Origin: Candidatus Hodarchaeota archaeon
GTDB lineage: Archaea > Asgardarchaeota > Heimdallarchaeia > Hodarchaeales > Hodarchaeaceae
Direction of reading: 5' to 3'
Assembly (NCBI GenBank): GCA_016840035.1
Contig: JAEOTC010000038.1
Coordinates: forward strand, 1 to 64,000
Length of the DNA stretch: 64,000 nt
The position numbers and the translations under genes were made by a program. The notes beneath the pieces are model-generated. The model searched no databases and was not told the origin of the DNA. It saw only the letters and a program-made list of their open reading frames with translations. Shown here piece after piece: positions 1-64,000 of this stretch (position 1 is the first letter of the stretch; each line of letters starts with the position of its first letter).

Positions 1-145
1 TCGGGTTTAGAGAATATAAAACCACGAATGGACCCTCAAATTCAACATTAGAAATTTGTGCGTTAGGGGGTAAAGCATTAATTAGGTCAGCTTTCAAATG
101 ATCAATTGCTAATTCACGGCTATACTTCGGAAGTTTTTTGGCCAT
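1..145 (-). CDS. aCPSF1/FttA beta-CASP ribonuclease, N-terminal fragment (runs off the window)
   Basis: Only the first 48 codons are in the window, and the ORF track misses them. Reading the minus strand from ATG at 145 gives a start MAKKLPKYSRELAIDHLKAD followed by NALPPNAQISNVEFEGP and VVLYSLNP. That pattern is the N-terminal KH domain of the archaeal cleavage/polyadenylation factor aCPSF1 (FttA), the ribonuclease that terminates transcription in archaea. The beta-lactamase and beta-CASP domains would lie outside. A TATA-like element sits about 35 bases upstream. The family call rests on about 30 matching residues, so it is good but not certain. Confidence 0.75.
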   Translation of the reverse strand, partial: MAKKLPKYSRELAIDHLKADLINALPPNAQISNVEFEGPFVVLYSLNP

Positions 146-179
146 TCATCTTTCGATCCTTTAGATTTAGTTTTCTTTT

Positions 180-191
180 TTTTATATGTAA
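180..191 (-). promoter_or_regulatory. TATA-like box of the aCPSF1 gene
   Basis: The minus strand reads ttacatataaaa, an archaeal TATA-type element 35-45 bases before the aCPSF1 ATG. This leaves a leader of roughly 10-15 bases. It is assigned from position and composition only. Confidence 0.4.
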
Positions 192-614
192 GAATTACCC
201 AATTCTGTGCATTTCTCTCAGTTAATCCACTTTTAGAACACTATCCGATTTTTTAAGAGTGAATCTCCTTTATTACCAAATTTTTAATTTGGATCTTTAA
301 CCAGAGAGGGTTAAATATTTCTTATAATCATGAATTCTTGTGATATTCTGATTGATTGGGAAAATCTTAATATAATGAGGTGAAGGGGAATTTCTGAACT
401 TCTTTTATTGCTTAATGTTAAGATCGAAAAGTATATTCCGATCTAGCTCTAATTTCGTACCTTATGAGTATGATACAAATTTAGGAAATATTAGAATGGA
501 TACAAAAAACCATTACAAGATTTAACATAATTCCCCGAAGAGAAATTTGATTCTTCGCTTTAAATTCCTCTATTCTCTCCCCCGCACACAGGAGTTTTTA
601 AGGATTGCGTCATT

Positions 615-624
615 ATTCTTATAA
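615..624 (+). promoter_or_regulatory. TATA-like box of egsA
   Basis: The motif ttcttataaag lies about 30 bases before the egsA ATG at 651. The transcript would therefore be nearly leaderless. There is no clear Shine-Dalgarno sequence before the ATG, which fits. Confidence 0.45.
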
Positions 625-650
625 AGGCGAGGTTAAGGGTTAGATTCACA

Positions 651-1730
651 ATGCCGGGATCAGAAATTCTAGAATCGATCGTACCAAGATCAATAATAAT
701 TGGAAATTCTATTCTTGATAAAATCCCGCAAATAATTAAATCTCTAAGATTTAAACCAAAAGTAATGGTTTTTACAGGACCTAAAACTCGCCATATTATT
801 GGAAATGATGTATTTTCAATATTAGAAAAGGGAAACATTTCCTTCGATTCCTTAATCATCGAAGAAGCTTCCATTGAAGCAGCTAATACTTATCAAGACT
901 CAGTGAATGATAATGGGTCGAATTTGATAATTTGTGCTGGAGGGGGAAGAGTAATTGAAATAGGAAAATTCTGTTCTTTTAAAGCCAATCAAAAGACTGA
1001 ATTGATCTCTGTACCAACAACAGCATCACATGACGGAATAGCTTCTCCATTCATTTTTTTAAATGATCCTACGGAAAAATATATTGGAGAAAGTAGGCCT
1101 CCTGTCGCGATTATTGCAGATATTGATAAAATAATTCAACACCCCGATTTGCCTCGCTATCTGGCAGCAGGCGTAGGAGACACGGTTGGAAAGATGACCG
1201 CCATTTGGGATTGGAGATATGCTCATAGAATTAAATCAGTGAAATTCTCACGTTTTGTCGGGGGAGTATTACAAAGTGCGGATTCATTATTTCAGAACCA
1301 AGTATCAGAAGCACTGGTAGATCAAGAAAATGCAATTAAAGTCGTTTTAAAAGCTTTATTAATAGCAGGAGTTCTTATGGGAACTTCTAATGATATCAGA
1401 GTTGGATATGGATCAGAACATCTTTTTTCTCAAGCTTTACACTCAGAAACACCAAATAAAGATATACTTCATGGGGAACGAGTAGCCCTAGGGACAATTC
1501 TAATGGCCAAATTACAAGGCCAAGATTATCAACAAATCATAAAGATATTGGATTCCGCTGGTTGCCCTACCTGTATAGACGACCTTGAGGATGAAATTGA
1601 ACCAGAAGCAGTAATAAGAGCATTACAAAGAGCACATGAAGTGGATTCAATATATACAATTTTAGGTGAAACAGGTTTATCGAAAAAAGCAGCAGAAACA
1701 CTTGCAATACAAACAAATGTAATTTCCTGA
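651..1730 (+). CDS. egsA: sn-glycerol-1-phosphate dehydrogenase
   Basis: This enzyme reduces dihydroxyacetone phosphate to sn-glycerol-1-phosphate, the backbone of archaeal ether lipids, using NAD(P)H in the cytoplasm. The 359 residues match the family length. Visible motifs are the nucleotide-binding CAGGGRVIEIGK (about 96-107), VPTTASHDGIASP (about 121-133), and the metal-binding stretches GYGSEHLFSQALH and DILHGERVALGT with their histidines. The start at 651 follows a TATA box by about 30 bases. It is a strong archaeal marker. The next gene lies about 90 bases downstream on the same strand. Confidence 0.93.
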   Translation: MPGSEILESIVPRSIIIGNSILDKIPQIIKSLRFKPKVMVFTGPKTRHIIGNDVFSILEKGNISFDSLIIEEASIEAANTYQDSVNDNGSNLIICAGGGRVIEIGKFCSFKANQKTELISVPTTASHDGIASPFIFLNDPTEKYIGESRPPVAIIADIDKIIQHPDLPRYLAAGVGDTVGKMTAIWDWRYAHRIKSVKFSRFVGGVLQSADSLFQNQVSEALVDQENAIKVVLKALLIAGVLMGTSNDIRVGYGSEHLFSQALHSETPNKDILHGERVALGTILMAKLQGQDYQQIIKILDSAGCPTCIDDLEDEIEPEAVIRALQRAHEVDSIYTILGETGLSKKAAETLAIQTNVIS

Positions 1731-1818
1731 AATGAACATATATATCTCAAAGTTGAGGATATTGTCTAGTTGTATTTTTTAAGTCAAATTCCCAATAATC
1801 AATTAATGGAGATTAAGG

Positions 1819-2550
1819 ATGAACACAAAAACTGAGAGCCCAGTTGTTGGTATAATAATAAGTTTATTTACCGATACAGGGCCTCAAGTAGTTTTGAACT
1901 CCGCTGAAACTCATGTATCAGAAGATCAAGCATTTAATCTTTCAATTCGCATAATGACGCTTATAGGTGAAGGGATCAGTGAGGATATTTTTGGTCCATT
2001 ACCAATTCCTTCAAATGAAGAATTCCTATGTTTAGCATATGCCTTTTTTGTCAAATCGACGTTTACAACTGATCCTCGTCTAAAGAAAAGACCTTCTGTT
2101 ATTTGCATCGTTTTCAAAAGACAACTCAAACGAATTGTGTCACACGCTCATGGACTCATCTTTTCCTATTTATCAAATGTTACCCCAGAATTATTTAGAA
2201 CCGAAGACGATTTTAAAACTGTGAAGATGAGAGAAATCGATACTCGTTTGACTGCTTTAATAAGTACAAATCCCATAAGAATATATCGAGTTTCCAGGGA
2301 CACACTTGTTGAACATATTGACCCAATTATGATTCCATCCGATGCCTATGTTGTCGCAGATCTTGAGAAAAAGACTCTTTTCGTTTTGTATGATCAACAT
2401 CTATCTCCTGTCCAGAAAAGAAATGTAAGTATAATGATTGACGGGTTGAATGGGAAAGAATATCGACGTGGTTTTAATAAGAGAATAGTCGATTCTGAAG
2501 AAGAAAAAGAACAATTACTGAACTTCTTCGGATTAGCAAAAAATTTGTAA
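1819..2550 (+). CDS. Longin/roadblock-like domain protein of Asgard type
   Basis: A 243-residue protein with no catalytic motif that I recognise. The start, VVGIIISLFTDTGPQVVLNS, and the following DQAFNLSIRIMTLIGEG have the alternating beta-strand and amphipathic-helix pattern of the longin-like proteins common in Asgard genomes, in which a strand carrying a GPQV turn opens the fold. The C-terminal half is mixed alpha/beta and ends KEQLLNFFGLAKNL. Such proteins are thought to partner small GTPases. A GTPase-like gene and a tandem longin-like gene lie at 24-26 kb, but nothing links them directly. Function is inferred from fold only. Confidence 0.5.
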   Translation: MNTKTESPVVGIIISLFTDTGPQVVLNSAETHVSEDQAFNLSIRIMTLIGEGISEDIFGPLPIPSNEEFLCLAYAFFVKSTFTTDPRLKKRPSVICIVFKRQLKRIVSHAHGLIFSYLSNVTPELFRTEDDFKTVKMREIDTRLTALISTNPIRIYRVSRDTLVEHIDPIMIPSDAYVVADLEKKTLFVLYDQHLSPVQKRNVSIMIDGLNGKEYRRGFNKRIVDSEEEKEQLLNFFGLAKNL

Positions 2551-2563
2551 CGAGGTATTATTT

Positions 2564-2950
2564 TTGGAACTACCAAGTGCTTATGGGATAGAGCTATCGA
2601 GCTTTATAGATTTGGTTCGCTTAATCACGAGTTCAAGTCCAGATAGACCATCTACCATTTTTAAATGGAAAACAACTGATGATACTTACAATTATGGTTC
2701 TTTTGCCATTTTTCCTGGATACTTTGATTATCGTGCTTTACCAGTACTTTTCTATATAACAGTTGAATCTGAACTTGAAAATGAAGGACAAGGATTAGTA
2801 CGCTATGATTTACAAAAATCTGATGACCAGATCACGTTTTTAAAATTTCTAAAAGAGCAAGATTTAGAAAATGCTCATACGGGGTTAATCCGTTTTATTC
2901 CAATAATAAATCTCAAATCAGCCCCCACGATCTTTACTGACCTAGCTTGA
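2564..2950 (+). CDS. Hypothetical protein, 128 aa (TTG start)
   Basis: A short protein that starts at TTG about 10 bases after a weak cgagg ribosome site and 14 bases after the longin-like gene; trmI follows 11 bases downstream. The spacing suggests one operon. The sequence is beta-rich in the middle (SFAIFPGYFDYRALPVLFYI) with no transmembrane segment or metal site. I do not recognise the family. It may partner the upstream longin-like protein, but that is only positional inference. Confidence 0.55.
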   Translation: MELPSAYGIELSSFIDLVRLITSSSPDRPSTIFKWKTTDDTYNYGSFAIFPGYFDYRALPVLFYITVESELENEGQGLVRYDLQKSDDQITFLKFLKEQDLENAHTGLIRFIPIINLKSAPTIFTDLA

Positions 2951-2960
2951 GGAAACTCGA

Positions 2961-3740
2961 ATGCTTATTGAAGGGAGTATTGTTAGGGCTGTTGAAATAT
3001 CTGACAAAAACCCCAAAGCTTGGATATTCAGGCTAAATAATGGAGGAGAATATTCAACTCATCTAGGAAGAATTGACCATGACAGGATCATCGGATCAAA
3101 ATATGGAAGCATAATCAATCTCACCAAAGGGAAAATAATCATTCTGAAACCTACTCCTAGGGAATTCATTCGTTCTTTTTCGCTTAAAACGCAGATAATG
3201 TACGAAGATGATTGTGCAATAGCCTGTAGTGTGGCTGGAATCGGAAATGGTATGAGAGTTGGGGAAGCAGGAACTGGTTCAGGTGCTTTAACAACTTTTC
3301 TTGCTTGGGCAGTCGCTCCTGATGGACATGTCTATTCTTTCGATAATAATGAAAAGCATCTGAACAATGCGAGGCAGAATCTCCAATTGACCGGGTTACA
3401 AGATAATATTACCTTGAAACTCCACGACATTAGAGAATCAGTCGATATTCCTGAACTTGATGCGTTTTTTTTGGATTTTTCCACCCCTTATGAAGCTATT
3501 AACTCAGTTACTAGAAATCTTAAAAGTGGGGGTCATTTAGTATGTTTTGTGCCTAATTGGGGTCAAGTAGAACAGATTATTGAAGTAATAAATCTGAACC
3601 CCGAACTAATTTTACAAAGAGTCTTCGAAATAAATAAACGAGATTTCAATGTCAACCCAAAAAAACATATAATGCGACCCAAATTCAGGTCTATTGTGTA
3701 TTCGGGAATACTGATTCACGCCATAAAGATTCTTTCCTAG
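2961..3740 (+). CDS. trmI: tRNA (adenine-N1)-methyltransferase, TrmI/Gcd14 family
   Basis: Predicted to methylate N1 of adenines 57/58 in the T-loop of archaeal tRNA with S-adenosylmethionine. The 259 residues have an N-terminal small beta domain (to about 70), then the family's conserved entry into the Rossmann fold, QIMYEDDCAIACSVAGI, then motif I VGEAGTGSGALTTFLA (about 98-113), the acidic loop YSFDNNEK and motif IV FFLDFSTPYEAI. Family members usually have a proline-rich DxPxPW here, so DFSTPYE is a mild variant. The gene ends with TAG and lies 11 bases after its neighbour. Confidence 0.88.
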   Translation: MLIEGSIVRAVEISDKNPKAWIFRLNNGGEYSTHLGRIDHDRIIGSKYGSIINLTKGKIIILKPTPREFIRSFSLKTQIMYEDDCAIACSVAGIGNGMRVGEAGTGSGALTTFLAWAVAPDGHVYSFDNNEKHLNNARQNLQLTGLQDNITLKLHDIRESVDIPELDAFFLDFSTPYEAINSVTRNLKSGGHLVCFVPNWGQVEQIIEVINLNPELILQRVFEINKRDFNVNPKKHIMRPKFRSIVYSGILIHAIKILS

Positions 3741-3755
3741 CTTTGAGATGCCATT

Positions 3756-4664
3756 ATGATCTATATTCCAAAGGAAGTATATCGAAATTTTCTCCAATTT
3801 GCACTCGAAAATGCAAATCCTTTAGATAGGTCACGAAATTGGAGAGAATGTATAGGTTTAATTCTTGGTCGAATTAAAGGGGAGGAAGTGATTGTGACAG
3901 ATATTATACCAATAGGCTCGGGTTCATCAGTTTTTGTGGATATAAGTGATTATGAAAAAGTTTTTTCTTTGATTTCATTTGATCGAATTGATCAGGGAGA
4001 AGTAATTGTAGGTTGGGCACATACACACCCAGGATTGGGATTATTTTTCTCAGGAACAGATATTGGAACTCAAATAACGTATCAAAGTATGCATTCTTTA
4101 TCCTTTGGATTAGTTCTTGATCCAACTAAAGTAAACTCTAGATCACCTGGATTCAATATTTATAGAGTAGACTCAGTTTCTTCACAACCTTATACAATTG
4201 ACTATCAATTTACAGAAGAATTTAGCTTTCTTTCAGTATATAATCAACTTGCACACGAATTATATGATATTGCAATTCCATTTATTGAAATAAAACCCGA
4301 GTTAACAGCAGTTAATGTGTTAACCTGGAAAAATATTACTCTTACATTAGAAGAATCTTCTAATATTGAACAAAATCAATTGTTTACAGTTAAACTTATT
4401 TTAAATATGCCCCGTTCCCAGTTCTTTCGAGTTACTTATAAAACGAAGGTCTACAACGCGACAACAAATTATATGTTGAATAATGAGGAATCTCAGGAAT
4501 ACTTCCATGAATCGTTTGATTCAGGCACATTAGCTACATTTTCTTTCGGTTTTAACAGCCCCAATCGGGCTATAGTACAATTAGTTGATATGAAAATTAC
4601 TGATTATAACCAAAAGTATTTTGATGCTCCAGCTATGGGAATTGAAGTATCCCCTGAAGATTAG
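3756..4664 (+). CDS. JAMM/MPN+ metalloprotease with C-terminal extension (Rpn11-like candidate)
   Basis: The N-terminal about 130 residues are an MPN domain with every JAMM element visible: the upstream glutamate in RECIGLILGRI, and HTHPGLGLFFSGTD, which fits H-x-H-x7-S-x2-D for zinc-dependent isopeptidases. Known members remove ubiquitin-like modifiers, and Asgard archaea encode Rpn11-like versions with a ubiquitin system. No ubiquitin, E1 or E2 gene lies nearby. The remaining about 160 residues are beta-rich and unrecognised. The gene lies 15 bases after trmI. Bacterial-type DNA-repair RadC or siderophore JAB roles seem less likely given the context. Substrate is unknown. Confidence 0.8.
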   Translation: MIYIPKEVYRNFLQFALENANPLDRSRNWRECIGLILGRIKGEEVIVTDIIPIGSGSSVFVDISDYEKVFSLISFDRIDQGEVIVGWAHTHPGLGLFFSGTDIGTQITYQSMHSLSFGLVLDPTKVNSRSPGFNIYRVDSVSSQPYTIDYQFTEEFSFLSVYNQLAHELYDIAIPFIEIKPELTAVNVLTWKNITLTLEESSNIEQNQLFTVKLILNMPRSQFFRVTYKTKVYNATTNYMLNNEESQEYFHESFDSGTLATFSFGFNSPNRAIVQLVDMKITDYNQKYFDAPAMGIEVSPED

Positions 4665-4668
4665 AACC

Positions 4669-5472
4669 TTAATCTTCTAAGTTTTTATACTTTCGATTAC
4701 CATATATGCCTAGCAACACAAAAGCACAAAAAATAAAGAATACACCATAGAATAACACAAATAGAATGTATGGGGGTTCTGGTAAACTCTCTACAAATTC
4801 GAAGGACATATTTTGGGAAAAGAACACGTTCTTTACTGTCTTATCCCCATCAAAAATATGGTAATGGAGTCTAAAAGCAAATTTGTAATTCCCATATGTA
4901 GGTAAAGGTAACTGATCAATGATTAGAAGTTCAGACTTTGAGGAATTTGGAGGTAGAACTAACTCTTCTGGGATGTCTGATTGATAATCGCGCCGCACGG
5001 CTGTTGTTAGATTGTCGGTTTCACCTGTGAGTACTTCATATACTTCTACAGCAAAGCTATGGATCACAATCGATTCATCGTTCCCGATAATGGTAGTATA
5101 CGAAGCATTTACACGTAGCTTAGAGTTATTGACAAGTTGTGGAGTCAACGTAGTCTGGCCAGTTGTAGGCTCATCCAAAATTAATTCTTCCAATGTAACA
5201 AACTCTCCATCCTTTTCCACCTCAAGATTTACTTGTTGGATTTTAATCAGATGAGGTTCGGTTTGCGCTCTTGCACCATCAACCTGAATCATCTTAGGCT
5301 GAGTAAATGGCATTATTCCTAAAGAAAGTACTGTTACAAATACGATGAGACTTGGTTGGATGATTTTACGTATCATGGGGCGCACCGATCTATATACTCT
5401 TTGAAGAGAATCTTTTTTTGTCGTTAAGACTGAAAGGTTCTTTTTTTGATTCCGACTATATCTTTTATGCAC
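4669..5472 (-). CDS. Hypothetical exported protein with two membrane anchors
   Basis: The 267 residues have a basic N-terminus with a hydrophobic segment around 39-58 (PSLIVFVTVLSLGIMPF). A roughly 150-residue beta-rich domain follows, then a C-terminal membrane helix (PPYILFVLFYGVFFIFCAFVLLGIYG) and a basic tail. The middle probably lies outside the cell and may have an Ig-like fold. I do not recognise the family. It lies 12 bases downstream of the ATPase subunit E gene on the same strand, and converges with the JAMM gene with only 4 bases between them. Confidence 0.6.
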   Translation of the reverse strand: MHKRYSRNQKKNLSVLTTKKDSLQRVYRSVRPMIRKIIQPSLIVFVTVLSLGIMPFTQPKMIQVDGARAQTEPHLIKIQQVNLEVEKDGEFVTLEELILDEPTTGQTTLTPQLVNNSKLRVNASYTTIIGNDESIVIHSFAVEVYEVLTGETDNLTTAVRRDYQSDIPEELVLPPNSSKSELLIIDQLPLPTYGNYKFAFRLHYHIFDGDKTVKNVFFSQNMSFEFVESLPEPPYILFVLFYGVFFIFCAFVLLGIYGNRKYKNLED

Positions 5473-5484
5473 TTTTGTTGGTAC

Positions 5485-6108
5485 TTAGCTCTCTTCATCA
5501 AAGATTATGGAACTCAATCTATTTCTTATTGCCTCTTTTCTACGGTCAAAAATCGCGTTAAAGGTGTTATTAACCATTAAAGGACCCTTTTGAACAATAA
5601 CCCCTCCATTTGTAAGATCATGTTCAGAAGAAGTGACATTGAGTTTAGTAGATGTTCCCGTTTTCTTTGCTATTTCTGATTCTAGGGAATTCGTATTAAT
5701 AGATTGTACATCACTAGGGTGTAAGGAAATCGTCATTTCTCCGCCCTCTAAAATCGAACAACTTACTACTATTAAATCAGTAAGAGAATTTGAATACCTC
5801 TGGTCTTTTTGTTCTCGCATTTCTTTTATTCTGTAAATACTGTTCTCAAATATCTCTTGAACCAAGGATTCTTTGAGATTTTCGAGGTCAATCTTATTCT
5901 TAATCCGTATTCGCGATAATTCTCTTTGAACCTCGATTTCTTGTCTTGAGATTTTTTCTTGTTCTATTTTTTCTTTTAATTCCGAATTCTTACTTCTTGC
6001 TTGATTTAAAATCTCATCGGCTTCTTTCTTTGCTTCTTTCAGGATGGTTTCTGCACTGTTTTGTGCATCCTGTAGTATCTCTTGCTCCAACTGTTGAATA
6101 TCTGACAT
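5485..6108 (-). CDS. atpE: A/V-type ATP synthase subunit E
   Basis: Subunit E forms the peripheral stalk of the archaeal A-type ATP synthase with subunit H. The 207 residues have the usual long N-terminal alpha-helix with alanine/glutamate heptads (ILQDAQNSAETILKEAKKEADEIL) and a globular C-terminal domain ending in a GGVIVQKGPLMVNNTFN-like strand, as in the family. The other subunits are not in this window, which is unusual because they normally form one operon. Both neighbours are membrane or unknown proteins rather than ATPase subunits. Confidence 0.85.
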   Translation of the reverse strand: MSDIQQLEQEILQDAQNSAETILKEAKKEADEILNQARSKNSELKEKIEQEKISRQEIEVQRELSRIRIKNKIDLENLKESLVQEIFENSIYRIKEMREQKDQRYSNSLTDLIVVSCSILEGGEMTISLHPSDVQSINTNSLESEIAKKTGTSTKLNVTSSEHDLTNGGVIVQKGPLMVNNTFNAIFDRRKEAIRNRLSSIIFDEES

Positions 6109-6145
6109 GTTTCTCTATCCTCTAAATATCCACACCATTTAGACA

Positions 6146-7177
6146 TCAATCAAGTCTCATAATCGGATAATTCTCTTCTAGAAGATCCTCTATTGTCTGC
6201 TTAATTGCATTTTGAGCATTTGAAATTTCTTCCTCTGAAAAGAATTTATTCAACTCCTTTATTATCATATAATTTGGGTCTTTTTGATTCCCATTCGATA
6301 AAATCTGGTAAATTTCTCTCTCAATTAAGCCTCTTGAGAATTTATCCTTTAAGATGTCGAATATAATTTCGTGAGCTATCAATATTTTTAATTCGTTTTG
6401 GTCAATCCTATTTATTACTTCCGTAGTAAATACTAAGACTGAAAAATCATCTTTAACTTGACTAGTAGCATCTAATGAAAAAACAGAGATGTAAGATGGT
6501 TCAAACCGATTTTCTAGGGCTGTTCGAAATATATATGGTTTAACTGAAATACGATATCGATTGGAAATTCGTGCAGAAAATTCTCTGAGATTGGATTGTA
6601 TTGTAACTAAAGCCGCCTTTGCTTTCCTTAACTCATTCAGGTATTGCATAGATTCTTTCGAAATATCTTCAATTACCTTAATTACTGGAAAGATTTGAAT
6701 CCCTGTTCGAACTTTCATTCTCATCTGGACCTCGATCTTCTCTGTGAAGTCTTCATACGGAATAATATCCTGATCTCTTTGTCTTAGAAGAGGGAGATTT
6801 TTAATGTCATTAAATGCTAATACCTCTGATTCAGATACTGAATTGTCTTCACAATAGATATACTTCAGAACAGCAGAAAAGTATTCCATCCCAGTCGATA
6901 ATGCGCTTGAATCTAAGGCTTTAAAAACTGGAATCGAGAAAACAATAATTAAAAATTTCTCTTCATTTTCTTCAGTTAAATGAAAATAAAACGGACTTAC
7001 TTTCTGGTTTTCTAACTGGATTAATCCATTAATACCATAAAATCGAACTTGTTCGATAACATCAAGTAAATTAGAATATTGTAGTGTTACTCTCTCAAAC
7101 TCGATTGCCATCCATTCTTCAATAGTTAAACGAAGTTGAAATTGTTGGGTCGGTGGAATCTTCTGGTGAGTGCTCAT
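6146..7177 (-). CDS. Hypothetical protein, 343 aa
   Basis: A soluble protein with no family I recognise. The N-terminal third contains a beta-rich segment that could be a longin-like or PAS-like fold (FLIIVFSIPVFKALDSS). The C-terminal third contains ELKILIAHEIIFDILKD, which recalls a protease HExxH helix but lacks the second histidine, so no peptidase claim is made. It sits between the 8-helix membrane protein and ATPase subunit E on the same strand, with 37 bases before atpE, and is probably co-transcribed with both. Confidence 0.6.
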   Translation of the reverse strand: MSTHQKIPPTQQFQLRLTIEEWMAIEFERVTLQYSNLLDVIEQVRFYGINGLIQLENQKVSPFYFHLTEENEEKFLIIVFSIPVFKALDSSALSTGMEYFSAVLKYIYCEDNSVSESEVLAFNDIKNLPLLRQRDQDIIPYEDFTEKIEVQMRMKVRTGIQIFPVIKVIEDISKESMQYLNELRKAKAALVTIQSNLREFSARISNRYRISVKPYIFRTALENRFEPSYISVFSLDATSQVKDDFSVLVFTTEVINRIDQNELKILIAHEIIFDILKDKFSRGLIEREIYQILSNGNQKDPNYMIIKELNKFFSEEEISNAQNAIKQTIEDLLEENYPIMRLD

Positions 7178-7223
7178 TCTATTAGAAAAGAGGTTGAGGA
7201 GCTAATAAAAAAATTACTCCCCA

Positions 7224-8246
7224 TCAATATCGTTGACTTGCTCGTTGATATGCTACCCAAAAAAGGAACATAAAAATAGCGAATGCCATAAAAATGGCAC
7301 TAGATCGACTTATGGTTTCCAGAGCACCAGAAGCAAAATTCACAAGCTGAAAAAGGACCAATGTCAACCATCCAACAATACTCGTGTCACGACTTGTTAG
7401 TAATCCTTTCCAGTACCGGATGATAAGTAATAAAACTCCTAGAATTACCACCGCAATATGTATCCAACCCAAAAATCCTTCAAAACTCTCAGTGAAGAAT
7501 AAAAATAAGGTTTCAAAAATGATAAAGCAGCCTAAAGAAATTAAGGTTATTAGTAGTTCTGGAATGTTCACATCACGGTCAACCTGTTGCGCTCCCTCAT
7601 ATACTAAATATATAGCTCCTCCAATTGTAGCCGAATCCGCTAGAATAAGAGCAGATGTATATAACACATCAATTCGAGATGTCCAGTACTCAATAAGCTG
7701 CACGAAAAAGGAAAAAATTCCTGACTGGGAACCTAAAGGATCATATCCAAAATAGAAACCGATTACAACCATTAATGGTAAGGGAAGATAAATTAAAGTC
7801 AATAGTCTAGTTTTCCGTTGATTAGAGAATATTTTCCCTTCTTCCTTCCATCCAAAAAGGTAGACTGCTATAAAATACCCACCAAAAAGTGATAAAATTG
7901 GTGCTAGAATTGGAAATAGGAAAACAATTCCGAGGATGAAATTAAATCCATAAAAAGCTTTGATTGTAGTAGGTAATCGCCAAACTTCACGGCCAAATGT
8001 TTCATAAGCATCACCTATTTGATATCTTTTACCGTAGGTCCAAAAAAATAAGGGAACAGCCATGACAAGGGGTCCAATTCCGTAAACAATGAAATCGGAA
8101 ATAAAGATCAATTCAGGGTCATTTAAAAACCAAATTACACCTCCTACAAATATGAAAGATAATAAATAGAAGTAAACTGGTATTAAAATGAACTGTAGTA
8201 GGACTACTAACCGTCCATAATGAATATAGCTTTCGTACTCACTCAA
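7224..8246 (-). CDS. Multi-pass membrane protein, about 8-9 helices
   Basis: The 340 residues are almost entirely hydrophobic helices joined by short loops, for example LLQFILIPVYFYLLSFIFVGG near the N-terminus and FAIFMFLFWVAYQRASQRY at the end. No transporter signature or conserved charged residues inside helices were recognised. It is the first gene of a minus-strand group with the unknown 343-residue protein, ATPase subunit E and the exported protein. A scaffold or channel role is possible; nothing supports a substrate. Confidence 0.6.
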   Translation of the reverse strand: MSEYESYIHYGRLVVLLQFILIPVYFYLLSFIFVGGVIWFLNDPELIFISDFIVYGIGPLVMAVPLFFWTYGKRYQIGDAYETFGREVWRLPTTIKAFYGFNFILGIVFLFPILAPILSLFGGYFIAVYLFGWKEEGKIFSNQRKTRLLTLIYLPLPLMVVIGFYFGYDPLGSQSGIFSFFVQLIEYWTSRIDVLYTSALILADSATIGGAIYLVYEGAQQVDRDVNIPELLITLISLGCFIIFETLFLFFTESFEGFLGWIHIAVVILGVLLLIIRYWKGLLTSRDTSIVGWLTLVLFQLVNFASGALETISRSSAIFMAFAIFMFLFWVAYQRASQRY

Positions 8247-8404
8247 AAAAACATCAACTCTAAAATACTGACACTCTTGCTAGATTGAGTGGATGACACC
8301 TCTTAAAAATGTATCTTAAGAGCTATTTTGAATCCTATCCTATCAACCAGTTTTTTATTTCAGTTCCAAATGCGCTCAAAATAGTCTAAATGGGAGTTTG
8401 ACTA

Positions 8405-8716
8405 ATGGTAGATGAAAAAGCAAAAGAAAATTTTCCTTATCATTCCGATTATTATCACTTAATAAAAGGTAAAACCATTTCAAGACGTGGTCGTTGGTGG
8501 ACAGCGGTTTTACTCGTTCAATCCGTTGATGACGCTGAAAAAAGGATAGTCGTCATTCAAAGGTGGCAAAAAAGGAATAAAGCAGATCCTGATGCCGAGG
8601 GTAAAATGTCAAGTTATTGGGCTCAAGCGAAATCGTTTAATCTGAATTCAAGTAAACCATGGGAGGTTCTAAGGGAGACAGTTGAAGAATGGTTATCAAA
8701 GAATGATTGGAAATAA
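8405..8716 (+). CDS. Hypothetical protein, 103 aa
   Basis: A small basic, tryptophan-rich protein (RRGRWWTAVLLVQ, VIQRWQKRNKAD, SSYWAQAKSFNL). The pattern looks like a small beta-sheet domain with a C-terminal helix ending in EEWLSKNDWK. It stands alone on the plus strand between two minus-strand transcripts. No family is recognised; nucleic-acid binding is possible from composition only. Confidence 0.55.
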   Translation: MVDEKAKENFPYHSDYYHLIKGKTISRRGRWWTAVLLVQSVDDAEKRIVVIQRWQKRNKADPDAEGKMSSYWAQAKSFNLNSSKPWEVLRETVEEWLSKNDWK

Positions 8717-8744
8717 TGAAAAGAGGAAAATTCGGTATTCCTCA

Positions 8745-10076
8745 TTATACAATTTTGATATATTCATAGGCTTTAATCTTTGACTCAAAACCATAATGGA
8801 TATTTTGGAATTCAGTTCTGAAACCTGATACCTCCTTGGCTACTACAAGTGGATCTTTCTTATCTACAAGAACAGCTTTAAAAAATTCTGCAATAGTGAC
8901 CATATCTGATTCTTTCATACCCAATCGAGTAATTTCCTGGGTTCCGATTCGAATTCCTCCTGGATTCAAATAATTACGCTTTTCTAAAATATCCCAAGGT
9001 AATAAATTTCGGTTTGCTACAATATGTGCTTTCTCGAGTCTTTGTTCAACATCAGCACCTAATCCAATTGTATCTTGGAAGTTAGTAATATCGACTAACA
9101 ATGTATGAGATTCGGTAAAACCTTTATCTGGACAAACAACTTGAAATCCTCTTTCATATAATGCTTGACCTAATGCCTTTGCATTAAGAATTATTTGTTT
9201 AGAGTATGCTTCTCCAAATCTTATGAATTCTGCAGCTGCTACAGCAAGACCTGCAACATGCATCAAATGATGATTTGAAGTCATCCCAGGAAAAGCTGCT
9301 GCTTTAATTTGATCCGCTAGTTCTTCTTGAGAAGCTATCACTATTCCTTTCTGAGGTCCGGGGAAAGTTTTATGTGTAGACATAGTCATTGTATCTGTTC
9401 CTTCCTTTATGGGATCTTGAAATTGTTTTCCAGCAATTAATCCTGCTACATGTGCAGCATCATAATTTACATGCGCACCAACCTCATGAGAGATTGGGAT
9501 TAGCTCCTTGAGAGGATGGGGAAAAAGAAAAACACTTGCACCAAATTGAACGAGTCTCGGTTTTTTCTCACGAATTGCTTTTATTGCGGCATCAACATCG
9601 ATATTTAGCCCATAACGATCAAAAGGAATGTAATCAACATCTAATCGTGAAACAGCACCTGCTGTTCCTCCAATAAACGAACCGGATTTTGCAGAAAGAG
9701 GTCCAGAGCTAATATGTCCTCCTACCGGAATCGAAATAGCCATCATCTTATCATGAGCTTTCGTAAAAGCAGTATAGACAGTAAGATTTGCAACAACCCC
9801 AGATATCGGACGAGCATCAATAAAAGGTGCTTTATAGAGCTCCTTCAAGAGCTTCAAAGTAAGCTCTTCCATATCATCAAAATACTCATTCCCTGGATAG
9901 ACCCGTTCTCCTATCCACCCCTCTGCATATCTATGTGCTAAATCAGAAATCGCAGCTTCTCTTACTGCAGGGCTTGTTAGGTTTTCTGAAGCAATTAAAG
10001 GAATGGCATTATTCCAATAATTATGGTGAGCCTCGAGTATACTCCGAATTTTCTTAAAAGTTGGATCATCAGTCAA
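8745..10076 (-). CDS. glyA: Serine hydroxymethyltransferase
   Basis: A PLP enzyme that interconverts serine and glycine and transfers the one-carbon unit to tetrahydrofolate or tetrahydromethanopterin. The 443 residues show LIASENLTSPAVREA near the N-terminus, the cofactor region VNYDAAHVAGLIAG and the PLP lysine motif TMSTHKTFPGPQKG (about 230-243). The C-terminal NPGGIRIGTQEITRLGM is typical. Divergent from gcvT 195 bases away, which fits a shared glycine/one-carbon role. Confidence 0.93.
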   Translation of the reverse strand: MTDDPTFKKIRSILEAHHNYWNNAIPLIASENLTSPAVREAAISDLAHRYAEGWIGERVYPGNEYFDDMEELTLKLLKELYKAPFIDARPISGVVANLTVYTAFTKAHDKMMAISIPVGGHISSGPLSAKSGSFIGGTAGAVSRLDVDYIPFDRYGLNIDVDAAIKAIREKKPRLVQFGASVFLFPHPLKELIPISHEVGAHVNYDAAHVAGLIAGKQFQDPIKEGTDTMTMSTHKTFPGPQKGIVIASQEELADQIKAAAFPGMTSNHHLMHVAGLAVAAAEFIRFGEAYSKQIILNAKALGQALYERGFQVVCPDKGFTESHTLLVDITNFQDTIGLGADVEQRLEKAHIVANRNLLPWDILEKRNYLNPGGIRIGTQEITRLGMKESDMVTIAEFFKAVLVDKKDPLVVAKEVSGFRTEFQNIHYGFESKIKAYEYIKIV

Positions 10077-10270
10077 TTTTATTCCACACGTATTCTACTA
10101 TTTGTAAAAGTAATTAATAATAATTCTAAAAAAAATTTCTTAATAATTATACTTACCTCCGAAGGCCATTAATTGAAAAAGATTGTTCCTTAATAGCAAG
10201 TTAAACCCAAGTTTTTACAAGAATCTTGCTGGTAGGATTAAAACAATACAATAATAAGTTGTGAGAATCA

Positions 10271-11419
10271 ATGAAAACACAATTATATGATTGGCATGTA
10301 GAAAATGGAGACATTGTTGACTTCGCAGGCTTCAAGATGCCTATAATGTACACTTCCATAATTGAGGAGCATCTAGCAGTTAGAAATACAGTTGGTATCT
10401 TTGATGTTTCTCATATGGGTCGAATGTGGATTCAAGGTGAAGATTCCGAGAAATTCCTTAACGTTCTAGTACCACGTGACCTCTCGAAAACCGCTGTAGG
10501 TAGAGCTTCCTACACCTTCATGCTTAATGAACAGGGGGGCTTTCGGGACGATTTAGTATTCGAGAGGGTTGATGAAAATAAATGGTTGCTTGTATGGAAT
10601 GCTGGAAACTATAGTAAAATAATACATTGGATCAATTCAAATTCAAAATTGATTCAAAATTTTCATAAACTTGATGTTTTATTTGAAAATATCTCTCAAT
10701 CCTCTGCAATGTATGCTTTACAAGGTCCTAAGGCAGAAACTCTCTTAAAGCGCGTTTTACCGGAAGATTTATCTCCACCCAAATCTTGGAGCATTTTACA
10801 AACGATGATTGACGGCTGTGATGTAATCATTTCCGGAACTGGGTATTCAGGAGAATCTGGATACGAAATAATTATTCTGAATACAACCAAAGCAGATAAT
10901 CAAAAAGCAGTCAAAGTATGGATGAAACTACTTCAAGAAGGCGCTGAATTTGCTATCAAACCATGTGGATTAGGGGCGCGTGATTCACTTAGATTAGAGG
11001 CAGGATATCATCTCTATGGAAATGATATCTCAGAAGATATTAATCCACACGAAGCAGAGTTATTTTTTCCCCCATTTATACATATGAACAAACCATACTT
11101 TGTAGGAAAATCTCAACTAGAAAATTTGAAGGATAAACCTCTTAAAAAAATACGTGTAGGTTTGATTTCTTTGAAAAAGGGTCCTAATCCCCGTCCCGGT
11201 TTGAAACTATATAAAGATGGAACGGAAATAGGTATTATTTCTTCTGGGGGCTTTTCTCCACTCTTGAATATCGGAATCGGAATGGGATACATCCTTCCAG
11301 AGCATAACACCGAGGGCACACTAATTCAGTTCCAAGTCAGAGAGAAAATGCATGATTTGAAAATTAAGAAATATCCTTTGTACGACCCAGATAAGTTTGG
11401 AAAATCACGGAAAGTATGA
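10271..11419 (+). CDS. gcvT: Glycine cleavage system T protein (aminomethyltransferase)
   Basis: T protein moves the methylene group of the lipoyl-bound aminomethyl intermediate to the folate-type carrier and releases ammonia. The 382 residues contain MKTQLYDWHVENGDIVDFAGFKMP at the start, VGIFDVSHMGRMWIQG, the substrate-binding TGYSGESGYEI, and the conserved CGLGARDSLRLEAGYHLYGNDI. Its divergent neighbour is glyA. GcvH and GcvP are not in the window. Length and motifs are complete. Confidence 0.92.
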   Translation: MKTQLYDWHVENGDIVDFAGFKMPIMYTSIIEEHLAVRNTVGIFDVSHMGRMWIQGEDSEKFLNVLVPRDLSKTAVGRASYTFMLNEQGGFRDDLVFERVDENKWLLVWNAGNYSKIIHWINSNSKLIQNFHKLDVLFENISQSSAMYALQGPKAETLLKRVLPEDLSPPKSWSILQTMIDGCDVIISGTGYSGESGYEIIILNTTKADNQKAVKVWMKLLQEGAEFAIKPCGLGARDSLRLEAGYHLYGNDISEDINPHEAELFFPPFIHMNKPYFVGKSQLENLKDKPLKKIRVGLISLKKGPNPRPGLKLYKDGTEIGIISSGGFSPLLNIGIGMGYILPEHNTEGTLIQFQVREKMHDLKIKKYPLYDPDKFGKSRKV

Positions 11420-11422
11420 AAA

Positions 11423-14400
11423 TTACTTCTTTTTCTTCTTTGCTTTAGTCTTCTTACCCGATTCCCCAGATATTGATCCAAGTTCAGATAAGGCATCTGA
11501 AAATAAGTCAATCAAGTCTGGGGGTTTAACCTCGGCCGGTTTAGAAGATTCTGATTCGGGTATTTCTTCATAAGCAACTTCAGGAATGCCAAAAATCTCA
11601 TTAGTATCACTTGATTCATCTTCTGCTAAGGAATCTACCACAGAATCAAAGGTACTAGTGACATCCTTATCAAAAAGACTTTTAGTCTCTTCAAACGGTT
11701 TAGTTTCCTGTCTGGGAGGGATAATGCTTTCTGTATCAACTAAGGCCTTTTCCAATTCCTGTAGACCAGGGAGCTGTTGTTTTTGTAAACTCTCTGCATC
11801 AGGTTCCAGCTGAAGGGACTTGAGTTGAGTTGGTTTTACAACTTCCTCTTTTTTAGGTTGAAAAGTTGACTCCAAGTCGCTTAGATCTGGTGTACCTGTT
11901 GTCTCCTCAACAAAACTGGGTGAAATTGCAGGTTTCGGTTCAGAAATTATGTCTGGGGTGGAGGTTGTAGCATCTTTCTTTAATAAACGCCCGAAAGCAT
12001 CTACTTCCCATTCTTCCTCACTTGTAGATGTATCTTTTTGCGATAATGAACGAAGGACATCAGCTCCTCTTACCTTGGTATCCCCACGAGAGCTAAAAAG
12101 TGTAGTAACCTCATCATCTGATAGAGTAATCCCCTCTTTAGTTATCTGAGTCTGGTCAGGAAGAATCTCATCTTCCATCGTGGGAGAGGTTAATGTTGAT
12201 TCTTCAGGAGTCGGATCTCGGGAAAATAGACTTGAAAGTTCCGCATCACTAAGGGTAGTAGAGGTAATTTCTCCATCTTTTTTGAGAGGAATTTCTAAAA
12301 CTTCGTCACTAATTTGCGGTTGTGCGGTTAAAGCTGGTTCTTCCTGCACTGTATCTCTGGATTGAGGCTCTGGTTCGTGTGTCAGAGGTGGAGCCCCAAA
12401 AGGATCTGGTAATGGGGATTCAGGTTTAATACCTTTTATAACATCTATAATCTCATCTTCTTCTATAACTTCAGGAGCAGTAGGTTGTTCTATTTGTGGT
12501 TCTTCGGCATGAGTAATTATTTCAGATGTATCAACCAATGTAGGCGTCGGTAGTTTCTCGGTTTCAATTTCAATTTGATCTTTCAAAGGTTGAGATTTCA
12601 AGAAACTGCTCCGTGCTTCTGTTAACCGTTTAAATTCCTTTTTGAACTTCTTAGGTTGAATTCTTAGATCATCAATATGTTGTTGTATCTTATCAACTTT
12701 TTCTGAATCTTTTTGATCAGAAACATAGTTTAACATGAATACAAGTGAACCACCTATTTCATCAGAGCGATTAATCATATTTGCTAATTTACTAGTATAT
12801 TCCAAATATCTAAAGACTAGATCCAAATTATCGGTTGAGATTGCTGTATCGATGACATCACAGCTAGTTGTGAAGAGTGCATCCAAATCCTCTAATTCTT
12901 CTAGTTTCTCTATTGTCTGTTGAAAAGCAGTTAAAACAGAATCATCGGAGATGCTGCAAAGATGTTTTGTAAGGAGTGCTAACAGCTTTGCTTCGTGTTT
13001 TTTTGCCTTAAACTTGTTACATATATAAATTCCCCTCTCAAATGTACGAATAGCTCTTTTGGGGGTAGAAGATTGAGTAGCTAGGTTGTAATAAATATCA
13101 ACCACCCCATCAAAGTCATTAGCTCCCCTGAGATAATCAGCTGCAAGGTATGCATATTCAGAAGCTAGGTCAGGATTCTCTTCAGCAACCATCTGAGCGA
13201 ATCTCTGGCAAACATGGGCACCAAGTTGATTCTTTTCCGCAACAAGTTCAGGATTTGTAACAATTTGCTGGATTAAACTATCTAAATACTCTCTTGCTTT
13301 TTCAATATTAGCTTTATTAACCAGGTTCTGAATAAAGGTGAGTGAATGCTCAACAATATCAGAAAAGGGGAGACTTGACCTCTCAGACATTATGGACATT
13401 AATTTAATGGCTTCAGCAGCGAAACCAAACTCTACAAGCTTACCTGTGTATTTGAATACAAGTTTATCGCCAGGATCAACGAGAGCACTGCCATATACAA
13501 GATTAACCAGGGAAATGATGCCATCAGAGGCCTCATAAGTTAAAGCAGACGAAGATATCAAATTATCATAGAATTTTTCAGAATACTTAATGTATTCATC
13601 GAGTGGAGGTGATAGAACTTCATTTACAACAATGAGTAAGGAGACATCGGGAAATTTTGATAAGAGAGGATCTACTACCTTCTTTGTTATTTTCTTAAAA
13701 TCATCTTTTACAGAATGGATTTGTATGATCTTACGGAATATCTTAAGGGACGGTTCTTTTACTTGAATAAAAGTAATGCTAAAAATCATGTGAAGAAATT
13801 CAAGGGCTTTTTCTGGTTTGGTGTCATCCTCAAATAAAGCAGCTACATCAAGTGCAAATTTTATTGCGGAATTGTAGTCTTCATTATCAAGAGAAATCTT
13901 TGCATATTCTTTTATCGATTGGATTGCGATTTTATATTGTTGGTGAGTTTTACCAAATCTAAAAATCAGATCGGTCATTTTAGCTGCATCTTCAAATTGA
14001 TCAAATTCCAAAAATCGATTTCGCATTTTTCCAAGATATTTGATGACATCAGGGATGCTCCCAGAACTTTCTATATATCGAGCATTTTGTACACTGAAAA
14101 TATAAGCATCTTGAAACATTCCTTGATCTAACTGTCTATCGATAATACTCGAAACAATTGAAATGCACTTCTTATATTCCTCTTTCTCCTCGTATTCTTT
14201 TAGAATAATGTCTGTAATTTTCTGTGATAACTCCACTGAATAATCAAGGAGCTCTTCTTGATATTTCACTAACACTTGAAGTGCGCCTTGCTCATCTCCC
14301 ATTCGTTTATAGGCCTCTGAGGTTTCAAAAACATACTTTTGTACAAGATCAACTCTTTGAGTGTGTTCTAATAAATGATCAAGAAAACGACCAATTGAGT

Positions 14401-17014
14401 CAATAGCTCTTGTAAAATCGTTTTGTTTACCTTGGAGAACTACTAGTTGATCCAGAATATGGGCAGCTCTATCAATTTCATTGTTACCCAAAAGCTCATT
14501 AATGAATTTTTGCAGCAGTTCATAATCAATTTGATCTGATTGGAGCATTAAACTCGCAATATAACGGATATATTCAAAAATCATATCACGATGGTCATAC
14601 TCTCTGAGTTTGTCAATAAATTGGCAACAGAACTTCACTACATCTTTTATCTTCTTTGTTTCTAACAAACGAGATAATTCTAGGTTGATCATTTCTTGAG
14701 CAGTAAGAACAGCCTGACTCACAAGCATTTCATCAACATATTTCAAAACAATTTTTTCTCTCTTCTTTGGATCCTCAATAGTTTGAAGAGCAGTCTGTAT
14801 AAATGATTTTGATCGATCTTTCATTCCTAATTTGCCTAATAAATCACCCATCGCTAATTGTTTTTCTATCCGACGAGAATCGTCATCTTTGTAGGCCTTC
14901 CCGATTAGATTTTCGACAAATTGGAGATAATTCTTTGCTGCTTCACTTTCATTTAAGTCTGCAAGACCTCTTACGACACCAAGACTAAAATCAACAGCTT
15001 CTTCAACTTTATTCAATTCATAGTACAATTTAATAGCTTGATTACTAAGTTCACATGCTTTTACATATGTTTCAGTGTCCATAAGTGCATCTGCAGCTTC
15101 TAAAGTAATTTCTAATGCTTTCTCCTTCTTCCCTTGGGTTTCAAGTGTCAGAATTAGGCGATTAATATAGCGTTGGTAATGGGTTTTCTCCTTCGCAGCC
15201 TTAAGTAAATTTGTTGTTTCCTCTAATGTACTCATTATTTCGAAATTAGCCTTTCTTTCTTCTTGAACACCAAGCGCAATATCGATTAAGAAAATAATGT
15301 CATCCATGAACCCATCCTTTTGCCCTGCTGCAAACGAATCCTCACTAGCGCTAATCTCTTTAATAGCAAAGTGTGCATATCGAAGAGCATTTTCCCACAT
15401 AACTACGGGTAATCGAGCATGTTTATAGAATTCTGCTTGTTTCTTTGCTAAAAGTAAGATAGTTGATATTGAATCTGGTGAAATTTTTTCCGATAAATAG
15501 TGATCTAACACTAAATCACATAAATTGGCCGCATTTAGGTGTTTATTTTGATCAGCAAGCATTTCTATGGATTCGAAAACAAATTCAACGGAAGTATCTA
15601 AATCAATGGCTAGTAAATCCGATGTGATTTCAGATTGAATCTTAACTACTTTAGAGTCTTTATTTTGATCAACGAAAAATTGGATAAGCTTTCTTCCAAA
15701 TCGCAAAATACCTTTAGAGTTCTTTTCTTTGCGGAAGCGTCTTAATAAAACCTCTGTGATTTTTGATGCAGCTTTGAGATTTCCCTCTTTCTCTTTCTGT
15801 TCAATAATTTGTAAGAAATGGCCAACTGCTACATTAATTATAATCTGATCCATTGGTTTCTTTGAGAGAGCCCCAATAGTTTGAAAGATTAGTTCTGAAG
15901 CATCATACAAATAGCTGAATGATATCTGAGGGATTTCTTGATTAATTAATCGTGCGATTTCATCCTGATCTATAGTAATCTCTGTGGGAGTGGATATAGT
16001 ACCATCAGACTTTCGGAAACGTAAAAACCAAGAATCAAATTTTCTAAGGATTATACATTCTACTCCTCCAGAATGGGAAATTTCCACTTCCTTGACTGGT
16101 AAGGGTTGTCCGACTTCTACAACTTCTTTCACTTTTACTATAAATTTATCAAAATCTTCAGCTTTACTGAATTCAGACATGTCAAATTCAGACAAATCAA
16201 CAAGTGTGACTTCATCTTGTTCTACTGAAGGGGTTTCTTGCGATGAAGAGAATATTTTAGGATCATCAACATCAACTATACTATCCATTTGAGGTATGGA
16301 AACAGAATCTTCTGATTCAAGTCTTTCTGGTTTTAGTACTAACGATTCAATTCGTTCTGCAGAATCATAAATTGCTGAAAATGATAGAAAATCGATTCCA
16401 GATTCACTAATCAATTCTACAAGCTTATCTTGGTTTACTTCCTCTTTTGAGTAGACTTTTCGTATGAGTAATTCTTCACCTCTAGACAATACAACTGCGT
16501 ATTTTCCCTCTGGAGTGTAATAGATTGAAGCAAAACCTGATTTCGAGTGTAACATCTCGATTCGTGTAAGCTGCTTATCACCAGGAGGAATTGTCAATAT
16601 TTTACTTGTTATTTTTGTTGTTTTTTCATGAATAACTTCCTCCTCTTCTTCAGATGTTGAGTCAGTAATGATTCCAAACTTTTCAGTCATTTCGTTAACA
16701 GGTTGGGTCACAGGAGTCGAATCAGCAGTATCTTCTATCGAGAAAGCCTGAAATTCATCTTTAATAGTTGTAACTAGTAGATCGGCTATATCAAAAATAG
16801 CAGAGAAACTAAAAAATTCCACTCCGGCTTCACTAAGGAGATCTACCATTCGGTCCTGGTCGAGTTTGGCTGGAGAGAGAGAAGAAGAGTTAATTTGTCT
16901 ATCATTTTGGAAAAAATTTAATACATATCGTTCTCCACTTTCTCTAATCTCGACTTCAACCCCAGAAGTAGAAGGAAGCTCTAACCGAATCAGTTTTTCG
17001 TCTCGGGTTGCCAT
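11423..17014 (-). CDS. Giant TPR/alpha-solenoid scaffold protein with triplicated N-terminal module
   Basis: The 1863 residues fall into three zones. First come three copies of an about 80-residue alpha/beta module at roughly 1-85, 150-230 and 305-390, each ending in an FSFSAIFD- or LSFSAIYD-like helix. Next is about 1100 residues of helix-turn-helix repeats of TPR/solenoid type. Last is an acidic, proline-rich disordered tail of about 350 residues with a repeated LSDxExxxLFS motif (LSDAELSSLFSRD and LSDDEVTTLFSS) and the terminal tail KKTKAKKKKK. No enzyme domain is visible. Solenoids of this size serve as protein-interaction platforms, including membrane coats in eukaryotes. That role here is speculative. 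Confidence 0.75.
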   Translation of the reverse strand: MATRDEKLIRLELPSTSGVEVEIRESGERYVLNFFQNDRQINSSSLSPAKLDQDRMVDLLSEAGVEFFSFSAIFDIADLLVTTIKDEFQAFSIEDTADSTPVTQPVNEMTEKFGIITDSTSEEEEEVIHEKTTKITSKILTIPPGDKQLTRIEMLHSKSGFASIYYTPEGKYAVVLSRGEELLIRKVYSKEEVNQDKLVELISESGIDFLSFSAIYDSAERIESLVLKPERLESEDSVSIPQMDSIVDVDDPKIFSSSQETPSVEQDEVTLVDLSEFDMSEFSKAEDFDKFIVKVKEVVEVGQPLPVKEVEISHSGGVECIILRKFDSWFLRFRKSDGTISTPTEITIDQDEIARLINQEIPQISFSYLYDASELIFQTIGALSKKPMDQIIINVAVGHFLQIIEQKEKEGNLKAASKITEVLLRRFRKEKNSKGILRFGRKLIQFFVDQNKDSKVVKIQSEITSDLLAIDLDTSVEFVFESIEMLADQNKHLNAANLCDLVLDHYLSEKISPDSISTILLLAKKQAEFYKHARLPVVMWENALRYAHFAIKEISASEDSFAAGQKDGFMDDIIFLIDIALGVQEERKANFEIMSTLEETTNLLKAAKEKTHYQRYINRLILTLETQGKKEKALEITLEAADALMDTETYVKACELSNQAIKLYYELNKVEEAVDFSLGVVRGLADLNESEAAKNYLQFVENLIGKAYKDDDSRRIEKQLAMGDLLGKLGMKDRSKSFIQTALQTIEDPKKREKIVLKYVDEMLVSQAVLTAQEMINLELSRLLETKKIKDVVKFCCQFIDKLREYDHRDMIFEYIRYIASLMLQSDQIDYELLQKFINELLGNNEIDRAAHILDQLVVLQGKQNDFTRAIDSIGRFLDHLLEHTQRVDLVQKYVFETSEAYKRMGDEQGALQVLVKYQEELLDYSVELSQKITDIILKEYEEKEEYKKCISIVSSIIDRQLDQGMFQDAYIFSVQNARYIESSGSIPDVIKYLGKMRNRFLEFDQFEDAAKMTDLIFRFGKTHQQYKIAIQSIKEYAKISLDNEDYNSAIKFALDVAALFEDDTKPEKALEFLHMIFSITFIQVKEPSLKIFRKIIQIHSVKDDFKKITKKVVDPLLSKFPDVSLLIVVNEVLSPPLDEYIKYSEKFYDNLISSSALTYEASDGIISLVNLVYGSALVDPGDKLVFKYTGKLVEFGFAAEAIKLMSIMSERSSLPFSDIVEHSLTFIQNLVNKANIEKAREYLDSLIQQIVTNPELVAEKNQLGAHVCQRFAQMVAEENPDLASEYAYLAADYLRGANDFDGVVDIYYNLATQSSTPKRAIRTFERGIYICNKFKAKKHEAKLLALLTKHLCSISDDSVLTAFQQTIEKLEELEDLDALFTTSCDVIDTAISTDNLDLVFRYLEYTSKLANMINRSDEIGGSLVFMLNYVSDQKDSEKVDKIQQHIDDLRIQPKKFKKEFKRLTEARSSFLKSQPLKDQIEIETEKLPTPTLVDTSEIITHAEEPQIEQPTAPEVIEEDEIIDVIKGIKPESPLPDPFGAPPLTHEPEPQSRDTVQEEPALTAQPQISDEVLEIPLKKDGEITSTTLSDAELSSLFSRDPTPEESTLTSPTMEDEILPDQTQITKEGITLSDDEVTTLFSSRGDTKVRGADVLRSLSQKDTSTSEEEWEVDAFGRLLKKDATTSTPDIISEPKPAISPSFVEETTGTPDLSDLESTFQPKKEEVVKPTQLKSLQLEPDAESLQKQQLPGLQELEKALVDTESIIPPRQETKPFEETKSLFDKDVTSTFDSVVDSLAEDESSDTNEIFGIPEVAYEEIPESESSKPAEVKPPDLIDLFSDALSELGSISGESGKKTKAKKKKK

Positions 17015-17312
17015 AAGTAATCGTTCATCCTATGAGATTTATCATATAATGTCTCTTCTAAAAGATTTTCTAATTCTCAAGAATGTTATTATATGTATAG
17101 AGTTGTTTTCTGATAAGTAAGTGTTTAATTTAAGAAAATGATCAGAACTCTTAATTTCTTTCCTTACTCTATGTGTGTCCTAGATTTATGTACCTAGGGT
17201 TTCAGTACTATTCATTAAAATACGATTTAAGAAATATAATGACTGATAATGAGGTTAAGAACTAGATAATACGTAAATTACTTTCCAAAGTGAGTAAGAC
17301 CTCGAAATCAAT

Positions 17313-18575
17313 TTATTCTATTGATTTCTCAACGAAGATTTGAATTAAATTGATGATGGTCTCAACTGACTTTTCCAAAGCAATAACAGGTACAAATTCT
17401 TTCTTGCTATGAAAATTCATTGCTCCAGAGAAAATATTTGGAGTTGGTAAACCCTGATAACTCAAACGAGCTCCGTCAGTTCCTCCACGAATTACTTTTT
17501 TGATAACAGGAATACCTGAACGCTTAATCGCTTCCTCTGCATACTCCATCAGCTCGGGCACCTCATCGATTTTATACTTCATATTCTTGTAAGATTCTTT
17601 TATTGTCAATTTAATTTTAGCAGAGGGATATTTTTTCTGGATTTCATCTGTAAAATCCTTTACTTCTTGAATTTTCTCTTGAAGAATTGTATAATCGAAA
17701 TCACGAATAATAAACTTTATTTTTGCTTCGTTCACGGAGCCACTAATTACATAGGGGTGATAGTATCCCTCATATCCTTCTGTCATCTCAGGAGATTCAT
17801 TAACAGGGAATAACTGTATAAGATCTGACAGAATTCTAATTGCATTTACCATTTTATCTTTTGCATATCCAGGGTGACAATTAAAGCCAGAAATTAAAAT
17901 ATCACCACCTGCGGCATTGAAAGTTTCTGATTCCAGTACTCCCATCTCATCCCCATCAATCGTATACCCGTAATCCGCATTTAAAGATTCTACATCAAGG
18001 CCATCAACTCCACGACCGACCTCTTCATCTGGAGTAAAAACAATCTTAATTGTTCCATGTTTAATTTCGGGATTAGATTTCAATTTGGAGATTGAGGCCA
18101 TAATTGCAGCAATTCCAGCTTTGTCATCTCCACCCAATAATGTTGTACCATCAGAAGTCACAATATCACTTCCAATAAACTTTAGCAATGCAGGTGTTTC
18201 TTGGGGAGAGATTACAAGATCAGGATTATTTAAAAGTTGGATATCTCCTCCCTGATAATTTTTCACGATTTGTGGCTTAACATTTTCGCCAGATTCTTCG
18301 GGAGAAGTGTCTAAATGACCCAAAAAACAGATTATTGGAATCTTTTGGGCTTCTTCATCTGAGAGATTTGAAGGAATTGTTGCTATAACATAGCAGTTCT
18401 CTGTTAAGACAGTATCAGCTATACCTAAATCTTTTAGCTCTTGGACGAGAATTTTCGCTAGATTAAATTGATGTTTTGTACTCGGAATAGATTTCTCATC
18501 TTCCTTACTTGTTGTATGGATTTTAACATACTTTAAAAATCGATCTAAGACATCTGAAGTCATTAATACCACCAT
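17313..18575 (-). CDS. pepT: Peptidase T (tripeptide aminopeptidase, M20B)
   Basis: A cytoplasmic zinc aminopeptidase that removes the N-terminal residue of tripeptides. The 420 residues show the first metal histidine in FLGHLDTSPEESGENVKP, the bridging aspartate in LLGGDDKAGIAAIM, the catalytic glutamates in IVFTPDEEVGRG and the PepT-specific GRGVDGLDVESLNADYGYTIDG. The final zinc histidine is in NIFSGAMNFHSKKEFV. A second methionine four codons in (MTSDVLDRFLKYV, at 18563) is a likely true start. Monocistronic. Confidence 0.92.
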   Translation of the reverse strand: MVVLMTSDVLDRFLKYVKIHTTSKEDEKSIPSTKHQFNLAKILVQELKDLGIADTVLTENCYVIATIPSNLSDEEAQKIPIICFLGHLDTSPEESGENVKPQIVKNYQGGDIQLLNNPDLVISPQETPALLKFIGSDIVTSDGTTLLGGDDKAGIAAIMASISKLKSNPEIKHGTIKIVFTPDEEVGRGVDGLDVESLNADYGYTIDGDEMGVLESETFNAAGGDILISGFNCHPGYAKDKMVNAIRILSDLIQLFPVNESPEMTEGYEGYYHPYVISGSVNEAKIKFIIRDFDYTILQEKIQEVKDFTDEIQKKYPSAKIKLTIKESYKNMKYKIDEVPELMEYAEEAIKRSGIPVIKKVIRGGTDGARLSYQGLPTPNIFSGAMNFHSKKEFVPVIALEKSVETIINLIQIFVEKSIE

Positions 18576-18650
18576 TGAGAAATGAGAAAATAGAGAATTT
18601 AATTCTTATAGATGAGGTAAAAAAGAAAAAAAGGGAGGAAAACTTTGATT

Positions 18651-19373
18651 CTAACTTCCACGAGTTACGGGGAGGTGTGGAAGAAGTAAGGCGGCCAATA
18701 AGCCAATTTCACGGTTTTGAGTGTACACAACGCCAGGGCCTGTATATCTGATCACGACACCCTCTCCACCAAGCATGAAACTCTTTCGACCACCTACTTT
18801 TGAAACTTTATGCTCAATTCCTGCTTGATAAGCCATCATCACGCCATTATCTACAACAAACTCTTGACCTGGTTCTAATTCGTGACGTTCAACGTATCCA
18901 TAACCCCCAATCCAAACATCACCATCAGCTTCCGCCATGATTTTGGTTAACATGAGTCCTTCACCTCCTAAAACTCCTTTAAAACCCCCAAATTTAGAGG
19001 TTACCCCAATACTCGTAGTCCCACAAATATAAGCATCGCGACTGAGAACCCATTCTTCACCTTGCTTTAAATGAAGATGAACTATATCACCTGGTGCACC
19101 ATGTGCGAATGCAACAACTCCAGGTGGAGAACCATCAGAAATTGAGAAGAAATTCTGAAACATCGATTCACCGGAGAATTTTCGCTTTAAACCTCTCATA
19201 ACTCCGCCAGCTGATTTAGTTTCCATGTTCACATGGCCATCCATGTATACCATTGCTCCTCCTTCAGCACGAACCTTTTGACCTGGATTGTCAATCGTAA
19301 TTTTAACTACTGCAAAAGCAGGATCCCCAACTACCTCATATTTTAAAAAAGATGTGTCTTTATTGATTGTCAT
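18651..19373 (-). CDS. AIM24/TIGR00266 family protein
   Basis: A beta-helix-like protein of the AIM24 family, which is widespread in prokaryotes; the eukaryotic member localises to mitochondria. The 240 residues contain glycine-rich strand repeats such as VRAEGGAMVYMDGHVNMET and FKGVLGGEGLMLTKIMAEADG, with a C-terminal VIRYTGPGVVYTQNR, all typical. The biochemical function is unknown. It is flanked by unrelated enzymes on the same strand with gaps of about 75 and 107 bases. Confidence 0.82.
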   Translation of the reverse strand: MTINKDTSFLKYEVVGDPAFAVVKITIDNPGQKVRAEGGAMVYMDGHVNMETKSAGGVMRGLKRKFSGESMFQNFFSISDGSPPGVVAFAHGAPGDIVHLHLKQGEEWVLSRDAYICGTTSIGVTSKFGGFKGVLGGEGLMLTKIMAEADGDVWIGGYGYVERHELEPGQEFVVDNGVMMAYQAGIEHKVSKVGGRKSFMLGGEGVVIRYTGPGVVYTQNREIGLLAALLLPHLPVTRGS

Positions 19374-19480
19374 TATTTTTCACTTAATATTTCCTTGAAT
19401 TTTTATTTTAATGAACAAATCTATTCATTCAATTTCCGTTCTATTCTGATTAAAAGCTGTACTAAAACGGAAAACGAAAA

Positions 19481-20149
19481 TTACGTTAAAATTTGGAAAC
19501 GCATGCTTAAATCGTTTAAAATTGTATTAAAATCTGAGAAGATATAAAATTGCATCTTGTTCTTCATACAAAGTCTCGATAACTCGGAATCCTTTACAGA
19601 ATAAACTATATCCGCTTTCTTTGCCGCATAAAAATCCCCACTCCCGTCTCCTATATAGAGAACATTATATCCTTTCTCTTGATAGTCAAGAACAAGATCC
19701 TCTTTAAAATTCCGAGAAATTTCATGCTTTTTTGTTGGGAACTCAAATGAGATCCCCGTTGAAGTATATTTGCTAATACCAGAAACAATTGGAATATGAT
19801 TTTTCGTTTCTATTTTATTCAGAAAGAACTCAATTATAAAATCCAATCCAGCTGATACAATCATTAAAGGAATGCTAAATTCTTCGCAGAATAATGCGAG
19901 TTTATTAAAGGATGGTCGAAAAACTATCTTTGAATCAAGTACCTTCAATATGGTTTCACGAGGAACTTTTAGTGTAGAAAATTGTTTTGTTAAACACTCC
20001 TCAAGAGTTATTTCTCCCTTTAGGAGTTGATTGTCATATTTCCTCCAATTTCCTGAACCATATAGATTCAGGATAAGAAGTGCAGTATCTTCTATTACAA
20101 TTGTTCCATCGAAGTCAGAAAGTATAACATATTTTGGCATCGGCAACAA
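19481..20149 (-). CDS. HAD-superfamily phosphatase, SerB/MtnX-like
   Basis: The 222 residues have all four HAD motifs: the nucleophile SDFDGTIVIEDT near the N-terminus, the motif II serine in MIVSAGLDFII, a lysine in KKHEISRNFKED, and the acidic motif LYIGDGSGDFYAAKKAD. The cap pattern with LNLYGSGNWRKYD resembles MtnX-type 2-hydroxy-3-keto-5-methylthiopentenyl-1-phosphate phosphatases and phosphoserine phosphatases. Which substrate it uses cannot be told. The likely start is the second methionine, MPKYVILSDFDGT. Confidence 0.78.
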   Translation of the reverse strand: MLPMPKYVILSDFDGTIVIEDTALLILNLYGSGNWRKYDNQLLKGEITLEECLTKQFSTLKVPRETILKVLDSKIVFRPSFNKLALFCEEFSIPLMIVSAGLDFIIEFFLNKIETKNHIPIVSGISKYTSTGISFEFPTKKHEISRNFKEDLVLDYQEKGYNVLYIGDGSGDFYAAKKADIVYSVKDSELSRLCMKNKMQFYIFSDFNTILNDLSMRFQILT

Positions 20150-20175
20150 ATTTCAATCGTGATTTTAAATTGGCC

Positions 20176-21600
20176 TCAATCATAAGGCATTCGTTTGCCA
20201 GCTAGATACTCCTTATGATGGTCTTTAACTAACATCAGAAAGAATAATCCGATTATGTATATTATTCCCAGTACTACAAAGCCAACTCGGTAAGAGGTAG
20301 GTATGCTTCCAGTAATTTCTTGAGTAATAGATAATACTGCAGCAAAAATTGACATACCAATGGCACTTCCACCTTTATTCACCAATTTACTAAAGCCGAA
20401 ATATTGGCCAACCTTATCTTCCGGGGCTAGTTCAATAACCATTTGACGATTTGCTACCCAAGTAGAGCCTTGTGCTCCTCCAATAATTAATGCTGCTAGA
20501 AATAGTAGTATAAGCCAAACAGTCCCCATATTCGGATCATTCGTATCTGCAAGTATGGCAATAATAAGTGCAAATAAATATCCAATTCCTACGACAAGAA
20601 ACGCCATTTTTGGGCCTCTTTTATCTGATACAGGCCCGATAGCAAGTGTTAAGACACTCGCTCCAATGACTCCAACAAAAATCAACACGAGGGGCATCTC
20701 CCCTGAAAGTCCCCAGGCATCCTCGGCAGCTGGTAGCATATACGTGATTATTGTATTAACAACATCAACCGTTAGTATCCATCCGATCATAAATAACAGC
20801 ATATCTCGATAGGTGACAACTTCTTTAGCGGTGGATTTTAATTCATTAAAGGCGCTTTTGAATACACCAAGAGTGGATTGAGACTCTTTTTTTGTTCTTT
20901 CAGTTACCCAAAGAAAGGGAATTGCCGTAATCAAAAATGCTAAAGCGCATATCAGCCACATCCATTGAAAGTCTCCGAGTACGATCTGGTCAAATGGGAT
21001 TACTTCTCCTCCCTTATCAAGTGGTGCACTTAATGGGACTCCGTCTTCGCTTAAAGGGGTATGTGCTGATATTCCGACAATTGGGAGAAGAAACAAGATT
21101 GCTATGGCAATGAATGATCCTACATATCCAATAGCTATCCCAATTGCTGATACATTCCCGATTTCATCCTCTGCACAGATATGGGGAATCATAGCGTCAT
21201 AAAAAAGGTTCCCCCACTGGTAGGTAATATTTGCTAGGATAAATAGGAAAAAAGCAATCCAAAAATTCGTGAAGAAAAAAACAATACCTGAAGTTAGGAT
21301 ACAGAGAGTTCCTAATAAGACAACTTTGCTCTTCCTTTCCCCGCTTTTGTCACTTAAAGCTCCCATAAACGGTATTGTAATGGCTACAAATATTGTTGAA
21401 ATCGATCCTGCTAGTCCAGCAAGAAAATTCGACTCACTCCAGCTTAAACCTTGTTGCATACCGAGTAAAGTAAAAAATTTAATCACTGTTAATGAAACAA
21501 TACCCATAGAGAAGATAGTATTTGCTAAATCATACATAGACCATAGTAATACATTCCCACGGGTAGAACGTTTATTTATTAGAGCTGTACTTGTAGACAT
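20176..21600 (-). CDS. MFS transporter, UMF1/Atg22-like
   Basis: The 474 residues form about 12 membrane helices. The N-terminus NVLLWSMYDLANTIFSMGIV and the loop GALSDKSGERKSKVV are typical of the UMF1/Atg22 branch, which in fungi exports amino acids from the vacuole. A soluble insert sits around 190-215. It is separated from the HAD phosphatase by only 26 bases, so they may be co-transcribed. Substrate is unknown. Divergent from the DNA methyltransferase. Confidence 0.8.
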   Translation of the reverse strand: MSTSTALINKRSTRGNVLLWSMYDLANTIFSMGIVSLTVIKFFTLLGMQQGLSWSESNFLAGLAGSISTIFVAITIPFMGALSDKSGERKSKVVLLGTLCILTSGIVFFFTNFWIAFFLFILANITYQWGNLFYDAMIPHICAEDEIGNVSAIGIAIGYVGSFIAIAILFLLPIVGISAHTPLSEDGVPLSAPLDKGGEVIPFDQIVLGDFQWMWLICALAFLITAIPFLWVTERTKKESQSTLGVFKSAFNELKSTAKEVVTYRDMLLFMIGWILTVDVVNTIITYMLPAAEDAWGLSGEMPLVLIFVGVIGASVLTLAIGPVSDKRGPKMAFLVVGIGYLFALIIAILADTNDPNMGTVWLILLFLAALIIGGAQGSTWVANRQMVIELAPEDKVGQYFGFSKLVNKGGSAIGMSIFAAVLSITQEITGSIPTSYRVGFVVLGIIYIIGLFFLMLVKDHHKEYLAGKRMPYD

Positions 21601-21673
21601 GATTCAATCTTCCAGTTTGAGTATCGGCACTTGGTTTTGTTATAAAGTTTTTTAGAATAAAATCTAAAGATGG

Positions 21674-23443
21674 ATGAGAGAAATAGTTAAAAAATTTCCC
21701 CAAAGGATGGACGCACGAATGAACGAATATCCAGCCACTGTGAACGTCTCCCCTCCACACGGACACTCACCCATGTATGTTATGCACAAATTTTTTGGGA
21801 GAAAACAAGAAAGACTGATCAATCATTATATAAGGACATTTACACAAGACGAGGGAGAAATTGTCTTAGATCCATTTTGTGGGAGCGGAGTTACCTTAGG
21901 TGAAACCCTAAGACTAAAAAGGAAGGCTATAGGAGTAGATATTAATCCTATTTCCGTATTTGTTACAAGAAATACACTCACCTTTATTTCTGGAAAAAAA
22001 ATCTTAGAGGAATTTAAAGCAATAGAAAATGACTTAAAAAATGAAATTTCCAATTTATATAAAACTACATGCTCTAAATGTGGAAAAAAAGTTACAGCAA
22101 TTTGTTTTTCTTGGCAAGATTCTAACCTATACGATAAACGCTACTTCTGCTCTCAAGATGGTAAGAGAGTAGAAAAAACAGACTTTAAAGATATTGAACA
22201 GTACAATGGAATTAGAAGTTATTTTGAAAACGAGTTTAATAATCTTAATGAATCCAGTACTTATTGGTTTCCTAAAAATCCTCTCTATTACTCTAATGGG
22301 AGGGCTTTTCTTAAGAAGGAGAGGTATAATCATATACATGAACTTTTCACGAAAAGGAACATAGCAAGTCTTGCCTTACTTCTTCATAGAATTAACCAGA
22401 TATCTCCACAAGACCTTCGGAGTTCCTTTCTCTTTGCTTTTTCTAGTATGGTCCACCTAGCTTCGAAGATGACCCCAGTCAGGCCAACAAGACCTTTTAG
22501 TTCTTCTTGGATTCAACCGAGTTACTGGTATTGCCCTCATAATATGGAATCAAATGTTTGGGAGCTATTTGAGCGTGCCATCATCGGTAAACAGGGATTA
22601 TTAAAGGCAAAACGGGATTTAAATAGAAAAATACAGAATATTAAAAAAGTAAACACTTTTTCTGAGCTAGAAACATCCCCTAATCCAACCTATTTTCTGA
22701 TCAATACTGATATTACAAGATTAACTCAAATTCCTGAGAATTCAGTCGATTACGTAATTACTGATCCTCCTTATGGACATTCCATTCAATATGGTGAGCT
22801 ACTATATCTATGGGGATCATGGTTGAATGTTGTGAACGATTACAATGAGACTTTTCAGGATGAAATTATAATTAACCATAGACAAGACAAGAGTATTTCT
22901 GAATATGAATCACTGTTGAAACTGGCTTTAAATAAGATATATCTGACTCTGAAACCAGATAAATTCTGTACAATCACATTTCATAGTCCAAATCTCACAA
23001 TTCGAAATCTATTATATCGTTCAGCAATTCAGACTGGATTTATTTTTGATGAACTTGTCTTTCATGCCCCAGCACGAGCATCAGCTAAAAGTCTTCTTCA
23101 ACCTGCAGGATCTCAACAAGGAGATTTCTTCTTTCACTTTAAAAAGCCATTAAAGAAATTAAAACAAGTATTCCAACCTATTACAGGAGAAGAGCTAGAA
23201 AAATGGATAGTGGAAATCGTTAAAGATATCATAGTTAAGGAAGAAAATCCCTTGCCTTATAATCAAATACAAAATAAATTAGATCCGTTTTTATATGAAA
23301 AATTGTATAAATCCAAACTTCTGTTGAATTTCAATCCTAAGGAAGTTAAAAAAACTTTAAAGAAATACATTGGTATAGAATTTTCACTTTTCGAGAACCC
23401 AGATGGTAAATCTAAGAATGATATTCTTTGGGGGCTTGTTTGA
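21674..23443 (+). CDS. Orphan DNA methyltransferase (N4/N6 amino-type) with zinc-finger insert
   Basis: The 589 residues contain the SAM-binding motif LDPFCGSGVTLGETL (about 66-80), then the DxNP-like VDINPISVFVTRN, and in the C-terminal half the catalytic TDPPYGHSIQYGELLYLW. That motif order marks a beta-class or COG1743-like DNA methylase. Between the motifs lies a Cys4-type finger, CSKCGKK followed by CSQDG. No restriction gene is next to it. It may be a regulatory orphan methylase or part of a lost defence locus. The N-terminal HKFFGRKQERLINHYI is typical of this family. Confidence 0.82.
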   Translation: MREIVKKFPQRMDARMNEYPATVNVSPPHGHSPMYVMHKFFGRKQERLINHYIRTFTQDEGEIVLDPFCGSGVTLGETLRLKRKAIGVDINPISVFVTRNTLTFISGKKILEEFKAIENDLKNEISNLYKTTCSKCGKKVTAICFSWQDSNLYDKRYFCSQDGKRVEKTDFKDIEQYNGIRSYFENEFNNLNESSTYWFPKNPLYYSNGRAFLKKERYNHIHELFTKRNIASLALLLHRINQISPQDLRSSFLFAFSSMVHLASKMTPVRPTRPFSSSWIQPSYWYCPHNMESNVWELFERAIIGKQGLLKAKRDLNRKIQNIKKVNTFSELETSPNPTYFLINTDITRLTQIPENSVDYVITDPPYGHSIQYGELLYLWGSWLNVVNDYNETFQDEIIINHRQDKSISEYESLLKLALNKIYLTLKPDKFCTITFHSPNLTIRNLLYRSAIQTGFIFDELVFHAPARASAKSLLQPAGSQQGDFFFHFKKPLKKLKQVFQPITGEELEKWIVEIVKDIIVKEENPLPYNQIQNKLDPFLYEKLYKSKLLLNFNPKEVKKTLKKYIGIEFSLFENPDGKSKNDILWGLV

Positions 23444-23548
23444 TGAGGGTTCAAGCTCGAAGATTACAGTTTTGTTCAGAAACTAATTAATAAAATATCA
23501 ACGATACATATTTTTATCAACAAAATTGCCTTCTATTTTGATATTCTA

Positions 23549-24127
23549 TTGAAGGTTATGATATGGAATGGAAATAATATGTCACTGGACCTTAACCACG
23601 TCATAGATGATTTTAATAAGTCTGGATTAGACAAATTGATAGAAAAATTAGATCACGTAGCTTACAGAGTGAAAAGGGGAGAACGATTAACCACTATGCA
23701 AGCTATGATGAATTTACTACCTTATCGCGAGTTCAAGAACTTCAAAATCATCAAAGCAGATGCAATTACTACATGTATTAAGCTTCATGAGACCCTCCCT
23801 GTAATAGTAATTTCTGAAGGACTCAGTGAAGATTCCATTGTGGAAAAATATTGTCAAAAATATGGATCGCGTGTCCATCATTTAGCCTACTTGGTCAAAG
23901 ATATAGAAAAAGTCGTAGAAATTCAAAAATCCCGAGGAGTGGAGTTTACAAGCGATCAGGTTATTGGTAGCGTATCAGAAGGCATAAAGCAAATTTTTAC
24001 AATGCCAACAGAGACCACAAATCACATCGTTGAATATATCCAACGTTTTGGAGATTTTGATGGATTTTTCACTCCAAGTAATGTGGAAAACTTGATGATC
24101 TCTACTGCTAAGCTTGGAGAAGCATGA
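23549..24127 (+). CDS. VOC-fold dioxygenase/epimerase-like protein
   Basis: A 192-residue vicinal-oxygen-chelate protein. LDHVAYRVK opens the first beta-alpha module and HHLAYLVKDIEKVVEIQKSRGVEF opens the second, both with metal-type histidines. The end HIVEYIQRFGDFDGFFTPSNV recalls 4-hydroxyphenylpyruvate dioxygenase. At this size it is only half of a full HPPD, so a methylmalonyl-CoA-epimerase-like or unknown role is equally possible. The likely start is the internal methionine MSLDLNHVI at 23579. Confidence 0.7.
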   Translation: MKVMIWNGNNMSLDLNHVIDDFNKSGLDKLIEKLDHVAYRVKRGERLTTMQAMMNLLPYREFKNFKIIKADAITTCIKLHETLPVIVISEGLSEDSIVEKYCQKYGSRVHHLAYLVKDIEKVVEIQKSRGVEFTSDQVIGSVSEGIKQIFTMPTETTNHIVEYIQRFGDFDGFFTPSNVENLMISTAKLGEA

Positions 24128-24151
24128 TCACGTCTGAATGAAAATAATGGA

Positions 24152-25255
24152 TTGACATATCTTATGGTAGAGCACGAACACTGGGCAATCTTTGTTGAAG
24201 GAGAGGAGGTAAAATGGACATTTGGGGATCCTAAAGAGGATTTTCAACAAATTGTTGTCGATTTTTTAAAAGGTCTTAGGTCGTTCGGGGAAGAACTCTT
24301 CGGCGAAGGGATTGCTAGTATCACCTTTGATCTTCCTCAATATTCAGGTACGAAAACAGCCGAAATATTCATTGTTTCACTTCATAATCATTTTTATTTT
24401 ATTATCAGCAATCCCGCAACTACTCTGATGTTAATATCTTCAAAAGAAGGTATTCCTTTCAATATCAAGGAAGTAATGACTGCAGTTCTGGTGGGACAGC
24501 TCTCAATTTTATATGCTACCAGTATTGAAGATGTGAACGAGAAAGACAAATATAGAATTACGAAGCAATTCCAAAACATAATCCTTGATATCAACCCAAT
24601 TTATATTGAGAATAACAAGGTAGAAACCATAGTCGGGAAATCTGGAACAAATTTTGGTATTCTATCATTAGAAGAATGTATGCTATTCCATTATTTCTTA
24701 AGAAAGAAAGCAGAACAGGCTGATTATATTTCTCCGACGAGTTGGTGTTTAATCTCTCATCAAGATGGAGGAGACATTCCCTTTTCCTATAATGTTGAAG
24801 ATGATGTGCTACTCGGTGGATATTTTGCCGCAATCATTGGCCTATTATCAACATTATTTAACTCCAAACCACGATTCCTTGCTTTTGGGAGTTCTAGTAT
24901 AAGAAAACTACGTTTCATTTATGGAAACGAATTTTTTATGGCGATTGATAAGAGATTCATGCTTGATCTCCTTCTAACTCGCAAATTCCAGAAACAATTC
25001 TTTGAATCAAGCTATTCAGTGATTAAAGATATCGCGATTGGAATAAAAGATCTAATTATAGAGGAAATATTACAGCTAAGCGAGGAAAAACTTAGGGTGT
25101 TTTCAGCAGAAGATTTACTAGATTTGTACATTGGAGAAACAACAGAAACTATGACCTTCGCATTTGGGGATGATGAGGAAGATTCAGAACTACTTCGAGA
25201 AGAACAAATTAATCAATTACTAAGAGTTTGGGGAAGACTCTTGACAGAATTATGA
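24152..25255 (+). CDS. Tandem longin/roadblock-like protein of Asgard type
   Basis: The 367 residues (TTG start; an ATG at 24164, MVEHEHW, is the better start) contain two similar alpha/beta units. The first is EHEHWAIFVEGEEVKWTFGD with VVDFLKGLRSFGEELFG and a later strand HNHFYFIISN. The second is SWCLISHQDGGDIPFSYN with LLGGYFAAIIGLLSTLFN and FFMAIDKRF. This alternation is the longin/roadblock pattern of Asgard GTPase-regulator-like proteins. It converges with a GTPase-like gene only 35 bases away. Function is inferred from fold and context. Confidence 0.6.
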   Translation: MTYLMVEHEHWAIFVEGEEVKWTFGDPKEDFQQIVVDFLKGLRSFGEELFGEGIASITFDLPQYSGTKTAEIFIVSLHNHFYFIISNPATTLMLISSKEGIPFNIKEVMTAVLVGQLSILYATSIEDVNEKDKYRITKQFQNIILDINPIYIENNKVETIVGKSGTNFGILSLEECMLFHYFLRKKAEQADYISPTSWCLISHQDGGDIPFSYNVEDDVLLGGYFAAIIGLLSTLFNSKPRFLAFGSSSIRKLRFIYGNEFFMAIDKRFMLDLLLTRKFQKQFFESSYSVIKDIAIGIKDLIIEEILQLSEEKLRVFSAEDLLDLYIGETTETMTFAFGDDEEDSELLREEQINQLLRVWGRLLTEL

Positions 25256-25290
25256 GATCAGCCTTTCTATTACTAGGGAGAAAAAATGGA

Positions 25291-25839
25291 TTAGTCTAAT
25301 TCTACATCACATGAACCTTGAGTTGTAGATATAAAGGATTTTGACTTGGAAATTAGAGACTGTAAAAACTGAGTTAATTTTTCCCTATTGAGAGTCTTAA
25401 ATTCATGAAGGGAGAGATTCAGATTGGCTAGATCGTCATTGATAGCACTTTGTGTCTCGGAATCAATTTTACCTATACTAATGAAAACTGGTTGTACGTC
25501 TACAGTGTCATAAAGATGTTTAAATAGTGCATAATCTCTTTTTACTTCATTGAAGTATTTTATATCCATTTTGTCGAAGATGTAGATCATACCAATTGAA
25601 CCATGGAAATCTCTCAAACGAGAATTATTGATTTGGCTTTCCAAGTGCAATCTTTTAAGATGAAGTCGAACTAAAACGCTATTAATTTCAATTCGTCTCT
25701 CGGTGAGGGAATTCGATTGAAGTGAATTTACCTCAATGTCTCCTAACTCTAACATGAAATTCCTAACTAATTCGGGAGGAGAGCCAGCTATTGAAATCTT
25801 AAAAGGAAATTCTCTTCTAAGCATAAGAAGAACAACCAA
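25291..25839 (-). CDS. Degenerate small-GTPase-like protein lacking the P-loop
   Basis: The 182 residues follow the Ras/Rab/Arf layout: strand FKISIAGSPPELVRNFMLEL where the P-loop should be, a middle strand, then GMIYIFDKMDIKYFNEVKRDYALF where Ras proteins have the strand before switch-distal helix alpha3, and QPVFISIGKID in place of the NKxD motif. The GxxxxGKS lysine and the Asn of NKxD are missing, so GTP binding is doubtful. The family assignment is by pattern only. A tandem longin-like gene converges with it, which suggests a regulator/partner pair. Confidence 0.5.
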   Translation of the reverse strand: MVVLLMLRREFPFKISIAGSPPELVRNFMLELGDIEVNSLQSNSLTERRIEINSVLVRLHLKRLHLESQINNSRLRDFHGSIGMIYIFDKMDIKYFNEVKRDYALFKHLYDTVDVQPVFISIGKIDSETQSAINDDLANLNLSLHEFKTLNREKLTQFLQSLISKSKSFISTTQGSCDVELD

Positions 25840-25900
25840 TTAGTTATCTTAAGAAGAATTTCTTTGGAATTCCGAATTAATTTCTTATTGAATCGTAAAG

Positions 25901-26176
25901 TTAACAACATTGGCTAGACTTCTCAGGTAAATGGAGAATCTTACGAATTTTTTTACGAACCACGCTTGACACACACCCACATCCGTGAGGGTGAGCTAGT
26001 ATTGCATCTTGGGGACATTGTAGTGCGCATGCTCCACATTCAATACACTTCTTCTCCTCGATTATTTCTGCTTTATTATCTTTATTTAAAGTAATAATTT
26101 GATGTGGACAAACATCTAAGCACCAAGAACATCCATTACATCGCTCTACAAATATGACTGCAACCATTTCTATCAC
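25901..26176 (-). CDS. hgcB: HgcB-like 2x[4Fe-4S] ferredoxin
   Basis: The 91 residues carry two classic clusters, CNGCSWCLDVCPHQ and CIECGACALQCPQD. A histidine/cysteine tail follows (AHPHGCGC) and the C-terminus ends SSQCC. Two CX2CX2CX3C motifs plus a terminal vicinal cysteine pair are the hallmark of HgcB, the ferredoxin that reduces the HgcA corrinoid in mercury methylation. It starts 3 bases after the HgcA-like gene, so the two form a translationally coupled pair. Without that neighbour it would be called a generic ferredoxin. Confidence 0.78.
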   Translation of the reverse strand: MIEMVAVIFVERCNGCSWCLDVCPHQIITLNKDNKAEIIEEKKCIECGACALQCPQDAILAHPHGCGCVSSVVRKKIRKILHLPEKSSQCC

Positions 26177-26179
26177 ATC

Positions 26180-27850
26180 TCAAACTAATAGGTGTTTAAT
26201 ATCATTTTCAATTAGTGGTATGATTATTGCTATAAGACAAAGTATCACTGCGGGTATCATAAATAATGTGAGGTCACTTTCAACATCTAGATGATTTGTA
26301 TAAGGTGTATTTCCAGCAAGATCTAGAACTATGAATATACTTACCACAGATGTCAGAGCTATCCAAAATATTACCGTGAACAATGAATCAGTTTTTCCTT
26401 GTGTAATTAGGAGGAGAATCGTCCCAAAGATATTAAGTGTTGCCATCACAAGGCCCTTCTTAAAGAAAGAGGATGTGAAATCGAAAAATGGATAAAACCA
26501 GATAAATGCAAAATTTGTCACCAATCCAATAATTAAGAGCTGTAAAACAACAACAACCCAAAATGAGGTCAAAGGAATTTGTATAACCGCTAAAATTCCA
26601 AGAATCAATAATAAGGGTAAGAAAAGAACACAACCGACGAAAAAAGCGTGTTGAATTCCCATAAGAGTTCTAAAGGGAACATTAAATGTGATTCTGGAGC
26701 TTTCAGGTTCTTTAGTGTATAATTTCAAGAAGGAATTTATATCTCCGATATCTACAGGCCCAAAATTAGGTTTCCATCCAGCTTTAGCCAATACTTTGCG
26801 ATCTACTCCCGTTGCTGACAGTTGGGGTAAAATAAGTGAAGAATGATCAATATGATCTCTGAGATTAAATAATCTAATTGCTTCTAATATTTGTGTATGC
26901 GTAAAATGGCCTCCGCCTGCGGCACACCAGACATTGATACCATCAGAATCAATGATCAACAAAAAACAATCAATTTTTTCTTTACAAAGTGTATTATAGA
27001 CCGAATTCACAGTCCAATAGTAATTCGCGGTTACAATTACTGGTGAAGATCTTTGAGGAGTCCCAATTCGATATAATCCAGGTATGATACTTTTTCGTGT
27101 GAATATTCCATTGATAATGCAGTATCCCGTCTTAAGTCGTGGAAACTGGCCAAGAAGAGATTCCAAGGAAGAATATTCTGTAGTTATTGCGGAGGTATCT
27201 TTCAGTTTTGTTACTTCAAACAATTTCACGGTATTCTTTTTATACAACAGAGTGTATTCAAAAAGGTGAGAAAGCTTTCTTTCTAGGTTCTTAACCGGAG
27301 ATGTTGAAGATATGTCTTTGAAGATGGATATCTGATCACGTACGAAATTAGAAGTGGAAAACTTAAGTTTAGAGAATCTAGATACCGGAGTAGTGTCAGC
27401 TGCAAGATAAAATATTCCTTCATCTTTAAGAAATTGATCGATTTGTTTTAAGAATAACTTTTGTTGTAAAGATGAAAATTCAGAGAGTGCAAATGTAGAA
27501 ATTATAAAATCAAACTTTCCAGAGCTCCCTAAACGCTCAATAATTGAACTTGAGAGAAAATTACCTTGAAGAAATTCAACCCTAGTACTTTCTTGCCTTG
27601 CTGTCTCTTTTGCGAAGTCTATCATTTCCTCTGAGATGTCAATAGCAATAACCTCATGGCCTTGCTGCGCAAGATCAAGTGATAAACGTCCAGTTCCAGA
27701 ACCAATCTCAAGCACACGTCCCTGCTTACTAATTCTAGATTTTATCACGTCGTATATTAATTCGGCCTCTGGAAATTTCTTTTTAAACTCCAGATCATAA
27801 GTTTGAGGATCTTTTTCCAAAGCTTTCATATAAACAAGAGACATGGTCAA
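26180..27850 (-). CDS. hgcA: SAM methyltransferase fused to HgcA-like corrinoid membrane protein
   Basis: The 556 residues have three zones. Residues about 30-160 are a class I SAM methyltransferase (GRVLEIGSGTGRLSLDLA, VIAIDISEEMIDFA). Residues about 240-395 match HgcA: GLYRIGTPQRSSPVIVTANY, then the cap-helix cobalt-ligand motif NVWCAAGGG (306-314), then LILPQLSATGVDRKVLAKAGW and FGPVDIGD. Residues about 400-550 are five or so membrane helices ending near LDLAGNTPYTNHLDVESDL. HgcA carries the methyl group on a corrinoid and passes it to Hg(II). Canonical HgcA has NVWCAAGK; here the lysine is glycine. Normal HgcA is about 340-400 residues, so the N-terminal methyltransferase is an extra fusion. 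Confidence 0.78.
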   Translation of the reverse strand: MTMSLVYMKALEKDPQTYDLEFKKKFPEAELIYDVIKSRISKQGRVLEIGSGTGRLSLDLAQQGHEVIAIDISEEMIDFAKETARQESTRVEFLQGNFLSSSIIERLGSSGKFDFIISTFALSEFSSLQQKLFLKQIDQFLKDEGIFYLAADTTPVSRFSKLKFSTSNFVRDQISIFKDISSTSPVKNLERKLSHLFEYTLLYKKNTVKLFEVTKLKDTSAITTEYSSLESLLGQFPRLKTGYCIINGIFTRKSIIPGLYRIGTPQRSSPVIVTANYYWTVNSVYNTLCKEKIDCFLLIIDSDGINVWCAAGGGHFTHTQILEAIRLFNLRDHIDHSSLILPQLSATGVDRKVLAKAGWKPNFGPVDIGDINSFLKLYTKEPESSRITFNVPFRTLMGIQHAFFVGCVLFLPLLLILGILAVIQIPLTSFWVVVVLQLLIIGLVTNFAFIWFYPFFDFTSSFFKKGLVMATLNIFGTILLLITQGKTDSLFTVIFWIALTSVVSIFIVLDLAGNTPYTNHLDVESDLTLFMIPAVILCLIAIIIPLIENDIKHLLV

Positions 27851-27953
27851 ACAAGAGGAGAAATGCCTCCATAGTTAAATAATTGTAGTTAGATAAAAAC
27901 AATCTAGACATTACTTCAGTACATCTCTAAAGGGATTTATCAATATTTTTTTT

Positions 27954-28535
27954 CTAATCTAATTCCTTAATCGCATTATACCGGTAACAATTTGTTACAT
28001 GATCATTAACCATACCTATCGACTGCATATAGGCATAACAAATAGTAGGCCCTACAAAATTAAACCCACGCTTCTTTAGATCTTTACTAATTTCTTCTGA
28101 AAGGGGAGTCGATGCAGGAAGCTCAGAAAGTGATTTGAAACGATTATGAATCGGTTTAAATTTCACAAAGGACCAAATATATTCGTTAAAAGAATTAAAC
28201 TCTTTTTGTACTTCAATGAACATCTGTGCATTATTAATTGCACTCTTTACTTTCAGTTTATTTCGTATGATTCCTTTGTCTTCTATTAGGCGGGAGAAAT
28301 CCTGATCTGTAAATTGAGCTACCTTTAGAACGTCAAAATTAGCGAATGCTTTACGGTACCCATTCCGACGTTTTAAGATGGTTGCCCAACTTAACCCAGC
28401 TTGTGCTCCTTCCAATATCAATAATTCAAATAATTCCAGGTCATCATGTACAGGTACTCCCCATTCTTTATCATGATAATCACGCATTAGCTTATCCTCT
28501 CCGGCCCATTCACATCGTTCTACCTTCTTACCCAC
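27954..28535 (-). CDS. tag: DNA-3-methyladenine glycosylase I
   Basis: This repair enzyme excises 3-methyladenine from DNA. The 193 residues carry the full Tag pattern: a zinc-site cysteine in CEWAGEDKLMRDYHDKEWG, VHDDLELFELLILEGAQAGLSWATIL with the helix-hairpin-helix region, RNKLKVKSAINNA, FNFVGPTICYAYMQSIGMVNDH and the zinc ligands HVTNCYRY. It is a bacterial-type enzyme, uncommon in archaea, so acquisition by transfer is likely. Alone on its strand. Confidence 0.92.
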   Translation of the reverse strand: MGKKVERCEWAGEDKLMRDYHDKEWGVPVHDDLELFELLILEGAQAGLSWATILKRRNGYRKAFANFDVLKVAQFTDQDFSRLIEDKGIIRNKLKVKSAINNAQMFIEVQKEFNSFNEYIWSFVKFKPIHNRFKSLSELPASTPLSEEISKDLKKRGFNFVGPTICYAYMQSIGMVNDHVTNCYRYNAIKELD

Positions 28536-28704
28536 TTTTAGTCACCTAAATCTCTGATATCTGTTCTTTCCTCTTGGTTATAATCGTATCCAAGCAACAA
28601 AGCATACAGACAACAGCTAGAGTTAAATAAAAAGTATCAAAGGATCATTCATATCGTCCCCCATAACAATATCAGAAACCATCAATTATAGAGCGGTTGT
28701 AGCA

Positions 28705-29574
28705 ATGAGTGATTTCTTTAATTTGGTAAATAACAAGCAAGAAAATGCAAAAAACATTTTCGTCCTCGGAATATCATGGGATAAATCATCCTCTTATCGG
28801 CTAGGTGCTCTCAAAGGTCCTAATTATATTAGAAACTCTACATCATCACAAATTTACAATAGTTTTACTGAAACAGGGATTGACTTATCTCAACGATGGA
28901 ATGTGATCGATCTAGGAAATATCAATACAGCGTTTGAGGACCTTGATAAACTTATAACTAACATTCGTGACCGAATTGTTGAACATAGGAGTAAAGAACC
29001 AATTTTCTTTTTAGGAGGGGATCATTTAGTTACATACCTCTGTCTACATGCACTAAATCCTAAAAATACGGGTATAATCTATTTTGACGCTCACCCAGAT
29101 CTTTATGAAAACTATGAAGGTGACAAATTTTCGCACGCTTGTGTATTACAGCGAGTGTTCGAGTATACGGACATTATGCCTCATAACCTTGTTCAAATTG
29201 GGATTAGGGCATCCACAAAACCTCAAAGGGATTTTTCCGAAGAAAATGGAATTCTTGTTTATTCTAGAAAGGAAGCACAAAAACTAGAGTTAGAGAAAAT
29301 TAAGAATCAGATCAAAGAAAAACTTGGACATCTGGAACAGATATATGTATCATTTGATATGGATGTTTTAGATCCAGCTTTTGCACCTGGAGTTGGAAAT
29401 CCCGAACCAGCAGGACTTTCAACGTCTAATATTATAGATTTGATTCATGAACTAAGAGGATTGCCAATCAAATTCTTTGATATAGTCGAAGTAAATCCAA
29501 CTCATGATTATTCTAATATTACCGCGTGTGCTGCAGCTAAAATAATTAAAGAAATGTTAGGAGTAATTCCTTAA
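28705..29574 (+). CDS. speB: Agmatinase/arginase-family ureohydrolase
   Basis: A binuclear manganese hydrolase that probably converts agmatine to putrescine and urea. The 289 residues show the metal motifs GGDHLVTYLC, YFDAHPDLYEN and SFDMDVLDPAFAPGVGNPEP, all in family order, with a normal length. Agmatinase is the usual activity in archaea; arginase or formiminoglutamase activity cannot be excluded. It precedes the YaeQ-like gene by 48 bases on the same strand. Confidence 0.9.
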   Translation: MSDFFNLVNNKQENAKNIFVLGISWDKSSSYRLGALKGPNYIRNSTSSQIYNSFTETGIDLSQRWNVIDLGNINTAFEDLDKLITNIRDRIVEHRSKEPIFFLGGDHLVTYLCLHALNPKNTGIIYFDAHPDLYENYEGDKFSHACVLQRVFEYTDIMPHNLVQIGIRASTKPQRDFSEENGILVYSRKEAQKLELEKIKNQIKEKLGHLEQIYVSFDMDVLDPAFAPGVGNPEPAGLSTSNIIDLIHELRGLPIKFFDIVEVNPTHDYSNITACAAAKIIKEMLGVIP

Positions 29575-29622
29575 CTCATTAAGGGTTTAGATTTTAAACA
29601 GAACTGTTCAAGTGTAATTGAA

Positions 29623-30201
29623 TTGTCAATCCCGTTGAAAATCAAAGTAAAGGTAATTTATTTTCTGAATGAAGAGTTTTCATCCCAAGAAACAGTCATT
29701 GTAGAAAAAAAACGATCAGAATCTATGTTGCACATAGTTCTCAAGCTCTTCGCATTATTATATTTCTTTAAAAGCACCCATCAGTTAATTTTAGAGCCAA
29801 AAGTGCGAGTTCGGGGTTTTAGACCTGATTTAGTCTCATATAGACCTTCAGAAATTCCCAGTGAGGTCGAACCTGAAGTTGACCTTTGGATTGAATGTAA
29901 GAAAGTTAAAATCTCGAAACTAAAGACCCTTGCACAATATTTGCCTTTTTCACAGATATATTGGTTCCACTTAGATCATATGTTGAGAAAGAAAAGAATT
30001 GACCTTGAAGGATTATCAGAGATAGAAATAATTGGTGTTAATATTACTAAAAGAGATCTTGCAATTCTTGAGAATAGTTTAATTACTCAATCCCCAATTT
30101 GGAACGTAAAACAAGATGGAGGTTCAAATATTACTATTACCACGCTGAATTCAGAAATCTGTATAGAATTTATAAATATCAAGACGAAAAGTGATCACTG
30201 A
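29623..30201 (+). CDS. YaeQ-like PD-(D/E)XK nuclease-fold protein
   Basis: The 192 residues (TTG start) resemble the YaeQ family: an N-terminal strand pair, then KRSESMLHIVLKLFALLYFF, the acidic GFRPDLVSYRPSE, and VDLWIECKKVKISKLKTLAQ with the spacing of a PD-(D/E)XK core (D, then E-x-K). The strand QIYWFHLDHM follows. YaeQ proteins have the nuclease fold, but their activity is unproven. It lies 48 bases after the agmatinase gene. Confidence 0.6.
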   Translation: MSIPLKIKVKVIYFLNEEFSSQETVIVEKKRSESMLHIVLKLFALLYFFKSTHQLILEPKVRVRGFRPDLVSYRPSEIPSEVEPEVDLWIECKKVKISKLKTLAQYLPFSQIYWFHLDHMLRKKRIDLEGLSEIEIIGVNITKRDLAILENSLITQSPIWNVKQDGGSNITITTLNSEICIEFINIKTKSDH

Positions 30202-30208
30202 TATAATT

Positions 30209-31309
30209 TTACATAGTTTTTGAGTAAAGACCTCTGGTTGCTTGGAGAATCTGTGCATCTGTTAGGATATGAGTATCAACAATGAATTGATCAACAGACC
30301 CTATTGGATATCTAACTCCATCTAGTGGAGGTATAATCAGTTTTCTAAGCTCATTTTTGATTTTTTGAGTATTTATGATCATTTGATCCCGTGAAAAGAA
30401 TTGAGTGGCATTTACGCTAATTTTTGGTGTAATTTGCAGGGAATTTTGGTAATCAAGAAGAACAAGATAAGCTTCGGTTAATAAATTCTCACGTTTTCTC
30501 CAATTGTCTTGGGTTAAAATTTCAAGAAGTATAGGTTGAAGATCAGTGGCAATTGGGAGAAAAGAAAAGGCAAATCCAAACCATTTTGAATATGGAACAT
30601 AGGTTTTACATAAAATAAATGCTAATCTAATTATATATCTTACAAGTCTAGTAGCAACCAGCCTAGACCCCAAATCGTCTCCTTTAGGAGCAGAACGGCC
30701 AACAAACGCCATTTCTTCCGAAATATGGTCCCACTCCGAGAGTATCTTGAAGTACCATACATTCTCAGGATAATAAGAAAAATACTTTCTGACCTTAGGA
30801 AGTTCTCCAAGAGATTGGTGAAATATTTTTCCAGCTGTTAATTCAAGTAGTCTTTGTTCTGGCAGAATTAACCAATCTATATCAGTTAAGTTGGTAGAAT
30901 CAATGCAAAGTACCTTTCGTAGGTATGAATTGACAGTAAAAATATCCACACGATGATTTACAAGACCCTCAGATGTTGGTTCGAGAAACTGGTTCATATT
31001 ATCATTTGGATCAGGTTTACTCCAGTGAGTTGAATATCCTTGAATACTATATGGGAGTTTCTGCCGTAGAAGTAAATCTATCTTCTGATGAAGACTATGA
31101 TAGTCGGTTTCTGAAAGGAATAACTGTAATCGCGGACCCCAGTGATGATCTGATGATATATGATCATCAAATCCTAGAACTTCAGACCCTGGGCCGATTA
31201 ATGATGCATCATATTGTAATAACGGATAGTATTTTTCTAAAAGGGGTTTAAGGGCGTCTTCAAAGAAAATCTGGCTCAATTTTAAACCTTGGATAAAAGA
31301 GGGACTCAT
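30209..31309 (-). CDS. DUF4037 nucleotidyltransferase-fold protein
   Basis: The 366 residues begin GLKLSQIFFEDALKPLLEKY and contain LIGPGSEVLGFDDHISSDHHWGPRLQLFL, the signature of DUF4037. The GSE...D.S.DHHW stretch resembles the metal-binding site of minimal nucleotidyltransferases. The C-terminal half is helical. Family members are thought to be antibiotic-type or regulatory nucleotidyltransferases, but the substrate is unknown. It converges with the YaeQ-like gene with 7 bases between. Confidence 0.8.
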   Translation of the reverse strand: MSPSFIQGLKLSQIFFEDALKPLLEKYYPLLQYDASLIGPGSEVLGFDDHISSDHHWGPRLQLFLSETDYHSLHQKIDLLLRQKLPYSIQGYSTHWSKPDPNDNMNQFLEPTSEGLVNHRVDIFTVNSYLRKVLCIDSTNLTDIDWLILPEQRLLELTAGKIFHQSLGELPKVRKYFSYYPENVWYFKILSEWDHISEEMAFVGRSAPKGDDLGSRLVATRLVRYIIRLAFILCKTYVPYSKWFGFAFSFLPIATDLQPILLEILTQDNWRKRENLLTEAYLVLLDYQNSLQITPKISVNATQFFSRDQMIINTQKIKNELRKLIIPPLDGVRYPIGSVDQFIVDTHILTDAQILQATRGLYSKTM

Positions 31310-31788
31310 AAATTAGCATTTCACTTCAGAGAGAAAAACTTTCAGATGAGAGAAAACTAAAGGTGGTGATTGAAAGTAAAAGTATATAGTCTATAACGCA
31401 GCTAAAACCTGTAAAACACAATTTTCTATTTGAAAACGACATAATTTTATGTTAAAGGGCTTACATCTTTAACAAATTTGGATTCATTTAGTATTCGTGA
31501 CTTTCAGTCTTCTTATACTGATTATATTATATAAATACCCAAGTATTTTGGAGTCTTTGCATGAAAAATGGGGATTTTCCGAAAATGAACTTCTCAAATT
31601 CGGTTTGACGCTCCTTCACTTATAAAACCCTATTATCAAAATAACTACACTTACTTTCTACCGAACACGACCATGGGAACTCTTCTCTGACAGAATCACG
31701 ATCAAGAAGAGATGATTGTTGAAATACTTTGGAAAATTTCTTTTATTAAATTGGTCGTCTCAGTACTTATCATTAATCTTTCAGAGTA
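31310..31788. other. Intergenic region with no supported gene
   Basis: About 480 bases of AT-rich DNA. It contains a TATA-like stretch around 31528 (attatataaatac) but no credible ORF starts at the expected distance. The plus-strand ORF at 31716-31928 overlaps the small minus-strand gene and has no ribosome site. Nothing else is recognised. Confidence 0.4.
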
Positions 31789-31989
31789 TTAGAATTCTAT
31801 ATTATCTACCCTTTTACGAATCAATGTCTGAAGATCTTTCAAAGATTGACTACTCTCAGAAGTTTTTGAGGGTTGAATTTGACGAAATTTTTCTATCAAC
31901 AGTTTCTCTTCAGTGGTCACTCTCATGATGATATTCTTTGGATTTTCTGAGGTAAATCTACCTTTATTGTCTCTTTTCTGACTGTTCAT
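31789..31989 (-). CDS. Small hypothetical protein, about 66 aa
   Basis: Taking the internal ATG at 31989 gives MNSQKRDNKGRFTSENP followed by IIMRVTTEEKLLIEKFRQIQ and a coiled C-terminus. The basic start followed by one strand and a charged helix resembles small ribbon-helix-helix or phage-type DNA-binding proteins. The family is not recognised and the ORF could be fortuitous. It lies in a gene-poor stretch. Confidence 0.35.
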   Translation of the reverse strand: MNSQKRDNKGRFTSENPKNIIMRVTTEEKLLIEKFRQIQPSKTSESSQSLKDLQTLIRKRVDNIEF

Positions 31990-32049
31990 TCTAGATAGCC
32001 TTCTTTGAATCCTCGTTACACGGATATTTCTGACAATCAAGTGAATCAT

Positions 32050-32408
32050 GTAATTATTTTTCGTTTATTTATATACTTCTTAGAAGATACCGTGGGGTGT
32101 CCCCATGGGGGGGAATCTGGGCCCAAGATGCGCTTTGAATGGGAGAGGTTAGTGAAAATGACAAACTTGTTCAAGAAAAAGAAAAAAATCATCTTAACAT
32201 TTTATTTTTCCGTGTTACACGGAGTAATAATCATCAGAAAATTTACTATCAGGTATCATATCAGATTTATGTTCTGAGTGCTCAATCAGTTCATTTGAAA
32301 CATATACTTTGCTTGAAAAATTGTTCATACTACTAACTTGGGGGGTCTGTGGACTTATCAACACTTTCTCACTTCTTTTTGAGTGTAACAATTTGAGGAG
32401 AAATAAAT
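32050..32408. other. Intergenic leader of the Ycf35-like cluster, with GC-rich palindromes
   Basis: About 360 bases upstream of the DUF1257 gene. They contain tggggtgtccccatgggg at about 32093-32110, a cluster of overlapping short inverted repeats very unlike the AT-rich surroundings, and then gggccc. The ORFs listed here (32005, 32139, 32309) overlap one another in different frames and look spurious. The palindromes might be an operator or part of a structured leader. Confidence 0.4.
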
Positions 32409-32810
32409 ATGTCTCATTTTACAAGAATAAAAACGAAAATCACAGATCGAAGTTGTTTATTGAAGACTCTAAAAAATCTACAATATACCGTAGAAGAAGA
32501 TTCTACAATACGAGGATATAATCGAAGAACCCGAAAGGGGGATATTGTTATTAAAACGAATGGAGAATTCGATGTAGGATTTATTAAAGGTAAAGACTCG
32601 TCCTACCAAATTCTCGCTGATTGGTATGGAGCTACCGCCGCAATAGGGAAAAATCGAAGAGAATTTGCGAACGAAGTTCAGAAGGAGTATGCAGTTACTA
32701 AAGTATTAAGTGAGCTTCGCAAAAAGGGTTATCGAATCAGATCCCGATATATTAATGAGATTGGTGAAATAAAACTTCTAGTTGTCAAACGAGGGTGGGT
32801 AGGCCGATGA
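32409..32810 (+). CDS. Ycf35-like DUF1257 protein
   Basis: The 133 residues begin MSHFTRIKTKITDRSCLLK and contain STIRGYNRRTRKGDIVI, YQILADWYGA and a C-terminal LLVVKRGW. This is the DUF1257/Ycf35 pattern otherwise best known from cyanobacteria, plastids and some other bacteria. A ribosome site (gaggag) precedes the ATG at 32409. The stop region overlaps the start of the DUF2997 gene by 16 bases, and the AAA gene follows, so this is a tightly coupled three-gene operon. Molecular role unknown. Confidence 0.85.
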   Translation: MSHFTRIKTKITDRSCLLKTLKNLQYTVEEDSTIRGYNRRTRKGDIVIKTNGEFDVGFIKGKDSSYQILADWYGATAAIGKNRREFANEVQKEYAVTKVLSELRKKGYRIRSRYINEIGEIKLLVVKRGWVGR

Positions 32811-33013
32811 GTGCAGAAAACATTGAACTAGAAATCACTATTGATGAGAAGGGTAATATCAGTTATACTGTGAATGGAGTAAAGGGTAATTCTTGCACTG
32901 AAACTACAAAATTTCTTGATGAAGCTCTTGGGGAAGTAGCAAAAAGAGACTTCAAACGAGAATACTACGAACATCCTGTCGACGTCACTAATCGAGTTAC
33001 AACAAGAAAGTAA
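32795..33013 (+). CDS. DUF2997 protein
   Basis: The 72 residues show IELEITIDEKGNISYTVNGV, KGNSCTETTKFLDEALG and a tail with REYYEHP, the DUF2997 pattern. In bacteria this small protein is found next to Ycf35-like genes, as it is here. The stretch before MSAENIELE is short, so ATG at 32807 is the probable start, placing it 4 bases inside the end of the DUF1257 gene. Function unknown; it may form a complex with its neighbours. Confidence 0.82.
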   Translation: MGRPMSAENIELEITIDEKGNISYTVNGVKGNSCTETTKFLDEALGEVAKRDFKREYYEHPVDVTNRVTTRK

Positions 33014-33032
33014 CCTCCTCACGACACAGGCG

Positions 33033-34571
33033 ATGATTATGACTGACTTAAGTGAGGATCAACAGAAGAAAGTTGATATTCTAATTCGAGCACGTTATCC
33101 TCTCATCTATATTACCTCTTGGGAAGAAGAAAGGGTAGCTGTTATGTTAAACACACTTGCCATGAAAGCTGAAAAGCAATTAATTATTTGGAGTACGACG
33201 GAGGGATTTTCTGACTTCTCTGGTAGAAAAATGGATGGTGAATCAGTCGATCCCTTTGCAGCACTAACTTACATTACTGATTATCAAAGGCCAGCAATAT
33301 TTATGTTGAAAGACTTTCATCCGTTTATGAAAGATCCAGTAGTTATTCGGAAACTCCGGGATCTAAAAGTTCATCTTAATGCTTTGAAAAAAACGTGTGT
33401 ACTTGTATCTCCAGTTTTAGAAGTGCCTATTGAACTAGAAAAATTAATAAATGTCGTAGATTTTGATTTTCCATCCTTAGAATTGCTTGATACCGTTTTA
33501 GAAGGAATAATTGAACCATTAAGAACGAATTTCCTAGTGGATGTAAGTTTGACCGAGGAAGAGAGGGAAACTGTTTTAAAATCTGCCCTAGGACTCACCG
33601 TTGATGAAGCAGAAAATGTATTTGCTAAATCACTTGTTGAAGTAAAACGATTTGATCCAGCAATAATTATTCAAGAAAAGGAGCAAATAATCCGTAAATC
33701 GGGAATATTAGAATATTATCACTCAAATGAACACTTTGATAATATTGGAGGATTAGAATACTTAAAAGAGTGGTTAACCATTCGTAATCGGGGGTTTACT
33801 GAAAAGGCAAGAGAATATGGTCTTCCCTTTCCCTCTGGTTTGATGTTGATAGGTATTCCTGGGACAGGAAAATCGCTTACTGCACAGGCGGTTGCTTCCT
33901 TATGGAAGTTACCCCTATTAAGATTTGATGTCGGAAAGGTTTTTGGTGGTATTGTAGGTGAGAGTGAGCGAAACGTTCGCAATGCAATTAAGACAGCTGA
34001 GTCTGTATCTCCTTCAATACTCTGGATTGATGAAATTGAGAAGGGGTTTGCTGGGGTACAATCAAGTAACCAAACAGATGCCGGAACAACGAGTCGAGTC
34101 TTTGGTACGTTTATTACCTGGTTACAGGAAAAGAAGAAACCAGTTTTTGTTATAGCTACAGCCAATAATGTCAGTCAACTACCACCAGAACTTATGAGAA
34201 AAGGACGTTTTGATGAAATCTTCTTTCTAGATCTTCCCTCTCCAAAAGAACGTGAGGATATATTTTCTATTCACATCAGAAAAAGAAATCGTCAAATTGA
34301 GAATTTTGATATGAAAACACTTGTTGGCTTGAGCAAAGGGTACTCTGGAGCAGAGATCGAACAGACAATCGTTACTGCAATGTTTGAGGCTTTTTCTGAA
34401 GATCGGGAGGTCGAAACAACGGACATGATGAATGCGTTAGAAGATATGGTACCTTTATCACGTTTTATGAAGGAAGAAATTACTTCCTTACGTACTTGGG
34501 CTCAAGCACGCGCACGATTGGCTTCAAAAGCGGAACAACAGAAAAAATCCACCATAAAAATCGAGATTTGA
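33033..34571 (+). CDS. Ycf46-like AAA ATPase
   Basis: The 512 residues have an N-terminal Ycf46 domain ([31 protein letters not shown]) and a C-terminal AAA module: Walker [14 protein letters not shown] (about 272-284), Walker [12 protein letters not shown], sensor-1 IATANN and the arginine-finger region [11 protein letters not shown]. Ycf46 is an orphan AAA protein of cyanobacteria and plastids with an unclear, possibly CO2-related or photosynthesis-linked role there. Here it completes a Ycf35-DUF2997-Ycf46 operon in an archaeon. It starts 19 bases after DUF2997. Confidence 0.88.
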
Positions 34572-34799
34572 GATTAATGTTATATGATTGATTTATCAAA
34601 TCAACCAGGTAGAAAATTCTCAGATTGGTAAGGTTTTTTCTGCAGAATAGTCCTTCGACTTAAGGATTGATGGATTAATTATTCGAACTGGCTTTTAAAT
34701 GGAGGAATTTCGCCACATTCTCAATTTTTAAATAAGTCTAAAAAATTAGTATTCATTGAAGCAACCTGAGTCAAAGATCCTTGAAGGTTGGAATGAACT

Positions 34800-35363
34800 A
34801 TGTCTAAAAATATTTGTCAAAATTGTGGAGCAATAGGAGCAATAGATGATTTATTTTGCCAAGAATGTGGATCAAAATTTGTAATTCAAGATAAATCAGT
34901 CTATTATGATTCTAATTCTCGTGTTAGGGAGTATAAAGGTTACATTCAAATTATTGGAATTATAGAAGCAATATTCGGAGTATTCGCAATGTTTATTGCA
35001 GGTCTTCTCATATTAGTTGCAGCATTACTACCTGTTATTGCCACCTCAGAGACCTTTATGTCAGAAAATGAAGCGATGACATGGCATCCGATATTACCTG
35101 GTTCAGAAGGGCAAATCGGAAACTCATCTGGGATTTTTCTGTTTGTGTTACTTGTTCTAGGTTTTGTAGCCCTATTTATACTAGCATATGGTATTCTCGC
35201 TATTATTAACGGTCGTAGATTAATGAGTTATCGAAGAAGTGGACATTCAGGTTCAATGGTGATCAGCGTACTAAGTTTGCTGGCCATGCCCATGGGAACC
35301 ATTTTCGGAATTTTTAGTCTGTATATCCTAACCCGTCCAGAAGTTGATCAGATTCTCTCTTGA
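34800..35363 (+). CDS. Zinc-ribbon membrane protein
   Basis: The 187 residues start with a zinc ribbon, CQNCGAIGAIDDLFCQECGSKF, and continue with three or four membrane helices (IIGIIEAIFGVFAMFIAGLLIL, FLFVLLVLGFVALFILAYGIL and a last glycine-rich one). N-terminal ribbons of this type are common in Asgard and euryarchaeal membrane proteins of unknown role. It follows the AAA gene by about 230 bases and has its own TATA-like region. A similar ribbon sits at the C-terminus of two other proteins in this window. Confidence 0.7.
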   Translation: MSKNICQNCGAIGAIDDLFCQECGSKFVIQDKSVYYDSNSRVREYKGYIQIIGIIEAIFGVFAMFIAGLLILVAALLPVIATSETFMSENEAMTWHPILPGSEGQIGNSSGIFLFVLLVLGFVALFILAYGILAIINGRRLMSYRRSGHSGSMVISVLSLLAMPMGTIFGIFSLYILTRPEVDQILS

Positions 35364-35423
35364 ACAGTGAACAGAGATTCTTTCTCTTCACCATTTTCTT
35401 TATAATAAAAAATATACTCAGGT

Positions 35424-35687
35424 TTAGAGCTTGATCCTCATCCTTCTCATAAATTCCTTTCCTCCCATTTTATTCCAAAACCCTATTGATTGAGGATTAT
35501 TACTGGCTACTGTTAATTCGACATGATTCACTTGAAAGGTCTTAAACCAGGTGCAAATTGAGTCAAAAAGTTTTGTTCCGATTCCTTGTCTTTTATAACC
35601 CGAATCCACATTCTTCTTCATTGGGGTACCCCTCGGAGTATACTTAATCCTTCGAAGGTCCCCCTGGAAGGGAACACAGGTAGTCAT
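35424..35687 (-). pseudogene. GNAT N-acetyltransferase, C-terminal part
   Basis: The 87 residues contain GYKRQGIGTKLFDSICTWFK, the acetyl-CoA pyrophosphate loop of GNAT proteins, and VELTVASNNPQSIGFWNKMGG, the following motif B. A complete GNAT is about 150 residues, so the first half is missing. The frame upstream stays open toward the MBL gene but shows no acetyltransferase similarity. It is probably a remnant, less likely a minimal GNAT. Confidence 0.55.
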
Positions 35688-35779
35688 TAATGATTCGGAT
35701 AATGTTGAATAATCACTTATGAGAAAAAAAGAAAAGAGTGAAAGAGTAGGCCTTGATGATGCTAACGGAGCTGAATAGG

Positions 35780-36748
35780 CTAGCTAATATTATTAGCAAG
35801 TTTAAAGCCAAGTACTTGCCAAGCAAGGACATCTTTAATCATGATATTCGCCGTTGATATAGGATCTTTCCTGATAAGACGTCTAAGACCATTCATGACT
35901 CCTAGCATTATACGTATCTCAGGTTTGAGTAATTTAAATTCAGGAATAATCGGATTAATTTCTCGCATTGCTGTAGTATAGATGAAATCTTGATCATCGA
36001 GTTTCCCTTCCGAGTGTGCTTTACTAAATATCTCCCACATCTGGTTAAAAACATGTTCAGCCTCATCTAAAACAGTTTTTGCTTCATTGTCTATGATACA
36101 ACCAAAATGACATAAACTAATGGTATTATAATCAATATTTTTAAGTTTTTGAATTGTAGAATGGAAATCTTTCTTATTACAAAACGGAGGTAAAATCGGA
36201 GGTAAATATGCGTTATCGCCAGCTTTCATACCGATTGCATCCCCGACAAAGATGTTTTTATTCCTTTCATCGAGGATGGAGATGTGATCGGAAATATGTC
36301 CAGGTGTGTGATAAATCTTTAGAGAGATCCCACCAAGATCAACAGTGTTTCCCTCACTCAAGGGGGTTACATCCTTGATATTCTGAAAACTCCCCTTTTG
36401 ATCAAAAACGTTGTTAAATGACTGATCTTCAAGCAAAGGAATAGCCTCAGTATGGGCAAAAACCTCAATTGCTTTCTGTTCTTTTAACGCTCTTTGTCTT
36501 AATATGGGAACTCCCTGACAATGGTCCCAATGAGAGTGTGTCAGGATAATATAATCTGGGGGAAAGGCGTCTAGCTGCTTTAATGCTTTAATAATCCGTG
36601 GTGCGCCTGATCGTGTCCCACTATCAATTAAACAAGACTTCTCTGCTTGAACTAAATATACTCCTCCCGCGCCTGCAACATCAACATAGCCAAAATCAAT
36701 TAGAGTGGTATTGGAATTTATAGGTCCTGGTATCCTCATTCCAGTCAA
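35780..36748 (-). CDS. Metallo-beta-lactamase-fold hydrolase
   Basis: The 322 residues show the MBL metal motif YIILTHSHWDHCQGVPIL, a second histidine in YHTPGHISDHISI, the aspartate in FVGDAIGMKAGD and a final histidine in LCHFGCI. The start IDFGYVDVAGAGGVYLVQAE is typical. The HSHWDH variant keeps all ligands. Family members include glyoxalase II, lactonases and quorum-quenching enzymes; the substrate cannot be told. It ends in TAG. Confidence 0.82.
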   Translation of the reverse strand: MTGMRIPGPINSNTTLIDFGYVDVAGAGGVYLVQAEKSCLIDSGTRSGAPRIIKALKQLDAFPPDYIILTHSHWDHCQGVPILRQRALKEQKAIEVFAHTEAIPLLEDQSFNNVFDQKGSFQNIKDVTPLSEGNTVDLGGISLKIYHTPGHISDHISILDERNKNIFVGDAIGMKAGDNAYLPPILPPFCNKKDFHSTIQKLKNIDYNTISLCHFGCIIDNEAKTVLDEAEHVFNQMWEIFSKAHSEGKLDDQDFIYTTAMREINPIIPEFKLLKPEIRIMLGVMNGLRRLIRKDPISTANIMIKDVLAWQVLGFKLANNIS

Positions 36749-37015
36749 AATTTCTCCTCCTTAAACATAAAACATTAGAAATTTGGTTATCAAAATCCAC
36801 TCATGGAATTTAACCTATATAAAACTTGGGAACAAATTGCTTTTCATGGGATCAGAGATAATCTTGACACATTTTCTTACCCAAAAAGCTATACTCATGG
36901 GTGGGGTAATTCTTGACCAGAGACTCCCCAAATGATTGTAACGGAACAAAAAAGAGAATAAAAGCAGCTGCACCTGCTACTAGCCCACGAAGAAAATCCA
37001 TCTTAACCAAAGCAT

Positions 37016-38479
37016 CTATTTCCTGTGATCTGAATAGAGAGATTTAATATACTCAATAGGGGGTTTCCAATCATCAGGAAGAGGACTTTTATAGGGGGTC
37101 CGAGTGATCTTTTTGTTAAATTCGCTTTTTGCTTGTAATACTAGCTCAGGATTGGTAAATAATTCAAAACTAGCTAGAGCTAATACTTTTGCTGCATATA
37201 ACATCCCTTTATGTCCAATACTCATTCCTGCTTGGGCAACAAGTTGCCAAGAATGGCCAGGTGTCCCTAATATCGTACAAGTGGTTGCAAATTGGGCTAA
37301 AGGTGTAACCCAGCTTACATCCCCTACATCTGTAGAACCAGGTAGCGTTACACCCCTACTTACAAGAGGTATAACTGTCTTATGTAATTTAACTCCTCTT
37401 AATTTCTCTAACTCTTTCTGCATATCGATAGGGTAAGTTGCAAGAATTCTGTCGAAATAACCTTTCTCAAAAGTTTTGATAATACTATCAGCATAATCCT
37501 GATCACTTTGATCGTACGTTGGTGATCCGATCTGGTTCATCTTTTCATAAAGCAAGTCTTCTAGCGTAAGATTTGGGAGAAGGTTCGCTGATCCTCCCTG
37601 AAAGTCAATTTCAACTTCTGTTTCTGTCATAAGAGCGGCTCCCTTTGCTACTTTGACAACACGAGGATAGATCTCTGCCAATTGGTCAAGCTTAGCAGCT
37701 CTTACGAAATACCATACTGCAGCTTCATCTGGTACAATATTGGGAGCTTGTCCACCTTTTGTGATGATATAGTGTAGTCTTGCATCTGGTATAAGATGTT
37801 CCCTTAAATAATTACACCCCACATTCATTAATTCTACTGCATCAAGAGCTGATCTTCCATGATATGGATCAGCAGCTGCATGAGCAGTTTTTCCTTTGAA
37901 ATTAAAGACGACAGAGTAAATTGCCTGAAAATTGGTTGTTACTACCATGTTAAAATCCCATGGATGCCAAGTCAAAGATATATCAACATCAGAAAACGCT
38001 CCAGCTTTCACCATCCCCCCTTTTGCATCCACATTCTCTTCTGCCGGACAGCCATAATATCGAATAGTTCCTTGAAAATCACCATTATCAAATGACTCTT
38101 TCAATGCTAAACACGCTGTAAGTCCTGCAACTCCTAATAAATTATGACCACAACCATGTCCAGGTGCACCTTCTTCAAAGGGCTTTTTTATTGGATCAGA
38201 CGTTTGACTAAGCCCAGGCAGTGCATCAAATTCTCCTAATATTGCTACAACAGGTTTACTTGTTCCATGACTTGCTATAAAAGCAGTAGGCATACCTGCT
38301 ATGCCTTGTTCAATCGTAAAGCCAGCTTCTTTTAATGTCTCTATTAAGAGATGGGAGGATTTTTCTTCTAATAATCCAATCTCTGCAAATCTCCATATAC
38401 TATCACTAATTTCAATGAATTTCTCTTTATTCTTTTCAATCCAATCTAGAAAATCCAAAGGCAAACCAATGACCTCCAA
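37016..38479 (-). CDS. M20 amidohydrolase, AbgB-like
   Basis: The 487 residues match the AbgB branch of M20 metalloamidohydrolases, which cleave p-aminobenzoyl-glutamate or other N-acyl amino acids. Visible elements are FAEIGLLEEKSSHLL, EFDALPGLSQ, the metal cysteine/histidine motif PGHGCGHNLLGVAGL, the insert PEENVDAKGGMVKAGAF, and TWHPWDFN plus GKTAHAAADP, which carry catalytic histidines. The length suits AbgB. Monocistronic with about 270 bases upstream. Confidence 0.85.
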   Translation of the reverse strand: MEVIGLPLDFLDWIEKNKEKFIEISDSIWRFAEIGLLEEKSSHLLIETLKEAGFTIEQGIAGMPTAFIASHGTSKPVVAILGEFDALPGLSQTSDPIKKPFEEGAPGHGCGHNLLGVAGLTACLALKESFDNGDFQGTIRYYGCPAEENVDAKGGMVKAGAFSDVDISLTWHPWDFNMVVTTNFQAIYSVVFNFKGKTAHAAADPYHGRSALDAVELMNVGCNYLREHLIPDARLHYIITKGGQAPNIVPDEAAVWYFVRAAKLDQLAEIYPRVVKVAKGAALMTETEVEIDFQGGSANLLPNLTLEDLLYEKMNQIGSPTYDQSDQDYADSIIKTFEKGYFDRILATYPIDMQKELEKLRGVKLHKTVIPLVSRGVTLPGSTDVGDVSWVTPLAQFATTCTILGTPGHSWQLVAQAGMSIGHKGMLYAAKVLALASFELFTNPELVLQAKSEFNKKITRTPYKSPLPDDWKPPIEYIKSLYSDHRK

Positions 38480-38653
38480 TTATGCTAATACAACAATTCA
38501 ATTGCAACGATATCACAATTTATCTTTGTTATTATATTCGAAATTGAAAGTACAGGTTTAAGATGAGAGAATATAGAAAAAAAGGAAAAGATGGTTGCTA
38601 GCTCTAAATACGAAAGTAGAATCCAGATCAAACCAAGAATGTATAAAGAAAAT

Positions 38654-39028
38654 TTAGTGGACGACTAAACTAGTTCCACAATTAGGACAAAATTTGGCTT
38701 GGGCAGTATTTTGGGTACCACATTTGATACAAAAGTTAGCGATTTGTCCAACTGGAGCTTGAGGAACGGGTTGAGCACCTGCGTAATATTGTTGACGAGG
38801 TTTGTTCTGGTAACGGATCGGTTCAATAATCCAATAGTATAAAGGACCACCAACCATAATGATAAAACCTACAAAGACCATCAACATCCAGATAGGATTA
38901 AGTAACGAGGAATCATAGCTTTGACCATATTCTTGTTTTCCAATAAAACTTAAAGCAGCAAAAATCGAAGCAACTAACCAAAAACCAAAACCAAAAATCC
39001 CAACACCAAATCCGCGTAAAAAACGCAT
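38654..39028 (-). CDS. Membrane protein with C-terminal zinc ribbon
   Basis: Starting at the internal ATG (MRFLRGFGVGIFGFGFWLV), the protein has about 124 residues with two membrane helices, a short proline-rich linker (AQPVPQAPVG) and a C-terminal ribbon FCIKCGTQNTAQAKFCPNCG. The longer ORF start at 39106 adds a low-complexity stretch and is less likely. It is the last gene before the tfb-remnant island. Function unknown. Confidence 0.65.
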   Translation of the reverse strand: MRFLRGFGVGIFGFGFWLVASIFAALSFIGKQEYGQSYDSSLLNPIWMLMVFVGFIIMVGGPLYYWIIEPIRYQNKPRQQYYAGAQPVPQAPVGQIANFCIKCGTQNTAQAKFCPNCGTSLVVH

Positions 39029-39213
39029 TTCCTCATCATCCTCAAGTTTAGGTTTGTAACAAGTGGGGCTTATAAAAAGGTTTGGAGGGAAGGGGAAAAA
39101 AACCAAAAAAATATGTTGACCTTCGACTTCAAATTGTGAGTATAAATGGTGAAAAAGGAATCCAATTTGGATAAAATCTGTAAAATACCAACCAAACTCC
39201 CCAAAACAGAAAA

Positions 39214-39286
39214 AATGAAAAGAGATGCCGTTTAAACGGTAATCTCAATGCTTAGCTCACGTACCAGCTCTTTGTAGTGATATCTC
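39214..39286 (-). repeat. tfb 3'-end remnant A
   Basis: A copy of the end of tfb in the same orientation. The minus strand encodes YHYKELVRELSIEITV and a TAA stop, with mostly silent differences from the intact gene. The flanking agagatgccg also matches the 3' flank of tfb. The 12-base palindrome ccgtttaaacgg replaces ccgtctagacgg. It is the copy farthest from tfb, so under a serial-integration model it would be the original 3' end. Confidence 0.8.
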
Positions 39287-39392
39287 CCTAGTAGGGTGAG
39301 GAATACGAAAACAAGAAGGAATTGAAGACTTCGTTTCCTCCCAAAGTATTTTGAATGATTACATAACTGATTCCAGTATTATCCGCTGACTG

Positions 39393-40253
39393 GTGAATGA
39401 TATGTGTAAATACTGCTATCAACACACTCGGAAAATGTGGTATCTCGAAAAAGAATCCTTTGATATTAGATCAGGTAGATTCATGAAAATATTGCCAGGT
39501 AGATTCAGAGAACTGTGGTATAATTTTTACGCTCCTAAGTTACAATCGTTTGTTGATGGAACTACTGGTGACATTGGAGCGAATCCTGATCGTGAACCGT
39601 ACAAGGGTTTACAAAAGATGTTTTACAATTATTTCGCAAAGAACTTTTTAGGTGGTCAGGTCGTTAGCTCCCTCGATGAAATGATGCAAGTCCTTGATCA
39701 AGCAGAAGATATTTTTGTTTCATATTGTTCTTGTAAAAAAACCGCTGGCGGGGGAGAAGATTATCGATGCCTTTTTCTTAATCACAACGCCCGATTTACT
39801 AGAAAACGGCAACTCCAAGGGAAAACAAACAATGAAGGACGTTTCATCGACAAAGATGAAGCAAAAGAAGTAATTCAAGAAAAACGTCGTTTAGGTCATT
39901 ATGGCACAGTTCTGTGGGGATTACGACCGAAAGTAGATTGCATTTGTAATTGTGACCAATATTGTGCGGGTTTATACACTCCCGAAATACGATGGGGATT
40001 ACTACCCTCCTTCACTATTTCTGTAATCGTCGATTCTGATAAATGTGATTCTGATTGTACAGTATGCCTTGATCTTTGTTACCCAAAAGCCATTACAAAA
40101 AATGAGGACGGATTAGTGACTTCAATAGATAATTATCTATGTATAGGCTGTAATCTGTGTGTTGAGAATTGTCCAAATGGAGTTTATGATTCTCAACCAC
40201 GTAAGATATATTATGACGCTTCTATTGGTAAAAAACGCGTATTAGAATATTGA
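39393..40253 (+). CDS. Iron-sulfur (ferredoxin-domain) protein, 286 aa
   Basis: The first cargo gene of the island. The N-terminal half has scattered cysteines (MNDMCKYCYQH, SYCSCKKTAGGG, DCICNCDQYCAG) and the C-terminal half a two-cluster ferredoxin region, DKCDSDCTVCLDLCYPKA and CIGCNLCVENCPNG. The first quartet has irregular spacing. The central cysteines (CSCKK, CICNCDQYC) could hold a further cluster. No fused enzyme domain is seen. It is flanked by tfb remnants A and B. Confidence 0.7.
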   Translation: MNDMCKYCYQHTRKMWYLEKESFDIRSGRFMKILPGRFRELWYNFYAPKLQSFVDGTTGDIGANPDREPYKGLQKMFYNYFAKNFLGGQVVSSLDEMMQVLDQAEDIFVSYCSCKKTAGGGEDYRCLFLNHNARFTRKRQLQGKTNNEGRFIDKDEAKEVIQEKRRLGHYGTVLWGLRPKVDCICNCDQYCAGLYTPEIRWGLLPSFTISVIVDSDKCDSDCTVCLDLCYPKAITKNEDGLVTSIDNYLCIGCNLCVENCPNGVYDSQPRKIYYDASIGKKRVLEY

Positions 40254-40290
40254 TGAAACTATAACAGAATGAGATAAAAACAACAAGATG

Positions 40291-40411
40291 AAAAAGAAAG
40301 GAGATACCGCCTAGACGGTAATCTCAATGTTTAGCTTGCGTACGAGTTCTTTATAGCGATTTCTCACGGTTACTTCGGAAAATCCGAACAGCTATGCAAG
40401 TATCTCAAGGG
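40291..40411 (-). repeat. tfb 3'-end remnant B (longest copy, from a different tfb paralogue)
   Basis: The minus strand can be read EILA-stop-LFGFSEVTVRNRYKEL followed by VRKLNIEITV and TAG. It covers about 31 codons, more than the other copies. The EILA.LFGFSE part differs from the EVAHVTE of the intact tfb here, so it descends from another TFB paralogue. The 3' flank aaaaagaaaggagataccg matches the intact locus. Confidence 0.82.
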
Positions 40412-40469
40412 TAGAGAGATGAGAAGATAAAGTTTATAAGATCTGAAGACTCCTAGAAATAGGATAAGT

Positions 40470-41063
40470 ATGAAAAAAAATAACCGATGTCTTCTTCAGC
40501 TTGTCATTCTAATAGTACTTATCTTGAATCTAATGACAGGGTTAAAACTAATCCGAGGAGGAGAGATGAAAAGGGATCAACTCGTCCAAGTCGAATTATT
40601 ACTATTTCTAAAGGCTGTTCCCATGGAAGATTATCCTACAGCGGTTTTCAGTGGAATTGAAGACTATCAGGTTTGGACTGGAAATGTAACGGTCAATGGC
40701 TCAGTCGCTACAAATAATGACCTCAAAGAAGCAGTTGTGACCCTCAAAAATCGAACGTCAACATTTCTTCACACGAATTTAACGCTAACTAAAGATACGG
40801 ACTACTTAGGTCCGAAAAATCTAGCCTACTTATTCGAAGTAACACTTAATAGTAATGAATATCCAAATGGGTCGTATACATTGTTTTTTCATTTTCTAGA
40901 TACCAAAGGTGCCGGAATGATTTATCATTGGGACATCAGGATAGCTAATGCTTCAGATCATCTCTCTCCAGCAATAGGCCTCCCTCTGAGTTTCCTCACA
41001 CTGTTTTCTATTATTACCATTCGTCGAAAAGTTCCACGACTATTCAAGGAAGAGAAAAAATAA
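40470..41063 (+). CDS. Hypothetical exported protein with C-terminal membrane anchor
   Basis: The 197 residues start with a signal-anchor (NNRCLLQLVILIVLILNLMTG), continue with a beta-rich extracellular domain with VFSGIEDYQVWTGNVTVNGSV-like strands, and end with a hydrophobic segment (AIGLPLSFLTLFSIITI) and a basic tail. An Ig-like or Invasin-like domain is plausible. Its stop codon sits exactly where remnant C begins. Family not recognised. Confidence 0.6.
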   Translation: MKKNNRCLLQLVILIVLILNLMTGLKLIRGGEMKRDQLVQVELLLFLKAVPMEDYPTAVFSGIEDYQVWTGNVTVNGSVATNNDLKEAVVTLKNRTSTFLHTNLTLTKDTDYLGPKNLAYLFEVTLNSNEYPNGSYTLFFHFLDTKGAGMIYHWDIRIANASDHLSPAIGLPLSFLTLFSIITIRRKVPRLFKEEKK

Positions 41064-41121
41064 AGGAGAGAATACCTAGACGGTTATCTCAATACTAAGC
41101 TTACGTACAAGCTCTTTATAA
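41062..41121 (-). repeat. tfb 3'-end remnant C
   Basis: The minus strand encodes YKELVRKLSIEITV then TAG, identical in protein to the intact tfb end but with silent changes (for example ctt/gta/cgt codons). The palindrome half tagacgg is kept but the other half is atacct, so symmetry is lost. Confidence 0.8.
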
Positions 41122-41244
41122 ATGGAGTTCTCAATCTTTTATTATGTACTTGCACTTCGGCATGATTTCAGTCAGTTTTGAATGAGAATCCTGAAAAGGA
41201 TATAGTGAGGAAATTTTTCAAATCACGAAATACTCCATTCTTAT

Positions 41245-41451
41245 ATGCGTGAAGGAGGGATAATTGAACATTTGTACTATTCTCCAATATATATAGGAAA
41301 TTATCCTGATGGGGACTGGAATGAATCATATGAGCTTCACGATTATATAGGGGGTTATATTATGGGTGGAATGAACCCCACATGGTATTTGCATCCTGAT
41401 ACAGAGAACAGAGTTTATAAAAATCTAGATCAATGGGATGGACCTATTTAA
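41245..41451 (+). CDS. Small hypothetical protein, 68 aa
   Basis: A tyrosine- and glycine-rich short ORF (HLYYSPIYIGNYPDGDW, GGYIMGGMNPTWYLHPD) with no family I recognise. It could be the C-terminal scrap of a larger secreted protein. It lies between remnant C and the lipoprotein gene, and there is no strong ribosome site. Confidence 0.35.
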   Translation: MREGGIIEHLYYSPIYIGNYPDGDWNESYELHDYIGGYIMGGMNPTWYLHPDTENRVYKNLDQWDGPI

Positions 41452-41698
41452 TGATCTTTAAAAGAGAGCTCATTTAAATTTAAAAAAAGAGAATAATAAC
41501 TATAATTTGTAGGGTTAATTAACCATATGTTCACATTTCAAATACAAAATAGTTCTCGTGGAAATCGTAAAAATGTGTGATTAATGCATTATATGATAAG
41601 TATAAAAGCAAATAAAGGACTAGAAATTACTAGTTTTTTTCAGTTAACTGAAAAAAATAAGAATTCAGTAAAAAAGACTTGAATGAGCTGAAAACAAG

Positions 41699-42763
41699 AT
41701 GAAAAGGGGAAAAAGAGGATATTATCTATTATTAGTGAATCTGAGTCTGGGGTTATTACTATTACTAAGTGGATGCACGCTATTACCAACGAGTGAACCA
41801 GAGGAGATATTATCATTTGATCCAAATACTGCAACCATATATAATCCGAAAACAAACATTTCAGAGAGTTTTTATGTCAGGAACATGAACAGGAGTGGTA
41901 GTACTTTCTACCATGAAGATCAAATGAAAATTATAGTCGGAGTAAGAGATTCTAAAGGACTTCCAGGAGTAGCTGTGAATTTACATTTGAGAGTTATCTT
42001 TGACTGGTATGGAAATACAGATATTGTAAATTTAACAGAAGAATTCGGCCTCAAAATGACCACTAATCAATCAGGAGCGGTGTGTTTGATTTGTACATAT
42101 AATCAATATACATGGCCTCAAGGGTCTTATACCACTGAAGGAATACTTGAGATTTCTTCTTCTCAGCTAAATAATACAAGAGGATCCTCTGGAAAGCTAG
42201 ATTTTACCTATTATCATAAAGAAATCACACGAAATTCAACAGTAGAGGGGGGGATAGCAGTTATAAATGCTTTAGAAAAAATGAATCTGATAGAAGAAGC
42301 CAGTTTACTCGGTGGGGAAGACAACCTATACCCAAACTGGAATAGTCAATATTATGAATACTACGATATTAATCAAGTAATATTAAACCAATCTACCATT
42401 GAATTCTATACTAATTATCGCCAGCAACCAAGAGTTGAAGTCTACTATGTAGCATGGACAATCCTGTACGAAGAAACGAATTTAACATACAATATCATCA
42501 GAAATAACTGGAGTACATATATTGGGGAAGATTATGGATCTTTACTGATCAGTGATGAATATCTTGGAGAGAATTGGCTAATAACTGAACCAATCACAAA
42601 AGTAAATCTTACAACAGGTTGGTTAGTCATGCAAATTTTATATATTGATTCATTCCAAGAACCACTAAACGGTTGGACAAGAGTAGTTTATCAAGTTAGC
42701 CTTGTAACCATAGATATGCAACTTCGATGGTTATTATCTAGTTCCTTTACAGCAATAGCCTAA
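41699..42763 (+). CDS. Predicted lipoprotein, 354 aa
   Basis: The N-terminus is a textbook lipoprotein signal: GKRGYYLLLVNLSLGLLLLLSGCTLLP, with the lipobox LSGC and a lipidated cysteine at about 26. The rest is an extracellular beta-rich domain with many N-x-S/T sequons (NMNRSGSTFY, NLTTGWLVMQILY). No catalytic motif is seen. It is the main cargo of the C-D unit. Surface function is likely; the role is unknown. Confidence 0.65.
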   Translation: MKRGKRGYYLLLVNLSLGLLLLLSGCTLLPTSEPEEILSFDPNTATIYNPKTNISESFYVRNMNRSGSTFYHEDQMKIIVGVRDSKGLPGVAVNLHLRVIFDWYGNTDIVNLTEEFGLKMTTNQSGAVCLICTYNQYTWPQGSYTTEGILEISSSQLNNTRGSSGKLDFTYYHKEITRNSTVEGGIAVINALEKMNLIEEASLLGGEDNLYPNWNSQYYEYYDINQVILNQSTIEFYTNYRQQPRVEVYYVAWTILYEETNLTYNIIRNNWSTYIGEDYGSLLISDEYLGENWLITEPITKVNLTTGWLVMQILYIDSFQEPLNGWTRVVYQVSLVTIDMQLRWLLSSSFTAIA

Positions 42764-42944
42764 AAATTCGGAATTAACTGAAGATACTTGAACTAAACAT
42801 TAATATGCGTGTTAACCGAGAGGACTGAAAAATTCCACATTTCTAGTAAGAAATCTTTTTTTTCCTTTATAGACTCGGGAGAATTGTTGAAACTGAAGAA
42901 TGAAACCTTGGATATGTGATTTAATCCCTTCCACCCAAAACGAG

Positions 42945-43020
42945 AAAAAAGAAAGGAAATCCCGTCTAGGCGGTAATTTCGACACTAAGTTTGCGTACGA
43001 GCTCTTTGTAGCGATTTCAC
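42945..43020 (-). repeat. tfb 3'-end remnant D
   Basis: The minus strand encodes RYKELVRKLSVEITA followed by TAG. The palindrome is ccgtctaggcgg, with one broken pair. The 3' flank aaaaaagaaaggaaatcc matches tfb. The copy ends soon after gcgatttcac, where other copies also start to diverge. Confidence 0.82.
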
Positions 43021-43170
43021 AAAGTAAGTTCATGTTTAGAATAAGAATACAACAATTAAGATATTTAATTGTTGAAAATCAAATCCTTCATTAATTCACT
43101 ATCGAATAGAAAATCACAAATAGGAGAGAGTAGATGTGAAATACGCTTCCTTTTGAGGGATGAGATAAAC

Positions 43171-44142
43171 ATGAATGATATAGAATTGCTGCTAGTTTTT
43201 GGTATTACAATACTCATTTCGTCAGGAATTACCTTTTTTATCCTCAGGTATTTCTTTGCTACACGACTGAAAGGTATAGAAAAATCATCTGATACAATCT
43301 CTAAAATATCTGAGGGAATGGTTCAACAATCTAATAGCTTCATTGATCTAATGAAAAACAGTCTTAATACGCTACAGACGGACGTAATGGGACAATTAAA
43401 AGAATTACGGGAAATGTCTCGGGATCTTCAGACTACTCAAAAAGATACTCAGAGCTCTTTCGAAAAATTTGTCAGTTTAGTACGTATGCGTCCCCAAACA
43501 AAAGGCGAAGTAGGAGAAGGTATCGTACGTTGGGTATTAAGTTCATTACCAGCAAATTCATGGAAAGAGCAAGTAACAATCTCCGGAGGACGGGTAGATT
43601 TTATAGTATATTTACCACCAGATCAAGAAAAAGTTCTCATTGATTCAAAATTTAGCTTTCCAACAGAATTATTAGAATCCGATAATCTAGTTGCTGCTGA
43701 CCAACAAACCATCAACAAAATTAATCGAGGGATAATCAAGAGAAGTAAAGAACTCGAGAAATATTTAGTCCCAGAGAATACAAATATCGGTTTTTTACTC
43801 ATGTACATTCCAGATATACTATTTTCCTACCTATCTGATACCACATTTAAAGAATTGACAGGGAAGAAAATTATTCCAGTTAATGTGTCAGGTCTTTTAT
43901 CAACTTTATTGATAATTTCCCGTCAAATTCAAGTATTTCGAATTGGCGAGGCTATTTCGCGTTTAGAATCAATCAAAACAACTTTCGACAGTGAAATTGA
44001 TGCTATTCAGAAGATAACTAAAACAAGTAAAGGTCAACTTCAGAAAGCACTCACAAACGTCGAAAAAATCGATGTTCAACTTGATTCCACTCGACGGAAG
44101 ATTTTTAGAGAGTTTGGATTAATTGAAGAAGAGAGTACTTAG
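43171..44142 (+). CDS. rmuC: RmuC-family protein
   Basis: From the ATG at 43171 (preceded by gaggga) the protein has about 323 residues: a membrane helix (LLLVFGITILISSGITFFIL), a coiled coil (about 40-115) and the RmuC domain with KGEVGEGIVRWVLSSLP and VDFIVYLPPDQEKVLIDSKFSFP. RmuC limits recombination between inverted repeats in bacteria and has a nuclease-like fold. It is notable next to an array of direct repeats and hairpin DNA. The longer ORF start at 43069 is unlikely. Confidence 0.82.
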   Translation: MNDIELLLVFGITILISSGITFFILRYFFATRLKGIEKSSDTISKISEGMVQQSNSFIDLMKNSLNTLQTDVMGQLKELREMSRDLQTTQKDTQSSFEKFVSLVRMRPQTKGEVGEGIVRWVLSSLPANSWKEQVTISGGRVDFIVYLPPDQEKVLIDSKFSFPTELLESDNLVAADQQTINKINRGIIKRSKELEKYLVPENTNIGFLLMYIPDILFSYLSDTTFKELTGKKIIPVNVSGLLSTLLIISRQIQVFRIGEAISRLESIKTTFDSEIDAIQKITKTSKGQLQKALTNVEKIDVQLDSTRRKIFREFGLIEEEST

Positions 44143-44159
44143 GATTAAAGAGAAGGCTG

Positions 44160-44957
44160 GTGAATTTAATGAGTAATTTGAAAGATAAATCAAAAATTTG
44201 TCCATATTATCAAAAACCATGCTTATTAGAGAAGTGTCTTGCCTACAGTGGTGAGACTTGCCTAATTATTCCTTTGGGGAGATTAGAAAGGGAAACTACT
44301 ACAAAAGTGCCTGTAATCCTCAAGACTAAATCCATAAAAGAATTAGCAGAAAAACTTGCTGATTATTATTTGGAAAAATATCCCGATGGAGAAAATTATC
44401 GATATACTGACACTTCCCTTTTCTGGAGCAATAGAATTGGAGTGAAAGAAATCTATAACCTCCCTTCGGACATCCAAGAAAAGATTCAAGATGTGGAAAG
44501 ACTTGCAGAGGACATAACAGAAGATAGGAAAATCCCCGAAGAATTAAAGAGCCAAAAACCTGAGAAGATAGCAGAAAACATGGTCAAATGGGCAGAAAAA
44601 AATTTTGATATCACTAGATATGTATATTTTAGAAAATACTGGGGATCCAAAGGATTGCCCGAATCTTATTATTTTTCAGATAGATATCGGCCGAAAGCTG
44701 AAAAATGTGAGTTACTGGCTGAACAAAAATTAGAGGAAATTCGTGAAAAGAGAAAGAAGGAGAAAAAAGAGAAAGAGAAACAGCAAGCATTAGCTGAAAT
44801 CGATAATATCATTAAATGGTTAAAAGAGAAACGGTTGGTGAAGCTCTCAAAAGCGAATTTAAAGCTTTATTTTTCTGAAATAGGTATGAAGGTCTCTCCC
44901 ACTAATCGTCAGAATGTATACATAAGGGTAAATGAAATTTTAAAACAAGAAAAATAG
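44160..44957 (+). CDS. Hypothetical coiled-coil protein with cysteine-rich N-terminus
   Basis: A 265-residue protein 17 bases after rmuC, with a likely start MSNLKDKSKIC at 44169. The N-terminus carries ICPYYQKPCLLEKCLAY, which could bind a metal. The centre has helices, and a strongly charged coil (EIREKRKKEKKEKEKQQAL) leads to a small C-terminal domain. It is likely co-transcribed with rmuC. Function not recognised. Confidence 0.55.
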   Translation: MNLMSNLKDKSKICPYYQKPCLLEKCLAYSGETCLIIPLGRLERETTTKVPVILKTKSIKELAEKLADYYLEKYPDGENYRYTDTSLFWSNRIGVKEIYNLPSDIQEKIQDVERLAEDITEDRKIPEELKSQKPEKIAENMVKWAEKNFDITRYVYFRKYWGSKGLPESYYFSDRYRPKAEKCELLAEQKLEEIREKRKKEKKEKEKQQALAEIDNIIKWLKEKRLVKLSKANLKLYFSEIGMKVSPTNRQNVYIRVNEILKQEK

Positions 44958-45013
44958 GGGGCTAAGTGATAAAAGTGATAGACCTAGAAATTTATAGCGA
45001 TGGAGGGTATTAA

Positions 45014-45874
45014 TTGAGGAAAACTCGAAATAAGAGAAGTACAAGTTTACTATTAATTTATATTGCCATCAATCTTGGTTTAATTCTCCCAATGGGAGTA
45101 TCAAACGCACTAACCACGAATAGAACACAGAATGAATATACACGAACATTTACTTGTAATAAAGACGCGTATGTAGACTCTTCGAACCCAACTTCAAACT
45201 ATGCTAATGCAGATTTAGAGGTTTCAAACTCATCATATCGAGCAAGACGTTCTTATCTATCCTTCGAAATTCAAGACCTACCTTCAGATGCTGATATAAA
45301 AGAGGTAACATTCGGATTAAGCGTGAAATTCTTGCCTTATGATGACCATACCGTTCCATTAGATATTTGGAAAACAACTTACTTTGATGAAGATATCGTT
45401 ACTTGGGAAAATTGTCCTCAAAGAACTGTTCTCATGATACAAGTCGATATTGCTGAAAATAAACGCTGGAGCATTCCACTGGAAAACCATGGCATTACTG
45501 GAAATTTAAATCTCTATATTTGCTTATCCACCGATCTCGACAACTCTGCACCCATTACATTCGATTCTAGAGATGATATGTGGAATCCACCAAGAGTAGC
45601 AGTTACTTTCGAAGCATTATCCATCGATGAAAGTCCAAATGGAACAGTAGACTTAGTGATATTCCTAATTTTACTTGGTCCAATTGGAGGAATTGGATTA
45701 GCAATATTTCTAATGGTGAGAAAATCAAATAAGAGAAAAACAAGTTTTAGTATTGTATATCAAGAACCGAGAATTTCTCAAAAATCCGTAACTATAGACC
45801 AATTTTGTGGCCAATGCGGTGCTCCTCTGGATTCGACGAATGTTTTCTGTCCGTCCTGTGGGAAGAAACAGTGA
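45014..45874 (+). CDS. DNRLRE-like exported protein with membrane helix and zinc ribbon
   Basis: The 286 residues (TTG start) have a signal peptide (STSLLLIYIAINLGLILPMGVSNA), an extracellular DNRLRE-like beta domain (NKDAYVDSSNPTSNYANAD, RRSYLSFEIQDLP, FDSRDDMWNPPRVAVTF), a membrane helix near 215-235 and a cytoplasmic zinc ribbon FCGQCGAPLDSTNVFCPSCG. DNRLRE domains occur in surface and carbohydrate-associated proteins. Its end overlaps the RNase III frame. Confidence 0.7.
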   Translation: MRKTRNKRSTSLLLIYIAINLGLILPMGVSNALTTNRTQNEYTRTFTCNKDAYVDSSNPTSNYANADLEVSNSSYRARRSYLSFEIQDLPSDADIKEVTFGLSVKFLPYDDHTVPLDIWKTTYFDEDIVTWENCPQRTVLMIQVDIAENKRWSIPLENHGITGNLNLYICLSTDLDNSAPITFDSRDDMWNPPRVAVTFEALSIDESPNGTVDLVIFLILLGPIGGIGLAIFLMVRKSNKRKTSFSIVYQEPRISQKSVTIDQFCGQCGAPLDSTNVFCPSCGKKQ

Positions 45875-47036
45875 GGATATACTTCTTCGTGAGAAGTTAA
45901 AACTGGGTGAAATTTTGAATAGAACTAATCTCATGAAACTATTTCAGCTCGAGGATAACCAGGAAATTTTTGATTTAGCCCTTACTCCAAAATCGTGTGG
46001 TGGAGGTGACGAATTCAAACTTTTAGCCCTTTATGGGGATAAAATCATTGACTTAGCTCTGATCATTGATTTTTCAAATCAAGGATTCACAAATACGGGA
46101 GTAATCTCACCTGCTATTGATAGCTTTCATAATGAAGATGCTCTCAACGCACTAGGAAGATATCTAGAAATCGATCATTTGATGAATCCACTTGATAAAT
46201 CCAAACCGATCTCAGATGGTGATGTGAAAGAAGGAGTAGAAGCTCTTATAGGAGCAGCATATCAAAAACATGGATTAACCACATGTATCAAAATTGTTCA
46301 ACGTCTATACGAACAATCGGAATCTTTTTCTACAAAACCGGGAGAGGAAAAAGCTACTATCCTGACGGAAAACTTGGTAGGGATGTTACAAGAGTGGTTA
46401 GCAAGCCAAGGCCTTGGAATACCTGTTTATGAAGGGATACGAGTTGGAGGAACTAATGACAATCCATTATGGAGATGTCAAGTTTCATTTGAATATCATG
46501 GAGAAAAAGTCAAGGAGAAAAGTGATATTTTTTCCAATAAAAGACTCGCTAAGAAGAATGCAGCCCAGAAAGCATTGGTTGCATTAGGAATAAGGAAAGA
46601 TAATGTAAGCAGAGTTTTTGGGTCGATTCAGGAGGTGAAAATTCCTGAAACAGCAACTCAATCTCTCCAAGAACGAGAAATTCTCTTTACCAAAGGAGGG
46701 AGGGGAGGGCATTTTATCACAGGAGAGATACAACTAACAACTCAAACGGGTGAAACTGTCTTAGAATGGGCAGAAAAGAAGATAAAAAAGAATCCTTATG
46801 GAAGCTTGATTCTCCTAAGTGCACGTTTAGAGGAAATAAGTGGATCTTCTTGGTCAACTTCCTTGGAGGATCAGGAGCTAATTCTACTAAATATTGTTAT
46901 TGAAGACATGCCCTATTTTGAAATAGGAAAAGGAAAGTCAAAAACAAAAGCTAGAAAAGATGCTGCGCAAAAAATAATAAGATCATCTAATCTTATCAAA
47001 TGGATTGCTCAAAAATATTCAACCATACTAATCTGA
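45840..47036 (+). CDS. RNase III-like protein with double-stranded-RNA-binding domains
   Basis: After a short start overlapping the previous gene (GTG at 45807 or 45858, ATG at 45840), the protein has an RNase III domain at about 20-165: GGDEFKLLALYGDKIIDLAL replaces NERLEFLGD, and DVKEGVEALIGAAYQKHGL replaces DVFEALIGA. The first catalytic Glu appears as Ala and the Asp before EALIGA as Glu; the GD and EALIGA residues remain. A dsRBD follows (LQEWLASQGLGIPVYEGI to LAKKNAAQKALVALG) and a second dsRBD-like unit ends KARKDAAQKIIRSSN. RNase III proteins are rare in archaea. Activity is uncertain. Confidence 0.72.
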   Translation: MFSVRPVGRNSEDILLREKLKLGEILNRTNLMKLFQLEDNQEIFDLALTPKSCGGGDEFKLLALYGDKIIDLALIIDFSNQGFTNTGVISPAIDSFHNEDALNALGRYLEIDHLMNPLDKSKPISDGDVKEGVEALIGAAYQKHGLTTCIKIVQRLYEQSESFSTKPGEEKATILTENLVGMLQEWLASQGLGIPVYEGIRVGGTNDNPLWRCQVSFEYHGEKVKEKSDIFSNKRLAKKNAAQKALVALGIRKDNVSRVFGSIQEVKIPETATQSLQEREILFTKGGRGGHFITGEIQLTTQTGETVLEWAEKKIKKNPYGSLILLSARLEEISGSSWSTSLEDQELILLNIVIEDMPYFEIGKGKSKTKARKDAAQKIIRSSNLIKWIAQKYSTILI

Positions 47037-47047
47037 AAATGTAAAAA

Positions 47048-47116
47048 TTAAGGAGATACCATTTGATTGGTAATTTTCATACTAAACTTATGTATGAGCC
47101 CTTTGTAGCGATTTAC
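47048..47116 (-). repeat. tfb 3'-end remnant E (most decayed)
   Basis: The minus strand reads RYKGLIHKFSMKITNQM, where the others have RYKELVRKLSIEITV and a stop. Non-silent changes and the lost stop show that it is no longer coding. It lies 11 bases after the RNase III gene. Flank aaggagatacc is conserved. Confidence 0.75.
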
Positions 47117-47374
47117 CAAGTAACTCCAATCACTGTTACTCGTTTAAGTCAGAAGGGTACAATATTTTCTTCCTGTGTGGAGAAACAATGGAAGATAAAA
47201 AAGTAAATAGCAATTAGCAAAAAAGGGAGAATTCTGTTGAGAATGTGGAAATTATGTTTTAAGATGGAGTTGAAGTAATCGCAAACAGAGAAGACCAGTT
47301 TAAGGGAGAAATATATTGATCCGTTTCCCGTACTCTTAGCATTAAGCATTCTACTAATTGTTATATATATAATA

Positions 47375-48115
47375 ATGCTAATTAATCCTTCAATTTATGA
47401 TCTACTAGAAATGAACAGATCAAATCCCTTTAGTATATTAACTAGTCTATTAATCCATGATCTAGATAATTCAGCACATTTAAGCGTGAATTTGGGGGCA
47501 TTATGGATTTTTGGTTATATTGTAAATATCCAGACAAATCGATTTCGAATGCTAATAACTTTCTTCGTATGTGGTGTATTAGCAAATATATCTACGGTGA
47601 TTTTTTCAGATTTAATAAACCACCTATTTTCTACTACATTCACAAATTGGGCTGTTTCTTCTAGACATTGGATCGGAGAGAATTTACGTGTTGTTCCATC
47701 ACCAAACGGAGGAGGAGCTTCAGACGGATTGATGGGGCTAGGAGGATTTGCTCTCGCTTTAGCTATTGACTTTTTAATTATTAATTTACATGAAGCTTAT
47801 AGAATCAGCCGTAATTCAACCAATAAATACCTAATAATACTAATTGATCGTCTGAATCAGTCAATTGTGGATACCTGTGTAAATTGTGTTGGGATTCTAG
47901 GAATTTTAGTTCTTTGGGCAGGATTAATTATGGATCTTGAAATGTTTTATTATGTTTTAACTTTTAATTACGCAGCAGCAAACGGAGAACTGTTATCTTA
48001 CCCGACATCAGACGGGCATCCGTTACTAGCCCATGCTTTTGGAGGATTGATAGGATTTATCATCGGGATCTATTATACTCGGTTCTTTCAAAAGGGGATA
48101 AGAAACTCCAATTGA
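47375..48115 (+). CDS. Rhomboid-family intramembrane protease-like protein
   Basis: The 246 residues have the rhomboid layout: SNPFSILTSLLIHDLDNSAHLSVNLGALWIFG, then helices, GGASDGLMGLGGFALAL in place of GxSGxxxG, and LLAHAFGGLIGFIIGIYY with the catalytic histidine. The serine and histidine are present, but the residue after serine is Asp rather than Gly, so activity is uncertain. The frame upstream stays open and hydrophobic (FPVLALSILLIVIYIIM) but has no ATG/GTG/TTG, which suggests a lost or unusual start. Confidence 0.75.
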   Translation: MLINPSIYDLLEMNRSNPFSILTSLLIHDLDNSAHLSVNLGALWIFGYIVNIQTNRFRMLITFFVCGVLANISTVIFSDLINHLFSTTFTNWAVSSRHWIGENLRVVPSPNGGGASDGLMGLGGFALALAIDFLIINLHEAYRISRNSTNKYLIILIDRLNQSIVDTCVNCVGILGILVLWAGLIMDLEMFYYVLTFNYAAANGELLSYPTSDGHPLLAHAFGGLIGFIIGIYYTRFFQKGIRNSN

Positions 48116-48185
48116 CATGAGAGTGAAATACAAACAAGAAAAAGATGAGGGGAATACTTTACTTTGGAAAGACTTCCAATCAAAC

Positions 48186-50042
48186 TCAGAAGGATTGGAA
48201 TCGGTTCCTTAAGACTGCACGAAGGTTTCTGAAAGAGCGAAACAGCTGCAAATTCGGAAGATGATGTTGATTGAACATGGCACGATTATCAAGAATTAAC
48301 CCTGTGGCTTGATCTACTTCAGAGCGAATAGCACGCCCCAAACACTGGCGGACCTGTGTGAAGAGATAGCGTTCTATTAACGTCCATTTAACAAAATGGA
48401 GATGACGATAACGGTTAAAATAGAGTCTATAAAGCAAATTGTACACCGGAGTGGGTGCTGGAAAGGGTAAGCCTATTAAAATCACCATTCGTACACGACT
48501 TCGGCCAGTTTGAGGATCTCGAACTTCGACTCCTTCACTAAACTTCCCGCCATAAACTGCAAGCACCACACTTGGGTCCCCATTCATTAATTCAGAGAGG
48601 AATGTAATCTGACCCTTTCTAGGTTCACGATAGAGAGACAGTTTTTCATTCAAATGCTCTTCTAAAAGTGGAAATAAGTCATCAAGAAACTCATAGGACG
48701 GGACAAAAACCCAGGTATGATCAGGAATTTCAAGTGCGACCTCCTTCACAGTTTTTGCACACCAACGCAGGAACTTCTTTGTACGATTACGATGAGAACT
48801 ACTCACCTGCGGATGAATAAATGCAGCCACAAGTAATTGCTGAATACGCGATTTAGGAGTAGGAACGTGGTGCAAATGGTACATATTCCACGGTTTTTTT
48901 TTTAATCCATAATAATGCGAGTAATATTTGAGATATTGAAAAGTGGCAGAAAACAGCACTGTCCGGGAGAACTGCCGATTCACATATTCAAAGATTTTCG
49001 ATGGATAGGGATCGAGTTGAACTAATCCTTCCTCCGTGTTCACCCAATATCGGCCTTGACGCTCAACAAAAGAGCGCACAGCCAGTAAAGCTTCTAGATC
49101 GAGAGGAGAAAGAGAATATCGAATACCTTTCTGATGAAGGAACGAATCGATTTGAGCTAGATAAGAACGATCAAGAGTTGGGGGACGTTTAACATACCCA
49201 TACTTTCGCTGGCATAGATTTTGCAGAATTTGCACAACAGGAAAAGCTCCGATTGACTCAACCAACGAAAGTTGTTTCCGAGTGACTGTAGCCTCTATTG
49301 TTGGCCCAAAATTGTGAGCTTCATCAATAATAGCGAATCTATGACTCCAACGAAAACCATAATCATGCGCTTTCCAGGTGAATCGAGACAGGGAGCGCTG
49401 GAGAGAGTGAGATTCCAAATATCCCTGCGGGAGTAATATAATATTAGCCTGAGGAAGCAAACGTCGGATGACTTGAGCAGGACAGCCATAGGGAGTGAGA
49501 AGCTCCTGAAAACCGGCAAATGATGAAGGACAGTGCTGGAGGGATATTTGAGGAAGAATCTCTCTTAGAGAGGATAACGGTAAAAAACGAGTTTTTTTCT
49601 TTCGAGGACAATGAAAACAGTCATTTTCAGGAGGTAAAGGACAGAGATCTTTGCTAGCGATCAAAGGAAGTAAGGTTAACTTGTCTGCCGGAGGGTTAGA
49701 GTAATATTCTTTCAGAGTTTTGAGAAACACTGATCTAAGTTGTGCTTTGGTTTTAGAAAAACACCAGAGTTGATATTCACCGGTCTTCATCAGATCCCAG
49801 AAGGCAGAAAACGCGGTGACGGATTTACCAAACCCAGTGTAGGCATTAATCGCAATTCGGGGATAAGCAGCAATTAAAGCTAGGACCTGTGCCTGACCAC
49901 GACGAAAGGAGGGAAAAGGAAAATGCTGGCGAATTTCAGGGGGCAATTCTTCATCCTTGAAAGACGAATGAGCCGCACCTGCTTTAAAAGCATCTGAATA
50001 ATAGATAAAAATTCCCTCAAGAAGGTTTTCCCGTATACACAT
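48186..50042 (-). CDS. XPD/DinG-type superfamily 2 helicase with Fe-S cysteines
   Basis: The 618 residues show the Q-like start FPFPSFRRGQAQVL, Walker A AYTGFGKSVTAF (about 67-77), four spaced cysteines of an Fe-S cluster (LCPLPPENDCFHC, then QHCPSSF and GCPAQV), the DEAH box FAIIDEAHNFGPT, and the C-terminal QCLGRAIRSEVDQATG. XPD/DinG enzymes unwind DNA or R-loops 5'-3'. It overlaps the RecA-like gene by 26 bases and its base composition is more GC-rich than its surroundings. It may be the replicative or repair helicase of a mobile element. Confidence 0.85.
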   Translation of the reverse strand: MCIRENLLEGIFIYYSDAFKAGAAHSSFKDEELPPEIRQHFPFPSFRRGQAQVLALIAAYPRIAINAYTGFGKSVTAFSAFWDLMKTGEYQLWCFSKTKAQLRSVFLKTLKEYYSNPPADKLTLLPLIASKDLCPLPPENDCFHCPRKKKTRFLPLSSLREILPQISLQHCPSSFAGFQELLTPYGCPAQVIRRLLPQANIILLPQGYLESHSLQRSLSRFTWKAHDYGFRWSHRFAIIDEAHNFGPTIEATVTRKQLSLVESIGAFPVVQILQNLCQRKYGYVKRPPTLDRSYLAQIDSFLHQKGIRYSLSPLDLEALLAVRSFVERQGRYWVNTEEGLVQLDPYPSKIFEYVNRQFSRTVLFSATFQYLKYYSHYYGLKKKPWNMYHLHHVPTPKSRIQQLLVAAFIHPQVSSSHRNRTKKFLRWCAKTVKEVALEIPDHTWVFVPSYEFLDDLFPLLEEHLNEKLSLYREPRKGQITFLSELMNGDPSVVLAVYGGKFSEGVEVRDPQTGRSRVRMVILIGLPFPAPTPVYNLLYRLYFNRYRHLHFVKWTLIERYLFTQVRQCLGRAIRSEVDQATGLILDNRAMFNQHHLPNLQLFRSFRNLRAVLRNRFQSF

Positions 50043-50817
50043 GAGGAGTCAAAGGTTTGGAAGCTTTTTTCTTCCTCTTTTTTGACCGAAATTCTCGAAA
50101 ATAACCCCTGAATTCTACCACTTGATCATAGATCTTGTGTGTCCACGAATTTTGCCAGAAACGAATCCGATGTTCTTTGTGTTTTAATTTCGTAATATAA
50201 CAGAAATAGGGAAAGGCCTCCCAGGGGTGGGTTTGAAGCAACTTATCGAGATCCCCACGAAGAGTAACGAGAAAACCCATCTGTTTAAAGGAAGCGAGGG
50301 TAGCAAAACCCCTCAATCCACTCGGGGGAAGAAAACAGGTATCATATCCGTCAAAAACTAAAGCTGTAAGCATAGGATGTCTAAGAATAGGTTTGAAAAA
50401 TTCACGGTCGAAACTCTTGGCAAATAAAGTGTGTTTATCAATTCGACTTAGATAAGAGGTGGGAAGTTGCTTTTGAGATCGGAAATTAAGGACACGAAGA
50501 ATACGTTGAACCTGATAATCCTCATTGAAATCGTAATACAAAATTTGCCATGGTTTTGGACTGCTCAAGAGGCAGGAGGCAACGAGTTGAGCAAGAAACA
50601 GGCTTTTTCCAGCGTTTTCCGGACCAGCAATGATAATGGGCCATTGCCAGAACCAGCCACCTCGCCATGTTCGATCCAAAGACTGTAAGTACGTAGGGAT
50701 CGGTTTACGTGGAGGAAGGGAACTATCGCACGGAACAGCATGTTTAATAACTTGGGATAACAAATCATCTAAAGACTCGGAGTCATTCCTAGATGAGAGA
50801 GGTTTTTGAGAAACCAA
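50017..50817 (-). CDS. RecA/RadB-like P-loop ATPase
   Basis: The 266 residues have WRGGWFWQWPIIIAGPENAGKSLFLAQL, with Walker A at about 64-72, and a Walker B LTALVFDGYDTCFLPPSG near 150. The layout is RecA/KaiC-like. The tail is strongly basic (FREFRSKKRKKKASKPL), which suits nucleic-acid binding. It is translationally coupled to the helicase by a 26-base overlap and divergent from the LAGLIDADG transcript. RadA of the host is a different gene at 59.7-60.7 kb. Confidence 0.75.
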   Translation of the reverse strand: MVSQKPLSSRNDSESLDDLLSQVIKHAVPCDSSLPPRKPIPTYLQSLDRTWRGGWFWQWPIIIAGPENAGKSLFLAQLVASCLLSSPKPWQILYYDFNEDYQVQRILRVLNFRSQKQLPTSYLSRIDKHTLFAKSFDREFFKPILRHPMLTALVFDGYDTCFLPPSGLRGFATLASFKQMGFLVTLRGDLDKLLQTHPWEAFPYFCYITKLKHKEHRIRFWQNSWTHKIYDQVVEFRGYFREFRSKKRKKKASKPLTPHVYTGKPS

Positions 50818-50851
50818 AAATATACACCTTCCATTTACTAGATATCGGGTT

Positions 50852-50866
50852 GTCCCCTTTTATATC
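50852..50866 (-). promoter_or_regulatory. TATA-like box of the RecA-like/helicase operon
   Basis: The minus strand reads gatataaaagggga, a TATA-type element about 35-45 bases before the ATG at 50817. Confidence 0.4.
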
Positions 50867-50911
50867 TGAAAAGATCTAGAAAATTGGAAGAGGACCCAAG
50901 CTCAAGTACTT

Positions 50912-50926
50912 TTGAATATATAAGGG
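50912..50926 (+). promoter_or_regulatory. TATA-like box of the hairpin-chain/LAGLIDADG transcript
   Basis: The motif tttgaatatataagg would place the transcription start near 50945, just where the hairpin chain begins. It gives a leader of about 160 bases before the first ATG. Confidence 0.45.
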
Positions 50927-51105
50927 AGGGGCAGAATCTAGTACGGTTCTCTCTTTAGTACCATTCAGGCAGCTATAGTAGGTGAGAATTGTGAATGACC
51001 ACTCACAATGATCTTCACATACGTAGCGAAAAAGTGCTAGTCGCTAGCATTTGCCTTGCACTTGCTTAAAGAGGCAGGTGGATAAACAAACACGGTTGAA
51101 AACCG

Positions 51106-53214
51106 ATGTTGGCAAGTGAAACACGAGAAAGTAAGAGGAAAACTATCCAGTTATGGCAAACTGGAAAATTTAGTCATATTTTGTTCGTGAATGAACTGGC
51201 CCTGTTTCCTCAGAAGAATCAGGTAGATAAGGTTCAAGAATCAGATCAATTAAACCTGGTTCAAGGTACGGATACGAAAACACAAAGAACGCGGAATCCG
51301 CAAAGACAAACAATAACCCCAATCCAATACCCACCAGTATACCCTCTTCAACTGGGAAATACTGGCCTTGTCGACTCTCCAAGGTGGATCGAGTCACACG
51401 ACAAGCAATTCTTTACGAAGGAAACGAAAACCCCACACGAAGGGAAAATGGAACAATACCCAAAAGAACAACACCAGCGTTTAATAACAAAACAACCATA
51501 TTCGACTTACACTCACGGTCAGGAAGAGACGCGGAAGTGTGTGTCAGTCAAGCGGAGTGTATCCACTCAAAACCATATCCAACTACCACGGGAAAGCATC
51601 CCTCCCAAGGGTGCTAGGCCTCAGAAGAGATGTGTCGTAAGACAGGTCTCTTCTGAGGATCCCACGAATATGGGCCCTTGTCATGGTGACATGACCAGGG
51701 TAGGTAGATACTCTACCCAAGGTGAACTGACGATGTCACAAACCAACCCTCTTCCTACGGAAGGAGGGGCGCAGGCCCCACTTCCTGACCGTGTCATCAC
51801 GGGGCAAAACGCCCCATGGCCGGTCGTCCCCGAAGAGTACACCTTCCAGGAGGTGTCTCTTTGGGAGTTTACCAATCTCTATGTCCTGTTGGGCAAAGAC
51901 GATTGGATTACCCTGTCAACATTGTTGCAGGGAATCAATCTCTCGGCAATAAGTCGAGAGATTGGGATAGGCGTATCCGTCCTATCCAACATTCGAGAAT
52001 CCCCCGATCAAACGATCGCGGTGGCGAATCTCGAACATCTCTGCCACTATGCAGGGATGGATCTTTCACAGGTCGAGCGAAACGCGCGAGCGGTTCGTTT
52101 TTCTAAACGAGGTGACCTGGAGTACCTCAAATTTCCATTCGTCATGGATATTTATGCCTGGCGAGTCCTTTGTCACATTGCTGGAGATGGTAATGTGCAT
52201 TTTCGCAAGTATCCTGATCTCCGGTGGATTCAACTCCCCGAGCATCAGGATCCAATGCGGACTCTTCTATCCAATCTGAGTCGTGATCCAACAATTGATT
52301 ACGAACGGATGATATATCCTAAGACATTAGCTTATGCTATCTTGGGAACCATTCGAGGGATCACATTCCGTGACCTTCGGACCCCTTCATTCATACAATT
52401 TGTACTTGATTTACCCAGTCGCTATCGTGATTGGAAAGTACAATTCCTTGCCGCTTTCATCGTAGATGATGGATGTATTGGTGAGGACATATCTATTTCT
52501 CAGAAGGATGAACGAGTCCTTCGCCTCATCATGCAACTATGTGATCAGTTGGGATATGATCATTCCCCGCTATATCCAAGTAAGCGTGATGGAGTAAATA
52601 ACTTTCAGTTACGTCAGGAAGGAATTCAAGCCTTCTTATATGATGTAGCGCCCCTTTATGCACGTGATCCACTTCTAGGTCTCTGGCATAAGCATACACA
52701 ACTCTTAACTGTTGCTAGTTCTTTTTCTTCAGAAAGAAAACTAGATCAAAAGTTATCTGTTCATGTGTGCACCACTATCCTTCAGATTTTGGAGGATGGA
52801 ACTATCTATTCCACGGATGAACTGCGTGTTCATCCAGCTCTTCAAGTTTATCTTGAAGGGTACCCATCCTATGTTTTAAACAGAAGATTGGGAATTCTCC
52901 ATCGTTCTATGAATCTCATTCATGAGGACATCAAGAACAATGGAACCTCTTACCGGCCTAAACGCTGGTATGTTCCTCGTTGTACTACTTCAGAACACTT
53001 GATTCAAGTGTTTCATGCGAAGTACAACAATCGTGCTCATCCACAATCCTACAAACGTAGGAACATTACTTCTCAGATGGTAGAGGACGCCATTGAGGAA
53101 CTTAGTGCGCAGGGGGTCAAACCTAGTGCACTAAATGTCTCTCGTTTCATAGGGTGCTCGAAAAAGCAGCTCTATAAACGAAAAGACTTACGGGTGTACT
53201 TCATTGGTAAATGA
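51106..53214 (+). CDS. LAGLIDADG-type homing-endonuclease-like protein
   Basis: The ORF has 702 codons. Residues about 1-209 are hydrophilic and domain-free, so the ATG at 51733 (MSQTNPLPTEGG) may be the functional start, although the frame is open throughout. A helix-turn-helix lies at about 276-296 (NLSAISREIGIGVSVLSN). Two LAGLIDADG-like motifs follow: LCHIAGDGNVHF (about 354) and FLAAFIVDDGCIGEDISISQ (about 446), the latter leading into the usual ERVLRLIMQLCDQLGY helix. A second HTH is near 672-690 (SRFIGCSKKQLYK). Both motifs keep an acidic residue. The gene is free-standing, not inside another gene, and its DNA is a chain of hairpins. Confidence 0.68.
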   Translation: MLASETRESKRKTIQLWQTGKFSHILFVNELALFPQKNQVDKVQESDQLNLVQGTDTKTQRTRNPQRQTITPIQYPPVYPLQLGNTGLVDSPRWIESHDKQFFTKETKTPHEGKMEQYPKEQHQRLITKQPYSTYTHGQEETRKCVSVKRSVSTQNHIQLPRESIPPKGARPQKRCVVRQVSSEDPTNMGPCHGDMTRVGRYSTQGELTMSQTNPLPTEGGAQAPLPDRVITGQNAPWPVVPEEYTFQEVSLWEFTNLYVLLGKDDWITLSTLLQGINLSAISREIGIGVSVLSNIRESPDQTIAVANLEHLCHYAGMDLSQVERNARAVRFSKRGDLEYLKFPFVMDIYAWRVLCHIAGDGNVHFRKYPDLRWIQLPEHQDPMRTLLSNLSRDPTIDYERMIYPKTLAYAILGTIRGITFRDLRTPSFIQFVLDLPSRYRDWKVQFLAAFIVDDGCIGEDISISQKDERVLRLIMQLCDQLGYDHSPLYPSKRDGVNNFQLRQEGIQAFLYDVAPLYARDPLLGLWHKHTQLLTVASSFSSERKLDQKLSVHVCTTILQILEDGTIYSTDELRVHPALQVYLEGYPSYVLNRRLGILHRSMNLIHEDIKNNGTSYRPKRWYVPRCTTSEHLIQVFHAKYNNRAHPQSYKRRNITSQMVEDAIEELSAQGVKPSALNVSRFIGCSKKQLYKRKDLRVYFIGK
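51619..51658 (+). repeat. Long hairpin with GUAA tetraloop
   Basis: cctcagaagaga pairs perfectly over 12 bases with tctcttctgagg; inside, tgtc-gtaa-gaca forms a 4-base stem closed by a GNRA tetraloop. It is the strongest single hairpin of the chain and lies within the N-terminal part of the ORF. Confidence 0.85.
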
Positions 53215-53240
53215 AGTCACTCCCATTCCCTTCTCTTTTT
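53198..53240 (+). terminator. Hairpin and T-run after the LAGLIDADG ORF
   Basis: acttcatt-ggta-aatgaagt forms an 8-base stem around the stop codon and is followed by a tcttttttttt run at about 53232-53245. A structure plus T-run of this kind can end transcription. Confidence 0.5.
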
Positions 53241-53250
53241 TTTTCATAAC

Positions 53251-53838
53251 TCAAACTTGATACGGAAGACTAGTTTCATCAAGTTTTACGATCTCATTTC
53301 CACTAATTGACCATGAGAACCTCTCACATGCTTCTTTGAAAACAACATCTGTTACTAGAAAATCCAGAATTCCTGAATCTTTACTAGAATCAAGGATTTT
53401 AACTTTTTTCCTTCGGGTCCACTCACGAAGTATTTTGATATCCTCAGTTAACTCCATAAGTTTTTGGAGAATCTCATCAAGAGGACGACATACATCAATT
53501 GCATATTTAAACGAGATGTAAAAGTGAATTGGTGTGCGAAACAAAGAGACTGGAGATTCTTGAGTAAAATGGTTTTTAATGGAATTTTCCACAAATCTCG
53601 CATCTTGAAGAGAGAGGGGGTTTTTTAGAGATCGAGATCCGTCATTATTCTTTTTGATTTGCACAATTACTTCTTGAACGAAGTCCTGGTTATTTATTGA
53701 AGGAAATCCATCAAAAATTAGTCTTTTACTTGTAAAATCAGTATAGTTTATTTGTGTGTATCTATCCTTGATTGCAAGAGGTGTATCTGAATAATTTTGA
53801 TTTTTAATCTCATTAGGGTTTTGTTCATCTTCTTCCAC
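53251..53838 (-). CDS. Hypothetical protein, 195 aa
   Basis: A soluble charged protein that starts with an acidic, asparagine-rich stretch (EEDEQNPNEIKNQNYSD), followed by mixed alpha/beta sequence (KRLIFDGFPSINNQDFVQEVIVQIKK) and a helical region with EILQKLMELTEDIKILREWTRRKKVKIL. No family is recognised. It converges with the LAGLIDADG gene and lies directly downstream of tfb within the most recent cargo unit. Confidence 0.55.
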   Translation of the reverse strand: MEEDEQNPNEIKNQNYSDTPLAIKDRYTQINYTDFTSKRLIFDGFPSINNQDFVQEVIVQIKKNNDGSRSLKNPLSLQDARFVENSIKNHFTQESPVSLFRTPIHFYISFKYAIDVCRPLDEILQKLMELTEDIKILREWTRRKKVKILDSSKDSGILDFLVTDVVFKEACERFSWSISGNEIVKLDETSLPYQV

Positions 53839-53973
53839 ATATTTACCTCCTTAGAGTCAATAAACGTGAAGGATTTTTAGAAACCCAAGTTCATTAGATT
53901 GTTAAATCCTAACAAAAAAGAAGAACATAATGAAATTAAGAAAAAAAGAATCCAAGCAATTATTATAATAAAA

Positions 53974-54058
53974 AAGAAAGGAGATCCCGTCTAGACGGTA
54001 ATCTCGATACTTAGCTTGCGCACGAGCTCTTTGTAGCGATTTCTCACGGTAACTTCGG
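53974..54058 (-). repeat. Intact tfb 3' end, presumed attachment site
   Basis: This is the parent of the five remnants. It spans aaagaaaggagatcc, the 12-base palindrome ccgtctagacgg centred on the TAG stop, and the codons for RNRYKELVRKLSIEITV. All remnants share this same interval and the same orientation. Confidence 0.75.
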
Positions 54059-55004
54059 TAACGTGAGCGACCTCTGATATTTCCCGCTGTGTCCGTCGTT
54101 CTCCGTTGATTATCCCGCTGATATAGATTGCTGCGGCTGCTAGGCCGGTTGGGTCTTTTCCTGCTGTCAATCCTCCGGCTTTTGCGCGTTTTAGGATTTC
54201 TGCGGCTTTTCGTTGACAGACTCCTGATAATCGTAATTCTGTCCCAAACCGTACCAGATAATCTATGGGGCTTGCGAGGGGGATATTCAGGTATAATTCC
54301 CTGAGTAATAAGCGGTAACATCTGCCCAGTTCTTTTTTTGTGATTCGTGATTCTTTTGCGATCTCATCGAGTGTTCTGGGTACCCGGCGTACGCGTGCGG
54401 ATGCATAGATGGTTGCTGCGACCATCGCTTCTATGGAGCGTCCTCGTACTAAGCGTTTTTCTATGGCTTTTCGATAGATTATTGCTGAGGTTTCTTTTAC
54501 ATTGCGTGGTATTCCGAGTTGTGAGGCTAATCGATCCATTTCTGACATGGCGAATGCCAGATTTCTATCCATTGAGCTATGGACTCTTGTTCGTATTTGC
54601 CATTTTCGTAATCGATAGATTTGTGCTCGTCGTGAGGCTGTGAGTTTGTTGCCAAACGTATCTCGGTTTTCATATCCTATAATTGTTGATAAGCCTTTAT
54701 CATGTACTGAAAATGTGCTAGGTGATCCTACACGACTGCGTTTATCGCGTTCTTCGCTATTGAACGCACGCCATTCGGGTCCTTCATCTATTAATCGTGT
54801 TTCCAGTACGTAACCACATTTTTCACAGATTAGTTCGCCTCGATTTTCGTCGGCGACGATATCTGTGGATCCACAGTTTTTACATTCGAGGATTTCTTCC
54901 TCATCATCTACCTGGCCTTTTTTCTGTGGTTTTGCTTTTGCTTCTTTCATAAGTGCCATTCCTGAGCGTTCCTTCTCAAACTTGTGATTGCCTGGTCGGG
55001 GCAT
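53991..55004 (-). CDS. tfb: Transcription initiation factor TFB
   Basis: TFB recruits RNA polymerase to TATA-TBP complexes. The 337 residues have the N-terminal zinc ribbon (LECKNCGSTDIV, ELICEKCGYVLE), the B-finger/reader region (EGPEWRAFNSEERDKRSR) and two cyclin-like repeats: about 140-230 (MDRLASQLGIPRNVKETSAI) and about 235-330 (YLVRFGTELRLSGVCQRKA). It ends TVRNRYKELVRKLSIEITV with TAG. The first codons up to MALMKEA are low-complexity. A long leader of about 150 bases precedes the start. Its 3' end is repeated five times downstream. Confidence 0.95.
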   Translation of the reverse strand: MPRPGNHKFEKERSGMALMKEAKAKPQKKGQVDDEEEILECKNCGSTDIVADENRGELICEKCGYVLETRLIDEGPEWRAFNSEERDKRSRVGSPSTFSVHDKGLSTIIGYENRDTFGNKLTASRRAQIYRLRKWQIRTRVHSSMDRNLAFAMSEMDRLASQLGIPRNVKETSAIIYRKAIEKRLVRGRSIEAMVAATIYASARVRRVPRTLDEIAKESRITKKELGRCYRLLLRELYLNIPLASPIDYLVRFGTELRLSGVCQRKAAEILKRAKAGGLTAGKDPTGLAAAAIYISGIINGERRTQREISEVAHVTEVTVRNRYKELVRKLSIEITV

Positions 55005-55450
55005 TAGCGTTCCTTATTGGGAATCTATTCTCGTTTCGATAGCGCGCTCTCACTTCTGTGCGACAAATAACTGCGAGAGTGTGTTCTTTCTTACTAAAAG
55101 ACTGGGGAAAATTAATTGCCACCTAGGGTGAGCGCCTGACCTCAATCACCACTAATCTCAAAGGCTTTTTCCTCCTTTATAAGCCTTTTCGCAAGACTTA
55201 TATATGATTTCCCTTATGCCGGGGGCCCCATTTTCCCTGTCCCTCCTTGTTTGCACTTCTTCTGTTGACTTTTTTAAGCAATTCGTTTTTCCCTGTATTT
55301 TCTTGTTATTTTTGTAATTTATTACTTGTTTAACTAGAGAAATCCTTCGTTAAACGAGTGAGTATCTTGAATTATACCTCGAATGAAAAAACCTCAATAC
55401 ATACCTTCTAACTTCAACATCTTCAAGCAATAATAAATTATTTCCTTTCA
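55005..55450. other. tfb promoter/leader and intergenic region
   Basis: The minus strand carries aggcttataaaggagg near 55165-55185, a TATA-type box that gives tfb a leader of about 150 bases. A second stretch (aatcatataagtct, about 55195-55215) is another candidate. A GC-rich gccgggggcccc block sits at about 55218-55230. No ORF is seen. The divergent MFS gene starts at 55451. Confidence 0.45.
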
Positions 55451-56782
55451 ATGCATTTCCCTTTAATTGAGAAGACCGTGACAAAACCAAGCGTTAATCC
55501 TCCTATTACCCTAATTCCGGAGGAAGCTTCATCAATCCAAAATAGAAAACCAACTATTTATGGAGTAGCTATCGGGAAGGATACAGGACATTTTATTGTC
55601 GCCACTTACTCACAAATCTACGCTGTATTTGTTGCTGCATCTCCTCTTCTCCTTTCAATCATCACAAGCATCAGAAATCTTATTCAACTTACTGTTCAAA
55701 TGCCTTTTGGTAGATTAAGTGACAGATATGGTAGAAAACCATTCTTGACCATGGGTCTATTTATTTCAGCCCTAACGAGCTTTATAATTCCAATGATTTC
55801 GAATCCTCTTATCCTACTTATCGCTATAATCATTTATTCCCTAGCTTTTAGTATATTTTCACCTTCTTGGATTGCCCTCTTAGGTGATTCGTCTCATGAA
55901 ACAACTAGAGGTTCTTATATTGGACGTATTACAACAATAACGGTTATTTTCACGATGTTCGTCTTTCTGATCTCAGGTTGGGTAATACCCTTTCTTACAC
56001 AAGATGAAGCCTCTCAATATTCTATCATTTATTCTATCGCAGGATTTGGCTTTCTCTTCGCAGGTATTATTACATTCTTCTTCCTGCACGAAACACATGC
56101 TGGAAATAAATCAGAAAGTGAAATCCATACTCTCCCCACAAATGGGACTACTAATAAATTTTTGGCAAAGTTCTCCATTCATAACATCTTTGCTCCTTTT
56201 CGAGAAAATCCAACGTTCACTCGCTTTGTGATCATTAGTGCATTGATGGATTTTAGTATGTCCACAGGATGGCCTCTCTTCAGCTTTATTCGTCAACGCT
56301 ATGCAACACCCAGTCAATTCAGTTTTCTCTGGGCTGTTCATATGGCATGCCAGATCTTTTCTTTATCCATCGGAGGCAAAGTAATTGACAAATATGGAAA
56401 GAAAATTGGATTTAATGGACGAAGAATTATGTTCTTGATCCCATTGGTACTTTTCTTTGCCCGAGATTGGGTACAACTGGCAATTGGGAATTTTATTGGA
56501 GGAATTGGATATGGGCTATACTTTATCACAGCCACTGCTTACATCATTGATTCCGCTCCAGAGGAATCCAAAGGAAGATATATTGGTATATACCAGCTTG
56601 TCATGGGACTTTCAACCTTTCTCGGTTCCTTTGCTATGGGCGTGGTTGCTGAAATCCTTATCCCAATTTTAGGAAAATGGTCTGCGATCTATTCACTTGT
56701 ATTAGTTGTTGTGATTTTACGATTTTTGGGAGGAATTGCCTTTTATTTTGTTGATGAACCATCTAAACCAACTTCCAATTAG
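55451..56782 (+). CDS. MFS transporter
   Basis: The 443 residues form 12 predicted membrane helices with the family motif A loop GRLSDRYGRKPFLTMGLF between helices 2 and 3, and a matching GGKVIDKYGKKIGFNGRRIM loop in the second half. The N-terminal about 50 residues are hydrophilic. A drug- or metabolite-efflux role is usual for such proteins; the substrate is unknown. The next plus-strand gene follows after about 100 bases. Confidence 0.8.
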   Translation: MHFPLIEKTVTKPSVNPPITLIPEEASSIQNRKPTIYGVAIGKDTGHFIVATYSQIYAVFVAASPLLLSIITSIRNLIQLTVQMPFGRLSDRYGRKPFLTMGLFISALTSFIIPMISNPLILLIAIIIYSLAFSIFSPSWIALLGDSSHETTRGSYIGRITTITVIFTMFVFLISGWVIPFLTQDEASQYSIIYSIAGFGFLFAGIITFFFLHETHAGNKSESEIHTLPTNGTTNKFLAKFSIHNIFAPFRENPTFTRFVIISALMDFSMSTGWPLFSFIRQRYATPSQFSFLWAVHMACQIFSLSIGGKVIDKYGKKIGFNGRRIMFLIPLVLFFARDWVQLAIGNFIGGIGYGLYFITATAYIIDSAPEESKGRYIGIYQLVMGLSTFLGSFAMGVVAEILIPILGKWSAIYSLVLVVVILRFLGGIAFYFVDEPSKPTSN

Positions 56783-56884
56783 TTTCATACAAAATCAAAG
56801 AAATCGATTATACCCATCCAAAGTTTAAAATATCGATCAAATCTACTTTGGGGGTATATTCAGAAAATTTCTAGGTGATCACGT

Positions 56885-57490
56885 TTGGAGTCAGAAGAGG
56901 ACAGAAAGAGAGCTTATGATGAAAGGTTGATTGTTAAAGAGTCAGCTTTGGATTTATTAGGCCATTTTTCAACAGCTGCTGCTATCTTAGCAGGATTTTT
57001 CTTAACAGCGGCAATTTTCTTGGTTTCAGTAAATGCTGAACGACTTGGTTCCGCTCAATACAGTTTCCTAGATGAACCGATTGGGGATCAATTTGGTCTT
57101 ACTGAAATCCTACGTCAATGGTTACCAGATTCTTTTGTTACGAATTATTGGCCTAATCATTATTCTTATATGTTAATAATCTTTATCATTCTATTCTTAC
57201 TCGCTATGTTTTCTTATGCCTGTTATATTCAGGCTGGGTTATCTCATATGAAAGTTCTCGAAGGAAAAAGCAGTTCCCTTAATCGTGTTTGGTTTTGGCA
57301 AAAATGGGGGTTGCGTATCTTAATCTTAGGCTTGATCGCTGCATTCATCAGTCTACCTTGGGCTATTCTTCGCTTTGCTTTTGAACATGCCTTTTCTTGG
57401 ACTATCGTTCTCCTTTCTATTGTACTCATCTGTGGCTTGATTCTTGGAATTGGTATCAAGCTGATAAATATCCGAAGGATGAGCCACTGA
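56885..57490 (+). CDS. Membrane protein with four helices, 201 aa
   Basis: The ORF starts at TTG (MESEEDRKRAYDERL) and has four hydrophobic segments: AAAILAGFFLTAAIFLVSV, SYMLIIFIILFLLAMFSYACYI, ILILGLIAAFISLPWAIL and SWTIVLLSIVLICGLILGIGI. No signature is recognised. It lies between two MFS genes on the same strand and 47 bases before the second one. Confidence 0.6.
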   Translation: MESEEDRKRAYDERLIVKESALDLLGHFSTAAAILAGFFLTAAIFLVSVNAERLGSAQYSFLDEPIGDQFGLTEILRQWLPDSFVTNYWPNHYSYMLIIFIILFLLAMFSYACYIQAGLSHMKVLEGKSSSLNRVWFWQKWGLRILILGLIAAFISLPWAILRFAFEHAFSWTIVLLSIVLICGLILGIGIKLINIRRMSH

Positions 57491-57537
57491 TCAGTTGAAT
57501 AACCAGATTTATCTATACAGTTCAAGAGATTACGGTA

Positions 57538-58815
57538 ATGGCACCAAATATCCGTCACCAATTATTAGCCTTTATGTCAATATCTCATTTTATTCATCAT
57601 GTGCTATTGTATGCGTTCCCTGCTTTAATTATCCTTATCATTAATGACATTCCTCTCACTTATCTCGAAATGGGAATATTAGGTTCTCTTCCGTCTTTGA
57701 TTATGGCCTTTACCTCTCCCGCAATCGGTTATTTAGGAAAAAAGGCACGAAAAGGATTTTTCATTGTTCTCATCGGTGTCTTTTTCTTTGCTGTGTCTAG
57801 TTTTTGTATCTCGATTGCTAATGACTTCTTAGGATTGTTTTTAGGGAATATTATTCTTGGATTTGGTTGCACTACATATCATCCCGTAGGTTTGGGTGTT
57901 TCGGCGAATTCTTTTTCAGATCGTAACCGTGGTAAGGCCATGGCTATAAACCATGCCGCTGGAGTGATTGGAACTGCAGTCAGCCCATTTAGTACGCTAT
58001 CATTGGCATTGTTTGTTTTGACTTGGCGATGGACTTTCTTTTTATTAGGTTTGGTCTGTATATTTCTTGCCATTGTTCTTCTTATATGGATGTTTTTCCA
58101 GAAATTAATAACTCGTTTTGAAACCTTAGTATCACTAAAGGAGAAACAGAATTCCCAAAGTGAAACAATGAAGAACTCTTCGATTCGGCATTCACCTCAT
58201 AGAAACTGGATTTTAACGAGTTTAGCTCTTATAATCATAATTAGTGCAATGCGAGGGGGAGTCTATCGATCTGTTAGTTATTTTACCACTACTTTACTCC
58301 GAAACTTCTATGATTTTGATGCTTTCATGGCTGGAGGAATAACCAGTTTTATTCTTTTATTAGGATCTATGTCTGATATTTATGGCGCTGTCAATTCAGA
58401 TAGAATGGGGCCACGCGGAAGAATTAGAATTATCCTTATTTCTGCATTAATCTCAAGTTTGGCTATTACTAGCCTTATTGTATTTACAGTTAGCTTTACG
58501 GATGTTTTAATGATTATCCTCGGATTCTCCGTATTTGCTATAGGATTTTATCTTGCAGGAGGAACATTGCAAGCATTACAAGTTGATCTCGTTCCTGTGG
58601 GAGATAGAACGTTTTTCTACTCGCTCGTTTTTTCCCTAGGTCTCGTTGTTAGTTCCTTTTCCCCTACAATCTTTGGAGCACTACTGGATGAATTTAATTC
58701 TCCTGTGGGTGGATTACTCTTTATGTTAAGTTTAATGGTAATATCTTTTATTATAACAGAGATGTTTCGTCGACGAATTCCGTTTGCGGAGAAGAACCAA
58801 TTATTTTCTAATTAA
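57538..58815 (+). CDS. MFS transporter, fosmidomycin-resistance-like
   Basis: The 425 residues have 12 helices with the MFS loop GYLGKKARKGFFIVLIG and the helix-4/5 stretch YHPVGLGVSANSFSDRNRGKAMAINHAAGVIG that is characteristic of the Fsr-like branch. Members export small molecules such as fosmidomycin. It converges with the PAC2 gene with no gap. Substrate is unknown. Confidence 0.78.
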   Translation: MAPNIRHQLLAFMSISHFIHHVLLYAFPALIILIINDIPLTYLEMGILGSLPSLIMAFTSPAIGYLGKKARKGFFIVLIGVFFFAVSSFCISIANDFLGLFLGNIILGFGCTTYHPVGLGVSANSFSDRNRGKAMAINHAAGVIGTAVSPFSTLSLALFVLTWRWTFFLLGLVCIFLAIVLLIWMFFQKLITRFETLVSLKEKQNSQSETMKNSSIRHSPHRNWILTSLALIIIISAMRGGVYRSVSYFTTTLLRNFYDFDAFMAGGITSFILLLGSMSDIYGAVNSDRMGPRGRIRIILISALISSLAITSLIVFTVSFTDVLMIILGFSVFAIGFYLAGGTLQALQVDLVPVGDRTFFYSLVFSLGLVVSSFSPTIFGALLDEFNSPVGGLLFMLSLMVISFIITEMFRRRIPFAEKNQLFSN

Positions 58816-59586
58816 TTATATATAATAACTGGGTCCTCGTGAGGATTCATCATCTGAACCACCCTCTGCTTCCTCTGCTTGATGTAATAAATCATTTTTC
58901 TGAACAGCTTCCTCAATAATTCCATCAAGGTCTTCATATTTATAATCAAGAGAGAAAAGTTTTGCTAATCGTTTAAGGAGATTTTTGCTAGCTAATGGAT
59001 CTGTACCGACTAGAGTTAATTTCCCAAGTAATCCAAAACTCCGTAATCCCTTCTCCGCAGCTAAAGCTGAGAAGACTCCTACTGCTCCTGTTATTTCTCC
59101 TCCCTTTAAAGGTGTGATTTCAAACCCTTCTAACCACTTCATGGTTTCTTCGTTATAACCAAATGCAGCGACTTCTGGTCCTTCTTCTAATGCCCTGAGT
59201 CCTCCCAAACACACAACAGTCTTTGCTTTCAACTCAATGACAAAATCTAGAACTTCATTCAAGACCTGTATAATTCCGATATCATGGGGTTGCGCATCAC
59301 CTGTTAATATCAATAGATTCGGAGTTGTTTTTGTGATTGCGTAGATTTCCATTCGTGCCAGTTGCCCTACTCCCTGGTCATTATCAATCTGCACCACAGG
59401 TGGGAAGAATGAACTGTATACACGGGCAATTTCGACGCCATTAAATTGATCGATTAAAAAATTGGCTGCGATCTTTCCTATTAACCCCATACCGGGTAAT
59501 CCTTGAATAACAACTGTATCAGGCTTTAGATCTACTTCGGTAAGTTTATGGAAGTAGCTGAAAGAATTTCCATTCGATTGACTCAA
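58816..59586 (-). CDS. PAC2-family proteasome-assembly-chaperone-like protein
   Basis: The 256 residues start KPDTVVIQGLPGMGLIGKIAANFLID, then VYSSFFPPVVQID and LLILTGDAQPHDIGIIQVLNEVLDF, and end in the domain with AGVFSALAAEKGLRSFGLLG-like helices. That is the archaeal PAC2 family, related to eukaryotic PAC2 and to an ATP-grasp-associated group. Some archaeal members may assist proteasome assembly. The C-terminal tail is acidic. It is separated from radA by about 130 bases. Confidence 0.85.
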   Translation of the reverse strand: MSQSNGNSFSYFHKLTEVDLKPDTVVIQGLPGMGLIGKIAANFLIDQFNGVEIARVYSSFFPPVVQIDNDQGVGQLARMEIYAITKTTPNLLILTGDAQPHDIGIIQVLNEVLDFVIELKAKTVVCLGGLRALEEGPEVAAFGYNEETMKWLEGFEITPLKGGEITGAVGVFSALAAEKGLRSFGLLGKLTLVGTDPLASKNLLKRLAKLFSLDYKYEDLDGIIEEAVQKNDLLHQAEEAEGGSDDESSRGPSYYI

Positions 59587-59718
59587 TATAGTACCTCAAT
59601 TACTAATTCGTTCTCAACATTTTATTGACTAGGTTGCGGAAAAACGAGTGAATCCCACACAGAAAAGGGAATGATAAAGAGATTGAGTCGTTTTCCAAGA
59701 AATATTGATTTTTATCTC

Positions 59719-60684
59719 CTAATAATCGAGGGGAGGACCATCACGAATACCTTGAGGAGTGATATGATAGACTGCTTCTCTTTCAGCTAATTCGGGTGAA
59801 TCAAATATACGAGCAATACGTGCAGTTCCCCTTGATTTACGTAATAGGATTCTATGAGTAGGTCTATGACCCCATGCAAATCCCAATGCAGGTTCCAAAT
59901 TTTGTGCTCCTGAGAATAGATTATCAGGGTTACTAAGAATTTGATTTGTAGTTATAATAGCTAGTTTGTAGCTATCTGCTAATCGTTGAAGAGTTTCCGC
60001 ATGAGCCATAAGCGTCTGTTGACGTCTTGGAAGGTTCTCTTTCCCAGGAAATTCGGCGCGGAAATGTGATGCCATAGAGTCGATGACTACTAATCGAATA
60101 TTGTTTTCCTCAATGATTTTGTCTGCATTCTTGATCAACTGAATCTGGTGATCTGAATTATAAGCACGACTCACAAAGATATTGTTTAAGAATATTTTTG
60201 GATCATCTGTAAACGAATATGCCATTTCGGCTACCCTTGCGGGAGCAAATGTATTTTCTGTGTCAACAAAGAGAGCTTTTCCTTCTAATCCTCCTTCTTC
60301 TACGCTTCGTTGAACATTTAGACATAATTGAAATGATATTTGTGTTTTTCCGGTTGCAAATGCTCCACTAAATTCTGTAATGGATCCAACAGTAATTCCT
60401 CCTCCCAAGATGTCATCAAGTGATTGTGAAGAGGTGGTAATTCTAGGTTTTGTTAACTCTTGCTTCAATAGTGATGCTGCTGTTGTTGGTTGGTTCATTC
60501 CAATGACTTTTCTTGCTTGATTCACTGCTCGTTCTGCAGATGACTTACTTACTTCGCAGCGTTCCATTACTTCACTTGGAGGAGTCGCAGCTAGCGCCAT
60601 TAGACTAGGAAACTCTTCCTCAAGTCGGCCTCGAAGCTCTTTTGCTACATTTAACTGAGTGAAATCATTTGTCTTGCTCATCAT
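59719..60684 (-). CDS. radA: DNA repair and recombination protein RadA
   Basis: The archaeal RecA/Rad51 homologue catalyses strand exchange. The 321 residues have an N-terminal helix-hairpin-helix-like domain (about 1-75), Walker A EFSGAFATGKTQISFQL (about 103-119; the family has GxxGxGKTQ), Walker B LVVIDSMASHFRAEF, and QTLMAHAETLQRLAD, and TNQILSNPDN. The end shows the RadA signature GIRDGPPLDY. The usual second glycine in the P-loop is Ala-Thr-Gly here, a mild variant. It ends in TAG. Confidence 0.92.
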   Translation of the reverse strand: MMSKTNDFTQLNVAKELRGRLEEEFPSLMALAATPPSEVMERCEVSKSSAERAVNQARKVIGMNQPTTAASLLKQELTKPRITTSSQSLDDILGGGITVGSITEFSGAFATGKTQISFQLCLNVQRSVEEGGLEGKALFVDTENTFAPARVAEMAYSFTDDPKIFLNNIFVSRAYNSDHQIQLIKNADKIIEENNIRLVVIDSMASHFRAEFPGKENLPRRQQTLMAHAETLQRLADSYKLAIITTNQILSNPDNLFSGAQNLEPALGFAWGHRPTHRILLRKSRGTARIARIFDSPELAEREAVYHITPQGIRDGPPLDY

Positions 60685-60782
60685 TCATCCTTTCAATGGA
60701 ACCAGTTATTATTTCCAAAATATGAGTATTAAGTCTCCTTAGGTTGAGGAAATTTCTTCTTACGCTATATTAGGTTTTCTCT

Positions 60783-61694
60783 CTACCGACGTATTTTTGT
60801 CATCAGGTAGTCAACTATTTTTTCAGCGACATTAATATTGGGATTCGCTATTTCAAACGCTTTCCACCCAGGACAGGCATTTACTTCAAGAACATACATC
60901 CCATTTGGTGTAGGAAATAGGTCGATTCCAGCCACTTCAATCTTTATTCTTTCGACTATTTGATGAACTAATTCTTCATCTTCCGTTGATAATGTATATG
61001 CTTCACAATTTGCTCCAAGGGCAAAATTTGTTCTCCATTCTCCTGTTAAAGCAGTTCGTTTCATACTCCCAATTATTTCGTTTCCTATGGAAAATACTCG
61101 TATATCGGCGGAGGGGGGAGCTTTATGCGGAGGCCCAGTTTGAAGATATTCTTGAATCATAATTGGTTCAGAGGATCGCATGAACAATGATTCAATTATT
61201 TCCTCAGCAGCTTTTGAATTGTAAGCCAACAGTGTTCCACTTCCCTGTGTTGCATCAGGTAGTTTGATTACCAATGGGAATTTGAAAGCTTTTAACAGTT
61301 GGTCTATCTGGAATGCGTTATTTATCAAGATCGTTTTTGGCAATTGGACCCCTTTAATCTTTGAGATGGTTTGATAGCACCGAAATTTATCCCGAGAAAG
61401 GAATAGCGCTTCTGCGGAGAGAGTACTTGGTATATCCATCAGTTCGAAGTGCTTCAGGCATAATACACCTAAATTTGTTTGTGATCTGCCTATACGTGGA
61501 ATAACCCCCAAAAGAGGGTGTAGTGATTGGTTTGCGAACCTAGCATCAGCTCCAGTAGAGCTAATTAGGGGAAAAACATATTGTGTAGAAAGGAAAACAC
61601 CAGAAACATCGTTTCTTTTATTTATGTCCTTTAGTAATTCGGTTGTCGGGAAATAATCCTTATTTCGACTTAGGACACCTATTTGTCTTGCCAG
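60783..61694 (-). CDS. RimK-type ATP-grasp ligase (start at CTG)
   Basis: ATP-grasp enzymes of this family add glutamate to substrates such as tetrahydromethanopterin (MptN) or ribosomal protein. Conserved stretches include PRIGRSQTNLGVL, LPDATQGSGTLLAY, DIRVFSIGNEIIGSM and YVLEVNACPGWKAFE. The ORF track starts at a TTG at 61511, which drops the family's N-terminal domain. In the same frame, 61 further codons read QIGVLSRNKDYFPTTELL and VFLSTQYVFPLISSTGADAR. The only initiation candidate is CTG at 61694, exactly 9 bases after a perfect aggagg. The tRNA lies upstream. Confidence 0.8.
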   Translation of the reverse strand: MARQIGVLSRNKDYFPTTELLKDINKRNDVSGVFLSTQYVFPLISSTGADARFANQSLHPLLGVIPRIGRSQTNLGVLCLKHFELMDIPSTLSAEALFLSRDKFRCYQTISKIKGVQLPKTILINNAFQIDQLLKAFKFPLVIKLPDATQGSGTLLAYNSKAAEEIIESLFMRSSEPIMIQEYLQTGPPHKAPPSADIRVFSIGNEIIGSMKRTALTGEWRTNFALGANCEAYTLSTEDEELVHQIVERIKIEVAGIDLFPTPNGMYVLEVNACPGWKAFEIANPNINVAEKIVDYLMTKIRR

Positions 61695-61703
61695 ACTTGA
61701 ATG

Positions 61704-61709
61704 CCTCCT
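61704..61709 (-). promoter_or_regulatory. Ribosome site that fixes the rimK start
   Basis: The minus strand reads aggagg-cattcaagt-ctg. A perfect Shine-Dalgarno 9 bases before CTG at 61694 in the correct frame supports CTG initiation, since no ATG, GTG or TTG lies in that frame before residue 62. Confidence 0.6.
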
Positions 61710-61713
61710 TAGA

Positions 61714-61821
61714 TAGCCCCGCTCAGATTCGAACTGAGGTCAGAGAGAATTTCCACATAGCTTATACCGAATAAACTGATGTCATAGAACTCTCTATGAT
61801 GGACCACTACACTACGGGGCT
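61714..61821 (-). tRNA. tRNA with a 35-base intron; predicted mature anticodon CUA (Gln-type body)
   Basis: The acceptor stem is agccccg/cggggct (A1-U72) with discriminator A. The D arm is gtgtagtggtccatcat, the anticodon stem gagag/ctctc, the T arm ctcag-ttcgaat-ctgag. The intron, about 61749-61783, makes a textbook bulge-helix-bulge with a 3-base bulge (atg), 4-base helix (ttct/ggaa) and 3-base bulge (att), at canonical position 37/38. Splicing there yields loop UUCUAUU and anticodon CUA, which reads the amber codon. A1-U72 and the D arm resemble archaeal tRNA-Gln, whose anticodon should be UUG or CUG. The tRNA call is firm; its identity is not. Confidence 0.8.
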
Positions 61822-61825
61822 GAAA

Positions 61826-62029
61826 TTAACGAATTGGGCTTGAAAAAGTCAGAATATCGTCAATAAGTTCCACGTGTGTTATTAACATCCTTCTGCAGCA
61901 GTATCGTTTCAATTCAAAAGAATCGAGTAACTCTGATGCTTCTTTACCTGCTTTCAAACCATCTAAAAAATCATCATAATACTGAGCAATAACTTTACCG
62001 CAGGTATAACATCGGATTGGAATCATCAT
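61826..62029 (-). CDS. rpoN: DNA-directed RNA polymerase subunit N (Rpo10)
   Basis: This 67-residue subunit is the archaeal counterpart of Rpb10. It begins MMIPIRCYTCGKVIAQYY and has the paired cysteines YCCRRMLITHVELIDDIL of the zinc site. It is 16 bases downstream of uS2 in the usual archaeal ribosomal-protein order, and the tRNA gene follows it by 4 bases. Confidence 0.95.
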   Translation of the reverse strand: MMIPIRCYTCGKVIAQYYDDFLDGLKAGKEASELLDSFELKRYCCRRMLITHVELIDDILTFSSPIR

Positions 62030-62045
62030 GGTTATTGATCACCCT

Positions 62046-62699
62046 TTAGAATCCATCATCACTCATGGGACGGCGGCCGCGTGGAGCTCTAAACAATTCT
62101 ACTCGCATTTGAGCATCTTTCTCGGGTGTTAATTCTCCACGTTCACGGAGTATCTCCTTAGTTAATAACCAAAAGATCATTGCTAATGAATTGCGTCCTT
62201 TGTTGTTGCATGGAATTGCTAGATCGATATTCTTTATTGTATTATCAGTATCGACCAACGATATCACTGGTATTCCCATTCGATATGCTTCTTTAAGCGC
62301 TTGATGATCAAAATGAGGATCAGTGATCAAAATGCTTGTTGGTTCAACGAAATTATAGCGTCCTTTAATATTTGGATTTGTAAAAATTCCTGGAATGAAT
62401 CTTCCAGTAATCGGAACGGCACCGGTCACTTTGCAGAACATTTCTACAGGATAAATTCCGTACGCTCTAACGCTGCATGCTGCTACTCGTGACATATCTT
62501 GACGAGCAAGGAATTTTGCTGCTGTACGGATTCGATCATCAGTTTTATGGACATCTAATACATATAGACCATCACTTCGTGTCCGATAAATTGCCCAATC
62601 CATGCTTTTCATTCCGCTGGAGGTTCCTATATGGACACCAGCCTTCAGATAATCTTCTAGAGGGGTGAGCAACTCTTCTTCTTGTGTAGGGGTTGTCAT
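62046..62699 (-). CDS. rps2: Small ribosomal subunit protein uS2
   Basis: The 217 residues show the family start DYLKAGVHIGTSSGMKSMDWAIY, then TGRFIPGIFTNPNI, EPTSILITDPHFDHQALKEAY, and PVISLVDTDNTIKNIDLAIPCNNKGRNSLAMIFWLL, all signature stretches of archaeal/eukaryotic S2. The C-terminal tail is short and arginine-rich. It is followed by rpoN. Confidence 0.96.
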   Translation of the reverse strand: MTTPTQEEELLTPLEDYLKAGVHIGTSSGMKSMDWAIYRTRSDGLYVLDVHKTDDRIRTAAKFLARQDMSRVAACSVRAYGIYPVEMFCKVTGAVPITGRFIPGIFTNPNIKGRYNFVEPTSILITDPHFDHQALKEAYRMGIPVISLVDTDNTIKNIDLAIPCNNKGRNSLAMIFWLLTKEILRERGELTPEKDAQMRVELFRAPRGRRPMSDDGF

Positions 62700-62806
62700 T
62701 TGAAGAAATTCCTTATTTTATCAATCCTTTCTGCGTTTAAGTGACAGTTACCCTAGTAAAAAACGATGTTAAGAAGTTTTGTAGATGTCTTTTTGAGGTG
62801 GAACTA

Positions 62807-63583
62807 TCAAGAAAAGAAATTGAATTCAATCGTTTTTTGCTCTGAATCAGCCCAAGAGGCTTTCTTTGACTTCACCATTAATTTCATTATTATTTGTAAA
62901 TCCTTAGGGGGTAGTGATGACCAAGTTTGGTTCATTTTGACCATGTCGTATAGAGTTACCATCTCAAATCCATTTTGGAAGCTGTAATTAAATATTTCTT
63001 CTGCAAAAGAATTTAGGGTCTTCCAATATACTCGAAGGCGCGTTTCGTCTGTGTCCCACCATGTGGCTTTTTCCTGTTCAATCAAATATTCGGAAATGGC
63101 TTTGAGTTGCGGGATCGAGAGTTTTTTATGGAGAATTCCATTTTGAAAGGGATAGACCAAACTAATTTCTTGAAGGTCAAGAATATGCTGATTCAAAACT
63201 CTTGCGAATGCAAGTAAAAAGTCTCCCCATGTGATTAGCCATTGTTGTTTTAACTCTGGATCTTCTGGGATCATCCAACGCCAAGGTTTCGATACCCAGC
63301 CTGGTAATATTGGCTTAACATTTGGATGAACAGTTCCAGGTTTTAACTCTGAGATGGATATTCTCTCTACTGGCTTGGTTACCACTTTTTCGACTGTTAA
63401 TGTTCTAGATGGAACTTGAATTTGTGGTAAAGTATGGGTTATTGTTTCTTTCTCAAACTTTGGTGTTTCAACCTTAGATGGGGCGGAAGAATCCGTAGTT
63501 ACATCTTGAAGGACTTCTTCAAGGACATCAATATTACTTTTTTTCTTCTCGACCTTTTCCTTCTTTCGTTGTAATTCTGCCAT
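62807..63583 (-). CDS. vps25: ESCRT-II subunit VPS25-like protein
   Basis: From the ATG at 63583 (MAELQRKKEKVEKKK) the protein has about 258 residues. The first about 95 are charged and disordered. The rest has two winged-helix domains of Vps25 type: KQQWLITWGDFLLAFARVLNQH, FQNGILHKKLSIPQLKAISEYL, WWDTDETRLRVYWKTLNSFAEEIFNY and GFEMVTLYDMV. Eukaryotic Vps25 is the ESCRT-II arm that recruits ESCRT-III. It lies 43 bases downstream of vps4, and the ESCRT pair continues into uS2 and rpoN. Confidence 0.85.
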   Translation of the reverse strand: MAELQRKKEKVEKKKSNIDVLEEVLQDVTTDSSAPSKVETPKFEKETITHTLPQIQVPSRTLTVEKVVTKPVERISISELKPGTVHPNVKPILPGWVSKPWRWMIPEDPELKQQWLITWGDFLLAFARVLNQHILDLQEISLVYPFQNGILHKKLSIPQLKAISEYLIEQEKATWWDTDETRLRVYWKTLNSFAEEIFNYSFQNGFEMVTLYDMVKMNQTWSSLPPKDLQIIMKLMVKSKKASWADSEQKTIEFNFFS

Positions 63584-63625
63584 CCAAGAACAACTCAAAA
63601 TCCGATAAATGTAGAAGGACTCTCT

Positions 63626-64000
63626 TTATCCACCAAATTTATCTCGCCAATCATCATATCGTGCAAGTTCACTAGGAGCTACAGAAGGCCGAATATGTAT
63701 CATTGCATTATGAAAGTCTGTTGCTGTTGGAGCTCGTACTTGAACACTCATGTCTGTTAGTGCTCCCTCTGCATCTAATTCTCTAATTGGCTGCATTAAC
63801 GATTCACGACATAATAGTGCAATATCTGCCGCAGTATATCCTCCAGTGATTTCAGCTAATGCTCTGAAATCCACATCCGTATCTACTGGTACTCCTTTGG
63901 TATGGATTGAAAACATCACTTCCCTAGCCTCCTTGGTTGGAAGTGTCACATAAACACGCCGCTCAAATCTTCTTCGCATTGCAGCATCAATATCCCAAGG
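63626..64000 (-). CDS. vps4: VPS4-like AAA ATPase, C-terminal part (runs off the window)
   Basis: The visible 125 codons read PWDIDAAMRRRFERRVYVTLP, then GGYTAADIALLCRESLMQPIREL and IRPSVAPSELARYDDWRDKF. The sensor-2/arginine region and the closing helix are those of Vps4, which disassembles ESCRT-III filaments. The ORF track starts at the internal methionine at 63979; the true start lies outside the window. A generic Cdc48-like AAA protein would lack the RPSVAPSEL...W helix. Confidence 0.88.
   Translation of the reverse strand, partial: PWDIDAAMRRRFERRVYVTLPTKEAREVMFSIHTKGVPVDTDVDFRALAEITGGYTAADIALLCRESLMQPIRELDAEGALTDMSVQVRAPTATDFHNAMIHIRPSVAPSELARYDDWRDKFGG

Follow-up and report, generated by a model that had tools for sequence, protein, structure and literature searches.

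We analyzed a window of 64,000 nucleotides from contig JAEOTC010000038.1 of a Candidatus Hodarchaeota archaeon. On the minus strand of this window, a gene that joins a methyltransferase to an HgcA-like corrinoid protein is followed by a gene for a small ferredoxin. Their features are:

26180-27850, minus strand: CpaM-HgcA fusion, a single open frame of 556 amino acids from a TTG.
27206-27844, minus strand: CpaM-like class I SAM methyltransferase domain (aa 3-215; NF043040 and PF13649), with a probable ATG start at 27844.
27689-27715, minus strand: SAM-binding motif I, VLEIGSGTG (aa 46-54), from conservation in 47 fusions.
26702-27103, minus strand: HgcA-like corrinoid-binding domain (aa 250-383; PF03599, NF040863, and NF043039).
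26912-26935, minus strand: cap motif NVWCAAGG (aa 306-313), with C309 invariant and a glycine where canonical HgcA has a lysine.
26210-26680, minus strand: five-helix membrane domain (aa 391-547), from AlphaFold2 helices; the match to the HgcA profile reaches aa 548.
25901-26176, minus strand: HgcB-like two-[4Fe-4S] ferredoxin (91 amino acids; NF040864), with two CxxCxxCxxxC motifs.
25973-25984, minus strand: GCGC motif of the ferredoxin (aa 65-68), which aligns with GVGC of canonical HgcB.
25904-25909, minus strand: C-terminal CC of the ferredoxin (aa 90-91), from the translation and the alignment.

The fusion is more likely to be 554 amino acids long, from the ATG at 27844, than to start at the TTG, because its homologues begin at this ATG, two codons inside the open frame. 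The methyltransferase domain matches PF13649 (2.9e-18), and across 47 aligned fusions G50 and G52 are invariant and G54 and D71 are nearly so. PF03599 (the CdhD/CFeSP domain) matches aa 257-374 (5.3e-16). AlphaFold2 modelled the whole chain with a mean pLDDT of 89.6 and a pTM of 0.86, and predicted membrane helices at aa 391-422, 429-451, 462-483, 490-514, and 520-547; the least confident stretch is the cap (pLDDT below 50 at aa 310-312). The top fold match in the PDB is 9a0b (4.9e-11), which is a published integrative model of HgcAB and not a crystal structure. An earlier note on this DNA had placed a methyltransferase, an HgcA-like corrinoid domain, and a membrane domain in one protein, and the Pfam and NCBIfam profiles and the predicted structure agree.

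The ferredoxin's open frame follows that of the fusion after 3 bases, and its probable start is the ATG at 26167. It scores 66.3 bits (1.6e-18) against the HgcB profile (NF040864), which is under the cut-off of 99 bits. It has the HgcB features of two 4Fe-4S motifs, conserved cysteines, a C-terminal CC, and an adjacent hgcA-like gene, so the earlier description of a closely coupled ferredoxin with two such motifs and a terminal CC was accurate. The terminal CC is also present in canonical HgcB and in the ferredoxins of other Asgard fusions; the ferredoxins of Chloroflexota and of split loci in our alignment lack it.

Three other genes in the window deserve mention. Directly upstream of the fusion is a DNA-3-methyladenine glycosylase I (Tag; 27954-28535, minus strand), which is kept in two genomes of the same genus (80-81% identity) and was not seen at the G042 locus. 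As it is conserved beside the fusion only in the window and those two genomes, we read this as local synteny and dropped Tag as a functional partner. Downstream of the ferredoxin, an orphan of 182 amino acids (25291-25839, minus strand) has relatives at 45-48% identity in two same-genus genomes and no family match. The third (21674-23443, plus strand) encodes a 589-residue DNA methyltransferase-like protein that is weakly similar to the DUF1156 anti-phage family.

The earlier note had proposed looking for the fusion in other Asgards. Among 228 genomes of the phylum that we searched, about 60 have it at or near full length, so it is a large family and no oddity of one genome. At the loci that we read, the ferredoxin gene lies directly 3' of the fusion except where the contig ends. 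That the source is a metagenome-type genome in 293 contigs would fit an assembly or binning artefact, and an assembly join had been named as a possible refutation. However, about 60 independent genomes share this head-to-tail arrangement, with the ferredoxin in dozens of them, and the two closest fusions (67-69% identity) are from the same genus as the window. The fusion is therefore no assembly join, and we consider an artefact next to impossible.

Chloroflexota also carry a CpaM-HgcA fusion. In Desulfobacterota, Spirochaetota, one Myxococcota bin, and other Asgards, the methyltransferase is a separate upstream gene. The corrinoid tree speaks against one common origin of all the fusions (AU p = 0.026). 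One origin for the Asgard fusions is compatible with that tree (AU p = 0.08) and is favored by the methyltransferase tree (support 96/98). Some genomes have two copies: G051, from the same genus as the window, has both a fusion with an arginine in the cap and a split CpaM/HgcA-like pair (L007 and L147), and two copies are also present in several Loki genomes. One frame from Desulfobacterota (L214, 3182-4828, minus strand) has CpaM, HgcA-like, and ferredoxin domains in one chain; the N-terminus of its CpaM domain is incomplete near the contig end.

Is the window protein HgcA? It has the cap cysteine and, in the predicted model, the five-helix membrane domain of HgcA, and its similarity to the HgcA profile (NF040863) is significant (166.7 bits, 6.9e-49). 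This is well below the cut-off of 275 bits, which no protein from any of 224 Asgard genomes passes. Canonical HgcA has the cap N(V/I)WCA(A/G)GK, which NVWCAAGG does not fit. In our alignment, 25 of 26 canonical HgcA proteins have the lysine, against none of 63 paralogues; the window protein has glycine instead, as had been noticed from the letters. Two proteins above the HgcA cut-off (L182 and L184) have NVWCAAGA in place of the GK ending, so even within the HgcA clade the cap lysine has exceptions. In trees of canonical HgcA and CpaM-linked proteins, with no Thermococcales or further fused HgcAB sequences among them, a branch with 100/100 support has canonical HgcA on one side and the window protein on the other, with the CpaM-linked proteins. 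With CdhE as the outgroup, support for the HgcA clade is 96 and the window protein groups with the CpaM-linked proteins with support of 82; placing it as the nearest sister of HgcA survives an AU test (p = 0.07).

The corrinoid iron-sulfur protein (CFeSP; CdhE/AcsC, PF03599) has a homologous corrinoid domain. It has no membrane domain, and its methyl group comes from a pterin. The cysteine equivalent to C309 is invariant in HgcA and in the paralogues, whereas CdhE has S, T, or A at this position. The cap cysteine and the membrane domain rule out CFeSP, and the profile cut-off and the tree rule out true HgcA. By these sequence comparisons, the window protein has a closer kin in HgcA than in CFeSP, and it is a CpaM-linked HgcA-like paralogue from a sister family rather than HgcA. 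The earlier label of HgcA-like thus holds as a statement of kinship and not of identity. A place outside the HgcA clade had been thought to count against the idea; the protein does fall outside that clade in the tree, but on the HgcA side of CFeSP.

The fused methyltransferase is a member of the CpaM family ("corrinoid protein-associated methyltransferase", NF043040), as judged from its profile match and its partner. It matches NF043040 at 6e-35 and 120.6 bits; this is under the cut-off of 180, but no other named methyltransferase family comes near it over this domain. The Asgard fusions are under the cut-off (121-131 bits), while split copies score 256-275 bits and one Chloroflexota fusion scores 268. 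The link to an HgcAB-like corrinoid protein that characterizes CpaM takes the form of a fusion in the window.

One near relative is the split system curated in NCBIfam as CpaM (NF043040) with an HgcAB-like fusion protein (NF043039), which has the same methyltransferase and corrinoid-membrane protein and groups with the window in trees. At the split loci, the HgcAB-like protein scores 371-458 bits (cut-off 285). The window protein scores 204 bits (3.7e-60) against NF043039, under that cut-off, and its ferredoxin is a separate gene. In the NF043039 system, CpaM is separate and the ferredoxin is fused to the HgcA part, whereas in the window CpaM is fused and the ferredoxin is separate and ends in CC.

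At every HgcA-like locus that we examined with intact upstream sequence, CpaM is fused or adjacent. Because many of these loci were found by using the fusion as the query, we also inspected loci that were selected by the HgcA profile alone, blind to CpaM. CpaM was present at all of those with intact upstream sequence, one of which encodes a CpaM-HgcA-ferredoxin chain. In contrast, CpaM was beside none of 32 canonical hgcA loci (within flanks of about 1.5 kb), which bears out the earlier statement that canonical HgcA lacks the methyltransferase. The methyltransferase and corrinoid trees have 24 of 46 splits in common (the mean for shuffled trees was 0.19). For purified HgcAB, the methyl donor is SAM, and the reaction runs through Co(I) and a methylcob(III)alamin with a thiolate ligand (PMC11588087). 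Since the linkage is nearly without exception and HgcAB itself uses SAM, the fused domain quite probably moves a methyl group from SAM to the corrinoid. The earlier suggestion that SAM feeds the corrinoid is therefore well supported, if by inference.

For the acceptor, clues come from gene neighborhoods in relatives. The operon in Lokiarchaeia runs arsR (divergent), acr3, cpaM-hgcA, hgcB, a small CxC protein, and sometimes an arsC-like gene. By contig search, 20 of 39 Loki loci have ACR3 within about 5 kb upstream of the fusion (by position, a count by eye gave about 17 of 40 Loki-family genomes), and ArsR is nearby in 25 of the 39. With about one copy of ACR3 per genome, about 0.1 would be expected by chance. 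In Thorarchaeia, ArsR is near the fusion at 4 of 6 loci, with its gene directly upstream. An ArsC-like gene is present at six fusion loci. The CxC-motif proteins (90-150 amino acids) lie downstream of the ferredoxin at L069 (4248-4598, plus strand) and at 16 further Loki loci; a representative had no match in Pfam or NCBIfam, and they are possibly thioredoxin-like metalloid handlers. In place of ars genes, several Chloroflexota fusions (L108, 3555-5000, and related loci) are accompanied by an upstream TetR regulator and by a thioredoxin-like (seleno)lipoprotein.

These neighbors point to the chemistry of a thiophilic metal(loid), with arsenic as the first candidate. No ArsR, ACR3, or ArsC gene is present at the window locus or in the flanks seen in three relatives, and the ArsR-ACR3 pair of the window genome is on another contig. 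For the window locus itself, the substrate is therefore inferred, and the arsenic reading rests on kinship and on the retention of the CC-ended ferredoxin.

We next consider mercury. Canonical hgcAB, too, has ArsR, acr3, and arsC among its neighbors, and in one strain it is under the control of an ArsR protein (PMC7438021, PMC10349881), so such a neighborhood is compatible with mercury as well. The window genes might then encode a divergent but genuine mercury methylase, which would pass a methyl group from SAM through the corrinoid to Hg(II) to form methylmercury, with the methyltransferase fused for efficiency. The likeness to HgcAB (NF040863, NF040864) is real: the domain order from the corrinoid domain onward, NVWCAAG with its invariant lower-ligand cysteine, the five membrane helices, the downstream ferredoxin with GCGC and CC, and the best fold match. 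But HgcAB has no methyltransferase domain or neighbor, has the cap lysine, and forms a separate clade, and no protein in the 224 Asgard genomes reaches its cut-off. Also, the Desulfobacterota genomes G228 and G229 contain canonical HgcA (466-472 bits) together with a CpaM-linked paralogue, as G263 and G309 probably do, which argues for different functions. Finally, there was no methylation of mercury by Pyrococcus furiosus (PMC8261052), a species with a fused HgcAB homologue. We consider a mercury methylase improbable, and mercury an unlikely acceptor in general. Of the options raised in the earlier note, a divergent or non-mercury system fits best.

A corrinoid could also deliver the methyl group from SAM to something that is not a metal(loid), such as a thiol, a lipid-soluble cofactor, or another corrinoid protein. 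The split and Chloroflexota forms have neither the CC pair nor ars neighbors, the window's clade also lacks ars neighbors, and a lipophilic acceptor could bind the membrane domain. This is hard to square with the ars operons of Loki- and Thorarchaeia or with the CC-ended ferredoxin that the window's clade keeps, and we think it somewhat unlikely.

Alternatively, the methyltransferase domain might itself have arsenite or some other small molecule as its substrate, in the manner of ArsM, and a second, separate step would fall to the corrinoid domain. ArsM has the same class I SAM fold, and the window's relatives share its arsenic operon setting. However, the methyltransferase domain of the fusions has no conserved set of ArsM-type cysteines, which is why we rejected direct methylation of arsenite by this domain; it has a corrinoid partner; CpaM is linked to the corrinoid protein even in lineages without ars genes; and the two trees are congruent. 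We view this alternative as very improbable.

Overall, we lean towards the view that the CpaM-HgcA fusion and its ferredoxin methylate a thiophilic metal(loid) from SAM. The N-terminal CpaM domain would bind SAM and methylate the Co(I) center of the corrinoid in the neighboring domain, where Cys309 would be the lower cobalt ligand, as in HgcA. Low-potential electrons from the ferredoxin would return the cobalt to Co(I), and the CC pair at the end of the ferredoxin might pass on a thiol-bound soft substrate. From the corrinoid, the methyl group would go to the thiophilic metal(loid), for which trivalent arsenic is the likeliest candidate, and this would serve detoxification at the membrane. A metal(loid) of some kind is the slightly favored acceptor, and arsenic specifically is a tentative assignment. 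It is rather doubtful that Asgards have a membrane-bound, cobalamin-dependent route for methylating arsenic, in which the methyl group of SAM reaches trivalent arsenic through the corrinoid; such a route would be chemically distinct from ArsM, and mercury methylation by HgcAB would be a relative of it that acts on a different soft element.

Fused HgcAB paralogues have been used to root HgcA trees. In the open-access literature (most subscription papers were outside our scope), we found no description of CpaM, the CpaM-HgcA fusion, or its Asgard arsenic operons. The split CpaM system is already known from its curation in NCBIfam; what is new is the fused form and, in Asgards, its placement in arsenic operons.

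A sister family with its own SAM methyltransferase bears on what HgcAB evolved for. A paralogue that physically carries a SAM methyltransferase is genetic support for SAM as the donor. Surveys should not score Asgard HgcA-like genes as mercury methylators. The placement of these genes in arsenic operons, in the archaea that are closest to eukaryotes, leads to a testable hypothesis: the ancestral or sister function may be metalloid detoxification.
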